Origin: a virus
Direction: 5' to 3' (one strand)
IMG/VR virus record: IMGVR_UViG_3300025313_000046
Coordinates: 1 to 42,129 of that record
Length of the DNA: 42,129 nucleotides
Shown here: positions 1 through 42,129 of the stretch, in pieces
Layout: each line of letters opens with the position of its first letter
Numbering within the stretch: position 1 is the first letter of the stretch
Program-made: the position numbers and the translations under genes
Notes under the pieces: generated by a model
The model's input: the letters and a program-made list of their open reading frames with translations, nothing else
Database searches by the model: none
Told to the model about the DNA's origin: nothing

Positions 1-1
1 C

Positions 2-724
2 GGCGCGGACATCGCGCAGAAGACCGAGGCGACATCCTGCACGCACGACGAGTTGGGCATGTACGACTGCCCCGTTGACGCGACGGACACCGGCACGCTC
101 GGGCGGCTGGATCTGGTGGTGGCCGAAACCGGCGCGCTGGTCGTGCGGCACACCTTCATGGTCGTGCCGGCCAACGTGTGGGACAGCTTGTTCGGAGCGG
201 ACGCGCTGCAAGTCGACGTGGCCCAGTGGCTCGGGACGGCGGCGGCGACGCCTACCGTGGCGGGCGTGCCCGAGGTGGATCTGACCCACGTCGCGGGAGC
301 CACGACGAACGTCGCGGCGCTGGCGACAAATGTTGACGCGATCCTCACGGACACCGGCACGACGTTGGACGGGCGGATTCCCGCGGCCTTGGTCGGCGGG
401 CGGATCGACGCCAACCTCGGGGCCATCAGTGGCTCCACGAACGGCGTGGCGGCGCTCCAGCGGTCGGCCGACTCCATCGTGCGCTGCACGGTGGGCGCGG
501 CGTCGACCACGACCAATATTGTCACGTCGGCGTGCTCGCCTTCCGGAGCGGTCGCCGATCAATTCAAGGGGCGCATTGTGATCTTCGATGCCAACACGAC
601 GACGGCGGCGTTGCGCGGCCAAGCGACGGACATCACGGCAAGTACGAACGCGGCGACGCCAGAACTAACAGTCACAGCCTTGACAACCGCCCCTGCGAGC
701 GGCGATACCTTCGTGATCGTCTGA
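2..724 (+). CDS. Fibre-like structural protein, 5' end outside window
   Basis: The frame is open from base 2, so the gene starts outside the window; 240 codons are visible. I see no catalytic motif. The protein is rich in Ala, Thr, Gly and Val, with an N-terminal beta-like part (to about residue 65), an Asp/Val/Leu linker (DALQVDVAQWLG) and a Thr-rich end. This style is common in surface and tail-fibre-associated proteins of environmental phages; that is resemblance, not proof. The DNA is strongly GC-rich (GCG, GCC and ACG codons), unlike genes after base 930 but like the last 560 bases of the window. A TTG at 53 could be an internal start but nothing favours it. The stop overlaps the next ATG (TGATG at 722-726). 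Confidence 0.7.
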   Translation, partial: GADIAQKTEATSCTHDELGMYDCPVDATDTGTLGRLDLVVAETGALVVRHTFMVVPANVWDSLFGADALQVDVAQWLGTAAATPTVAGVPEVDLTHVAGATTNVAALATNVDAILTDTGTTLDGRIPAALVGGRIDANLGAISGSTNGVAALQRSADSIVRCTVGAASTTTNIVTSACSPSGAVADQFKGRIVIFDANTTTAALRGQATDITASTNAATPELTVTALTTAPASGDTFVIV

Positions 725-927
725 TGCCGACGACAAGGCTCTGGCCCTACGGCGGTCCTGGTGAACCCTACGGGAGCTTCGCAGGGAAGACTGTGCCGCC
801 GACGCATCCGGTAGGGAAGATCACGAGGCTTTGGCTCTATGGAGGACCAGGGCACATTCGAGGGAGTTTCGCGGGGAAGACAACGGAGATCGATTTCCTA
901 ATCGAATCCAGACGAAGGAGGAGGTGA
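724..927 (+). CDS. Small protein with an internal tandem duplication
   Basis: 67 codons, starting at the ATG that overlaps the upstream stop (TGATG), so translation is probably coupled. The protein is two copies of one unit, TRLWxYGGPG followed by GSFAGKT, offset by 31 residues (DNA about 726-787 and 819-880), then a short tail ending in five arginines. Aromatic/Gly repeats of this kind sit near fibre genes in other phages, but I do not recognise a family. It lies between two structural-type genes. The first repeat copy is more GC-rich than the second, so the duplication straddles the composition change of the region. Confidence 0.6.
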   Translation: MPTTRLWPYGGPGEPYGSFAGKTVPPTHPVGKITRLWLYGGPGHIRGSFAGKTTEIDFLIESRRRRR

Positions 928-931
928 GTGG

Positions 932-1438
932 ATGAGACCGTACAAGAAGATCGCATTCGGAACTGGTAAGGCGCGAGCGGGAACTGTTGGGAGTTTGCTG
1001 AGTCTCAATACAACTCAGACGGGAAACACGGATGGAACAGCGGAGGCTGTTCACACTCACACTCTCAAGGCTGGAGCTCTTTACAAGAACGGTCAGGGAG
1101 TAGAAGTCGTGGCGTGGGGGACGTTCGCAGCAGATGCTGATGCCGGAACTCTTAATGTTCGGTTTGGTGGGCTGACTGGTACTGTCATCGCTACCATCGC
1201 GAAGACGAACGATGGCAACTGGCTGGCTCGAGCCCTGGTCTTTCGCACCGCTGCCTCAGTACAGAAATCGGTGGGTGAGGGGCATAACGATAATGCGTCC
1301 CCCTCCACGATTACGATCGCAGCGCCCACCGAGGATGAGACCGCAGACATCAGTATCGTAGTGGAGGTTGATGCTACAGATGCTGACGACATTGTAGTTG
1401 AGGGCTCTTACGTGCGTGGGCTCGAAAACCCGTCCTAA
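932..1438 (+). CDS. Virion surface-type beta protein
   Basis: 168 aa with a strong Shine-Dalgarno (GGAGGAGG about 10 bases upstream of ATG 932). It is predicted all-beta, rich in Thr, Val and Ala, without Cys. Residues about 38-90 (AVHTHTLKAGAL then GVEVVAWGTFAADADAGTL then VRFGG) resemble the end of the gene at 41452-42129 (TLMSYTLPANAM, GVRVTAWGSTANNANAKTL, LYFGA), so the two share a domain. Likely role: fibre, decoration or appendage subunit; receptor binding is possible but unproven. Confidence 0.7.
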   Translation: MRPYKKIAFGTGKARAGTVGSLLSLNTTQTGNTDGTAEAVHTHTLKAGALYKNGQGVEVVAWGTFAADADAGTLNVRFGGLTGTVIATIAKTNDGNWLARALVFRTAASVQKSVGEGHNDNASPSTITIAAPTEDETADISIVVEVDATDADDIVVEGSYVRGLENPS

Positions 1439-1442
1439 CAGC

Positions 1443-1457
1443 GTTCACACGCTGAAC
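1443..1457 (+). repeat. Dispersed 15-bp palindrome, copy 1
   Basis: GTTCACACGCTGAAC in the 42-base gap between two genes, just upstream of the Shine-Dalgarno of the 1481 gene. It is one of seven copies of GTTCA-YNY-GCTGAAC in the window. Confidence 0.8.
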
Positions 1458-1480
1458 ACCAAGAGGGAGGCTAGCGAGAG

Positions 1481-2020
1481 ATGAGAAAGCGATGGATGAT
1501 CGCAACTGCACTGATCGCGATGTTGGTAACGGCCACGTTCGTCGTGGCTCAGTCGCCAACTCAGGAATGGCTCGGAAATTTCCTGTTCAGGGTGAGCAAC
1601 CCAACGCTAGCCTGGACGGGCAAGCTCACGATGCAGAACAAGGCTGGCACGTCGAACTACCTCACCGTGGGTACTCAGACGGCGCCGACCTGCGATGCCA
1701 ACGTGGCTACGCACACAGGAGACTGCGTCGTCACAGGCACGGATAGCTTCATGCACGTCGTGCTCAACTCGGGCATCAGAAGTCCTGCGGCGGGGGGGGC
1801 CAAAGATACTTTGACCTTTACCTTCAATACCGCCTACGCGAGTGCTCCGGCTTGCATCGCTGCGTGGGAGGGGACGAACACCTACGGCTACTATGTCCAA
1901 ACTGTCGCGACCACAACGACAACTGTAGCTGTCAGTGTTGGGGCCGAGGGTAGTCCAACCAAAGCTCCTTCGTTCGGAGTCGGTGACAAGCTCAGCATCA
2001 TCTGTGGCGGCGTCAGCTAG
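1481..2020 (+). CDS. Secreted beta-rich protein with Sec signal peptide
   Basis: 179 aa. Residues 1-23 form a textbook signal peptide: MRKR, a hydrophobic core, then TFVVAQ with probable cleavage after VVA. The mature part is Thr/Ala/Gly-rich and beta-like, with four cysteines (CDANVATHTGDC, then single Cys at about 124 and 175) that could pair as disulfides in the periplasm or outside. I do not recognise the family. It starts a run of three genes whose products enter or cross the host membrane (1481, 2021, 2257), so it may act on the host envelope rather than in the virion. Confidence 0.7.
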   Translation: MRKRWMIATALIAMLVTATFVVAQSPTQEWLGNFLFRVSNPTLAWTGKLTMQNKAGTSNYLTVGTQTAPTCDANVATHTGDCVVTGTDSFMHVVLNSGIRSPAAGGAKDTLTFTFNTAYASAPACIAAWEGTNTYGYYVQTVATTTTTVAVSVGAEGSPTKAPSFGVGDKLSIICGGVS

Positions 2021-2260
2021 ATGAGACTTGCCGTGCTCGTACTCGTTACGGCCCTGATAGCCATCGGCGGATGGCTTCATGGTGCTGCGAATGGGTATGA
2101 GCACGGCAAGATCGACGCTTTTCGTTCTCTGCGAACATATGGTATTGTGGTCATGAAACCTGACGGTAGTTGTCGTTTGTATGATAAACCTGGTGAAGAA
2201 GTCAAACTCTCTAATGTGGCTTCTTATACAAATACAGTGTTCTTGGTGATTCTACGATGA
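2021..2260 (+). CDS. Small membrane-anchored protein
   Basis: 79 aa; ATG follows the upstream TAG with no gap. One N-terminal hydrophobic segment (residues 3-18) acts as an anchor or signal, followed by a soluble part with a single Cys (DGSCRLYDKPGEEV). The stop overlaps the next start. Spanin-like or envelope-protein partner roles are possible, but no motif supports either. Coupling to the O-antigen-ligase-like gene suggests a joint function. Confidence 0.6.
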   Translation: MRLAVLVLVTALIAIGGWLHGAANGYEHGKIDAFRSLRTYGIVVMKPDGSCRLYDKPGEEVKLSNVASYTNTVFLVILR

Positions 2261-3144
2261 TGTGGAGCGTCGGTTTGTTCGTAGGTTCTACTACATTGTC
2301 GACACTTATGTCCGACTACACTTATCAGTCTTTTCTTCGCTCTGGTTATACTCCTTTCATCATTGCCGGAGCTCTTCTTATCGTGAAACTCAAGTTGTGG
2401 CGATTTCTGACCCCCGCCGTAACTATTACCATCATAGCTCTTTTTGTTGACACTATTTGGCAGTATGCTACGAACGTTGACTTTGTGGGAATTAAAGCCC
2501 TTCCTGATGGTCGGGTCTCTGGCTTCATGCCCCATCCAAACGATATGGCTATAGTTCCCCTACTCATGGCGTTTTCGCTGATGTGGACATGGCCTCTCGG
2601 ACTGGCACTAGTTCTACTTAGTAAGAGTAGAAACGCCCTTCTAGGTCTTCTTATCGTTGTCTTGGGGGTGGGGCGATTTCGTCCTTTGACAATCGCTTTA
2701 GTTGTTGTGAGCATCAGTTTACTAATGTTTGTAGGGCATCCTAGCGGCTTAACTGGTGGAACCGAGCGTTTGAGTCATTGGCTTGTAGCCTCTGACATGT
2801 TTGCTAAGGCCCCCATTGTAGGTGTGGGACCACATACTTTCGTAGATAAGTACCTCGCATTCTATCGAACTTACGAAGGTAAAGTTCCTGGTGGGCGAGA
2901 CCCTGAGATTGGCTTCATTCCTTGGGCTCACTCTTTATACTTTGAAGTATTTGCTGAGCGAGGTATTGTAGGTTTCTTAGCTCTCACCATTATCATCGTG
3001 ATGGCTTGGCTGCGTAGCTCACGAAATGTTCGAGTAGCTATGTTTGCATTCTTGATGATGGGAGTTTTTGATTTAACATTTCTCAAGCCTTGGGTCACAG
3101 GAGCTTTCTGGAGCCTTGTCAGCTTGAGTTTTAAAGATGTATGA
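2257..3144 (+). CDS. O-antigen ligase/polymerase-like membrane protein (Wzy_C/WaaL type)
   Basis: 295 aa with about seven hydrophobic segments. It carries the signature of the O-antigen ligase (WaaL/Wzy_C) family: HPND near residue 92, LLSKSRNALLGL (conserved Arg, residues 119-130), APIVGVGPHTF (about 188), and, after a periplasmic-type loop, WAHSLYFEVFAERGIVGFL with the conserved His. In that family the enzyme moves undecaprenyl-linked glycan onto lipid A-core or extends it, at the periplasmic face. It is shorter than the usual 400 or more residues, with N-terminal helices missing, so activity is uncertain. It is distinctly AT-richer than the fibre genes before base 900. Likely role, by inference: changing the host surface polysaccharide, for example to exclude other phages. 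Confidence 0.72.
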   Translation: MMWSVGLFVGSTTLSTLMSDYTYQSFLRSGYTPFIIAGALLIVKLKLWRFLTPAVTITIIALFVDTIWQYATNVDFVGIKALPDGRVSGFMPHPNDMAIVPLLMAFSLMWTWPLGLALVLLSKSRNALLGLLIVVLGVGRFRPLTIALVVVSISLLMFVGHPSGLTGGTERLSHWLVASDMFAKAPIVGVGPHTFVDKYLAFYRTYEGKVPGGRDPEIGFIPWAHSLYFEVFAERGIVGFLALTIIIVMAWLRSSRNVRVAMFAFLMMGVFDLTFLKPWVTGAFWSLVSLSFKDV

Positions 3145-3211
3145 ATTCGTCGCAGTGCTCGCAGTTTTTACAATACTAGTGATCGTTGGATCGTTGTTTA
3201 GAAAACGATAG
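3137..3211 (+). CDS. 24-residue single-helix membrane peptide
   Basis: Overlaps the end of the ligase-like gene by eight bases and fills the otherwise empty gap to the next gene. The product is MYEF, a hydrophobic stretch of about 15 residues, then FRKR: one membrane helix with a positive C-terminus. The short length keeps confidence low; the placement and clean topology argue for a real small membrane peptide. Confidence 0.4.
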   Translation: MYEFVAVLAVFTILVIVGSLFRKR

Positions 3212-3221
3212 AGGAGATCGC

Positions 3222-3491
3222 ATGGACGACCAAGAGTTTGGTGAGATGCGGTCAGATGTTAAAGCGTTACTTCGGAATTTTGAACACCACGACAGTGAGG
3301 AGATTCGTTGGCGTGAGAATCTAGATCAGCGTCTTAATAAATATGCAGAACGTCTCTCTATATTAGAACGGTGGAAAGAGGGAGTTGGTGGTGCGATTCT
3401 TGGTGGCAAAACTGTTTTACTTGTTGTATGGTCGTTAGCCGTAGCTACGTTAACGATCATAGGTAGTTGGTGGACATTGTTTAACAAATAA
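3222..3491 (+). CDS. XhlA/holin-like coiled-coil membrane protein
   Basis: 89 aa, starting at ATG 3222 with GAGGAG seven bases upstream. Residues 1-50 are charged and predicted coiled coil (EMRSDVKALLRNFEHHDSEE then RLNKYAERLSILERW); residues about 64-84 form one membrane helix, ending WWTLFNK. This order matches XhlA/haemolysin-type phage lysis proteins. Its proximity to envelope genes fits, although the endolysin gene is 11 kb away. It could be a holin, an antiholin or another small membrane factor. Confidence 0.6.
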   Translation: MDDQEFGEMRSDVKALLRNFEHHDSEEIRWRENLDQRLNKYAERLSILERWKEGVGGAILGGKTVLLVVWSLAVATLTIIGSWWTLFNK

Positions 3492-4162
3492 TGGCAACTT
3501 TACGCTCGGCCATAGAAGCTGACATCGCCACTTACATGAATCGTACTGACCAGTCTACTATCATCTCTACGTGGTTTGTGATTGCTCACAAAGCGATTCA
3601 ACGACGTAAAAATTGGCTCGCTATGGAGAAGACTGACAACATCGCCCTTGTGGCTTCTACAAATAGCTACGCCATAGCGACACCCATCACCGATTTTAAA
3701 TCTCCCAAGACTTTGTATCTCTATGATACCTCTACGAATAAGCCGACTCGTTTTTACGAAAAGAAGGACATTGCTGAACTTCGCTGGCGTCGTTGGGTCT
3801 CCGATCCTGACCTCGTAGCAGCTGATGTTCTAGAAGCTCCCGACGCATATCTCTATGCGATTTGGGCGGGCAACGTTGAGATATGGCCTACTCTCGATGC
3901 AACAGCCATCCTTAACAAGGAGCTTCGTTTCGACTACTATGCTTACTTAGACCCCCCCGCGTCGAATGCGAGTGATTTCTTTACAAATAATGCTCGTGAT
4001 TATCTTATGTACAGGGCTTTGATGGAGTATCCTGGGTTTGCTGAGGGACAGGAAAAACGCTTAAAGCTGTGGGAATCTTTCATGGCTCGTGCATGGGCCG
4101 AGCTTGTCTCTGATGAGACGGGGAATCAACTTGAAGGTGACGATCTCGTCATGAGAGGATAA
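3491..4162 (+). CDS. Head-tail adaptor-like protein
   Basis: 223 aa; the ATG overlaps the upstream stop by one base. The start (TLRSAIEADIATYMNR) and the end (ARDYLMYRALMEYPGF with a following helical arm) follow the helical pattern of phage adaptor proteins that seat under the portal (T7 gp11, P22 gp4 and related families). The middle is beta-like. Position before the tail genes supports this. Assignment is by pattern and context. Confidence 0.6.
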   Translation: MATLRSAIEADIATYMNRTDQSTIISTWFVIAHKAIQRRKNWLAMEKTDNIALVASTNSYAIATPITDFKSPKTLYLYDTSTNKPTRFYEKKDIAELRWRRWVSDPDLVAADVLEAPDAYLYAIWAGNVEIWPTLDATAILNKELRFDYYAYLDPPASNASDFFTNNARDYLMYRALMEYPGFAEGQEKRLKLWESFMARAWAELVSDETGNQLEGDDLVMRG

Positions 4163-4163
4163 G

Positions 4164-5354
4164 ATGGCTATCGATCTCACGACAATGGATGAAACAAAAC
4201 CTGACGGAGCAACTGAGCAAGTTGCTGCCTTAGATAACTATCTACGAGAAGTTCGAGACAATCTCAAAGACTGGGCTGACGTTGAGCATGGGCTAACTGG
4301 TGGTCGTCACAAGTTTGCTATTGGAAATACAGCTTCTCGTCCAGCAACAGGTCTTGAGACTGGTACTATCTATATCAATACTCAAGTTGGAACTATTGAG
4401 TACTATGATGGAGCTGCATGGCAGCAAGCTGTCGGCGTCATCGATGCTATTCTACAGACTCTGATTGATGCTAAGGGTGATCTTATTGCTGGGAGTGCTG
4501 ATGATACGGCAGTTCGAGTAGCTGTTGGATCGAATGGGCAAGTTCTTACGGCAGACTCTGGTCAAGCTAGTGGTCTTGCATGGTCGTCTGTGACTCAGCG
4601 TGGTTATCTTTATGGGATGGGCCTTACTAACAATGGAGCTGACGCTACCAATGATATAGATATTGCCGCAGGCGAGTGTGCATCTGATGACGCTGCGGCT
4701 ACTGATCGTATTTTGCTGAACCCGGGAGCTATGACTAAACAACTCGATGTTGTTTGGGCTGCTGGGTCGGCGGCGGGTGGTAGAATTTCTACTGAGGGTC
4801 TTGCTGATGGTACGTGGCACGTCTATGCGTTTAGACGAACCGGTGGTACAGATGATCTTTGTTTTTCTCAATCTCTAACTCCAACCCTTCCAGATTCTGG
4901 AACTAAGAAGCGTCGCATTGGTAGTATCGTGCGAGCTTCTGCTGCGATCATCGCTTTTATTCAAGATGGTGATTTCTTTCAACACTCCACGCCTCTCCTT
5001 GACTATAATGTTACTAATCCAGGAACTGCTGCTGTTACTGTGACCCTTACTGTTCCTACTGGTATCAACGTCTTAGCCTTGGTGAATGCTACAGCATCAG
5101 ATGATATAGCTGGAGGTACTCAGACTAACATATATCTCAGTGATCTAGCTACAACTGACTTAGCTCCATCCATAACTGCTGCACCTTTAGCGTCAGCTCC
5201 GAACAATGCCGCTACGACAAGAATTCCCATAGGCCCTCTACTTGTTCGCACAAACACATCTGGACAGATTCGAGCTCGTTTGTCTGCATCGAACGCGAAC
5301 GTGGACGCACTTGTTGTGATTCTTGGGTGGTTTGATAGAAGAAATAGATATTAA
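4164..5354 (+). CDS. Tail fibre-like protein
   Basis: 396 aa. The N-terminal helix (LDNYLREVRDNLKDW) is followed by the fibre motif AKGDLIAGSADDTAVRVAVG and NGQVLTADSGQASGLAWSSV at about residues 103-143, a repeat common in phage tail fibres that probably makes a trimeric beta region. The C-terminal half is beta-rich and Ser/Thr/Ala-rich. Likely a receptor-binding or fibre-shaft subunit. The next gene follows with no gap. Confidence 0.7.
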   Translation: MAIDLTTMDETKPDGATEQVAALDNYLREVRDNLKDWADVEHGLTGGRHKFAIGNTASRPATGLETGTIYINTQVGTIEYYDGAAWQQAVGVIDAILQTLIDAKGDLIAGSADDTAVRVAVGSNGQVLTADSGQASGLAWSSVTQRGYLYGMGLTNNGADATNDIDIAAGECASDDAAATDRILLNPGAMTKQLDVVWAAGSAAGGRISTEGLADGTWHVYAFRRTGGTDDLCFSQSLTPTLPDSGTKKRRIGSIVRASAAIIAFIQDGDFFQHSTPLLDYNVTNPGTAAVTVTLTVPTGINVLALVNATASDDIAGGTQTNIYLSDLATTDLAPSITAAPLASAPNNAATTRIPIGPLLVRTNTSGQIRARLSASNANVDALVVILGWFDRRNRY

Positions 5355-5795
5355 ATGATCACAAAGCCTCGTATACCTTTTGCTCCGGTGGGGGTTGATC
5401 ATCGCGTCGAACTTTGGATGGAGTCTGTTCGTACTGAGCTTGTAGCTTTTGCTGATACAATTGAAAACTCTGTTGTGGATCGTAAACTTGTTGGAGATGT
5501 TGTTGTTCAATCTGTAGTGGCGGGGTTCACGGTCGATCCCTTAGCCCCAGTAATTCGTCTAACCGCGACTACTCCAGTGTCATCCGACACTACCACTGCC
5601 ATTAAGGCTGGACATACTTCTCGATCGCAACCTCTAACTATCATAAATATCGGTGCGAGCGACATTACTATCAAAAACAATGCTTCTGTGAAACTACGGG
5701 GAGCGGCAGACAAAGTCTTAGAGACTGATGACGCTTTGATGTTAATGTGGGATGGAGCTACATGGCGTCAAGTCTCTTATGAGTCAGATAACTAA
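5355..5795 (+). CDS. Small tail-associated beta protein
   Basis: 146 aa, directly after the fibre gene. Residues 75-146 form a compact beta pattern (TIINIGASDITIKN, then DDALMLMWDGATWRQV) that recurs in phage tail and fibre accessory proteins as a terminal knob. The N-terminal 50 residues are helical. Probable fibre-associated or baseplate-like part; no enzyme motif. Confidence 0.6.
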   Translation: MITKPRIPFAPVGVDHRVELWMESVRTELVAFADTIENSVVDRKLVGDVVVQSVVAGFTVDPLAPVIRLTATTPVSSDTTTAIKAGHTSRSQPLTIINIGASDITIKNNASVKLRGAADKVLETDDALMLMWDGATWRQVSYESDN

Positions 5796-7366
5796 TGCTC
5801 TATAAAACGATAGCGCCCGCCGATCTTGGTGTTAAAACAGATGTGTCTCCACATCTGATCGATGCTCGTGCATGGATCACCATGGCAGGCATGAGAGCCC
5901 TTGGCGGCGAAGTTGTTAACTTCCCTGGGTGGACGTCGATATTTGCTGGTGGTACTGATGTTGGTGGAGCTGTGACTCTTATTGCTAGTATCGAGAAATT
6001 CAATAATTCTCAGTTTCTTGTTGTAGGAGGACCTTCCAAAATCTATCGTTACAACGCCGTTGCAAAGACTCTTACCGACATTAGCGGGGCTGTTACATTT
6101 GTTACGACTTTGGACGAGCCTTGGTGGCCATTCATGTTTAACGACAATTTGTATGTTACAAATAAGAACGATGGTTTGTATAAATATACAGGATCAGGTA
6201 ATGTTAGTCTTGTCTCTGGTGCGGCGGGTGCTAGAGCAGGAGCAGTTCTCAAAGACCACATCTGCCTATTTAACTTAACAGGAGGATTCGATCAGACTTT
6301 CTTGTGGGCAGCGGAGGGCTCAGACACCGCTTGGGCTGCACTTGCTACGAACGATGCCGGCGAATTTGATCTAAAAGATTCTCCTGGTCAAGGTGTAGCT
6401 TTGTATCGCCTCGGTAACGACCTTATTGCTTACAAGGATGATAGTATAACTCCCATAACCTTCATAGGTGGGAATGAGGTTTTTGGTCGTCGTCAAGCTG
6501 TTGATAAAATTGGTTTGCTGGGTCAGTTCGCTCTTGCGAATCTTGGTAGATACCACATTGGTATGTCTGATCGTGAATTCTTCAAGTATGATGGTGGTAC
6601 GCTTGCTGATACTGACATAGGTGAGCCAATTCGCAATACTGTTTACGATGCGATGAGTCAAAAGTACCGTAACAGATGTAGGGCGATGTGGTTTCGCGAC
6701 ACCCAAGAGATTCTCTTTATGTATCCAGCATCCGGGTCTGTTGGTGAGCTCACGCATTTTGTCATTTATAATTATGGCGATAATGTGTGGTATGGCCCTA
6801 CACCTATAACCCAAGGAACTTATGTAGGAGCAACACGACGATCTCTTAGTATGGTGATCGATGAAGTCACTGACATTATCGACACGGTCACTGATTTCAT
6901 TGACTCTGATGTATTCATTGTGGGAAATCCCATGCAACTATTTGGCGACTTAAGTGGAGTTGTTCATGACATTGGTGTAGGTCAAAGTGCTAATGGTACT
7001 GCTATCACGAGAACTCTAGAGAGCGGAGATCATTTCCTTGGAGAGGGTGCTGTAGACGAAGCCGGAAACCCTGTAGTAGTGCCACTAAGCTCAGTCTTTT
7101 CTGTTAATGCTGTTGTCATTGAAACAAAGGACGTAGCAAACGATGAGATTAGCTTCTATATTGGTTCACATATGGAGCTTAATGATGCAGTTACGTATAG
7201 TGTTGCTTATACGATAAAGGCCCATTCTAGTGGTGTTATCAGGATACCGGTTCGTGGTGCTGGAACATTAGGACGATGGATACGCGTGAAATTCTCGATT
7301 CCTAGTTCACGTCAATTTGGACTCTACGGACTTCAATATGAATTCTCGCCAGTAGGGAGACGATAA
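5795..7366 (+). CDS. Tail nozzle / tubular-B-like propeller protein
   Basis: 523 aa. Repeated beta blades (KFNNSQFLVVGGPSKIYRY, MFNDNLYVTNKNDGLYKY, YRLGNDLIAYKDDSI, NLGRYHIGMSDREFFKYDGG) give a beta-propeller pattern typical of the tail nozzle of short-tailed phages (P22 gp10, T7 gp12 type). Its place between adaptor/fibre genes and ejection proteins fits. The ATG shares one base with the upstream TAA. Likely part of the DNA exit tube. Confidence 0.65.
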   Translation: MLYKTIAPADLGVKTDVSPHLIDARAWITMAGMRALGGEVVNFPGWTSIFAGGTDVGGAVTLIASIEKFNNSQFLVVGGPSKIYRYNAVAKTLTDISGAVTFVTTLDEPWWPFMFNDNLYVTNKNDGLYKYTGSGNVSLVSGAAGARAGAVLKDHICLFNLTGGFDQTFLWAAEGSDTAWAALATNDAGEFDLKDSPGQGVALYRLGNDLIAYKDDSITPITFIGGNEVFGRRQAVDKIGLLGQFALANLGRYHIGMSDREFFKYDGGTLADTDIGEPIRNTVYDAMSQKYRNRCRAMWFRDTQEILFMYPASGSVGELTHFVIYNYGDNVWYGPTPITQGTYVGATRRSLSMVIDEVTDIIDTVTDFIDSDVFIVGNPMQLFGDLSGVVHDIGVGQSANGTAITRTLESGDHFLGEGAVDEAGNPVVVPLSSVFSVNAVVIETKDVANDEISFYIGSHMELNDAVTYSVAYTIKAHSSGVIRIPVRGAGTLGRWIRVKFSIPSSRQFGLYGLQYEFSPVGRR

Positions 7367-8442
7367 TGGGTGGAGGCGGAGGCGAGCGAACTGTAGTCCA
7401 AGGAACTCAGCAAGCTCCTCAAATCGCTCCAGAGGCTAAGAAGGGATTTGAGCAAGCTCAGACATACTATCAGGGAGTCCTTGCAGAGCCTCCTATCTTC
7501 TCTGGTCAGCGTCTAGCTCCCGTTACAGGGACTCAACAACAAGCGTTGGAAGCCTCCAAAGCCACTTTTGGTGATACGACAACTTCTGGTGCGGCATCGT
7601 CACAACTTCAAAGAACACTAGAAGGTGGGTATCTTTATGGCCCCGAAGCTCAAGCTGCAATTGACAGTCTCGCTGCTCCTATCTTTTCTCGTTATTTTAG
7701 TGAAATTGCCCCTGGTGTTCGTGATAGAGCACAGTTTGCAGGTCAAGGGATTACAGGCTCCCGCCGTGGTATTGCTGAGGAACAGGCTCTTGAGTCTCTT
7801 GGCACCGAGCTTGGAAGATCAGTGGTTGCTCCAATCTTCGCATCGGAACGTGCGAACCAAATGGCAGCGTTGGAGGCACTCCCTGAAGTCATTGGAAGTG
7901 ATGTGATAAGACTTGGGCAACTCGCAGGAGCGGGAGCTCAGGAGCGTGCGTTCAGTCAGGAAGAGCTTGATCTAGCTCAACAGATATTTGAAGAGCCTAT
8001 CTTCCGTCAGTCACAAGCAGCTCAGGCTCTTCTCGGAGCAGCACAATACGGACCTGGGGCTTCGGGTGGTACGACAAGAGCGACTCAGACTCTTAGCACG
8101 GGCCAAGAGATCGGTCAATGGGTTCAGATTCTTGGTACGATAGCGATGATCGGATCTATGTTTGCTAGTGATCGAAATCTGAAAACTGACTTTGAGAGAG
8201 TTAACCCCGACGAAGTTGCTATGATTATGCTCACCATGCCGGTGTCTCAGTGGCGTTATAAGATCGATCCTGTTGGGATTAAGAGGATTGGCCCAATGAT
8301 TCAGGATATGCCGGAGTGGATGAAGTGGGATACTAAGACTCCTCATCTGCTTAGCTACATCGGAGCTCTTCTAGTTACTGTTCAGCAGATGAACAAAAGA
8401 CTAGAGGTTCTTGAGAATGCCCTACAAGCAACTGGAAAGTAA
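7366..8442 (+). CDS. Virion protein with C-terminal S74-like self-cleaving chaperone domain
   Basis: 358 aa. A Gly/Gln-rich N-terminus (MGGGGGER) precedes an Ala/Gln/Glu-rich helical body (residues about 20-240), a hydrophobic stretch (WVQILGTIAMIGSMF), then SDRNLK at residues 268-273 and a coiled end (LLVTVQQMNKRLEVLENAL). Ser-Asp-x-x-x-Lys at this point is the hallmark of Peptidase_S74/intramolecular chaperone domains, which cut before the Asp using that Ser and Lys. These domains usually end fibres; here the body looks like an internal or ejection protein. Cleavage would release about 90 residues. The last 26 bases overlap the next gene. Confidence 0.65.
   Translation: MGGGGGERTVVQGTQQAPQIAPEAKKGFEQAQTYYQGVLAEPPIFSGQRLAPVTGTQQQALEASKATFGDTTTSGAASSQLQRTLEGGYLYGPEAQAAIDSLAAPIFSRYFSEIAPGVRDRAQFAGQGITGSRRGIAEEQALESLGTELGRSVVAPIFASERANQMAALEALPEVIGSDVIRLGQLAGAGAQERAFSQEELDLAQQIFEEPIFRQSQAAQALLGAAQYGPGASGGTTRATQTLSTGQEIGQWVQILGTIAMIGSMFASDRNLKTDFERVNPDEVAMIMLTMPVSQWRYKIDPVGIKRIGPMIQDMPEWMKWDTKTPHLLSYIGALLVTVQQMNKRLEVLENALQATGK
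8380..8394 (-). repeat. Dispersed 15-bp palindrome, copy 2
   Basis: Reads GTTCATCTGCTGAAC on the minus strand; arms extend to TGTTCA/TGAACA. It lies in the coding end of the S74-type gene (codons for VQQMN). Confidence 0.8.
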
Positions 8443-8857
8443 AGACGATCTCGCACTGTACCTCGATGATTTAATCGAGGGGTGCAATAAGATGATTGCA
8501 AAGACTGGGGTACATGGGCAGACGTCCACCAGTCTTATCAGCATCATACTTAAATTCATTGATACAGGGGATTTGTTTCTTCTTGTAAAAGATGATGACG
8601 GCTTCGAAGGGTTCATGTTGGCGAATCTAATCAACGACGCAACTCCTTGGGTTGAGTTCCTAGCTTTGTGGACTAAACCCGGAGTTGGCGTAGCTCTTCG
8701 CGAAGAGGCTTTTGAATTTCTAAAGACCTGGGCTATCTCTAAGGGAGCTCATCGCATCGTTACTTACATCACACGAAGCCCTGATACGTTCTTCAAAATG
8801 TTCCATGAGCCACTTGGGTTTCATAAAATCGGTTATATCTTGGAGGTAAACCTCTGA
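8417..8857 (+). CDS. GNAT-fold acetyltransferase-like protein
   Basis: 146 aa from ATG 8417 (a TTG at 8411 is less likely). The second half matches the GNAT pattern: VEFLALWTKPGVGVALREEAFEFLKTWA resembles the acetyl-CoA loop and helix, then RIVTYITRSPDTFFKMFHEPLGFHKIG resembles the last strand-helix-strand. The acetyl-CoA loop is not the classic Q/RxxGxG/A, so binding is uncertain. GNAT-fold proteins beside internal virion proteins are known in T7-like phages. Possible roles: virion internal protein or acetylation of a host target. Confidence 0.6.
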   Translation: MPYKQLESKDDLALYLDDLIEGCNKMIAKTGVHGQTSTSLISIILKFIDTGDLFLLVKDDDGFEGFMLANLINDATPWVEFLALWTKPGVGVALREEAFEFLKTWAISKGAHRIVTYITRSPDTFFKMFHEPLGFHKIGYILEVNL

Positions 8858-9165
8858 TGGCTGGAAATGTGTCACTCCTCAAAGACCCACAGGCCCCGAT
8901 CTTTTCGTCGCCAAATGCTCCGGTGGGGGGTGGTGTTGCAATGCCATCTCGAATGGTGGCTCCCGCCGGAGGTGGTGGTGATAACATGGACATGCTAAAG
9001 ATGCTTGAGATGATTCAAAGAATCAAACAGATGCGTGGTCAGCAGGGTGGTGGTGGAGGTGGAATGGGGGGAATGTTAAAAGGTGGTGGCGGAACTGGAG
9101 CTGCTGGAACTTCAGCTGGCTTAGCCGCTCGCCCAAGCATGTTTGGCGGAGCAGCAGGAACATAA
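8857..9165 (+). CDS. Gly/Met-rich small virion-type protein
   Basis: 102 aa; ATG shares a base with the upstream TGA. It has runs of glycine (PAGGGGDN, QGGGGGGMGG), a short amphipathic Met-rich helix (MDMLKMLEMIQRIKQM) and a disordered tail. No family recognised. Its place in the ejection-protein block suggests a small internal or assembly protein. Confidence 0.6.
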   Translation: MAGNVSLLKDPQAPIFSSPNAPVGGGVAMPSRMVAPAGGGGDNMDMLKMLEMIQRIKQMRGQQGGGGGGMGGMLKGGGGTGAAGTSAGLAARPSMFGGAAGT

Positions 9166-9166
9166 C

Positions 9167-10846
9167 ATGGGAGAGACAATCGCTCCAGGTACGTATCGTG
9201 GTGGTTCTGGACTTCAGGACACAATCTCCACTATGCTTGGAATCCAGAAGATTAAAGCTGCGAAGGAGGCGACTGCTACTGATGAAGCTGTCAAGACAAG
9301 TCTTGCTCGAAAGCGTTTGGAGGAGGAGCGAAAAGGTCGTAAGGAGGAATCGAAAGGTATTTTTGCTAGGGAAGTCGAGGGGGCTTTTGGAGCTGCTCCA
9401 TCCCCAGAGATCGAGCCTTATATAGCTCCCTCTCGTCAGCTTTATGAAAGTGAAGGTGCTGTTACGGCCCCACTGTTTACAAAACGAGACCCCGCTGAGG
9501 GTATTAACCTAATCAATCGTCCTGTTACTTTGTCTGACGTTCGTCCTTCCTTGAGAAGAGGGGCCGAGGAGTTTCGCCAAGAGGAGCTTGGGAAGGCTAA
9601 GCGTCTTCCTCCTAGTGCCGAGCCTGAGGCAGTTGGAGCTGAGATTAAGGCAAGAAAGATTCCAGCCGCTGCTGGTGCTGTCGCAGCGGAACAGTCTAAA
9701 CTCCGCTCTGAGGGAGCCAAGGCTACTCAGGAAGAGACTAAAGCTAAGCTCGGTGCTCAAACCTTAGAGGCAGAGGTATCTGAGAAGAAGTCGACTGCTT
9801 CTATTAGAGCAATCGAAGCTGGGGCTGCTGAGGAAACTGCTGCTCTCAATCTTCGCGAAAAGCGTGCTAAGACATTGTCGGCTGAAGTCGATGCCACGTA
9901 TGCTGAGATATTCAAACAAACTGAGCTGGAAATTAAAGAACGAGAGATAACTCTTAAAGACGCCGAGATTCGTAAAGAACCTCTGGACTACGAGAATGCT
10001 CGTCTTGATATTGAGACTAAGAAGCAAAATCTCGCTAAAGGTAAAATCGAAGCCCAGCGTGAGGCGCGCATAGCCGCGTTACGCTCACAATACGAAGGGG
10101 AGAGTGACCCAAAACGTCGAACCGAAATTCTCAAGCAGCTTGCAGTTGAGAATGGTCATGAAGCTACTCTCATTACAGAAGACGTGACCAGAGCTAATGC
10201 TTATGTAAGTGCTATTGAATCTGGTCAGAAAATGTTTTTGACAGCTCAAGCTGCGATTGCTAACAACGATATTGAGGGAACTAGTGCAGCCCTCGATTCA
10301 TATAACAATACGATGATTCAAGCGGCGTTGCTTCGGGGTTCTAATACTGTCAGACTTCAAACTGTACAACCCGTTGAGGGTGTTGTCTATGGAGCTACGG
10401 TGACCCCGGGATCTGTCATTGTACCCACGGATGTTGCTGTCGCTTGGAAAGATGGAACTCTCGATCAAGCTATTACTGGTAAGATTCGCGGTATCGACCC
10501 TGGATGGGCGTTGGCACAAAAGATTAGAATTGAGCATGCTTATGGACAAGGAAACAAAGCGGTGTTCGAGAGCGCTATTAACTCGGCAACGGCTGATCCT
10601 GTAGTTAAACAAAGAGCGTTGCAGCTTTTGCAGGTTGCTGAGGGTAAACCTACCGAAAAGAAAAAAGAGAAGGCGCCAGAAACTAAGCCTAAGGTCGGTG
10701 TAAGTCGTGGGCTTCCTGGAATACTTCCCAGAGTTACGAAGGAAGTTAATGTACAACGACAACAGTTTGGTCAAAAGCCTCTTCCACTTGGTAAGCCAGA
10801 GCCTAAGCCTTACAAAACATATCAGCAGCGTGTACGTGGTGAATGA
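9167..10846 (+). CDS. Ejection-type internal virion protein, long coiled coil
   Basis: 559 aa, from ATG 9167 with AGGA upstream. Residues about 20-340 are highly charged and Ala/Glu/Lys-rich, predicted long coiled coil. A Lys/Pro-rich linker lies at about 490-510 (KPTEKKKEKAPETKPK) and the end is basic. This is the pattern of podoviral internal proteins that form the trans-envelope channel (T7 gp15-like by role). Identity is from composition and context. The stop overlaps the next ATG (ATGA). Confidence 0.6.
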   Translation: MGETIAPGTYRGGSGLQDTISTMLGIQKIKAAKEATATDEAVKTSLARKRLEEERKGRKEESKGIFAREVEGAFGAAPSPEIEPYIAPSRQLYESEGAVTAPLFTKRDPAEGINLINRPVTLSDVRPSLRRGAEEFRQEELGKAKRLPPSAEPEAVGAEIKARKIPAAAGAVAAEQSKLRSEGAKATQEETKAKLGAQTLEAEVSEKKSTASIRAIEAGAAEETAALNLREKRAKTLSAEVDATYAEIFKQTELEIKEREITLKDAEIRKEPLDYENARLDIETKKQNLAKGKIEAQREARIAALRSQYEGESDPKRRTEILKQLAVENGHEATLITEDVTRANAYVSAIESGQKMFLTAQAAIANNDIEGTSAALDSYNNTMIQAALLRGSNTVRLQTVQPVEGVVYGATVTPGSVIVPTDVAVAWKDGTLDQAITGKIRGIDPGWALAQKIRIEHAYGQGNKAVFESAINSATADPVVKQRALQLLQVAEGKPTEKKKEKAPETKPKVGVSRGLPGILPRVTKEVNVQRQQFGQKPLPLGKPEPKPYKTYQQRVRGE

Positions 10847-12273
10847 TGGCTCTTGAAGACTATCTAGATGACAACCCATTTGTCGAAGCTCTCAAGCCGC
10901 CAGAGGTGGCTAAGTCAACGGGAGCCCGTCGTCTAGCTTCTCTAGCGGTAAAGGGAGCCTCGCTAGGACTTCTAGGGGCAAAGCACCCCGCCGAAGGTTT
11001 TGTTGAGCATGCAACCGAATTCGTCGGTTCGTTACCGACTATCGTTGGTGTCAGTGCCTTAGCCTCGCCAGCGGCTACGGCAGGGCTCAGGGCAGCAAGG
11101 CTACCAGTTACCCCAGCCTTAGCACGGCTCGCTGGCGCTGGGGCTACTGGAGGCGCTGTAGGCGCTGTAGAGGGGGCTGCTAGGGGTGAGAATCCTCTTA
11201 CATCCGCTGCAACTTCGGCGGGGGCTTTCGTCGCTGGGGAGGGATTATTTCTTGGTGGATCTAGAGCCCTTGCTGCGATTCGTGGTAAGACTGTGGCTAA
11301 GGCCGTAGAAGAGACAGTTACTCAAGCTGTTCCTAATTTGCCAAAAGCTCTAGCAGCGGGGACTCCTCCTAAGGAACTTTTATCTGGTTATAGAATAACT
11401 CCTGGAAGTCAGTTGGCATTACCACCTGGAGCGCCTCCTCCGAGACAACTTCCTGTGTGGACTGAGACTACAATGTCTCGTGGGCCATTTCCAATGCCCC
11501 CCTCTGCTCTAACACCTGATCCACCTTTTGGATCACTTGTTGACGATCCCATAAGTGCTGCGGCGGGGGGCGGTAGACCTATTCTTAGAACGACTGATGA
11601 GGGTACTGGTTTGTTAATGCATCTACCTACAACCCCAGAAGCTGACGCAGCTATCAAAGCTGTGGGAATCTCGCCAGTTCCCTACAGAACAATATCACCA
11701 TTTACTTCTGATCAAAATTATTATATGAGTCATACTGGAGATTATGTTCCTCGTTACGACAAAGTTACTGCGAATCTCCCTAGGACGACCTCTGAGCTTG
11801 TGAAAAAGACTCCAGAAGAAGTCGAAGCTATTATGAACGACAGTGGTATTTACATGGCAGATGTTATGGTAATTGAAAAAACGCCTGAGGCTAAGAGCCT
11901 TGGGAAAGTTTTAGATGAGATTAAGGCGTCAATAGATGATTCGGTGACTATTAGTGAGGTTGCAACAGTTGCTAAGACTAAGGTAAGAAAGAAAAAGCCA
12001 GGTCCTATAACCGAAGAAGGCAAACCTTATCGTCCATCTGATCAGTATGTCAAACCAGAAGACATTGGAAAACCTGGAGCTAAGAAAGCTGTGTCTCCTA
12101 TCGAAAGACCAAAACCAGAGGAATCTGAGAATGTCGTAGGTTTGGTTGACGATCCACTAAACCCTGGGCAGAAGATATGGATGGTTCCTCCGAAGGAGCT
12201 TGATGATACTGGTCGTAAAGCATGGATTACTAAGGAGCTTGAAATTCGTTGTCGGAGAGGACAGATACCATAA
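10843..12273 (+). CDS. Ejection-type protein with hydrophobic Ala/Gly segments
   Basis: 476 aa; ATGATG start overlapping the upstream stop. Residues 25-150 hold several Ala/Gly-rich hydrophobic helices (SLPTIVGVSALASPAATAG, AGATGGAVGAVEGAARG) suited to membrane insertion. Residues 170-270 are Pro-rich, and the C-terminus is charged. Membrane-active Ala/Gly helices between two large internal proteins suit a DNA-ejection pore component. No enzymatic motif seen. Confidence 0.6.
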   Translation: MMALEDYLDDNPFVEALKPPEVAKSTGARRLASLAVKGASLGLLGAKHPAEGFVEHATEFVGSLPTIVGVSALASPAATAGLRAARLPVTPALARLAGAGATGGAVGAVEGAARGENPLTSAATSAGAFVAGEGLFLGGSRALAAIRGKTVAKAVEETVTQAVPNLPKALAAGTPPKELLSGYRITPGSQLALPPGAPPPRQLPVWTETTMSRGPFPMPPSALTPDPPFGSLVDDPISAAAGGGRPILRTTDEGTGLLMHLPTTPEADAAIKAVGISPVPYRTISPFTSDQNYYMSHTGDYVPRYDKVTANLPRTTSELVKKTPEEVEAIMNDSGIYMADVMVIEKTPEAKSLGKVLDEIKASIDDSVTISEVATVAKTKVRKKKPGPITEEGKPYRPSDQYVKPEDIGKPGAKKAVSPIERPKPEESENVVGLVDDPLNPGQKIWMVPPKELDDTGRKAWITKELEIRCRRGQIP

Positions 12274-14360
12274 TGGCTTACGACCCGTGCGACCCAAATA
12301 ATCTACGGCGGGCGGCAGAGCTTATCGACCAAGGTAAGCTTGGTGAGACAGAAGCTGAGTCTGTTATCAGCTCCGAAGCTCCTTCAACAGATCCTGGTGT
12401 TGTTACGACTCGAGCTAAGATGGGTTTCTTTTCAAATCTGAGAACCCAACTCGGAGCTTTTGGTGATGAGTTCGCTGTCAAAGCCATTCAGCCTCTTCAG
12501 CGCAATAATATTGCTACAGAGAATTTCGTCACTCGGCAATACGCAAAATATAAAGAAGCTCTATCACCTTTGAAACTAGATGAGACGTTGGCACAAAGAC
12601 TTAGAACTGGTTTGTTTGGAATGCCCACTGAGGTTGACGAGGCTTTGCAGAAGGCAATTCGTCTAACTACAGCTGATGGAAAATTCACTGGTCAGCCAGG
12701 CTCCTTTCCGCCTCACGTAGTCGACGCCGCTAAGAGTATTAGAAAGCTCTATAGGGAGATGGGGGATGAGTTTGGGGTTGATCCCGACACATTCTTTCAG
12801 TATCGGGACCTATATTACAAAAAGCCTACTGGTATCATTAGAGAGCCAAGCGGGGCTCCCGCCGAGGAGGCTGTCAAAGGTCGTATCAAGCCTGGAGAAA
12901 GTAGTTTCTATGACGAGCTAGAACGCAAAGGTATTGTCGGTGAAACCGATGCTACAGCAACAGCTGACTTCCTTGCCTATATTCACGCTGTTGCAAACTC
13001 TCGCATTCGTAAACCATTTATCGACCAGCTCGAGAAAGATGTTGTCGATCCATTTTTTGATAGAAAATTTTGGCGTACTAGTGATGGTAAGGTCCACGTT
13101 TCATCGAAAGACCCCGTAGCTGTTCAATCGTGGGAAGAGCTTAAGAGCCATATTTTTGGAGCTCCGACACCACTTGATCGTATTCTAACTTACAATCTGA
13201 AGAAGCTTGCTGAGATCACGGGGCATGGTGATGTAGATATTCGTTCTTCTTATAGGATTGTTCAATCTATTACATCTCTATTCTATGGAGGGACTCTTGG
13301 TGTTCCTCTACTTGGTGGGCGCCCAGGCTCTGTTATGCGTCAGCTCGCACAGATCGTTCCAACTTACGCTGAGCTCGGTATGAAGTATACAATGATGGGA
13401 ATGCAACAAGCATTGAAGCCTGGTTCTATTGATGTTCTGAGAAACAAAAACATTCTTTCAAGTCCTCTGGAGCAAGTTCTCGAGAGTGTCTCTGTCGCTC
13501 GTGGAGTTGGTCGTGGAATTTCTAAGACTACAGAGACCTCCTTAAAATTATTTACGGCAGTTGATCAATTTACTCGATCGGCGACTGCTTATGGAAAGAT
13601 GGCTCAGTTTGATGATTACCTTGCTCGAGGAATCATCGAGAAGCTTCCTATGCGAAAAGAAATCAGAAACGAGGTTCTTCCTCTGATTCGTAAGGGTAAT
13701 CATGATGAGGCGAAGGAAATGCTCATGTTTGATGCCGTAGCAAATCTTCAATATATCTATGGAAAAGCGAATCGCCCCGCCGCATTTCGTGGGGCACTTG
13801 GGGCTCTTGGTGGTGTTTTTATGTCTTATCCACTAAACTCTCTTGAGCTACTTCGTTTGTTCAGTAAACAAGCTCTTCCAGAGGCTCTTGGAGGATCTGG
13901 TAACCCTGTTCCACTCATCAGGTTAATGGGTCTGACTAGTGCGATTCTATGGGCGGGTAGTGAGATGCTCGATGTCGATCTTAGAAGTGCTATGATGATA
14001 GGAGCTTTGCCATATTCAATGGCATTCCCGAAGATGGGAATCGACGCTTTTCAGATGGGTCGTACTAACTATGAATGGCTCACCGGGAACTTGTTCATGG
14101 TAGGAGAGACAGACTTTCACAAGAAAATCAGAAACGACGCGAACAAAGAGTTTGCGAAAGACTTGAGAACGTTTGTGCCAGGTGCCGTCTTTGCATTTGA
14201 AGACCTGCCTAAGACTATAAATGAGGGTACGATAGTTCGTCTTCTAGGTGGTACACCAAAGGCGGAAGCTTTAAACAAAGCTGCCCGCGAAAGGTCTCGT
14301 AAAGCCCGCGAAGAGTCCTCTACAACTCGTGGACTACGCGCTATGCAACCACTACAATGA
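12273..14360 (+). CDS. Large ejection-type internal virion protein
   Basis: 695 aa from ATG 12273 with GGAGAGGA 11 bases upstream. Mostly helical. A hydrophobic pair near residues 345-390 (TSLFYGGTLGVPLLGG) and another near 500-580 (GALGALGGVFMSYPL, IRLMGLTSAILWAG) could cross a membrane. The tail is basic (ARERSRKAREES). It closes the ejection block, where the largest internal protein is usual in short-tailed phages. Assignment by context. Confidence 0.6.
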   Translation: MAYDPCDPNNLRRAAELIDQGKLGETEAESVISSEAPSTDPGVVTTRAKMGFFSNLRTQLGAFGDEFAVKAIQPLQRNNIATENFVTRQYAKYKEALSPLKLDETLAQRLRTGLFGMPTEVDEALQKAIRLTTADGKFTGQPGSFPPHVVDAAKSIRKLYREMGDEFGVDPDTFFQYRDLYYKKPTGIIREPSGAPAEEAVKGRIKPGESSFYDELERKGIVGETDATATADFLAYIHAVANSRIRKPFIDQLEKDVVDPFFDRKFWRTSDGKVHVSSKDPVAVQSWEELKSHIFGAPTPLDRILTYNLKKLAEITGHGDVDIRSSYRIVQSITSLFYGGTLGVPLLGGRPGSVMRQLAQIVPTYAELGMKYTMMGMQQALKPGSIDVLRNKNILSSPLEQVLESVSVARGVGRGISKTTETSLKLFTAVDQFTRSATAYGKMAQFDDYLARGIIEKLPMRKEIRNEVLPLIRKGNHDEAKEMLMFDAVANLQYIYGKANRPAAFRGALGALGGVFMSYPLNSLELLRLFSKQALPEALGGSGNPVPLIRLMGLTSAILWAGSEMLDVDLRSAMMIGALPYSMAFPKMGIDAFQMGRTNYEWLTGNLFMVGETDFHKKIRNDANKEFAKDLRTFVPGAVFAFEDLPKTINEGTIVRLLGGTPKAEALNKAARERSRKAREESSTTRGLRAMQPLQ

Positions 14361-14530
14361 GAATCATATCGGAGATTGAAGTAATGGCTCTATGTAATAG
14401 AACTATGATACGACCAACTGCGATTGAGGTTGTTCTAACGTTCCAAGAGGAGCTCCCAAATGAGAGACCTGATCGAAGTAGAGTTCCCACATTTCTCGAA
14501 GAGCCCCAACGGTACACCAAAGATCACTAA
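14357..14530 (+). CDS. Possible 57-codon gene bridging into the endolysin gene
   Basis: Starts at an ATGA overlap with the upstream stop, fills the 99-base gap before the amidase start and overlaps the amidase by 71 bases in another frame. No Shine-Dalgarno. The last 23 residues are forced by the amidase frame. Against it: no family resemblance. For it: the gap is fully open in this frame and coupled starts are the rule here. Confidence 0.28.
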   Translation: MRIISEIEVMALCNRTMIRPTAIEVVLTFQEELPNERPDRSRVPTFLEEPQRYTKDH

Positions 14531-14987
14531 GAAAAATGCTATTGTTATTCACGACACCGGTGGTAATACGGTTCAAGGAACTTTAGGCTGGTTTCTTTCT
14601 GAAGAATCTAAAGTTTCTTCCCATTATCTAATCGCTAAAACAGGCGAAATCTATCATGGAGTCCCTGACGAATATGTTGCGTGGCACGCAGGAAAGTCGA
14701 TTCTACATGGTAGAGACTATGTTAATAATTTTGCTATAGGCATAGAGCTAGTCGACGATAATGATAATGATCCATATCCTGATGATCAAATGGAGTCTTT
14801 GATTGACCTATGTGAAAAGTTGTGTATTGAACATGTTATTTCATTGAACCGAATTGTAGGACATAAAGACATAGCTATTCCGGCGGGACGTAAGGTTGAC
14901 CCTGGGAAAGACTTTCCTTGGTACGAATTTCTCAATACAATTGGTGCGAGGATTGCTGCAAGAGAGATTAACGGGGACGAACCTTAG
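14460..14987 (+). CDS. N-acetylmuramoyl-L-alanine amidase endolysin (Amidase_2)
   Basis: 175 aa with a strong AGAGGAG eight bases upstream. Amidase_2 core: AIVIHDTGG (zinc His31), SSHYLIAKTGEIYHGVPDEYVAWHAG, IGIELV, and the end motif VGHKDIAIPAGRKVDPGKDFPW, with the second zinc His (GHKDI) and a Zn-site Asp (KVDPG). It cuts the bond between muramic acid and the peptide, releasing progeny. It is a bare catalytic domain without wall-binding repeats or signal, as usual for Gram-negative phages, so it needs a holin. Its 3' end overlaps the convergent gene by 20 bases with no terminator. Confidence 0.92.
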   Translation: MRDLIEVEFPHFSKSPNGTPKITKKNAIVIHDTGGNTVQGTLGWFLSEESKVSSHYLIAKTGEIYHGVPDEYVAWHAGKSILHGRDYVNNFAIGIELVDDNDNDPYPDDQMESLIDLCEKLCIEHVISLNRIVGHKDIAIPAGRKVDPGKDFPWYEFLNTIGARIAAREINGDEP

Positions 14988-16203
14988 GCTCCTGCTTCAT
15001 CTCACGCTCCGCGAGTTTTATCACAACTTTCTTTCCGATTACTTGTGGAGTCTCAATCGTATCTTCCTGCGCTAGTGTCATTATTAGCTCGTCGAACTCA
15101 CTTATAGGAAGGCTCATTCCGCGAATAAGAAGTCGCCTATCAGCAACCCCGCCGTTTCTTCTAATCATATCGATGAGCTTAGCTCTGTTCTGTCCGTGTG
15201 TCGTTGAGGAGGCCCATGAGGATATCCTATTAAACTCTGGGAGCTGATCTTCTATAAATTTGATACCTCCTGCAACATGAGCTTCCTCAAGTATCAAACG
15301 ACTACTTCGTGACACGGATATTAACATTCCTACTTTCAATGCCGTATCGTGACACCTCTCCTTGAATGCGTCAGTAACTGAGTCATCATCAGTTGTGATC
15401 TCGCAAAGTTTCTCATACCATCCTGTGAATAACTCTTTTCCGGCTGACGTTATTGTCATCTCCCCCTGTAGGTTAGCGATAGTTTCCAAATCTCTTTTGA
15501 GAGCCTCTCGTAAAATTTTATGATCGGCACTAGATTCGGGCCATGCGATAATCTTGCGCTTGTCTCTCGCTGTAACGAATATGATGCGTCCTATGAGGCC
15601 GGCTATAACTTCGTCGGGTAACACTTTTAGATTCCGTGGGTCAGTTCCTGCAAGTAGTACGGTATACAGATTTTTCAAGTCTATCTGAGAATCGCTTTTG
15701 GTCGTGTGCATGTAACTATCACGACCGTAAGTCTCTGTTAGCAGAATGGTCATGCGCGAAGCTCTACCCTTATCGTATCCAAATAAGGTAGCTAGCTCAT
15801 CTGCATGGATTAGTAGATAGGACTCGTGTTTAATTTTTGGGATTTCGTCAGACTCTTTTTCAAAGACATGATGCACACGGTTCATCTGTTTAACGATACC
15901 CTCGGGAGTTGCTGCTCCAGTTATGTATCCTCCATTAATCTTAAATGCGGGAAGGGCTTCTAGTAGAAGATTAACACCTATGTTCATAGCTGTACTCTTA
16001 CGTACTCTAGCAGATTCTGCAACAAGCAAGACGTAAATGTTGGGATAGAGGGAGAAGATACCGCGACTTAGCCAGATACGACGACGTAGAGCTGCACTAA
16101 GAACGGCGAAGGCCGTCCAAAGGTGAAGCTTTTCAGGACTTTCTTGATCCTGTGTCCATTCTAGATAGGAGTCAAGCCAGTCCTCAAGAAGTCTATCACT
16201 CAC
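14968..16203 (-). CDS. DUF3987-like P-loop ATPase, probable replication helicase/primase-type
   Basis: 411 aa; GTG start overlapping the upstream TGA (GTGA). PNIYVLLVAESARVRKSTAMNIG (about residues 54-76) has the form of the DUF3987 P-loop but lacks the usual glycines before KST. LLIHADELATLFG is a Walker B-like segment (Asp-Glu), and LIGRIIFVT follows. The C-terminal 90 residues look like a winged helix (RAKLIDMIRRNGGVADRRLLIRG). In phages such proteins sit with DNA polymerase and are thought to be replicative ATPases. It is the last gene of the operon. Confidence 0.7.
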   Translation of the reverse strand: MSDRLLEDWLDSYLEWTQDQESPEKLHLWTAFAVLSAALRRRIWLSRGIFSLYPNIYVLLVAESARVRKSTAMNIGVNLLLEALPAFKINGGYITGAATPEGIVKQMNRVHHVFEKESDEIPKIKHESYLLIHADELATLFGYDKGRASRMTILLTETYGRDSYMHTTKSDSQIDLKNLYTVLLAGTDPRNLKVLPDEVIAGLIGRIIFVTARDKRKIIAWPESSADHKILREALKRDLETIANLQGEMTITSAGKELFTGWYEKLCEITTDDDSVTDAFKERCHDTALKVGMLISVSRSSRLILEEAHVAGGIKFIEDQLPEFNRISSWASSTTHGQNRAKLIDMIRRNGGVADRRLLIRGMSLPISEFDELIMTLAQEDTIETPQVIGKKVVIKLAEREMKQEPKVRPR

Positions 16204-16421
16204 CCTTTATGAGGTTTCTCGATTACGTTTCGTTTCTCATCAAGAGATAGCGTTTCAAATTTGACAGCATTAAGTAACATCTCGTTCCAAGCTTTTGGGC
16301 GACATTTTGGACATATTGTTTCATCCAAGGTTTCGTTCGTAGTGTGGATACTCCAAACTTCCCATAGGTACTCACCACACGTAGGACAATTTACTAGGTT
16401 TTGGTGGAGTCGTAGAGCCAT
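16200..16421 (-). CDS. Small zinc-ribbon protein
   Basis: 73 aa with CPTCG at residues 12-16 and CPKC at 37-40, a four-Cys zinc ribbon. The start has AAGGA nine bases upstream; the stop overlaps the next start by four bases. It lies between the polymerase palm gene and the DUF3987-like gene, so it may assist DNA or protein contacts in replication. No named family. Confidence 0.7.
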   Translation of the reverse strand: MALRLHQNLVNCPTCGEYLWEVWSIHTTNETLDETICPKCRPKAWNEMLLNAVKFETLSLDEKRNVIEKPHKG

Positions 16422-16423
16422 TT

Positions 16424-17245
16424 TTAGAAGTCCTTATATGACTTAAGTTCACCCCAACTAGGACCGATTTTGAAATTCATTGGGATGATTAAAGGGTCGT
16501 CATCCCCTACTAACAACTCTATCTCAGCCTCCTTCTTGATAGTGCGACAGGTATAGCGAACAACATCTTCACTGTTCGGCACAACAACGCCCACCGAGTC
16601 GTGTACTTGTAGTTGAACATCAAGACCATGTGAGCGAATTTCCCAAGGCGTCAAAGCTTTAGCTTCGCTAAGGCTATCAGTCTTAAAAATGTTGCAAAGC
16701 TTGTTCAGCAGGTGAACAAGTAAGTGGCCCACCGTAGACTGTGGATAGAAGGCAAACCCCGCCCTTTCCATCTCAGCATCGTAGATACCGTAAAAGGTTT
16801 TCTTCCACTTAAATGGTGGAGGCAAGTGTATAGTTCGATCACGACTTAGCTGGGTTTTTACCCAAGCTTGATACCCTGACTTAATTTCTGGGAAAATCGC
16901 ATGGTGAATGTTTTGAATCATCTCAGCATAGTTCGTAGGCAAACCTGAGATAGTCGCAAACTTTATCTTACCAAGACCATAGTTATTTGCGTGATTTGAT
17001 TTCTTACCTATGTCTCGTTCTTCTTCATCGTCTTTAGTAAACTCTTGCCAAGGCTTGCGCCTAAAGATATCTCGTGGCATCTTTAGCTTATTCTCTTGGA
17101 CGAACTTACCTATGAGTTTTGCTGTACCGAGGTGGGTGTCGCGACCTTCAAGATACCACTGTTTCATAAGCGGAATAGGACCACGCCAGGCGCAAACACG
17201 GGATTCTGCTTGACCATAATCCCCAAAGATAAAAACGTTCTTCAT
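16424..17245 (-). CDS. Family A DNA polymerase, palm/fingers half (motifs A, B, C)
   Basis: 273 aa beginning directly at motif A. D9YGQAESR (catalytic Asp9, Glu14); motif B R77-D-I-G-K81 with Tyr89-Gly; a phage-type YPQSTVG; motif C QVHDSV with catalytic Asp216. So both metal Asp, Arg77, Lys81 and Tyr89 are present. Residue 85 is His where E. coli Pol I has Phe762 and T7 has Tyr526, and motif C reads HDS instead of HDE. Exonuclease, thumb and first palm part are absent; they are encoded at 18205-19905. The product should bind that protein to form the enzyme. ATGA overlap with the dCTP deaminase gene. Confidence 0.9.
   Translation of the reverse strand: MKNVFIFGDYGQAESRVCAWRGPIPLMKQWYLEGRDTHLGTAKLIGKFVQENKLKMPRDIFRRKPWQEFTKDDEEERDIGKKSNHANNYGLGKIKFATISGLPTNYAEMIQNIHHAIFPEIKSGYQAWVKTQLSRDRTIHLPPPFKWKKTFYGIYDAEMERAGFAFYPQSTVGHLLVHLLNKLCNIFKTDSLSEAKALTPWEIRSHGLDVQLQVHDSVGVVVPNSEDVVRYTCRTIKKEAEIELLVGDDDPLIIPMNFKIGPSWGELKSYKDF
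16703..16717 (-). repeat. Dispersed 15-bp palindrome, copy 3
   Basis: Reads GTTCACCTGCTGAAC on the minus strand, identical to copy 6. Arms extend to seven bases (TTGTTCA/TGAACAA). It lies in the palm-half polymerase gene (codons for VHLLN). Confidence 0.8.
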
Positions 17246-17745
17246 GCTTTAGCTTGCTCAACCCCCACCGCATTTTGGTATCTACCACTGTACGGGAACT
17301 CCGCATCACCAGAAAGTCTATGAACTATTAACTGAGCGAAGCGCATCCCAGGCCATATTGGTAGAGCTTGGTAACGAGTGACGTTACGTACCTCAAAAGT
17401 GCCGACTCCACTCCAACCAGGATCAAACCAGAAAGCTAGAGAGTGATCGAAACCTTGACGAGCCCGTGTTGATTTTAGCTTACAGTCGATGGCGTAGCCG
17501 TTTGGGACCACGATGCGTTCCATAGTTTCTATCAGGACAAAATGCCCTGGAGGAAGTATGTGAGGGAATCGCTCTGTGAATCCACCAAGGTCGTAAGTGA
17601 TCCACACATTATGATCACTCTCACGTATTAGTTTATTTCCGATTCGTATGTCGATGGACGCTGGATTTACCAATGTCTCATCATATGGTTGTACTAACCA
17701 TCCAGTACGTCCTAACGACTTGAGGTCTCTGTCACAAAGAATCAT
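17242..17745 (-). CDS. dcd: dCTP deaminase (Dcd/dUTPase superfamily)
   Basis: 167 aa; GGAG seven bases before ATG. Opening MILCDRDLKSL and NPASIDIRIGN match Dcd. LPPGHFVLIETMERIVVP, then Ser92, Arg96, WFDPGWSGVGTFEVRN with Glu118 in the place of E. coli catalytic Glu138, then PGMRFAQLIVHRLSG and a C-terminal YQNAVGV arm. It deaminates dCTP to dUTP (bifunctional enzymes go on to dUMP), feeding dTMP synthesis. Length is near the 190-residue norm. It sits between the two polymerase halves, coupled to both sides by overlaps. E. coli Arg110 is Lys91 here. Confidence 0.85.
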   Translation of the reverse strand: MILCDRDLKSLGRTGWLVQPYDETLVNPASIDIRIGNKLIRESDHNVWITYDLGGFTERFPHILPPGHFVLIETMERIVVPNGYAIDCKLKSTRARQGFDHSLAFWFDPGWSGVGTFEVRNVTRYQALPIWPGMRFAQLIVHRLSGDAEFPYSGRYQNAVGVEQAKA

Positions 17746-18208
17746 GGTGGGGCTCCGGTGGGAAAACTATGATGTTAAACCTCTGACGAAGCATTTCCAC
17801 ATCTGGGGTTCTTTTGTAGACTCTGAACAATTCGTGAAGGGAGAAGTAGACAGGTTTGTTGTTTTCTTGTGCAAACACCATTTCTTTGTCTGCTCCATAA
17901 GATGCTCCGGGGAGTCTTAGCAAACCATCACAACGAAGTATCCATTTGAAATCTAGGTCCAGCCACTCCTGTTCGGGATTCTGATGTTGTAGGTTCCAAA
18001 ACCAATTGAGATGTGGAACGTATGGGGCGAAGTTATGAAGTCTTAGAATCTCCGCGTATTTAATAGCATTTGCGACTGAGAGTTCAGGAGTTCCTCCTGT
18101 CATGAGTGGGCCAGCGATGTATATGTGAGGTGTAAAGTTCATTGAAACCTCGTATGCATACGGCCAGTATATTGTTGGTGTTCCTGGAAACTGTGGCCAC
18201 AAGGTCAT
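17732..18208 (-). CDS. Nucleoside 2-deoxyribosyltransferase/DUF4406-like protein
   Basis: 158 aa from ATG 18208 (ATGA overlap). An ATG at 18142 with GAGG six bases upstream would give 136 aa starting MNFTPHIYIAGPL, exactly where the family fold begins, and may be the true start. Motifs: IYIAGPLMTGG (nucleotide loop), DLDFKWILRCDGLLRLPGAS, YGADKEMVFAQENNKPVYF, as in nucleoside deoxyribosyltransferases and dNMP hydrolases (Rcl-like). It probably cleaves or transfers a base or sugar of a deoxynucleotide; which one cannot be told. It lies between the polymerase halves with dCTP deaminase. Confidence 0.7.
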   Translation of the reverse strand: MTLWPQFPGTPTIYWPYAYEVSMNFTPHIYIAGPLMTGGTPELSVANAIKYAEILRLHNFAPYVPHLNWFWNLQHQNPEQEWLDLDFKWILRCDGLLRLPGASYGADKEMVFAQENNKPVYFSLHELFRVYKRTPDVEMLRQRFNIIVFPPEPHHDSL

Positions 18209-19905
18209 TTTGGAATAAATAGTTGTCTAGCTATTGGATAACGCCAAGGAACATTTTGAAGATTCGTCCCTGTTCCAAGGATCGACCTGACCGACGACCA
18301 CCTTGCGCCATCTGTTCCTCCTAGCTTGTAGTGAGAATGCATACGACCATCTTCACCTAATTCTTGCTCTACTATGTCACCTTTGAGGTCTAACACCCCT
18401 CGTAAATCCTGGATATATCTTAAGACTTCGTCTTGATATTTGTCAGCAAAATGCTGTAGAGCATATTTATCTGAGGTAACAGAGCGTTTACCAGACCGCT
18501 TGTCTACCTTATATCTTGGTTGATAACCTTTTGTCTTGTACAAGAGAGCTGACATTTGCTTAGGTGAGTTAACATTAAGATGCCATCCCAACGTTTTATC
18601 AATAGACCTCTGAAGTTCTTGAACACGGGCTTCTAACTCTGTCTTAGCTATAGCTCTTTTCGCAATATCTATCGCTACACCAAACCATTCCATTCTCAGG
18701 GAATTCAAAAAAGAATCCATATAGTGTTCAATGAAGTATTCCCATACGTCCTCTTCGTGGGCTTCCGTTTCCATCTTTTCCGCAACTTCTATCGGTATCA
18801 TAACATCCATACAGTTGTATGCCCAGAAAGCGTGTTCCCCGTACTCAGGGCGCCACTGTCTTCCGTCGTCTTTATAGTATGGTGTCTCTGTATAGTGAGA
18901 TGTTACGAAAGCAAGTCCATGTCCAGGTTCATCAAATCTTGGCTTTATAGCTGACCACTCGCTCTTAGCAGCACCAAAGTCTGGATATAAGCAGTGATGG
19001 AGTAACATGGTGCAGATGCGAGGAAACCTTGGATAAATCTTAGCAAGCCACATATACATCCAATCAAAGGCTAGGTTGTGGCCTATTTTTTCAATTTTAG
19101 AATTCGCTAAGACTGTAGCTAAGAGTTGCCAGATAGCCGCTTCTTCTTCAAGAGTCCAGTAGTTTACCCCTGACTGACGTACAAATGGTATACAAAGAGC
19201 TTGGTCTTTACGATAGCCAATACCAAAGCAGGCAATATGACCAGGGCGATTAGCTGTGTACCACGATGTTTCTATGTCAAAAGATATTCGTTTCTGCTCA
19301 TTACATTCGCGAAGGTAATCTATGACTGTACGAAACGATGGACCTGTTAGAGCCTCACGTTTTGGTGGGCGTATCTCTGGGAAGAGGCTTTGTTCTATTC
19401 CTCGTTTTATGTCTATATGAGCAAATACAGGCTCCCACTTGAACATACCACGAAGAATCCAAGCAGGATGGACGGTAGCTAGACATTTTTGCCCTGGGAT
19501 AATTGTAGAGGGAAGGATGGAGCCTCGCCACTTCTGAATTCCTTTTTTACCAGTAAAGACTTGCAGAGGTTCATTTCCACATAATATGACACAATTTGGC
19601 TTAACCTCTTTGAGCTCTCTTGTAACACGTTCGACTTCTTTCTGTAAAATGTAAGGAGGTAAGTCAAAGATAGAAGTACCAACACGAATCGGAAACTCAA
19701 CGATATTAGTAACGTAAACATCATTAGTCCGAGAAATCTTGTAGGCTCCCAGGGCCGCGTTGAGGCGACGCCCTGCGGCTCCTACAAATGGTATCCCTTG
19801 AGCTATCTCCTCGGAAGCAGGGGCCATTCCTACGACAGCGAGTTTTGCGTTTTGTGGGCCACTCGCTTTAACTCGCTTTGTTATGTCGAAGGAGGTGTAG
19901 GCCAT
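18205..19905 (-). CDS. Uracil-DNA glycosylase domain fused to exonuclease and N-terminal part of family A DNA polymerase
   Basis: 566 aa, three parts. (1) Residues 20-165: family-4-like UDG, with G26MAPASEE then GIPFVGAAG (motif 1), VYVTNIVEFP, and H146PAW (motif 2). The iron-sulfur Cys set of family 4 is not complete. (2) About 205-370: 3'-5' exonuclease with D210-I-E212, N278-D281 and Y363-NCM-D367, all catalytic acids kept. (3) About 385-566: polymerase thumb and start of palm, with GTDGARWSS and TNLQNVPWRYPIARQLFIPK. The protein ends exactly before motif A, which opens the gene at 16424-17245. So this is half of a bipartite polymerase. Confidence 0.9.
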   Translation of the reverse strand: MAYTSFDITKRVKASGPQNAKLAVVGMAPASEEIAQGIPFVGAAGRRLNAALGAYKISRTNDVYVTNIVEFPIRVGTSIFDLPPYILQKEVERVTRELKEVKPNCVILCGNEPLQVFTGKKGIQKWRGSILPSTIIPGQKCLATVHPAWILRGMFKWEPVFAHIDIKRGIEQSLFPEIRPPKREALTGPSFRTVIDYLRECNEQKRISFDIETSWYTANRPGHIACFGIGYRKDQALCIPFVRQSGVNYWTLEEEAAIWQLLATVLANSKIEKIGHNLAFDWMYMWLAKIYPRFPRICTMLLHHCLYPDFGAAKSEWSAIKPRFDEPGHGLAFVTSHYTETPYYKDDGRQWRPEYGEHAFWAYNCMDVMIPIEVAEKMETEAHEEDVWEYFIEHYMDSFLNSLRMEWFGVAIDIAKRAIAKTELEARVQELQRSIDKTLGWHLNVNSPKQMSALLYKTKGYQPRYKVDKRSGKRSVTSDKYALQHFADKYQDEVLRYIQDLRGVLDLKGDIVEQELGEDGRMHSHYKLGGTDGARWSSVRSILGTGTNLQNVPWRYPIARQLFIPK

Positions 19906-19927
19906 TATTCACTCGTCTTCCATTGAC

Positions 19928-21250
19928 TCATTCTTCTATTACCTCCTTGGACGTTTCTAGCTCCGTTAATCTTCTTCTAATCTTTTCATAATTTCCCGGA
20001 TCACCCTCAACGCCGATAAAATATCGTCCAGTGTTGAAAGCCGCAACCAAAGTTGACCCTCCACCACTAAATGGGTCAAAAACAATCTCGTTGACGACAG
20101 ATGAAGCTTCAATATAGGTTTCGACAAGTTCAACAGGTTTCTCGTTTTCGTGCCAGAGACCTGGTTGTCTAGAGATTCCAAGTCCTTCAGGAGTTGCTCG
20201 ACTAAGTAGTCGACGGACTCCATCTGGGTCAGGCTTGGCTCCCCAGATGAAAGTCTCGTAGGTAGATAGGAACGTGGAGTAGGGATCGGAGATACTTGGC
20301 TGTCCGGTCTTGAACCATATGAGCGGTCTTTGTCGGACATGAAACCCCACCTTTGTTAATTGAGTTATCCACCATTCTAACTCTTGAGCGGGAAAGAAAC
20401 AGTAGAAATGCGAAGCAGGCTTCATGACTTTAAACAAAAGAGGGAAAACTTCTAACAACATAGGGCGAACATGACCTACTGTATCATCGTAAGATGCGAC
20501 CCACTTCGATGTCCATTGTGATGAGTGTTCAAAATCAATGGCCCAGGGTGGGTCCATGAAAATTAAGTCCACAGAGTCAGGCTCCATAGTCTTGAGAATA
20601 TCTCGACAGTCGGCATTATGAATAATACCACTCCCAAAGGTGGTAGAATTTTCAGCTGGCGTTATTCCAAGTTCTTGAGATCGTCGTTTTGCCAACTCTC
20701 TGAGAAGTTCTAGCTCTCGCTCTCTTTTAGCTGTAGTGATGGCTCCCCGCCGTGACGGACGACCTACGACTCTTTCATTAGAAGTGAAGTTGGCGAGCAT
20801 GAGGTCTTCAGAGACTTTACCGACAGAGAGGCCCAGAGCTTCTGCTGTTTTACGAGTACTCCACTCCTCCCCACTCTCTTTGGCAGAAACTTCGCGAAGT
20901 GAATGAATCTCTTGAATGGCTTGGACTTCTTCTTGCCATGTCAGTTGTTTTCTTTTGTGATTCTCGTCAAACTCTAGCTCTTTTCTTTCCAGAAGAGGGA
21001 GCGTTTCAAAGATCCGAGTAGGGATAGTAGATCGCCCAAGAAGCTTGAAAGCCTCAATACGACGACGGCCAGTAGCGAGAGTATTGTCGCGATAGATGAC
21101 GATAGGATTAATAAGGCCACGAAGCTTGATACTCTCTGCGAGCTCCGCGATGGTGGCTCCACTGATCTTACCATCTTCCAACTCTTTTCGTTGTCGATCA
21201 TCATCTTTGACAATGATTTGATCGATCGGAACTTCTATGTAGTCCTCCAT
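19928..21250 (-). CDS. ParB-like nuclease domain fused to beta-class DNA methyltransferase
   Basis: 440 aa; AAAGGAGAG before ATG. Residues 5-110: ParB/sulfiredoxin-type domain (LRGLINPIVIYRDNTLATGRRRIEA). Residues 130-150: helix-turn-helix-like (STRKTAEALGLSVGKVSEDL). Residues 205-435: methyltransferase with DPPW at 233-236 before FDPFSGGGST near 398, i.e. beta-class order, N6-adenine or N4-cytosine type. ParB-methyltransferase fusions are common in phages and are thought to guard phage DNA from restriction or mark it. The target sequence cannot be read from the protein. No partner nuclease gene is seen. Confidence 0.88.
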   Translation of the reverse strand: MEDYIEVPIDQIIVKDDDRQRKELEDGKISGATIAELAESIKLRGLINPIVIYRDNTLATGRRRIEAFKLLGRSTIPTRIFETLPLLERKELEFDENHKRKQLTWQEEVQAIQEIHSLREVSAKESGEEWSTRKTAEALGLSVGKVSEDLMLANFTSNERVVGRPSRRGAITTAKRERELELLRELAKRRSQELGITPAENSTTFGSGIIHNADCRDILKTMEPDSVDLIFMDPPWAIDFEHSSQWTSKWVASYDDTVGHVRPMLLEVFPLLFKVMKPASHFYCFFPAQELEWWITQLTKVGFHVRQRPLIWFKTGQPSISDPYSTFLSTYETFIWGAKPDPDGVRRLLSRATPEGLGISRQPGLWHENEKPVELVETYIEASSVVNEIVFDPFSGGGSTLVAAFNTGRYFIGVEGDPGNYEKIRRRLTELETSKEVIEE

Positions 21251-21270
21251 CGAATCTCTCCTTTAGAGGA

Positions 21271-21522
21271 CTATCGCTTTGTCTGAGCTTTAGCTTCCTC
21301 GACTACAAGTCTTCGTCGCTGAAACTCGTAACCATGAAATTTGTTGATAGCTGCGTTGGCTTCGGCGGGGTCTGCCATTGTCACGAAACCGAAGCCTTTG
21401 CTTTGCCCCGTCTCTCTGTCTGTGATAATGAGAGTCTCGACGACTGTGCCAACAGTACCAAACAACTCGCGAAGATCCTCTGCTGACGCATTGTAATTGA
21501 TATTTCCCACGTAAAGCTTCAT
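21271..21522 (-). CDS. RRM-domain RNA-binding protein
   Basis: 83 aa from ATG 21522, with GGGGGAG three bases upstream. A single, nearly bare RNA recognition motif: RNP2 LYVGNI at 3-8, RNP1 KGFGFVTM at 42-49, plus AINKFHGYEF and a basic tail (AKAQTKR). Such small RRM proteins are known in cyanobacteria and several proteobacteria, but are rare in phages. The transcript upstream is strongly structured (21523-21689), so the protein may bind its own leader or phage/host mRNA; that link is inference. Confidence 0.85.
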   Translation of the reverse strand: MKLYVGNINYNASAEDLRELFGTVGTVVETLIITDRETGQSKGFGFVTMADPAEANAAINKFHGYEFQRRRLVVEEAKAQTKR

Positions 21523-21689
21523 CGCTCCCCCTTGTAAGTGAGGAGGCCCTGTCTCATAACCAGGACCTCCTCGTCGCTTGCATTGTGGCTTTCGCCACCT
21601 TAATTTGCGAGCGACCTTTGTGGTTCGTTGGCTCAAAGGGCGCTAGGTTGTCGATACCCTTGCATGGCGCCCATCGATACTTCATGATT
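21523..21689 (-). promoter_or_regulatory. Structured leader RNA upstream of the RRM gene
   Basis: On the minus-strand transcript this gap folds almost completely. P1: 21540-21551 with 21561-21572 (12 bp including one G-U, 9-base loop). P2: 21573-21582 with 21606-21615 (9 of 10 paired), enclosing P3: 21585-21589 with 21594-21598 and a GAAA tetraloop (GNRA). P4: 21616-21620 with 21634-21638. P5: 21638-21643 with 21667-21672, which competes with P4. P1 and P2 abut with no unpaired base, and P1 ends eight bases before the Shine-Dalgarno. There is no U-run, so it is not a standard terminator. Confidence 0.6.
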
Positions 21690-22106
21690 CTAGATCATGT
21701 AGTCCAGGACCTTGGGCATCTGCTGACCCGAGCCCTCCGGATACTCCTCGTTCTTGACGGTGAATTGGATCTCCGCACCCAGGAGATCATCCGTGTCGTC
21801 GGTGTTGATCTTCGCGGCGGCGGCGAGACGTCCCAGGCGAACCCCCACGTCCATTGCCGCTCGGCGCTCCGAGTCGGTCGATGATCCCTCGACCTCCGGC
21901 GGAACCGGGATGTAGTTGTCGGTGACCTTCTGGCCTCGCCGATCCTCTGGTTCTGTCACCTCCACCTTGATCCCGAAGAACATGTTACCGTTCTTGTCAG
22001 GAGAGGCTGACGGTTTGATGTCTCTGATGATGCCAGAGTAGGTGATGTCCTCGTCCCAAGGCTCGCGAGATGTGGGGAGATCCCCCATCGAGACAGGTAG
22101 GCGCAT
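21690..22106 (-). CDS. DUF669-like protein, possible single-strand DNA binding/recombination factor
   Basis: 138 aa; AAAGGAGAG before ATG. Beta-rich: YSGIIRDIKPSASPDKNGNMFFGIKVEV in the first half; GAEIQFTVKNEEYPEG and PKVLDYMI at the end resemble phage DUF669/SSB-like proteins found beside Sak4-type recombinases. The neighbours fit (ATPase and nuclease upstream). GC-rich relative to both sides. The TAG stop lies within a CATGAT/ATCATG palindrome. Confidence 0.6.
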   Translation of the reverse strand: MRLPVSMGDLPTSREPWDEDITYSGIIRDIKPSASPDKNGNMFFGIKVEVTEPEDRRGQKVTDNYIPVPPEVEGSSTDSERRAAMDVGVRLGRLAAAAKINTDDTDDLLGAEIQFTVKNEEYPEGSGQQMPKVLDYMI

Positions 22107-22118
22107 GTTGCTCTCCTT

Positions 22119-22280
22119 TCATGCCGGGGTTACCGGCGACTGGAGGCTTTGTGAGCCTCTCAGAGCTCTTAGTCTATTTAGTTCACGTCGTAAAGCCTCC
22201 ACCTCAGCATCTCGCTCTGTGAGTAACTCCTCTAGATGTCTGTTATCTACTTCGTAACGCGGGAGAGTTCGACGAGTCAT
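22119..22280 (-). CDS. 53-residue coiled-coil protein
   Basis: ATG overlaps the stop of the Sak4-like gene (ATGA); the gene fills the gap to the DUF669-like gene. Residues 13-40 (RHLEELLTERDAEVEALRRE onward) are a clean heptad-like charged helix, followed by a Ser/Pro tail. Possibly an oligomerising partner of a neighbouring recombination protein. No family recognised. Confidence 0.6.
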   Translation of the reverse strand: MTRRTLPRYEVDNRHLEELLTERDAEVEALRRELNRLRALRGSQSLQSPVTPA

Positions 22281-23092
22281 TTCCAAATCTTCCTAAAGTC
22301 TGGCTCAACCTCAACCTCACCTTTTGTATCATATGATGTTCTCAAGTCTCTACTACCGTCAGGCATAACCCGACAGACCCATTTCGGTTTTCTGTCTTTG
22401 TCGAGAACGACGTTCAAAGCATAAAACTCTTGAACATATGCTGCTAGCTCGTAAGCAAAATGTCCCATGATAGATGGAACAACTTTCACGTTCATCGTAC
22501 CGATGTATTCTCGCTCGATGATACCACCATCCCCCTTTCTCTTAATGACCTTACCAGTATCAGTAGGAATCTCACCAACTTTTTCGTGGACTGTGAAGAT
22601 TAAGTCTTTGTCTTGTCTCGTAGAATAATCAATGAACTCAGAGATTGTTTCCTGACACATAGTTAGATATCCAGCCCAATTTCTTGGAGACAGAGTTGCT
22701 GAACCTTTGTCATCCCAATAGGTGATTAGACGTAAGGCGTGAGCAAAAGCAAGGGTTAGAGAGTCTATTACGATAGTTCCAGCTTCCTTAGCTTCGGGCT
22801 TTGACTCTAAGTCTTCTGCAAATTGAGCAAATTTGAGCCAACCTTTTGGCTCCTTTAAGGGCTTTTCGTTCGCAACGAATCTCTTGAGCCGAAGACTCAA
22901 CTTCTCTTCGACTAGAGCTTCGTCAAGCTCCCAACAGAAGATGTCACCTTTCTCGATTAGGGGGACGACGAAGGGGAGGGAGCGAAGCTTTCGGTCGGCG
23001 TCGATTACGAGGAGTGGGCGACGTGGAGCTGTCTTTACGTACATTGTCGTCTTGCCACTTCCTGGGGGTCCCATCAGGATGCAGGATCGCAT
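22277..23092 (-). CDS. Sak4-like RecA-fold recombination ATPase
   Basis: 271 aa from ATG 23092 with AAGGAG seven bases upstream (an in-frame TTG at 23110 is less likely). Walker A GPPGSGKTT at residues 8-16, Walker B TIVIDSLTLAF near 105, DLIFTVHEKV as sensor-like strand, then a beta C-terminal part. This is the pattern of phage AAA_24/Sak4 single-strand annealing ATPases. With the Cas4-like nuclease and DUF669-like protein it makes a recombination cassette. A small zinc-type gene overlaps its first 149 bases. Confidence 0.78.
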   Translation of the reverse strand: MRSCILMGPPGSGKTTMYVKTAPRRPLLVIDADRKLRSLPFVVPLIEKGDIFCWELDEALVEEKLSLRLKRFVANEKPLKEPKGWLKFAQFAEDLESKPEAKEAGTIVIDSLTLAFAHALRLITYWDDKGSATLSPRNWAGYLTMCQETISEFIDYSTRQDKDLIFTVHEKVGEIPTDTGKVIKRKGDGGIIEREYIGTMNVKVVPSIMGHFAYELAAYVQEFYALNVVLDKDRKPKWVCRVMPDGSRDLRTSYDTKGEVEVEPDFRKIWK

Positions 23093-23309
23093 TGTCAGGC
23101 TCCTTACCAACAGAAATTACATCGAGATTCCCAACCACTCCTGTGATTTCGAACAGCTCTAGATACCTATTCGAGATGACACAACGGTAGAAAGCTTTGA
23201 GAGACATCTCACACGTCGGACAACCACACTTGATATGGTTGTGTTTGGGGGCTCCCGCCCCCTGAACATGACTACACACTCCGACTACGGAAGTTGGTGG
23301 CTTAAGCAC
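22944..23309 (-). CDS. Small Cys/His protein overlapping the Sak4-like gene
   Basis: GTG at 23309 shares a base with the upstream TAG (TAGTG, also seen at 25770) and has GAGGGG five bases before it. 121 aa. Residues 1-72 look like real protein, with CSH, HNHIKCGCPTCE (possible zinc site) and a folded-looking stretch. The last 49 residues, Arg/Pro-rich, overlap the ATPase gene in another frame and look imposed by it. A 149-base overlap is unusual; an indel near 23090 hiding an earlier stop is possible. Confidence 0.45.
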   Translation of the reverse strand: MLKPPTSVVGVCSHVQGAGAPKHNHIKCGCPTCEMSLKAFYRCVISNRYLELFEITGVVGNLDVISVGKEPDNAILHPDGTPRKWQDDNVRKDSSTSPTPRNRRRPKASLPPLRRPPNRER

Positions 23310-24313
23310 TATTTCCCCTCGTCTTTCGGAACTGTGATACCCTTCCAAGGTTCCCACTTTCTGATTATGAAATTTGTTTTGAGTATATTTGGGTTTAGGT
23401 TCGTATTACAAACGTCACGAAATAGGCATCCACCAAACATGTGGCAAGCTGTCGGAGCATTACGAGGCCATCGCTCCATCTTTGAATCACACATTTTAAG
23501 ATAGTCAACAACATCAAAGTTTAGATCCTTGATGAATTCCTTAATGTCGGTTGCAGACCTGCGTGTAGGTTGGCGAGCGAAGTCTTCTTTGGGATCTACG
23601 CCTAGTAGGCCCCACCGTCCATTCTTAGGGTTGGGTTGTCTCTTGCTGACGAAGACGCAATCCCACAAAGTTTCTCGAATGTCCATCTGTAGAAGCTCGG
23701 CTGTGACCATATGATAGCCGGTGATTTGATGATTAGGACGAACTTGTTTCACAAAGTTGGTGAGACCCTGTGTAGTAGTCTTTGTCTCTATGATCATAGG
23801 AAGACCAGTGAGACGTGATTTCATAATACGATCGATGCGCCCTACGAACATGACTGGTTTGCCGCCCCATTCCATCAAGAAGATGGCAAAGCCTATCTCC
23901 ACATATGGTTTGCCATCATCAGGGCGAATGATATTTGTAAAGGGTTCATTCTTGTACTTCTCTATGTAGCATTCGACAAGGGCGAGGCCACGATCAATAG
24001 AGCGGTGCTCTTCGGAGGAGCTGCTAATGGGAAGAGAGCCTCCTCTGTCTTTTACTTCCTTTATAAACCCCCCCATTGCAGCCTTTTTAAGCTCATCTAA
24101 GTCTGTTGTGTTTACTTTAGCTCTATAAAGCTCAGCCATAGCTTCGTGCCATGCGGCTCCAAAGTCGAGGGATGACTTGGTCTTTCTAGAATCGTGATGT
24201 TCTCGATAGGAGAGGCGGGCTTTTTCCTTACACATACGAAAGGTCGAAAGAATACTGTAGTCAACATAGAAACAGTCTTCAGTTTCAACTATGGGAGAGA
24301 TCGTAGGAAGCAT
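23309..24313 (-). CDS. Cas4/RecB-like PD-(D/E)XK nuclease with Fe-S cysteines
   Basis: 334 aa. Nuclease core: FGAAWHEAMAELY (helix with His), VGRIDRIM (Asp), MIIETKTTT (E-x-K), QITGYHMVTAELL (QxxxY). Cys28 pairs with three C-terminal cysteines in CHMFGGCLFRDVC, the 4Fe-4S clamp of Cas4/AddB-type nucleases. Likely a 5'-end-resecting exonuclease making single strands for the Sak4-like annealer. No CRISPR array or other cas gene is here, so an adaptation role is not supported. Confidence 0.85.
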   Translation of the reverse strand: MLPTISPIVETEDCFYVDYSILSTFRMCKEKARLSYREHHDSRKTKSSLDFGAAWHEAMAELYRAKVNTTDLDELKKAAMGGFIKEVKDRGGSLPISSSSEEHRSIDRGLALVECYIEKYKNEPFTNIIRPDDGKPYVEIGFAIFLMEWGGKPVMFVGRIDRIMKSRLTGLPMIIETKTTTQGLTNFVKQVRPNHQITGYHMVTAELLQMDIRETLWDCVFVSKRQPNPKNGRWGLLGVDPKEDFARQPTRRSATDIKEFIKDLNFDVVDYLKMCDSKMERWPRNAPTACHMFGGCLFRDVCNTNLNPNILKTNFIIRKWEPWKGITVPKDEGK

Positions 24314-24528
24314 CAGTTGTGAGAAAATCCGAAAGCAAGGTTATGCTGAACACAACCGTGAAGTTCGCCTTTGTCAATATGATGATGTAATAGAAATTCT
24401 ACCACAGTCATACGAACGGGCACAGAAGCCCACTCGCAGGTAGAATGACAGAGAAACTCCGTCACAAAATATGTGACCGTCGCATTTTCTTGTAGAGCCT
24501 TAAACAAGACCTTCTGTTCCGTCGCCAT
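24313..24528 (-). CDS. Small His/Cys-rich hypothetical protein
   Basis: 71 aa from ATG 24528, with AAGGA five bases upstream. Contains CHSTCE, HHHID and HGCVQHN, so metal binding is possible. An amphipathic helix starts it. Overlaps the gene above by 29 bases and shares its last base with the start of the nuclease gene. No family recognised. Confidence 0.6.
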   Translation of the reverse strand: MATEQKVLFKALQENATVTYFVTEFLCHSTCEWASVPVRMTVVEFLLHHHIDKGELHGCVQHNLAFGFSHN

Positions 24529-24709
24529 CGTCGTCCTTGAGGATGTCTCCAAGAATCTCGCTCATGTCTTCGAGAGCTGGGCTGTCCTTCTTCTTAGCGA
24601 CGGGGGCTCTACGAATCATAGCACTTTCGCGTGCCTGCGCCCGCCGAGATCGAAGCTCTGCAATCTCAATGAGAATCTCTTCGTTAGACATCTCTGCTAG
24701 CGGCTTCAA
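24500..24709 (-). CDS. Small protein with acidic C-terminus
   Basis: 69 aa. TTG at 24709 overlaps the upstream TGA (TTGA) and has AAGGAG eight bases upstream; ATG 24691 lacks a good site. Basic helical N-terminal half (NEEILIEIAELRSRR), Lys-rich middle, then a strongly acidic end (EDMSEILGDILKDDDGDG). Acidic tails like this recruit partners in SSB-type proteins; here that is only a suggestion. Confidence 0.65.
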   Translation of the reverse strand: MKPLAEMSNEEILIEIAELRSRRAQARESAMIRRAPVAKKKDSPALEDMSEILGDILKDDDGDGTEGLV

Positions 24710-24891
24710 CGACGTGACTCCTTTAAAAGATGTAGAAATTCTTTTTGATGCCGATCAGCGAATTCGACTAGAGCTTGCCTAATGACATCACGCTTACGAA
24801 TACCACGAAGGCGAGCTATGATGTCTAAAACTTTGTTAGCTTCTATTGGCAAGTCCCTAATCTCCACATTCAGGTTAAATGTCTCTGTCAT
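24706..24891 (-). CDS. Ribbon-helix-helix DNA-binding regulator
   Basis: 61 aa. FNLNVEIRDLPIE (ribbon strand), EANKVLDIIARLRG (helix 1) and RKRDVIRQALVEFADRH (helix 2) give the Arc/MetJ-type fold. First gene of the replication operon. The promoter's expected transcription start is about four bases before this ATG and there is no Shine-Dalgarno, so the mRNA looks nearly leaderless. It may repress its own promoter through the inverted repeat at 24913-24927. Confidence 0.75.
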   Translation of the reverse strand: MTETFNLNVEIRDLPIEANKVLDIIARLRGIRKRDVIRQALVEFADRHQKEFLHLLKESRR

Positions 24892-24901
24892 TGTTGAAGC
24901 T

Positions 24902-24930
24902 AGTGTAACATAACATTAGTGGAATGTCAA
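24902..24930 (-). promoter_or_regulatory. Sigma-70-type promoter of the replication operon
   Basis: Minus strand: TTGACA (24930-24925), exactly 17 bases, TACACT (24907-24902). Perfect -35. The same TTGACA...TACACT pair occurs at 32784-32813. Expected start near 24895. Confidence 0.75.
24913..24927. promoter_or_regulatory. Candidate operator inside the promoter spacer
   Basis: ACATT-AGTGG-AATGT, a perfect 5-bp inverted repeat with 5-base centre between -35 and -10. Position suits autorepression by the adjacent ribbon-helix-helix protein; no binding evidence. Confidence 0.35.
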
Positions 24931-24990
24931 GGTTTATGTTGGTTGGTGAGTGTCAGGGTTTTGAGTGTGTTGTGTCTTCAAGGGGATGTG

Positions 24991-25314
24991 TCACCCCTTC
25001 TCCCCGCCCAGCCGCCTGAGCATCTCCGCACGGATAGAACGAGCCCTCCGACGGAAAGCCTCCGTCCATGCGTCGTGATGGTTAACGGCCTTCGGCCACA
25101 TCGTTGGATCGCACCCAGACGCCAGCCGAGCCAGTTCTTCCACACTCGGCACCTGCGCCCGGGCGAACGCGAGGGCGACGCGGGCGAGATCCTCAGCATC
25201 CGATCGCGTAATCAGGATGCTCGGGCGCCCCGGAGCCTCGCGCACGGAGAGCAGCGCCGTCGCCAGCGCCGCCCGCGCCCGCATTCCCTCAGGCGTCAGA
25301 TCCACTTTATTCAT
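24991..25314 (-). CDS. GC-rich helical hypothetical protein
   Basis: 107 aa from ATG 25314, with GAGG seven bases upstream, inside the end of the preceding gene. Ala/Arg/Leu-rich and all-helical, basic, with one Cys. Much more GC-rich than both neighbours, suggesting recent arrival. Last gene of this run; its TGA lies in the loop of an AAGGGG/CCCCTT hairpin (24980-24999) that lacks a U-run. No family recognised. Confidence 0.65.
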   Translation of the reverse strand: MNKVDLTPEGMRARAALATALLSVREAPGRPSILITRSDAEDLARVALAFARAQVPSVEELARLASGCDPTMWPKAVNHHDAWTEAFRRRARSIRAEMLRRLGGEKG

Positions 25315-25501
25315 CAGGAAACCTCGCGTATTTTGGACAGTCGGGGGTATGTTGAGGATGTCCATATCTTCCTAAGACCATTTCACCACACTCAGGACAG
25401 TGATACATGCCAACTTCAAGAGCACGAGGATCGTGTGGACATGGTACACATCCACAAACCTCTGGTTTGCTGTTCACTCGCTGAACACTCTTTTCCTTCA
25501 C
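25307..25501 (-). CDS. Small zinc-finger protein
   Basis: 64 aa. GTG at 25501 overlaps the upstream TGA (GTGA); this is preferred to the ATG at 25549, which would overlap more and has no spaced Shine-Dalgarno. CGCVPC and HCPECG...CPKY give about six Cys plus His, room for one or two zinc sites. Copy 4 of the dispersed palindrome lies in its first codons (VQRVN). Confidence 0.65.
   Translation of the reverse strand: MKEKSVQRVNSKPEVCGCVPCPHDPRALEVGMYHCPECGEMVLGRYGHPQHTPDCPKYARFPDE
25472..25486 (+). repeat. Dispersed 15-bp palindrome, copy 4
   Basis: GTTCACTCGCTGAAC, with outer bases extending arms to TGTTCA/TGAACA. In the coding start of the zinc-finger gene 25307-25501. Confidence 0.8.
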
Positions 25502-25770
25502 TTTGTGACCTGTCGCCAAAGTTCGTAGTCTTTTATGACCTTGGAGCATCCTCTAGAAGGCCATCGTAAGCTAGTACGCCAGATTCTATTACTAAAACCT
25601 CGCTGGGCTTTTACAAGATAGCGCATTTCTCGCAAGCGAGCAAGTATTCTCGCAATTGTGGCATTGGACAGCTTTGTAACTTGGGATAGCTCCCACATAG
25701 CAAAGGGGCCACCACGTCGAATGTGAATAGCTATGATGACGCTTTTATAGCCGTGTTCTGGTCTGGGCAC
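25498..25770 (-). CDS. Winged-helix DNA-binding protein
   Basis: 90 aa; GTG at 25770 shares a base with the upstream TAG (TAGTG). GPFAMWELSQVTKLSNATIARILARLREMRYLVKA is a helix-turn-helix plus wing as in MarR/replication-initiator-type winged helices. The C-terminus is basic. Probable transcription regulator of early genes; target unknown. Confidence 0.65.
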   Translation of the reverse strand: MPRPEHGYKSVIIAIHIRRGGPFAMWELSQVTKLSNATIARILARLREMRYLVKAQRGFSNRIWRTSLRWPSRGCSKVIKDYELWRQVTK

Positions 25771-25925
25771 TAGAATCGATAGATATTGTCTTCGTTAGCG
25801 CCTGTGTCTTTGTTAGCGCCTTTGTATCCTAGAAATTTGTCTATTGCATCGAACGAGATGCTAAGCACAAAGAGAAGGAGGAATCCGCCTAGTCCGAGAA
25901 GTGCGAGTACGATAAAGAATGTCAT
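25770..25925 (-). CDS. 51-residue membrane protein
   Basis: AAAGGA eight bases before ATG 25925; ATGA overlap with the gene above and TAGTG overlap with the one below. Residues 2-24 form one strong membrane helix; the tail carries a short duplicated unit (GANKDT/GANEDN, also visible in DNA as GGCGCTAAC twice). Small early membrane proteins often act in superinfection exclusion or host takeover; function here unknown. Confidence 0.65.
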   Translation of the reverse strand: MTFFIVLALLGLGGFLLLFVLSISFDAIDKFLGYKGANKDTGANEDNIYRF

Positions 25926-26119
25926 GAGAGTTTTCCTTTTTTGAGTCTATTGATCGACCTACGAAACCATGTACGAAAGTTGTCGTGAACGACACATGAG
26001 ATGCATGAGCCGGCTTCCTCTGGTGGAAGCCCTCCACACTTACACCCACTAGTCTTAAGACCCTTTAGCAGAACTAATCCATGTTTCTCGAATGAGTCGA
26101 GATCGAATTGCTTTCTCAT
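25922..26119 (-). CDS. Small Cys-rich basic protein
   Basis: 65 aa, ATGA overlap upstream. CKCGG then CISC within 20 residues makes a compact four-Cys zinc knuckle, followed by a basic helix (RTWFRRSINRLKKGK) suited to nucleic-acid contact. No named family. Confidence 0.65.
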   Translation of the reverse strand: MRKQFDLDSFEKHGLVLLKGLKTSGCKCGGLPPEEAGSCISCVVHDNFRTWFRRSINRLKKGKLS

Positions 26120-26289
26120 TTTCTCTTTAGCCTCCCCCTCCAGTGCTCACCAGTCTTAGAAAACGTTTGTTGACTAACGATAAGCGTGTATCTCTCTTCG
26201 AGAAATCTTTCGATGTCTCGAATCATGGTAGACTTTCCAACTCTACCAGGACCGTAAACACTCAAACTAACTGTAATCACTCTATCCAT
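26116..26289 (-). CDS. 57-residue protein with an intact P-loop
   Basis: ATG 26289 lies inside the end of the preceding gene; the stop overlaps the next ATG (ATGA). ITVSLSVYGPGRVGKSTMIRD: a hydrophobic strand followed by Walker A GPGRVGKST (residues 13-21) and a helix, then one more strand (TLIVSQQTF) and a basic tail. This is only the first third of a P-loop NTPase fold, with no Walker B. Either a mini-protein that binds nucleotide or a shortened relic kept in frame. Confidence 0.62.
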   Translation of the reverse strand: MDRVITVSLSVYGPGRVGKSTMIRDIERFLEERYTLIVSQQTFSKTGEHWRGRLKRK

Positions 26290-26728
26290 CGTCTTTTTTC
26301 AAATCACTCCAACTAGTCTCATTGAGAAACTCCAAAAGGACCTTGCCTGACGTTATCCTAGCACCCAACATGTATGTCAAAATAAATTCGGCCCACTCGG
26401 TGGGCGCCATGACTAGCGTACCAAGGTTGAAACCATTGACCTCGATACGCCCCACTAAATACCCAAGAGAAGTCTTGAGTATAATAGTGAAATGGATAAA
26501 GAGTGGGGAGTTTTGAGGCTCCCCACTCTCCACAGAAGGGATTTCATCGACCCTTTCGGTGCGTTCCACGGCCGTCGGTGACGTCGACTCCAGAAAAGGT
26601 AGGTGGTCATCGTCATGACTACCATCCTTTGCCTGTGACTTCAGCTGTGCCTCTTGCGTGTTCGACCTAGGATCGTTCACACAATTGACCTCAGCTTCCA
26701 CTTTGCCGCGTCTATCCTCCTGTAACAT
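26282..26728 (-). CDS. Hypothetical protein, disordered head and folded tail
   Basis: 148 aa; ATG 26728 directly follows the upstream TAG. Residues 1-70 are polar and acidic, probably disordered; 75-140 form a folded alpha/beta part (FIHFTIILKTSLGYLVGRIEVNG, MAPTEWAEFILTYMLGARI). No family recognised. Overlaps the P-loop gene by eight bases. Confidence 0.65.
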   Translation of the reverse strand: MLQEDRRGKVEAEVNCVNDPRSNTQEAQLKSQAKDGSHDDDHLPFLESTSPTAVERTERVDEIPSVESGEPQNSPLFIHFTIILKTSLGYLVGRIEVNGFNLGTLVMAPTEWAEFILTYMLGARITSGKVLLEFLNETSWSDLKKDDG

Positions 26729-26974
26729 CTATCCGAGAAGGTCTCCCTCCCCCGCCTCTGCGACGGTGGGGTTGGCTTCTTCCTCTTCCTCTTCCTCTTT
26801 CTCGCTGTCCTCGACTCCCGGCATCTCGCCCGCCGAATCCACCAAGAACTCGTCGCAGGCCCCACAGATGTCGTCCGGCTCGATGTTGCTCTGATCGACT
26901 TCGACGGCACCTTCCTTGAGAGCCTCGGTCAGACATACATCGTGAAACAGGTCTCCGCCCACGCGGTAAAACAT
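26729..26974 (-). CDS. Small acidic Cys protein
   Basis: 81 aa with AGGAGG five bases before ATG 26974. DVCLTEA and DICGACDEF suggest a metal or disulfide site; the C-terminal half is extremely acidic (seven Glu in a row within SEKEEEEEEEAN). GC-rich. Acidic small phage proteins can be DNA mimics; nothing here proves it. Confidence 0.6.
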   Translation of the reverse strand: MFYRVGGDLFHDVCLTEALKEGAVEVDQSNIEPDDICGACDEFLVDSAGEMPGVEDSEKEEEEEEEANPTVAEAGEGDLLG

Positions 26975-26975
26975 C

Positions 26976-27056
26976 TTAACCTCCTAGTAGGATGATGTTC
27001 GCTGCTAGGACACTGAACATGATCAGATATGCTATCGCTCTAATAACCTCCTTCAC
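26976..27056 (-). CDS. Possible 26-residue membrane peptide
   Basis: Fills the only gap (27057 to 26975) in this run. From GTG 27056: VKEVIRA then a hydrophobic helix ending LLGG. No Shine-Dalgarno before the GTG; a perfect AAGGAGGT lies just inside it, without a normal start at proper distance, so the true start may be non-standard or the frame chance. Confidence 0.25.
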   Translation of the reverse strand: MKEVIRAIAYLIMFSVLAANIILLGG

Positions 27057-27063
27057 GATAGAA

Positions 27064-27336
27064 TTAACTTCCGAGCTGTCGAGCCAACGCATCTCTTAGT
27101 TCCTCCATAGTATTTTGGAATACTGCCAGCATGGTACTAGAAGCTAAAGGCCATCGATGACCTTCATTATAGAGCTCTGCGAGTTTTGACCAAACTAGGT
27201 CACGAAATCTATCCTCATTCTCATATGATTGTATGGCTAACTGAGCGTCTAGCTCAGTGTCGTGATGAGAACGAATGACAGTGTCTTCACGAACAGCGAA
27301 GAGGCGAGAAACCCCCGGAGTTATCGTGAAGGTCAT
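27064..27336 (-). CDS. Hypothetical helical protein
   Basis: 90 aa from ATG 27336 (ATGA overlap; a GTG three codons upstream is less likely). A beta N-terminus (TFTITPGVSRLFAV) precedes helices (RFRDLVWSKLAELY, MLAVFQNTMEELRDALARQL). No motif recognised. Confidence 0.6.
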   Translation of the reverse strand: MTFTITPGVSRLFAVREDTVIRSHHDTELDAQLAIQSYENEDRFRDLVWSKLAELYNEGHRWPLASSTMLAVFQNTMEELRDALARQLGS

Positions 27337-27530
27337 GCTAGCCACCCGTGACAGATAAGAGGAGCTATCTCTCCTATTTCGACAATATAGAAATGTTCTT
27401 GTGTTCCTAGCATACGAACCAGAAGGTAGTCGGCATGAAACACCTTTGGAAAATCGATCTCCTCTATTTCACTTGGATAAGCATAGCGATGCAAGTCTAA
27501 GACTCTGGAGTTTAGATCCTCAATTATCAT
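27333..27530 (-). CDS. Hypothetical small protein
   Basis: 65 aa, ATGA overlaps at both ends. Acidic, mixed alpha/beta (ADYLLVRMLGTQEHFYIVEIGEIAPLI). No family recognised; conserved coupling suggests a small early protein. Confidence 0.6.
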   Translation of the reverse strand: MIIEDLNSRVLDLHRYAYPSEIEEIDFPKVFHADYLLVRMLGTQEHFYIVEIGEIAPLICHGWLA

Positions 27531-27907
27531 CGTAGTCTCCCTATTTCGTCTTGTAACGCCTTAGCTCTCTCGTAGATATCTATTGCTTGCTGATACCACT
27601 TTGATGATTCGGGCCAGTGCTTCTTGATACGACCTATGACCGGCCCCACCGCGATCTTTATTTTCTGTAGGTCGGCGACGACTTTCCTCGCGGCCTCGTT
27701 GGTCGCGAGACTATCGATCGCCTTCTGATGAATCCCAACGATTTGGCAAATAGAATCCTCGTCTCTTACTAGAAGGGTGTAGGTTACATTGGGGGCAAGA
27801 TTACCTCTATCCAGACGTTTGTACTCTCTGATATCCCCCTTATCATCTGTGAGCCAAAGAGTAGTGGGGTCTACGACTCGTTGAAATTTGATGGTTGTGT
27901 GCCTCAC
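27527..27907 (-). CDS. Hypothetical protein, OB-like strand region plus helices
   Basis: 126 aa; GTG at 27907 overlaps the upstream TGA (GTGA). Residues 1-60 alternate strands (TIKFQRVVDPTTLWLTDDKG, VTYTLLVRDED); 62-126 are helical with WPESSKWYQQAIDIYERA. No catalytic motif. Early-region protein of unknown role. Confidence 0.62.
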   Translation of the reverse strand: MRHTTIKFQRVVDPTTLWLTDDKGDIREYKRLDRGNLAPNVTYTLLVRDEDSICQIVGIHQKAIDSLATNEAARKVVADLQKIKIAVGPVIGRIKKHWPESSKWYQQAIDIYERAKALQDEIGRLR

Positions 27908-28146
27908 AGGTATTCTCCTAGAGCTTTGTTCTCTTCTGTCCAGCCATCTCCAGGTCTTGCTGTGATGAATTCAAAACCGTGAACAGGACAAGCATCAGTT
28001 TTCAAACCTTCTCCATTATTGATTCTATCGATCCATGTCTCCTCGGTGTTCTTCTCGACGTAGACGACTTCGATCATGAGGCCGGAGGGTCCATGAAACT
28101 TACGATCGTAGCAGTAGATGGTGATAGGGACCAGATCGTCATTCAT
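27904..28146 (-). CDS. Hypothetical small protein
   Basis: 80 aa, ATGA overlap with the gene above. Beta-rich start (LVPITIYCYDRKF), then KTDACPVHGFEF with Cys/His. No family recognised. Confidence 0.6.
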   Translation of the reverse strand: MNDDLVPITIYCYDRKFHGPSGLMIEVVYVEKNTEETWIDRINNGEGLKTDACPVHGFEFITARPGDGWTEENKALGEYL

Positions 28147-28517
28147 ACTTCACCTTGATAACTACTAATGAGTTGAATGACACGATCGACTTCGGCGAGC
28201 TCCGCTTCTGTCAGAGGATCTTCTTCTAGAGCTTGTTGAAGCCATGACGGCGCCCCACCGTTAACAGGGCTGTGATTATTCAAAAGTTCTCGTTCCGTCT
28301 CAGTCCACGTAAAGTGACCCAAATAAACTTTGCAATCGAGAATGTGGTCTACTACGACTGCTTCACGAACATAGTTAAACCACTCCGGACCCTCGGTGGG
28401 TTTTCCCTCATCGATAGCATCGAAGGCGACAGAGAGTAGATAGGTACGAGATAGCTCGGTCTCTATCTGAGAGACGAGCTCGTTGTCGCCATCGAGGACC
28501 CGGAAAGTGATTTTCAC
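28143..28517 (-). CDS. Hypothetical acidic protein
   Basis: 124 aa; GTG at 28517 overlaps the upstream TGA. Residues 1-70 are mixed alpha/beta; the C-terminal helix is strongly acidic (EEDPLTEAELAEVDRVIQLI). No family recognised. Confidence 0.6.
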   Translation of the reverse strand: MKITFRVLDGDNELVSQIETELSRTYLLSVAFDAIDEGKPTEGPEWFNYVREAVVVDHILDCKVYLGHFTWTETERELLNNHSPVNGGAPSWLQQALEEDPLTEAELAEVDRVIQLISSYQGEV

Positions 28518-28678
28518 GTCGAGATCCTTATGACTATTCCTTTCTCTAGGCCGACTTCGGGGTAGTTATAGGTGTCAGCGAAGGTGATCTTCTCGACTCC
28601 CGTCCAGTAGCCGAGCATTTCGAGCAGCTCTTTTGTGGAGATTCTGAGCTCAATAATCTTACTTTCTTTGACGTTCAT
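28514..28678 (-). CDS. 54-residue hypothetical protein
   Basis: ATG 28678 overlaps the SNF2 gene's stop (ATGA) and the gene ends in a GTGA overlap, leaving no gap. Strand-helix-strand pattern: KIIELRISTKELLEMLGYWT, then KITFADTYNY and GIVIRIST. No family recognised, but coupling at both ends makes it a convincing gene. Confidence 0.65.
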   Translation of the reverse strand: MNVKESKIIELRISTKELLEMLGYWTGVEKITFADTYNYPEVGLEKGIVIRIST

Positions 28679-30555
28679 TTCCAGTCTCCCTTAACTCTTG
28701 TCTTGTTCAACGCCTTAGAGATGCTCTTTTGCTTCCTGATGATTTTATGGCTCATGAATGCATCCATGCTACCGTCGACAACGAGATGTTGCACCAGAAG
28801 GGAGTACTCTTGACCAATACGGTGACAACGGTCCTCCGCTTGTGTGAGCACAGAGGGTGTCCAGTCCATCTCGGCAAAAATCATGTGATGAGACGCAGTA
28901 AGGGTAATCCCCATTCCTGCCACTTTCATCGTACCTACGAATACTCGACAGTTGTCATCCTTCTGAAACTTCTGTACAGCATCCTCTCGTTCCTGGGGAT
29001 TCTCGTTACCTGTGTCGATGACGGTATAGCCTACCCCACCGTTGAGCTTTGAAAGGATCGTGTTACCACCAGCTACCAGAGCCCTAGCCACGTCTTTGTG
29101 ATGACAGAACACTACCACCTTATCTTTGTTCTCAAGAACATTCTCTAGATGCTCTATGACGGTGGGCACCTTGGCTAGAGCTAGCTGGTGGCGAATACGG
29201 GAAATCTCTTGGAAAAGGTAGGCTCGCCCCACTGTAAGGGCCATGAGAACTTCAGCGAATGACTCATCACTCTCTCCACCGTCTTTAAGGATGTCGAGAG
29301 CTTGAAGAATCTCCGTGTAAGCCCCTTTTCCTTCGGCCCCCGCATACAACACCTGCTCCATCTTGACCAACTCGGCTAGCTTCCCCTCAGCGGGGATCTC
29401 GATAACTTGACGCCGCTTCGCGGGGAGCATGTCGAGTACGTCTTGTTTGAGACGTCGAATCATGAGCTTGGGGACTTCGTCCATTTCGAACGCCCCTCGA
29501 TGAGGCGCCGACCAGTGCCCTTTGCGTCCTTCGTACCACTTAGGGTATGACCACTCTCCACGAAGCTTCGCTTGAAGCTCGTCGAGATTGCGGCCATACT
29601 TCTTATCTTCACCGTAACAATAACGATTCTCATAGTATGGAAAGTTGTCCCATACTTCTGAGTCGAGTCGATTCACAAGTGGGTAAAGTTCAAATGGGAA
29701 ATTAAGGATGGGAGTGCCTGTCGCAAAGACGATTTTCTTGGCGTTAAGCCCGAATGTTGCCTGAGTACGCTGAGCCGATGGTGTCTTGCAATAGTGAGCC
29801 TCGTCGACTATGAGAAGATCCCAGGGTTCGTTTTGCAGAAGAGGTCCCCACTTACGAACCCCCTCGTATGAGGCTATAGTGAAGGTAGAGATGCCAGGAA
29901 TCCAAAGCTGAGTAATACAGAAGACATCGTTTTGATCGATGTCTTCTGGAATACCGACGGCCCACTCTTTAATTTCACGAAGCCAATTGAGACGTAAAGA
30001 GTTGGGACAAACGACGAGAACTCGACCATTCTTCCAAAGGTCCATAAGGTTTGCGAGTAGAATTCCCTCGATGGTCTTGCCAAGGCCCATCTCATCGCCC
30101 AAGAGGACGTTATCCATCCCATACATCTCGTAGACAGCTCCCTCTTGGAATTCAAGAACATGAGCCTTGTGCTCGGAGCAAGATCCTATCTCAAGAAATG
30201 TGGGGCACTGAGTTGCGAGTACCTTACCCTCGGGGAGAGGTATAGTCCCCACCGGAGGTTTGACAGAACGCTGTACTTTCTGATAGGTGGGAGTCGGTGG
30301 AGGTGGAGGTGGTTCTACAGCTTTCTTTTTCGGTGGAGGTATGAAGGTTCGGGTAGTCTGATAGATTTCGTGACATGGATACCAGGGTTCGTCAGGGCCT
30401 TCTCGAGTCTCTATGAGAACATGACTTGAAGAGCCGAGATACTCGCGGGCTTTTACCAAAGCGGCATCGTTGTCAATACACTGAAAAGAGATGAGCACAT
30501 GGGGCTCGTGAGAGTCACCGGGGTGAAGTAGACAGACGACGCGATAAGAGTTCAC
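28675..30555 (-). CDS. SNF2-family DNA helicase/translocase
   Basis: 626 aa from GTG 30555 (GTGA overlap, AGGA five bases upstream). Motif I GDEMGLGKT near residue 153, Ia VLVVCPNSL, II DEAH, III ATGTP, IV VVFCHHKDVA, V FVGTMKVAGMGITLTAS, VI QAEDRCHRIGQ: all SWI2/SNF2 signatures intact. The first 70 residues are an uncharacterised domain, followed by a Pro-rich linker with six prolines in a row. Phage SNF2 proteins (HepA/SMARCAL1-like) probably move along double-stranded DNA to remodel forks or displace proteins. No nuclease domain is attached. Confidence 0.9.
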   Translation of the reverse strand: MNSYRVVCLLHPGDSHEPHVLISFQCIDNDAALVKAREYLGSSSHVLIETREGPDEPWYPCHEIYQTTRTFIPPPKKKAVEPPPPPPTPTYQKVQRSVKPPVGTIPLPEGKVLATQCPTFLEIGSCSEHKAHVLEFQEGAVYEMYGMDNVLLGDEMGLGKTIEGILLANLMDLWKNGRVLVVCPNSLRLNWLREIKEWAVGIPEDIDQNDVFCITQLWIPGISTFTIASYEGVRKWGPLLQNEPWDLLIVDEAHYCKTPSAQRTQATFGLNAKKIVFATGTPILNFPFELYPLVNRLDSEVWDNFPYYENRYCYGEDKKYGRNLDELQAKLRGEWSYPKWYEGRKGHWSAPHRGAFEMDEVPKLMIRRLKQDVLDMLPAKRRQVIEIPAEGKLAELVKMEQVLYAGAEGKGAYTEILQALDILKDGGESDESFAEVLMALTVGRAYLFQEISRIRHQLALAKVPTVIEHLENVLENKDKVVVFCHHKDVARALVAGGNTILSKLNGGVGYTVIDTGNENPQEREDAVQKFQKDDNCRVFVGTMKVAGMGITLTASHHMIFAEMDWTPSVLTQAEDRCHRIGQEYSLLVQHLVVDGSMDAFMSHKIIRKQKSISKALNKTRVKGDWK

Positions 30556-30737
30556 TCTAGTCCTGCGCACGTACGACAGATTCGGTCGCCATCTGACATG
30601 ACAAAGTCTCTCTCAGAGGCATCTATCCAACGTCCCTGAGAACTGAAACCATCCCATCCACAATACTCACAGAAGAGACAGGAACAGGGTTCGCTGTCGC
30701 AGTAGTCGCAAGGTGGGCTTTCTTTGGCCATACGCAT
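30552..30737 (-). CDS. Small double zinc-knuckle protein
   Basis: 61 aa with GGAGGG six bases before ATG 30737. CDYCDSEPCSCLFCEYC (six Cys in 17 residues) and CRTC near the end give eight cysteines, enough for two zinc sites. Coupled to the SNF2 gene by GTGA, so it may assist it. No named family. Confidence 0.68.
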   Translation of the reverse strand: MRMAKESPPCDYCDSEPCSCLFCEYCGWDGFSSQGRWIDASERDFVMSDGDRICRTCAGLE

Positions 30738-30739
30738 GA

Positions 30740-31219
30740 CTAGCCCTCCATGATCTTACGAAGCTCCGCCTCTAGCTCTGAGGCTACGACTTCGCCTGGC
30801 TGACGCCGAGAGCACTCTCCGTGACAATGGTAGGCGCCACGAAGCTTCCATGTGGTCTTGCGACCACACTCTTTACATGTCCCACCATCGCCACGCATCC
30901 ACTCGATGGGAGCCTTAGGTGCGATAGGCTCCAGGGTTCTCATGAGTTTGATTCGCTCTTCCTCAAGCTCTAAAATCTGCCCGTACATGGCTTCCACACG
31001 ACGGGAGATTTCACGAATTCGCTGGAGAGGGTCAAGAGTGTTCACCCGCTGAACGCTGGGAGCGACAGGGTTTGACAGAGGTACTATTATGGATGTGTGA
31101 TTCCTAGCGTAGACCATGCGACCGTGAGTGTCAGAGGGTTTGTTTAAATTATAGTGCTGAGCCCACTCGGCTGGGGAGTCAAAATGCTTTGCGGAGTCGC
31201 AGGAACAAGCTATTTTCAT
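30740..31219 (-). CDS. Zinc-ribbon protein with coiled-coil middle
   Basis: 159 aa; GAGGGA before ATG 31219. N-terminal Cys/His part (MKIACSCDSAKHF), coiled coil at 67-95 (RIREISRRVEAMYGQILELE), then CKECGRKTTWKLRGAYHCHGEC, a zinc ribbon. First gene of the long small-gene operon, behind the promoter at 31258-31286. It contains copy 5 of the dispersed palindrome (VQRVN codons). Confidence 0.68.
   Translation of the reverse strand: MKIACSCDSAKHFDSPAEWAQHYNLNKPSDTHGRMVYARNHTSIIVPLSNPVAPSVQRVNTLDPLQRIREISRRVEAMYGQILELEEERIKLMRTLEPIAPKAPIEWMRGDGGTCKECGRKTTWKLRGAYHCHGECSRRQPGEVVASELEAELRKIMEG
31040..31054 (+). repeat. Dispersed 15-bp palindrome, copy 5
   Basis: GTTCACCCGCTGAAC, inside the gene at 30740-31219. 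Confidence 0.8.
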
Positions 31220-31257
31220 TCCCTCTTCCCCTTTCCGACTTTTTCTATCATTCTATC

Positions 31258-31286
31258 AGCGTACCACACGCCCCCGCCTATGTCAA
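31258..31286 (-). promoter_or_regulatory. Sigma-70-type promoter of the small-gene operon
   Basis: Minus strand TTGACA (31286-31281), 17 bases, TACGCT (31263-31258). Start expected near 31251, giving a leader of about 32 bases with a Shine-Dalgarno before ATG 31219. Confidence 0.65.
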
Positions 31287-31459
31287 CCACAAGATGTAGT
31301 GGTACTAATCACTTACTACCACTACCCATAGTGGTAGCCTCATCACTACCCATAGTAAGAAAAACGACAAACCACCTGCATGTAGTGCCCCACCGATATT
31401 GTCATGACAGGGCGAGGGGTGGTGCCTTGCCTCGGGGCCTTGCCTGACCCTGCTCTGAG
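31287..31459. repeat. Palindrome-rich intergenic region
   Basis: No gene seen. It holds a perfect hairpin CTACCACTA-CCCA-TAGTGGTAG (31316-31337), a further TAGTGGTA at 31297-31304, a related ACTACCCATAGTAAG, and the palindrome TGTCATGACA at 31400-31409, which recurs twice in the region 32814-33346. Likely binding sites or origin elements. Confidence 0.55.
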
Positions 31460-31795
31460 CTAGAGACGATAGTTGGACCATGGATGCCGTGCATAGTCTC
31501 TACACTTTCTACATAAGACTCCCACTAAGGTGTTCAAGCGCCCACCACATCTAGTACACTTTGCAGACTTAGTAACTGTTGCGCCTTTTGCTTTGTTACA
31601 CTTAAAGTGGGCGAGTTGAAGGTTTTCAATATTGTCAGAGCCCCCCACCGCAAAAGGTTTAATGTGATCTATCTCAATGTCGTCTCCAAGCTCTTTACTA
31701 CAGATGCCGCAGAGAGACCCGTCCCTTGCAAGGAGGAGTGCGACAAAGTCGCGAGCGCGCTGCCAAGGATTTACGTAACGCCCCACGAATCCCAT
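31460..31795 (-). CDS. HNH endonuclease with C-terminal zinc ribbon
   Basis: 111 aa from ATG 31795 (a TTG at 31822 would add nine residues; neither has a clear Shine-Dalgarno). CGIC, IEIDHIKPFAVGGSDNIENLQLAHFKCNKAKG is the HNH core (DH, N, H). CTRCGG...CRKC adds a second zinc ribbon. It may be a free homing-type nuclease or act in packaging or host DNA breakdown. It is not next to either split gene, so a direct link to the splits is not supported by position. Confidence 0.85.
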   Translation of the reverse strand: MGFVGRYVNPWQRARDFVALLLARDGSLCGICSKELGDDIEIDHIKPFAVGGSDNIENLQLAHFKCNKAKGATVTKSAKCTRCGGRLNTLVGVLCRKCRDYARHPWSNYRL

Positions 31796-31895
31796 TCTAG
31801 CATAAGCTCTTAAGCTTTGCAAGGGGCATTTACCCCTTTAAAACCGCGTATTTAGCGTTAGGGCGCGAACGCGGCGGGCGGGCGAAAGCGGGAAG

Positions 31896-31919
31896 GTGTC
31901 GGGTCTCTCCTGACGACAC
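31896..31919 (+). repeat. GTGTCG/CGACAC hairpin, copy A
   Basis: Arms GTGTCG and CGACAC around a loop containing TCTCT. A close relative lies at 33188-33210. Confidence 0.55.
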
Positions 31920-32116
31920 CCACACACACACTACACACACACAACTAGATAATACAGTTTCTGCCCGCTAGCCGTTTGACAAACCTAATGGTAAGTGCGC
32001 GTTTTCATTAAGCTTTTTTGCTATATGCCATCTTTATCACTTCAACCATTTGTGCCATTCGGCCCAGGGCCTTTCGCCATTTTTCATAGAGTGACATCTT
32101 AGAGAGCGTGGCGGGT

Positions 32117-32131
32117 GTTCACCTGCTGAAC
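32117..32131 (+). repeat. Dispersed 15-bp palindrome, copy 6
   Basis: GTTCACCTGCTGAAC in a gene-free stretch, eight bases from the perfect hairpin at 32139-32161. Confidence 0.8.
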
Positions 32132-32193
32132 AGTTGTAAAGACAACTCGAGAAGTTGTCTTGACAGCTTGACGTTATCCCTTTTAGAGCTATA

Positions 32194-32231
32194 GAAAAAA
32201 GAAAAACCCCAGGGTTTGCGGTCCCCTGGGG
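32194..32231 (-). terminator. Rho-independent terminator of the 32254-32736 gene
   Basis: On the minus strand CCCCAGGG (32231-32224), nine-base loop, CCCTGGGG (32214-32207), then TTTTTCTTTTTT. Strong stem and U-run, 23 bases after the stop codon. Confidence 0.9.
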
Positions 32232-32253
32232 CTCTCTTGCTCGGTGGGCGTGG

Positions 32254-32736
32254 CTACTTCTTCGCCACCTTGAGCATCCCGCCATCCCCTTCCACGGCGC
32301 GCCCTGCCTCGATCAGCTTGCGCCGCGCCACGATTGCCGCCTTGGCGGTCTCTTTGCCCGTCGTTGCCGACCACAGGAAGTTGGCATTGACGGCCTGAAC
32401 GGCCTTGAGGTCGCTGAGGGACAGTAGGTCGAATGGCTTGCCGCCCACCATGACCGTCGTCGACTCCGCGGCCACAGACTCCCGCACGTTCGCTCGCTCC
32501 TTCAGATCGGCCGCGTAGCAGTAGCGATCGTAGATCCACTCCTGAGAGGGATTCTGTTTCCCGTCAGTCTTGCCTGCCGCCTCGTTCGTGGCAGGCAACG
32601 ACACTGCCCACGCGAACAGCTCCTTGTACCCTTTGGGGACCTGGTACTTCAAGGGGACCGTCTTCTCGCCATCCTTGACCGACGTGACGACTTCGATGAA
32701 TCCGTTGCCTAGGTCTTTCAACGTCTTCTCTGCCAT
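32254..32736 (-). CDS. Separately transcribed early hypothetical protein
   Basis: 160 aa with GGAGGAG two bases before ATG 32736. Residues 1-60 are alpha/beta (NGFIEVVTSVKDGEKTVPLKYQVP), the rest helical with Lys/Ala-rich end. GC-rich. It has its own promoter (32784-32813) and a strong terminator (32194-32231), so it forms a one-gene unit next to the divergent region, the usual place for the first protein made on infection or a regulator. No family recognised. Confidence 0.75.
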   Translation of the reverse strand: MAEKTLKDLGNGFIEVVTSVKDGEKTVPLKYQVPKGYKELFAWAVSLPATNEAAGKTDGKQNPSQEWIYDRYCYAADLKERANVRESVAAESTTVMVGGKPFDLLSLSDLKAVQAVNANFLWSATTGKETAKAAIVARRKLIEAGRAVEGDGGMLKVAKK

Positions 32737-32783
32737 GACTCCTCCGATACGGTTAGGGTTTTACCACTTAGGCCACTAGGGGC

Positions 32784-32813
32784 AGTGTACCATACCCCAG
32801 GCCCAATTGTCAA
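32784..32813 (-). promoter_or_regulatory. Sigma-70-type promoter of the 32254-32736 gene
   Basis: Minus strand TTGACA (32813-32808), 18 bases, TACACT (32789-32784); same hexamers as the promoter at 24902. The -10 overlaps a GTGTACCATACC copy (32785-32796) repeated at 32900-32911. Confidence 0.7.
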
Positions 32814-33187
32814 GGCTGGAAGTGCGCTGCCCCCAGCCTAGCTCGCGGGGTGCGCTGCCCCGCTTGCCTGCCCTTTACAGATGCAGGCACCATGCCGTCG
32901 TGTACCATACCACATATGGTAGACTTTGCCCTGCGCCCTACTACCCCAAGTATGTCATGACATCCTTACAATGGGGCACTATCGCCCCGACTACTACCGC
33001 TAGTATGGCCCTCATGCCCCACTACTACGGCTAGGGGTCGAGTGAGGCGCTGACGCCCCAGTCTTATTGTCATGACATTATACCCCTACCTATGGTGTAG
33101 TTTGTGTGAACGACCACTAGGGGTAGGGGTATCCCTAGGTAGGCCCCCCATTTCTCCAAATTTTTTACGATTTTTCGTTCTAGTAGT

Positions 33188-33210
33188 GTGTCGTCTCTTG
33201 TTAACGACAC
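33188..33210 (+). repeat. GTGTCG/CGACAC hairpin, copy B
   Basis: GTGTCGT, nine-base loop, ACGACAC, perfect 7-bp arms. Loop carries TCTCT at the arm as in copy A (31896-31919). Confidence 0.55.
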
Positions 33211-33308
33211 GGTGGGGGGCGTTCTGTCACTCTACTCGTAGGGCGGCGCCCTTGTCGTAGGGCGTGACACTATATGTAACTCCCCGTAGCTACTGCCAAA
33301 TTTTGTTA

Positions 33309-33337
33309 TTGCTTTTTCCACACACCTGTGTCATACT
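33309..33337 (+). promoter_or_regulatory. Possible late promoter
   Basis: TTGCTT (33309-33314), 17 bases, CATACT (33332-33337). Weaker than the early promoters. The start would fall near 33344, three bases from the terminase ATG, again leaving almost no leader. Confidence 0.4.
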
Positions 33338-33346
33338 AGCTATGCT

Positions 33347-33847
33347 ATGGCGGGTGCGTCGCATCATGAGATCAAGACACTTCGGACTCGACATCATGAG
33401 GTCATTCGTCTGGCTTTCCAGGGCCTCACCCACAAGATGATCGGGTCGACCGTAGGCATGTCTCCCGCTGCGGTGGGGTGCGTCCTCCGTTCCCCCTTGG
33501 CACTAGCTGAGCTTGCTCGCCTACGTGATGCGGCGGAGGAGAAGCTCACTAACGTTCCGTTAAAGGCACGGATGGTTGCGGAGCTGAACGGCTTTGGTCG
33601 TGAAGCCTTTGTCCTTCAGCGCAACCTTATGCGTGATCCTAAGATGGATGTGAAACTTCGATCAAAGATCGCAGCCCACGCTATGGATCGAATCATCTTT
33701 GACAAAGGTGATGAGGATGAGCGTGGTGGGAGCATTCGCGATGTTCTACGAAGACTCGATGATGTCGCGGATGCTTTGAAAGAGGCAAAGGTTGTACAAG
33801 TCATCGATGTCATGGCTCCGACTCCCATCGAAGAGGAGCTAGCATGA
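33347..33847 (+). CDS. terS: Small terminase subunit
   Basis: 166 aa. N-terminal helix-turn-helix (HEVIRLAFQGLTHKMIGSTVGMSPAAVGCVLRS), helical middle, acidic stretch (DKGDEDERGG) and a C-terminal oligomerising helix. This, with its place before the terminase ATPase gene, fits TerS, which recognises phage DNA for packaging. No Shine-Dalgarno before ATG 33347; possibly leaderless. Confidence 0.7.
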   Translation: MAGASHHEIKTLRTRHHEVIRLAFQGLTHKMIGSTVGMSPAAVGCVLRSPLALAELARLRDAAEEKLTNVPLKARMVAELNGFGREAFVLQRNLMRDPKMDVKLRSKIAAHAMDRIIFDKGDEDERGGSIRDVLRRLDDVADALKEAKVVQVIDVMAPTPIEEELA

Positions 33848-34056
33848 GACTTGCTCTTGCTTTCATCCTACTTCTTTCCGAATGTGCTGGTGCCGATCAA
33901 ATCATCAAACAAATGGCTCAGGACAAGGCATCAGCTTGTGTGCATTTGAGCGCCATGCTCTACGGCAATGCCACATATTGTCGTACTAATGAACCAGGCT
34001 CCACTGTGATCTTTAAGGGTGGGAAGATGGCGATACAACATGGTATGATTAAGTGA
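33844..34056 (+). CDS. Small secreted protein
   Basis: 70 aa; ATGA overlap with the terminase gene. Residues 1-17 are a signal peptide (MRLALAFILLLSECAGA), cleaved probably after AGA; LSEC is not a good lipobox because of Glu at -1. The mature part has two more Cys. Unknown function; an exported protein inside the terminase operon is odd. Confidence 0.6.
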   Translation: MRLALAFILLLSECAGADQIIKQMAQDKASACVHLSAMLYGNATYCRTNEPGSTVIFKGGKMAIQHGMIK

Positions 34057-34406
34057 TACAGCTTCCTACGTGGACTCCCATCTATAGAGAGCTAATCAGG
34101 AAGCGTGCTGATGAACTTAACTCTGATGGGTGTACCATGGTTCCTGATTTCTATGTTGATGCGTGTTATGAACATGACATTCATTTTAGAACTCATCAAA
34201 CACTCTTTGGTGTCCCGATTCTCTTTGAAGAGGCAAATCATTGGTTTGGTGAGCGTATCAAAACAATGAGCCCATTTGGACGTTTCAGTCCAATGGCATG
34301 GTGGCGTGAGCGTGCTGTCTCAAAGTTCGGTCGCAAGGCTTGGGACGCAGAAGGTGTAGGTACTCCTTTCTGCCAAGTGTATCAAAGCTCCTGGGTCAAA
34401 ACATGA
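34053..34406 (+). CDS. Phospholipase A2-like small protein
   Basis: 117 aa; GTG overlapping TGA (GTGA). SDGCTMVPDFYVDACYEHDIHFRTHQ carries the arrangement of PLA2-fold enzymes: a DGC loop able to bind calcium, then C-x-x-H-D, the His-Asp pair that cleaves the sn-2 ester. C-terminal helices are aromatic and basic. Similar phage proteins exist without proven activity. Possible roles: membrane damage at lysis or in entry. It lies between the terminase genes. Confidence 0.62.
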   Translation: MIQLPTWTPIYRELIRKRADELNSDGCTMVPDFYVDACYEHDIHFRTHQTLFGVPILFEEANHWFGERIKTMSPFGRFSPMAWWRERAVSKFGRKAWDAEGVGTPFCQVYQSSWVKT

Positions 34407-35044
34407 TCCCAAAGATCCCCTACGAAGTTCAACAACTCGCCTTGTACAGAAGTCAGCCTGTGAAGTTCTTTGGAGACTGTGTTTATACCCTTGACCAAGC
34501 CGATCGTGCTCAGCCGGTTAAGAAATATCCTGTACACTATCCCTATCTTCAATGGCTCATTCCTACGATGATAGAAGAGGCCCTTCTTGGTCTTGTGAAG
34601 AACAGGCGTCTTATTATCACATGGACTGGCTGTGGGATTCTCCTTTGGGATGCTATGTTTTTCGAGGGGCGCTTTAACGCCCTCGTTTCTAAGAAAGAGG
34701 AAGACTCAGATGAGCTTGTTCGGCGCTGTAAATTTATCTATGATAACATTCCTGAGAAGTTCCTCCCTATGAAGCCCTCATTTGCTTACAAGTACACTTC
34801 TTTCAAGTCAGAAGAAATTGACAGTGAGATTAAGGGTGTGGCTCAGGGGCCTGATCAGCTTCGTCAATATACCTGCTCTCGTGTCTTTTGTGATGAGATG
34901 GCTTTCTGGCCTCACTGTCGTCAAACTTTCTCTGGCTTGAAGCCCACCCTAGAGGGTGGGGGCAAGGTTTGTCTAGTCTCCACGCGATGGCCGGGGTTCT
35001 TTCGAGACATCGTTGAAGATACTATCGATGAGGCAGTAGCGTGA
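34403..35044 (+). CDS. terL: Large terminase, ATPase half
   Basis: 213 aa from ATG 34403 (ATGA overlap). N-terminal adenine-region helices, then KNRRLIITWTGCGILLW in the Walker A place, SRVFCDEMAFW (Walker B Asp-Glu) and LVSTRWPG (coupling motif). The P-loop lacks the usual G-K-S/T or RQMG pattern. The reading frame ends right after the ATPase domain; the nuclease is in the next gene. It should power DNA packaging together with it. Confidence 0.8.
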   Translation: MIPKIPYEVQQLALYRSQPVKFFGDCVYTLDQADRAQPVKKYPVHYPYLQWLIPTMIEEALLGLVKNRRLIITWTGCGILLWDAMFFEGRFNALVSKKEEDSDELVRRCKFIYDNIPEKFLPMKPSFAYKYTSFKSEEIDSEIKGVAQGPDQLRQYTCSRVFCDEMAFWPHCRQTFSGLKPTLEGGGKVCLVSTRWPGFFRDIVEDTIDEAVA

Positions 35045-35976
35045 CAGAGGTAGCCACGGGGCGTTCAGCCGCTGAACAGTTAGTAGGTGATCTTCTGATC
35101 ACAGTCTCTAAGACTGAGGTCATGCAGGGTGTGACCGCTTGGCGCAACCCTAAAAATGGTTTTAAGATAGTAGACCTTGAGAACGTAGCTCACCCTGGAA
35201 AGCGATCTTCTGAGTGGCTTCTTCAAGCTCGCCAAGGCATTCCCAAAGCAGAATTCGAACGAGAGTACGGAAAGAAATGGGTTGTTTACGATGGGAAGCC
35301 TGTGTACGATGACTATGACGAAGACATTCATATGGCTCGTGGGGCAATTTTTGCCAAGGGTCGTTGTCGTTTAATCTCTGGATGGGATGCGGGCCCTAAC
35401 GATGTGAATCTTGCCTGGGCTCTTGGTCTTGCTTTCCCTCAGTACCGCGCCATTACCTTCATCGACGAGTACTTCGTTGATGATGGTGATGGTGTCGATT
35501 TCATCGAGGTGGTTAGAGCCCGTTTAGCTCTTGAGTGGTTCAAGATAAGTGGTGGATTCTCTCTTCATGTCGCTGACCCCTCAGTCTTTACTCAAGACAA
35601 CCGAACAAGATCCTGCTTCGCAGACGAGATGCGCAAACATGGGATGCCACCTCTACCTGGGGCAGTCAGCTTTGCTGATCGCCGTAAAGCAGTTAATGAC
35701 TTGATGGCTCAGCATTATCGCTCTACCCAGGAAGACAAGATCATCTCTCGTTGGCGTGTTCACGAGCGATGCTCTGTTATTCGCGAAGCGATGGGTGGTG
35801 GATACTGCTATCCGAAGGCTGCGATGGGAGTTGGTGGTGACTACAAGCCAACTCCTCTTAAGAATAAGTTTTCTCACATCGCGAACGCAGTTGAGTATGC
35901 TTGCTCAAAACTTGAGGCTTCAGTAATGACTATTCCATTCGAGGGGCGGTCTCTGCCCCCCTCCGGAGTTATTTGA
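35041..35976 (+). CDS. Large terminase, nuclease half
   Basis: 311 aa; GTG overlaps the stop of the ATPase gene (GTGA). Linker region SSEWLLQARQGIPKAEFEREYGKKW, then the RNase H-like nuclease: SGWDAG (first Asp), HVADPSV (second Asp), and FSHIANAVEYAC where many family members have an Asp before Ala. Cuts concatemeric DNA at packaging. Normal terminases are one chain; this is the second half of a split gene. Copy 7 of the dispersed palindrome lies in its first codons. Confidence 0.8.
   Translation: MTEVATGRSAAEQLVGDLLITVSKTEVMQGVTAWRNPKNGFKIVDLENVAHPGKRSSEWLLQARQGIPKAEFEREYGKKWVVYDGKPVYDDYDEDIHMARGAIFAKGRCRLISGWDAGPNDVNLAWALGLAFPQYRAITFIDEYFVDDGDGVDFIEVVRARLALEWFKISGGFSLHVADPSVFTQDNRTRSCFADEMRKHGMPPLPGAVSFADRRKAVNDLMAQHYRSTQEDKIISRWRVHERCSVIREAMGGGYCYPKAAMGVGGDYKPTPLKNKFSHIANAVEYACSKLEASVMTIPFEGRSLPPSGVI
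35063..35077 (+). repeat. Dispersed 15-bp palindrome, copy 7
   Basis: GTTCAGCCGCTGAAC, 22 bases into the terminase nuclease gene, at the split point of the terminase. Confidence 0.8.
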
Positions 35977-36230
35977 TGAAACACGAAGCCCCTATGATGG
36001 AGAAGTCAAAGCCATCTGTTCATCTATCTTGGGGTGGTGAACACTCCATGCCCCTCAAGATCACTGGTGTTGATTCTCTCAATCTAAAAGACAAGGTTCG
36101 TATTGTTATCGATGGCTCCGTCACGGGTCTTCGTAAAGACAAGTACGAATCCTCTGTCGATGTGGCCATGAGTTCTGTTCGTGTGTCTAAAGGTAACAAA
36201 GACCTCGAAGATACTGTGAGCGACGACTAG
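35976..36230 (+). CDS. Small protein between terminase and portal
   Basis: 84 aa from ATG 35976 with GGAG seven bases upstream (TGATG overlap). A beta pattern (PLKITGVDSLNLKDKVRIVIDG, then SVDVAMSSVRV) and an acidic end. Small proteins in this slot are common in phages and may help head assembly; no name can be given. Confidence 0.65.
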   Translation: MKHEAPMMEKSKPSVHLSWGGEHSMPLKITGVDSLNLKDKVRIVIDGSVTGLRKDKYESSVDVAMSSVRVSKGNKDLEDTVSDD

Positions 36231-38210
36231 ATGCCAGACGTCATTCGTCCAGACTTACGCTACACAGAAGCGAAAGCTATTAAGCTAACTCGCCTTCTTC
36301 GTGATCGTCTAGATATGTCTCAGCGTGTCATTTCTCAAGCTTACAAGACCTGGGATCGTCTTGAAGAGGAGTATCGAGCCTATCGTCCCGTCGACGACGA
36401 AGACCGAGAAAGCCTTCGCAAAAATGATGTTCAGAAAATCATTGTTCCTATCCAGTTTGCGACTGCACAGACTATGCTCACTTTCATGATGGAAGTTTTC
36501 ACAGCCCTCAAACCCGTTTTGCGTGTTAGGGGAACTGACCCTGCGACAAAGAAAAAATCCCGTGTCATGGAAGTTGCTCTTGACTATGACTATCGTGGCA
36601 ATCGAGGTTACTTTACTCTTTACCAATGGTTTCTGAACGCCTTTCGTTACTCCTATGGAATCATCGAGAACACATGGGGCACTCGTACAGTTCTCAAGAA
36701 CGTAGTGAAACCAGGAGCTCCTAGTTTCTTGGAGCTTGATGGACAACAGATTCTTGTCCCAGGAACTATGGAACTTCGTAAAGACTACTTCACAACTTTT
36801 GAAGGTAATCGTTGGCGCATTGCTGACAATCGCCGTTGGTTTCCGGACCCTCGTGTGACTCTGTCAAACTTCCATGAAGGTGAGTTTTGTGGTAAACGTG
36901 ATCTCATTCATTATCACGATTTGAAGAAGCTGGAACTTGATGGTCTCTTCTTTAACACATCGCTAGTTCGTGCTGCACCGGCGGGGTCTATGCGCGATGC
37001 TGAGTTTGCGTCTTCTGACAATCAGCGCTCTCGGATACGCCCCGAGTTCTTTACGACTGATCTTCGCGACGCCCGCAAAGCTAAGATGCATGTAAACGAA
37101 GAGATTTACATTGACATCATTCCCGAAGAGTTTGGGTTAGGTGATGAGGATCGTCCAGAGAAGTGGGTATTTAATCTCATTGATGGGCAGATCATAGTCC
37201 GTGCCGAGCCTTCCCCATTCATACGATTCCCCTACGAGATCGTGGAAGTCTATCCAGATGTTCTCGGTTTCATGTCCCAAGGTATCATGGAGATCACCTC
37301 TCCTCTTGCACGTCATATCTCCTTCTTGTTCAACAGTCACATGGCTAACGTTCGCAAAGCTGTTAACGACATGATGTTGGTTGACCCCTCTCGTATCGAT
37401 ATTCGTGATCTTCTTGATCCTCGAGCAGGCAAAGTCATTAGACTTCTTCCTCTTGCTTACGGAACTGATCCCTCCCTCGCTTTGAAACAACTTGGCGTTG
37501 TGGATGTCACTCGCGGTCATGTTGAAGATTCCAAGATGATCCTCGACCTTTGGATGCGTATTACAGGCGCATCCGACGCTATGTTTGGCAACATAACAGC
37601 GTCACGTCGAACAGCTTTCGAGCTTGGCGGTGTCTTCAAGATGGGTGCCTCTCGCATGAAGACCATCGCTGATCTTTTTTCTAGTGAAGGCGTAGCCCCT
37701 CTAACAGAGCAAATGGCTGTTCTTCGCCAAGAAAACATGTCGATGGAACAATTCATGGAGATCGGTGGTCAGACGGCCGCCGACCTTGGCGTTGCTCCTG
37801 AGGAAATCGTTGAGGGCTTTCTTAAAGTTCGTCGTGATCATATCTCTGGTGTCTTCTCTTACCCCGCGGAGGAGGGGGTTCTTCCCCAAGACCGTGTCAA
37901 AGCTGCGGAGCTTCTGCAGAAAGCTTTCGATACTGTGTCTCGCTCCCCCATTTTACCGATGTTCTTCGACCCGGTTGGAATCTTTCGTGAGATGATGCGT
38001 CAGTCTGGTTATCATAACATCGATGAATTCATGAATCAAGCGGTTCGTGCTGACGCAAGTCTTGTTACTAGTGATCAGCTTCAAAACATGTTGGCTCGTG
38101 GTAGCGTTCAACCAATGGGCCGACCAAACAGGGGCGTTCGTGAGGATCGCGAAGGACTGACCCCCGCCGGAGCCTTCAATGGATCTGGACGAACAAGAAC
38201 TCAAGAGTAA
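36231..38210 (+). CDS. Portal protein
   Basis: 659 aa, ATG directly after the upstream TAG. Helical start (RPDLRYTEAKAIKLTRLLRDRL), KNDVQKIIVPIQFATAQTMLTFMMEVFTALKPVLRV, then a long stem and crown with MGASRMKTIADLFSSEG and helical C-terminus. Length and pattern match portals of short-tailed phages (P22-type, 650-725 aa). Forms the ring through which DNA enters and leaves. Its position after the terminase genes and before the scaffold supports this. Confidence 0.82.
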   Translation: MPDVIRPDLRYTEAKAIKLTRLLRDRLDMSQRVISQAYKTWDRLEEEYRAYRPVDDEDRESLRKNDVQKIIVPIQFATAQTMLTFMMEVFTALKPVLRVRGTDPATKKKSRVMEVALDYDYRGNRGYFTLYQWFLNAFRYSYGIIENTWGTRTVLKNVVKPGAPSFLELDGQQILVPGTMELRKDYFTTFEGNRWRIADNRRWFPDPRVTLSNFHEGEFCGKRDLIHYHDLKKLELDGLFFNTSLVRAAPAGSMRDAEFASSDNQRSRIRPEFFTTDLRDARKAKMHVNEEIYIDIIPEEFGLGDEDRPEKWVFNLIDGQIIVRAEPSPFIRFPYEIVEVYPDVLGFMSQGIMEITSPLARHISFLFNSHMANVRKAVNDMMLVDPSRIDIRDLLDPRAGKVIRLLPLAYGTDPSLALKQLGVVDVTRGHVEDSKMILDLWMRITGASDAMFGNITASRRTAFELGGVFKMGASRMKTIADLFSSEGVAPLTEQMAVLRQENMSMEQFMEIGGQTAADLGVAPEEIVEGFLKVRRDHISGVFSYPAEEGVLPQDRVKAAELLQKAFDTVSRSPILPMFFDPVGIFREMMRQSGYHNIDEFMNQAVRADASLVTSDQLQNMLARGSVQPMGRPNRGVREDREGLTPAGAFNGSGRTRTQE

Positions 38211-38478
38211 GTTTCGAGTCGATGTCGCTCAGCTCGATCGCTTTGATCGACTCGCGCGAGACGCCCATGCTCAGCCTTGGTGGCAAGCTATCGTTAAGGC
38301 CATCCAGGAGCGTCGCATGATGTTCGTTACTCTTCTCTGTGATGGGAAGCAGGAACAACGAGAGGAAGATCGCCTTCGTGGTCAGATCGCTGAGCTAAAC
38401 TTTCTACTGTTTCTAAACGACAGAGCTCGTGAACTCGTCGAAGACGAGCATAGTGAGCGGAGGGAGCATCATGGCTGA
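38179..38478 (+). CDS. Hypothetical helical head-region protein
   Basis: 99 aa starting within the portal's end (32-base overlap), GGAG nine bases upstream. Entirely helical, charged, with QERRMMFVTLLCDGKQEQREE and a coiled C-terminus. Possibly a small assembly or portal-linked factor. No family recognised. Confidence 0.65.
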   Translation: MDLDEQELKSKFRVDVAQLDRFDRLARDAHAQPWWQAIVKAIQERRMMFVTLLCDGKQEQREEDRLRGQIAELNFLLFLNDRARELVEDEHSERREHHG

Positions 38479-39394
38479 CAAGACGGGCCTACCGCCGAAG
38501 GACCGTACCTCTGGTGTGATTGAAGTCACCGAGGACGCATTTCAAGAGATGATGCGTAGCGGTGAGGATTTCGAAACTGGTATTTCGGAAAAGAAAGAGC
38601 CTGAGGAGCCTGTAGCTCGTCACGAAGAGCCTACTGTAGTTACAGACGAGCCTACGACAGAGCCTCCTAGCAAGGAACCTGTCGATCGTCAGGCTCTCGA
38701 CCCAAATGTGCAGCAAGCTCTCGCCCGCATCGACTCCCTAGAGAGGGAGCTCGAGGGGTATCGTAAACCGGCGCGGTCGCGAACACCGGAGCCCTCCGAG
38801 TTGGAGGAAGTCATCCCCGGTGTCAGGCTGCCAAAGGACCGTTCGCTCTGGCCCGTCAAGCTCACACCAGACATGGTGGAGAAGGCGGGACTGTCACCTG
38901 ATGCCACGGACGGTCTCAATATCCTCGCCAACGCCTTGGTGACAACAGTCGTTGGGGATCTGATGCCTCCGTTCGTCCAGAAAGCGATCACGGAGCACAT
39001 CTCAGAGCGCGACACCTCAGCCCAAGAAGTCGAAGACTTCTTTTCCTCTTACGGGGATTTGAAGGGCATGGAGGACCTCCTCGACGTAGTCGAGCGTCAG
39101 ATTGGGGCTGAGATTCGTGAAGGTCGTATCGCACGAGCTCGTTCGCGTGAGGAGTATCGTGATCGTCTAGCAGAGCGTACTCGACGTCGCATCTCGTCTC
39201 TCAGAGGCATCAGTTACGAGGATTACATGGGACAGGTGAAAGAGCCTGCCTCAAAGCCTGGCACTGTGACTCCAATGGCCCGTGGTAGGTCCAGAGCTGT
39301 CTCTACCGGAGGTGGGCGTTCAACAAGTCGCCCAGCCTCAGGGCAGCATAAGGACTTCGACGATACAATCGACTCCCATCTCTCGGGGGAGTAG
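38471..39394 (+). CDS. Capsid scaffolding protein
   Basis: 307 aa from ATG 38471 with GGAGGG six bases upstream. Acidic Glu/Pro-rich front (EKKEPEEPVARHEEP), coiled-coil middle (LARIDSLERELEGY), helical body and Ser/Arg-rich end (ARGRSRAVSTGGGRSTSRP). This composition and the place just before the capsid gene are typical of scaffolds, which shape the procapsid and then leave. No protease domain seen. Confidence 0.75.
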   Translation: MADKTGLPPKDRTSGVIEVTEDAFQEMMRSGEDFETGISEKKEPEEPVARHEEPTVVTDEPTTEPPSKEPVDRQALDPNVQQALARIDSLERELEGYRKPARSRTPEPSELEEVIPGVRLPKDRSLWPVKLTPDMVEKAGLSPDATDGLNILANALVTTVVGDLMPPFVQKAITEHISERDTSAQEVEDFFSSYGDLKGMEDLLDVVERQIGAEIREGRIARARSREEYRDRLAERTRRRISSLRGISYEDYMGQVKEPASKPGTVTPMARGRSRAVSTGGGRSTSRPASGQHKDFDDTIDSHLSGE

Positions 39395-39403
39395 GAGGGT
39401 TAG

Positions 39404-40609
39404 ATGGCTGCTGTACTTGGAATGCGAGGTTCCGGTAACTTCTCGTCGGACGAGCGTCCGAAGAATTGGAGAGAAGCAATTTTGCTTCTCTTCCCAAACG
39501 GTGAAGCTCCTCTGACTGCGGTCCTCTCCATGCTGAAGTCAGAGATCACGACCGATCCTGAGTACAACTGGTGGGAAAAGCGACTCCCAACCCAACGCTT
39601 TCAAGTCAATGGGTCCCATGCGGCGGCCGCTACGACCATCACCGTGACGAGCGGCGCCAAGGACTGTGTCAAAGGCACCATTCTCCTGAACGAGCGCTTG
39701 AACGAGATCGCCAAGGTCGTCGCCGATCCATCCAGCGACACCGAGGTTGAGGTTTCTCGTTCCTACGGAACGGTGGCCGCAGCTACGTGGAACACCGCAG
39801 ATTGGCTGATCGTCATCGGTAACGTGAATCCGGAAGGCGCGAAGCCTCCGACCAGCCGTTCCTACGCTCCTACGAAGAAGTCGAACTACACCGAGATCTT
39901 CCGGACAAGCCTCTCACTCACTCGTACCGCGAGACGTACGAAGTTGCGTTGGGACAACACAGGTCCCTACCGTGAGGCTCGTCGCGAAGCCCTCTCGCTT
40001 CACTCCATCGAGATGGAAAAGGCTTTCATCTGGGGAGAGGCCGTGGAGGGTACTGGCGACAACGGATTCCCAGAGCGAATGACAGGGGGCCTTCTGTCGT
40101 TCCTCACGACGAACAAGGGAACCACGGCGGGGGGTTCGACGGGCACAGGGACTTCCTTCAACGTCAACGGGACGCTGGATGAGGACACTCTCGACGCCCT
40201 CATGGAAGACCTCTTCCGTTACGGTAGCAACGAGAAGCTTGCTCTCTGTGGCTCAACCTTCCTTCGAGCCATCACAACGCTCGCAAAGCGCAACGGCACG
40301 CTTCAGATGACTCCACGTACCGAATCTTACGGGATGAAGATCGTGGAGTACGTCAGTGCCTTCGGATCTCTGATGATGAAGAACCACCCCCTCTTCTCGC
40401 AGCATACTGTGTGGCGCAGGAACTGCCTTGTCATCGATCCTAAGAACGTAAGCTCGCGTTACGTCGATGACACGATGTTCATCAAGGGGCGGCAGGAGGC
40501 CGGTGAGGATGCGTCGAAGGACGAGTTCCTTGGGGAGCTTGGCATGGAAGTCAACATGGAAGAGACTCACGGATTCATCGAGGGAGTCACAGGCGCTCTG
40601 ATCGCCTAG
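39404..40609 (+). CDS. Major capsid protein, SU10-like
   Basis: 401 aa. RPKNWREAILLLFPNGEAPLTAVLSML starts the arm; SYAPTKKSNYTEIFRTSLSLTRTARRT and EMEKAFIWGEAVEG follow the pattern of the DUF5309/SU10 major capsid family (HK97 fold). The C-terminal part (KIVEYVSAFGSLMMKNHP) fits an A-domain. GC-rich, well-optimised codons agree with high expression. Forms the head shell. Confidence 0.85.
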   Translation: MAAVLGMRGSGNFSSDERPKNWREAILLLFPNGEAPLTAVLSMLKSEITTDPEYNWWEKRLPTQRFQVNGSHAAAATTITVTSGAKDCVKGTILLNERLNEIAKVVADPSSDTEVEVSRSYGTVAAATWNTADWLIVIGNVNPEGAKPPTSRSYAPTKKSNYTEIFRTSLSLTRTARRTKLRWDNTGPYREARREALSLHSIEMEKAFIWGEAVEGTGDNGFPERMTGGLLSFLTTNKGTTAGGSTGTGTSFNVNGTLDEDTLDALMEDLFRYGSNEKLALCGSTFLRAITTLAKRNGTLQMTPRTESYGMKIVEYVSAFGSLMMKNHPLFSQHTVWRRNCLVIDPKNVSSRYVDDTMFIKGRQEAGEDASKDEFLGELGMEVNMEETHGFIEGVTGALIA

Positions 40610-40619
40610 GGAGGGGCTA

Positions 40620-40784
40620 ATGCCTGATGGCGAGCGGTATCACGACGCAAGCGATGAGCAGAAGCGCATCATCAAAGCGATGGGGCGCTCCGGCTCTATG
40701 AAAGATGACATGGACGAGATGGAGTCGGACGACTCTCGACTTCATCGCAATGCGGGGGGCGACGCCCCTCGAAGGGGGAGGTAA
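40620..40784 (+). CDS. 54-residue acidic/basic small head-region protein
   Basis: Follows the capsid gene with GGAGGGG three bases upstream of ATG. Met/Asp/Glu-rich helix (MKDDMDEMESDDS) and a Gly/Arg tail. No family recognised; clean spacing between neighbours supports it. Confidence 0.6.
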   Translation: MPDGERYHDASDEQKRIIKAMGRSGSMKDDMDEMESDDSRLHRNAGGDAPRRGR

Positions 40785-40785
40785 C

Positions 40786-40947
40786 GTGCCGACGGCAGAC
40801 GGGAAAGGCCTTTCGATCCCGAAGGAGAAAAGCCAGAACGCCTCAGTCGATGTTCAGGCTCACACTGGCGGGCCGGGTGGTGAGTCCAGCCGAGGCTCAC
40901 AGGTTCGTATCACTGGACCGAACTCGGCCAAGGGTGGCAAGAAGTAA
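40786..40947 (+). CDS. 53-residue Gly/Ser/Lys small protein
   Basis: GTG at 40786 with GGAGG four bases upstream, one base after the preceding TAA. Low-complexity, probably disordered (HTGGPGGESSRGS) with a basic end. Possibly a minor head protein. No family recognised. Confidence 0.6.
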   Translation: MPTADGKGLSIPKEKSQNASVDVQAHTGGPGGESSRGSQVRITGPNSAKGGKK

Positions 40948-41115
40948 ATGCCACGAAAGGCTCCCGTGACGAAGAAGAAAGCCAAGAAGATTCTTCGTCA
41001 CGGGAGTATTCGTGGTGAGCAACTTTCTACGAAGCAGAAAGGTATGTTTGGGGCTATCGCAGGGGGTAATTACAAAGGTCCCGTAGACAAACCGATTTTC
41101 TCTGGGGGAGACTGA
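40948..41115 (+). CDS. 55-residue basic protein with KQKG motif
   Basis: ATG follows the upstream TAA with no gap. KKILRHGSIRGEQLSTKQKGMFGAIAGG resembles a short motif (HG-x-x-RG-x-x-L-T-x-KQ) seen in many small phage proteins near structural genes. The first 17 codons encode half of a perfect 16-bp inverted repeat. Function unknown. Confidence 0.62.
   Translation: MPRKAPVTKKKAKKILRHGSIRGEQLSTKQKGMFGAIAGGNYKGPVDKPIFSGGD
40961..41006. repeat. Perfect 16-bp inverted repeat inside a coding sequence
   Basis: CTCCCGTGACGAAGAA (40961-40976), 14-base loop, TTCTTCGTCACGGGAG (40991-41006). All 16 pairs match. No U-run on either side, so not a standard terminator; could be a processing or attenuation hairpin between the capsid genes and the downstream secreted proteins. 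Confidence 0.85.
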
Positions 41116-41116
41116 G

Positions 41117-41455
41117 ATGAAAGTTTTAGTCGCGATCATAGTAATTCTATTTTCGACCATCTCGGTTGCGGAAGCCCAGAGAGCCGTCGTCACTCATACT
41201 ACTGTGTCTTGCGCTGCTACGACTACTGTAGTTGTAGCCGCAAATAATGACAGAAATTTCTTAATCTTGCAGAATGACTCTACGGAGGATATTTATATTA
41301 AGTTTGGGGCTGATGCTGTTTTGAACGCGGGGGTTAAGATCGGAGCTAGTGGTGGGTCTTTGTTGTTAGATTATAAGTTTTCTGCCCAAGCTGTCAACTG
41401 TATTAGTACATCTGGAAGCATGAATCTACTAGTGTCAGAGGGGGTCGTTCGATGA
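41117..41455 (+). CDS. Secreted surface-type beta protein
   Basis: 112 aa. Signal peptide MKVLVAIIVILFSTISVAEAQ, cleaved probably after AEA. The mature part (NDRNFLILQNDSTEDIYIKFGADAVLNAG) resembles small beta domains found on phage capsids and fibres. A cleavable signal on such a domain is unusual for a virion protein and points to export to the periplasm or cell surface. ATGA overlap with the next gene. Confidence 0.68.
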   Translation: MKVLVAIIVILFSTISVAEAQRAVVTHTTVSCAATTTVVVAANNDRNFLILQNDSTEDIYIKFGADAVLNAGVKIGASGGSLLLDYKFSAQAVNCISTSGSMNLLVSEGVVR

Positions 41456-42129
41456 AACATCCTCGCATTTCGACTGCTTTACTAATACTTGTATTCCTCG
41501 GTACGGTGGGCGGCATTCTAACTCAAGGAACAACTTTATCTGAACTTACGATCACAAACGGTCCCCTTCTCCTCCCCGACGGCACGGCGACGGCGCCGAG
41601 TCTGGCGCGCGCCAGTCAGATAGGCACCGGGTTGTCGTTCGGTTCTGAACTCATCAATTTCAACCTGGGTCAAGGCACGCATTCCGCACGAATCACCTCG
41701 TCGGCGCTCATCCTCGCCAAAGACTACGCGCTCCGGTGGACCAACACGTCGAACGACGCGAATGCCACCGCGGACACCTACCTCTCCCGCTCCGCCGCCG
41801 GTATCCTCAAGGTTACGACGGATGGCACGACGCTGGGGACGCTGAACGCGGCCACCATAAATGTTCTCGCGGGGGCAAGCTCGTCGGGAACGACTCGTGT
41901 CGGTGGGGCGGTCAACGCGAATGTCACATCTGTCGGCAACGTCGGTGCTGGTGAGGACACGCTCATGTCCTATACCCTGCCGGCGAACGCAATGGACGCG
42001 AACGGGCGCGGCGTGCGGGTTACAGCCTGGGGGTCGACGGCGAACAACGCGAACGCCAAGACGCTGAAGCTGTACTTCGGGGCGGCCGTTCTCGGCTCCA
42101 TCGCGTCGACAGCGAACCAAGCAAGCTCA
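41452..42129 (+). CDS. Fibre-like protein with N-terminal signal/anchor, 3' end outside window
   Basis: 226 codons visible, no stop. Residues 5-23 are hydrophobic (signal or anchor). Residues 68-110 (DYALRWTNTSNDANATADTYLSRSAAGILKVTTDG) look like fibre tip/neck domains; the end resembles the gene at 932-1438. The first about 35 codons are AT-richer like the upstream gene, then the DNA turns sharply GC-rich near 41565, suggesting recombination inside the gene. Confidence 0.7.
   Translation, partial: MKHPRISTALLILVFLGTVGGILTQGTTLSELTITNGPLLLPDGTATAPSLARASQIGTGLSFGSELINFNLGQGTHSARITSSALILAKDYALRWTNTSNDANATADTYLSRSAAGILKVTTDGTTLGTLNAATINVLAGASSSGTTRVGGAVNANVTSVGNVGAGEDTLMSYTLPANAMDANGRGVRVTAWGSTANNANAKTLKLYFGAAVLGSIASTANQASS

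Follow-up and report, generated by a model that had tools for sequence, protein, structure and literature searches.

A phage family A DNA polymerase encoded as two chains, cut just ahead of motif A at a seam that recurs among viruses

Phage DNA polymerases divided between two polypeptides have been described in several families. In Aeromonas phages 25 and 44RR, the family B polymerase gp43 is split by an insertion into 43A and 43B, and gp43A and gp43B of phage 25 co-purify and polymerise (reviewed in PMC2988022). Group 2.2 jumbo phages have a split Pol III alpha (PMC7824862). Within family A, Zobellviridae-related OM43 phages of the MEP401/MEP402 type (PMC10580990, OP830906) encode the polymerase as two ORFs separated by a small third one; the original publication suspected an intron and did not locate the cut (PMC10580990). 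Polymerase genes of the SPO1 type often hold group I introns with HNH nucleases, and splicing has been demonstrated for Bastille and SPO1 (PMC11878797). Caulobacter phage Kuura (OQ067476) and its metagenomic counterparts encode a UDG-exonuclease-polymerase enzyme in two chains, again with small ORFs between.

We analyzed a window of 42,129 nucleotides (the whole of IMG/VR virus record IMGVR_UViG_3300025313_000046), in which a family A polymerase is divided between two genes on the minus strand. Chain 1 (positions 18205..19905, 566 aa) runs from a family-4-UDG-like domain through a 3'-5' exonuclease and the thumb into the first part of the palm; chain 2 (16424..17245, 273 aa) comprises the palm strand with motif A, the fingers with motif B, and motif C. 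Coordinates, frames, and order of both halves are those given by a first-pass annotation made from the sequence alone, to which our searches add the N-terminal UDG-like domain, a feature of SPO1-type architecture. Pfam places UDG (PF03167, E 7e-17), DNA_pol_A_exo1 (PF01612, E 1e-8), and positions 8-144 of DNA_pol_A on chain 1, and positions 152-380 of DNA_pol_A on chain 2; PHROGs concur for both genes. The two genes thus tile the DNA_pol_A domain with almost nothing missing.

Chain 1 ends in GTGTNLQNVPWRYPIARQLFIPK, followed by its stop codon, and chain 2 begins with MKNVFIFGDYGQAESR. In PDB profile searches the end of chain 1 maps to Klenow chain index 371 (about residue 694 of E. coli Pol I) and the start of chain 2 to index 377 (about residue 700), at the motif A strand, placing the cut 5-11 residues ahead of motif A Asp705. 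The annotation had placed the break just before motif A, with A, B, and C on the second gene and no core segment lost, and the profiles agree with it on each point. All catalytic residues are retained. Exo I, II, and III lie inside chain 1 (D210, E212, D281, and D367, a DEDD 3'-5' exonuclease), and chain 2 holds motif A (D9), motif B (R77, K81, H85, Y89), and motif C (H215-D216), which supply the two catalytic Asp residues, the R..K of motif B, and the HD of motif C by which family A is recognized. At its third conserved position, the 762-equivalent, motif B has His in place of Phe, Tyr, or Leu, as do 161 of 162 family rows. Two other conserved residues, the R of TGRxSS (165 of 165 rows) and the Q of NLQN (164 of 165), fall in the chain 1 segment.

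Modelled alone with AlphaFold, chain 1 reached a pLDDT of 93.8 and a pTM of 0.89, and chain 2 a pLDDT of 90.7 and a pTM of 0.87. Foldseek matched the chain 1 model to Klenow and other Pol I structures and, with query-length TM scores of 0.61-0.71 among the 50 best hits, the chain 2 model to Taq, Bst, Klenow, and Pol theta. Since both single-chain models were built on alignments mostly of intact homologs, they indicate that nothing is missing from the halves and do not bear on the association of the chains.

The 959 nt between the halves are entirely coding. Gap gene 1 (17732..18208, minus strand, 158 aa) encodes a DUF4406/nucleoside 2-deoxyribosyltransferase-like (DRT-like) protein (phrog_355, E 9e-17), and its start shares 4 nt (ATGA) with the stop of chain 1. 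Gap gene 2 (17242..17745, minus strand, 167 aa) encodes a dCTP deaminase (DCD; PF22769, E 1e-22; phrog_1663, E 1e-42), and its stop shares 4 nt (ATGA) with the start of chain 2, so that the three junctions from chain 1 through chain 2 overlap by 4, 14, and 4 nt. These Pfam and PHROG matches are consistent with the gene assignments first proposed for the gap. A split intein was considered and rejected: chain 1 ends FIPK, chain 2 begins MKN, no extra sequence is present, and the Pfam matches include no intein family.

A self-splicing intron, or pieces joined by trans-splicing, would yield one full-length polymerase after splicing, as in SPO1-like phages. CampHawk, Mater, and Bastille share phrog_17 with the window and are interrupted in the same region of the gene; CampHawk and Mater have their introns between GRLSSxxP and NLQxxP, about 30 residues ahead of the Asp of motif A. 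In the window, however, the interruption consists of coding genes and the cut lies about 20 residues further downstream, with a stop codon of chain 1's own and an ATG of chain 2's own exactly at the seam. Two overlapping ORFs of conserved families fill all 959 nt, leaving no space for an intron or intein. An Rfam scan that detects the CampHawk (E 4e-4) and Mater (E 2e-9) introns found no group I or II ribozyme core in positions 15900-20500 up to an E value of 1, and none among the other split loci scanned. Among other members, L006 has a gap of a single stop codon, and in L067 and L216 the halves overlap. We regard splicing as very unlikely here, and a split without intron signal argues against the intron interpretation in the literature.

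The annotation had proposed looking for the same arrangement in related metagenomic phages, and four relatives proved to have the same cut with different gap genes (L088, L169, L089, and L170; N half identity 57-41%). L088 was recovered again from a second metagenome, as L168, with 7 mismatches over about 15.6 kb. In all five genomes both halves are open and nearly every catalytic residue is retained, at identities down to 41% (N) and 35% (C). The methyltransferase and DUF3987 genes on either side have diverged to about the same degree as the two halves, change is greatest at third codon positions, and dN/dS for the N half is 0.09 between L088 and L169. Relatives of the C half came from profile searches; a single-sequence search of IMG/VR with that half as query gave no match, and no complete relative was found in the GTDB genome collection. 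Gap gene 1 has a homolog in the same position in 0 of 4 relatives, and the fetched loci of these four closest relatives contain no DCD or DRT homolog, on which ground we rejected the idea that in relatives the gap genes lie next to an intact polymerase gene. Two other loci (L080 and L161) have only distant DRT-like matches, 1.7-2.8 kb downstream.

Intact single-gene relatives exist (L001, L002, L004, and many IMG/VR loci) and, at about 30% identity, are more distant from the window than the four split relatives; intact genes occupy the same operon place. The polymerase genes of the window are preceded by a ParB-N and N6/N4 DNA methyltransferase gene (19928..21250, minus strand) and followed by one for a DUF3987/primase-helicase-like protein (14968..16203, minus strand), which we take as context and not as parts of the polymerase. 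Intact relatives also carry a methyltransferase/ParB gene upstream, and a DUF3987/primase-helicase-like gene likewise follows the polymerase in the intact relatives Mel-JY34 and Desulfofustis phage. The two halves are the only PolA segments in the 42-kb contig, and a search across it found no family B or PolIII (family C) polymerase. The record is linear, which leaves room for a second polymerase outside it or for use of the host polymerase.

Within this polymerase family, the palm seam was cut on six or more separate occasions. On a 36-row tree, a single clade for the split rows is rejected (p-AU 1e-6, lnL loss 464). The palm-seam splits in L063, L143, L145, and L070 are each known from a single metagenomic contig and could reflect indel error or recent damage. 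In the unrelated MEP401-type lineage, the break ahead of motif A is present in 77 of 77 testable loci, with gaps of -35 to 632 nt and no intact polymerase copy among them; dN/dS is 0.06-0.18 on both chains of split pairs. The N part of MEP401 ends in NLQNFDGEIKTLFLSRYGE, followed by a stop, and the C part starts with MILNADAKALEW, the same seam as in the window. Unlike the window, MEP401 has no UDG domain, belongs to a distant lineage of far lower similarity, and has Phe instead of His at the 762-equivalent.

These data bear on whether the divided gene is dying, its polymerase inactivated by an insertion and the phage reliant on the host replicase. The break does adjoin a catalytic motif, and intact relatives exist. 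Against this stand the five genomes that keep both halves open and nearly all catalytic residues, with change biased to third positions, and the constraint on both MEP401-type chains with no intact copy seen. The first-pass annotation had set against its own reading the prospect of intact relatives together with frame-broken copies; intact ones are indeed found, at about 30% identity, but the copies here are unbroken. We consider decay highly improbable.

It is similarly doubtful, to a high degree, that the chains act apart, with chain 1 serving in repair as a UDG/exonuclease and chain 2 working as a truncated polymerase beside some other partner. Each chain alone has a confident predicted fold, yet the thumb and palm start of chain 1, with the TGRxSS Arg and NLQN Gln, have no evident use in the absence of chain 2, and chain 2 has no thumb and only half of the palm sheet. 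Misassembly or sequencing error has a negligible chance of mimicking the split: although the window and its relatives are metagenomic and L251, with an apparent one-base frameshift next to motif A, is an example of such noise, the junction is repeated in L088 and L168 (two metagenomes), L169, L089, and L170, operon-style ATGA or GTGA overlaps occur at several junctions of split loci, and two isolates, MEP401 and Kuura, have split genes too.

As with gp43A/43B, both parts in the window are open, complementary, conserved, and co-encoded. The Aeromonas case likewise involves a phage replicase in two chains with an insertion between; it differs in its family B fold and in the insert, a seg-like nuclease or an untranslated spacer instead of dNTP-metabolism genes. 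The jumbo-phage Pol III alpha is also the catalytic unit of a replicative polymerase made as two proteins, but it belongs to family C, its genes lie far apart, and a family B polymerase is also carried. Given the anatomy and conservation of the halves, the independent recurrence of the cut, and the absence of intron or intein signal, the window in all likelihood encodes a working two-chain family A polymerase, whose assembly and activity we infer. The annotation had suggested as much, and the split in five related genomes with changing gaps, the recurrence, and the absence of a second polymerase in the contig lend this sequence-based support. That the same cut arose independently in several virus lineages and was kept makes it very probable that the halves work together.

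On this reading, the only recognizable polymerase of the phage would be an SPO1-type UDG-exo-pol enzyme in two polypeptides, translated from one operon via overlapping stop and start codons. Chain 1 would supply the UDG-like domain, the proofreading exonuclease, the thumb, and the opening strands of the palm. Chain 2 would contribute the fingers, with motif B, and the palm strands of catalysis, with motifs A and C. The chains most likely bind each other non-covalently across the palm, and the active site would then be built from both. The split was probably already present and fixed in the common ancestor of the clade that includes the window, after which the interval may have gained and lost small operon genes, those of dNTP metabolism in the window, with the polymerase unharmed. 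The position of the cut suggests a loop that tolerates a chain break. If this reading holds, two chains can make up the palm of a much-studied fold even with the break only a few residues from a catalytic Asp, a break that evolution reached repeatedly; the natural splits would form a ready set of family A enzymes for structural studies and for the design of polymerases that depend on assembly.

Split polymerases are already known; what is new is a palm seam in family A that recurs and carries cargo, and a literature search of open-licence papers found no earlier report of it. Such enzymes would escape some surveys: one screen retains only sequences with R688, D705, K758, and F/L/Y762 (PMC9069017), residue demands that split and His762 enzymes fail, so that metagenomic PolA surveys can be blind to them. 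A second seam lies inside the exonuclease domain, between motifs II and III, and is cut in further lineages including the isolate Kuura, which shares with the window the UDG-exo-pol family and the small ORFs between its two chains. On balance, we lean towards two natural seams that repeatedly gave true heterodimers, with intervals that tolerate cargo and enzymes that would have been filtered out by surveys requiring R688 and D705 in one sequence and F/L/Y at 762. The cargo across splits includes dNTP enzymes, MazG, endolysin, subtilase, and Mom-like genes. No homing endonuclease lies in the window's gap, with its DRT-like and dCTP deaminase genes, as the annotation had stressed; elsewhere this does not hold, HNH nucleases occupying the gap at the palm seam in L251 and at the exonuclease seam in L031, L046, and L073. 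A long-ago nuclease origin is therefore possible, and nuclease-driven insertion would be the likely trigger of the split. In record OQ067476, the first part of the Kuura polymerase is labelled 'hypothetical protein'.

Both polymerase genes lie on the minus strand, at the positions assigned in the first-pass annotation. Chain 1 (18205-19905) carries UDG (residues 16-155), DNA_pol_A_exo1 (196-381) and DNA_pol_A model positions 8-144; chain 2 (16424-17245) carries DNA_pol_A model positions 152-380. Both match the same PHROGs family, phrog_17, at model 465-1002 and 1007-1238, respectively. In profile searches of the PDB, the N half finishes at Klenow chain index 371 and the C half begins at 377, equivalent to E. 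coli Pol I residues ~694 and ~700, with motif A Asp705 just beyond. An intact homologous gene is present in three annotated phage records (Manatee Spring phage, Microcystis phage Mel-JY34 and Desulfofustis phage), where the operon is arranged similarly: first ParB/methyltransferase, next the polymerase, then DUF3987 or a primase-like protein. The two halves align to these homologues without an absent segment and retain all catalytic residues, as had been claimed from the sequence alone. The 959 nt between the chains are filled by a DUF4406/deoxyribosyltransferase-like gene and a dCTP deaminase gene, the content originally described, and the overlaps at the junctions are 4, 14, and 4 nt. Besides the two PolA segments, the 42,129-base window, which is the complete IMG/VR record, yielded no polymerase recognisable as family A, B or C. 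Within the replication operon lies a gene for an RRM (RNA recognition motif) protein (21271-21636, minus strand; PF00076, E 4e-21), to our knowledge uncommon among phages.

When predicted alone, each chain gave a confident fold (pLDDT 93.8 for chain 1 and 90.7 for chain 2) matching Pol I structures, and the motif A strand opens chain 2 directly (residues 3-10 of the model). Judging from known family A structures, the two chains would jointly form the polymerase site, chain 1 giving the thumb, the arginine of TGRxSS and the glutamine of NLQN, and chain 2 the catalytic aspartates and the fingers. Split phage polymerases are already known as a kind: in phage 25 the family B proteins gp43A and gp43B purify together and polymerise (PMC2988022), a precedent for the putative assembly of the window's family A chains. 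The initial interpretation as a working two-chain polymerase is supported. What is new is a family A palm cut beside motif A, with metabolic cargo, that recurs in separate lineages and is worth direct assay.

In motif B, 161 of 162 family rows carry His at the 762-equivalent (H85 of chain 2), about half of the loci having been retrieved with a pattern containing this His and the remainder without it. Published virioplankton classes have Phe, Tyr or Leu instead, and a published screen would throw out His762 polymerases (PMC9069017).

The first-pass annotation had proposed looking for the arrangement in related metagenomic phages, and the same cut was found in four more genomes, L088, L169, L089 and L170 (chain 1 identity to the window 57%, 54%, 49% and 41%); L088 was recovered again from a second metagenome (L168). 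Gap content varies from genome to genome: deoxyribosyltransferase-like and dCTP deaminase genes in the window, a single 46-aa ORF with an ATGA overlap in L088, <200 nt in L169, three small ORFs in L089, and a 149-aa protein plus a MazG-like gene in L170. Between the window and its relatives, both chains show about the same identity as the methyltransferase and DUF3987 genes on either side, with change concentrated at third codon positions. In L088-L169, the sole pair with measurable synonymous distance, chain 1 dN/dS is 0.09. The exo II Asp, retained in the window, is Glu in L088 and L089, where proofreading may be altered.

We built a full-length family profile from 166 loci and mapped every two-frame break of the protein. 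Rather than being scattered, breaks fall at two sites, one just ahead of motif A (model 560-571) and one separating exo motifs II and III (model ~355-366), with a sole exception at model ~520 (L048, with a ligase-like gene in its gap). Mapped on the polymerase tree, splits at the motif A seam require six or more changes and those at the exonuclease seam four or more; constraining all motif A splits to a single clade lowers the log-likelihood by 464 units (p-AU 1e-6). Under a crude null of 11 independent, uniformly placed events, six fell inside 12 columns 0 times in 200,000 draws. The exact cut differs by up to ~11 residues among lineages, as separate events would give. Some split lineages have several members (the window clade; L065/L067/L070), others one contig each (L063, L143, L145). 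The smallest possible split, a lone TAA with an in-frame ATG immediately after it, occurs in L006 (8378-8386).

The polymerase of phage MEP401, which occupies two ORFs (PMC10580990), belongs to an unrelated lineage that is cut alike: the first ORF terminates in NLQNFDGEIKTLFLSRYGE and the second opens with MILNADAKALEW, which places the break at the window's seam. All 77 MEP401-type loci in IMG/VR with both parts, MEP401 included (identity 66-100%), are split at this seam, with gaps of -35 to 632 nt and, in sampled pairs, dN/dS of 0.06-0.18 on both chains. For the intron suspected by the MEP401 authors (PMC10580990), the 1-nt spacings of gp13/gp14/gp15 and the overlapping ORFs of some members leave no room.

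At the second recurrent seam, the cut between exo motifs II and III means that the DEDD site would be formed by two chains. This group comprises L003 (3974-7378), L031, L033, L034, L037-L039, L043-L046, L050-L052, L056-L061, L066, L068, L073, L076 and L078; L048 falls in this number range but is excluded. Among the phages split here is the isolated Caulobacter phage Kuura, in whose record the first part is called a hypothetical protein.

Group I introns with HNH nucleases occur especially often in SPO1-type polymerase genes (PMC11878797). The introns of CampHawk and Mater, located between GRLSSxxP and NLQxxP, ~30 residues upstream of the motif A Asp, were both detected as positive controls (Rfam scan, E-value mode); the window and the other split loci put through the same kind of scan gave no intron hit. 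An HNH/endonuclease-VII-like gene lies in one MEP401-type gap (L251), and HNH genes lie in the exonuclease-seam gaps of L031, L046 and L073. Plausibly, a nuclease would start the split and then be lost, other cargo being captured. Palm-seam cargo elsewhere includes Mom-like and RNase T genes and a second deoxyribosyltransferase-like gene, as well as genes of secreted type, for a subtilase-like protease (L065, 4960-7020) and a GH25 endolysin (L070, 5862-6734). A DUF4406/deoxyribosyltransferase-like gene directly follows chain 1 in two independently split lineages (17732-18208 in the window; 8668-9024 in L145), by coincidence or preference.
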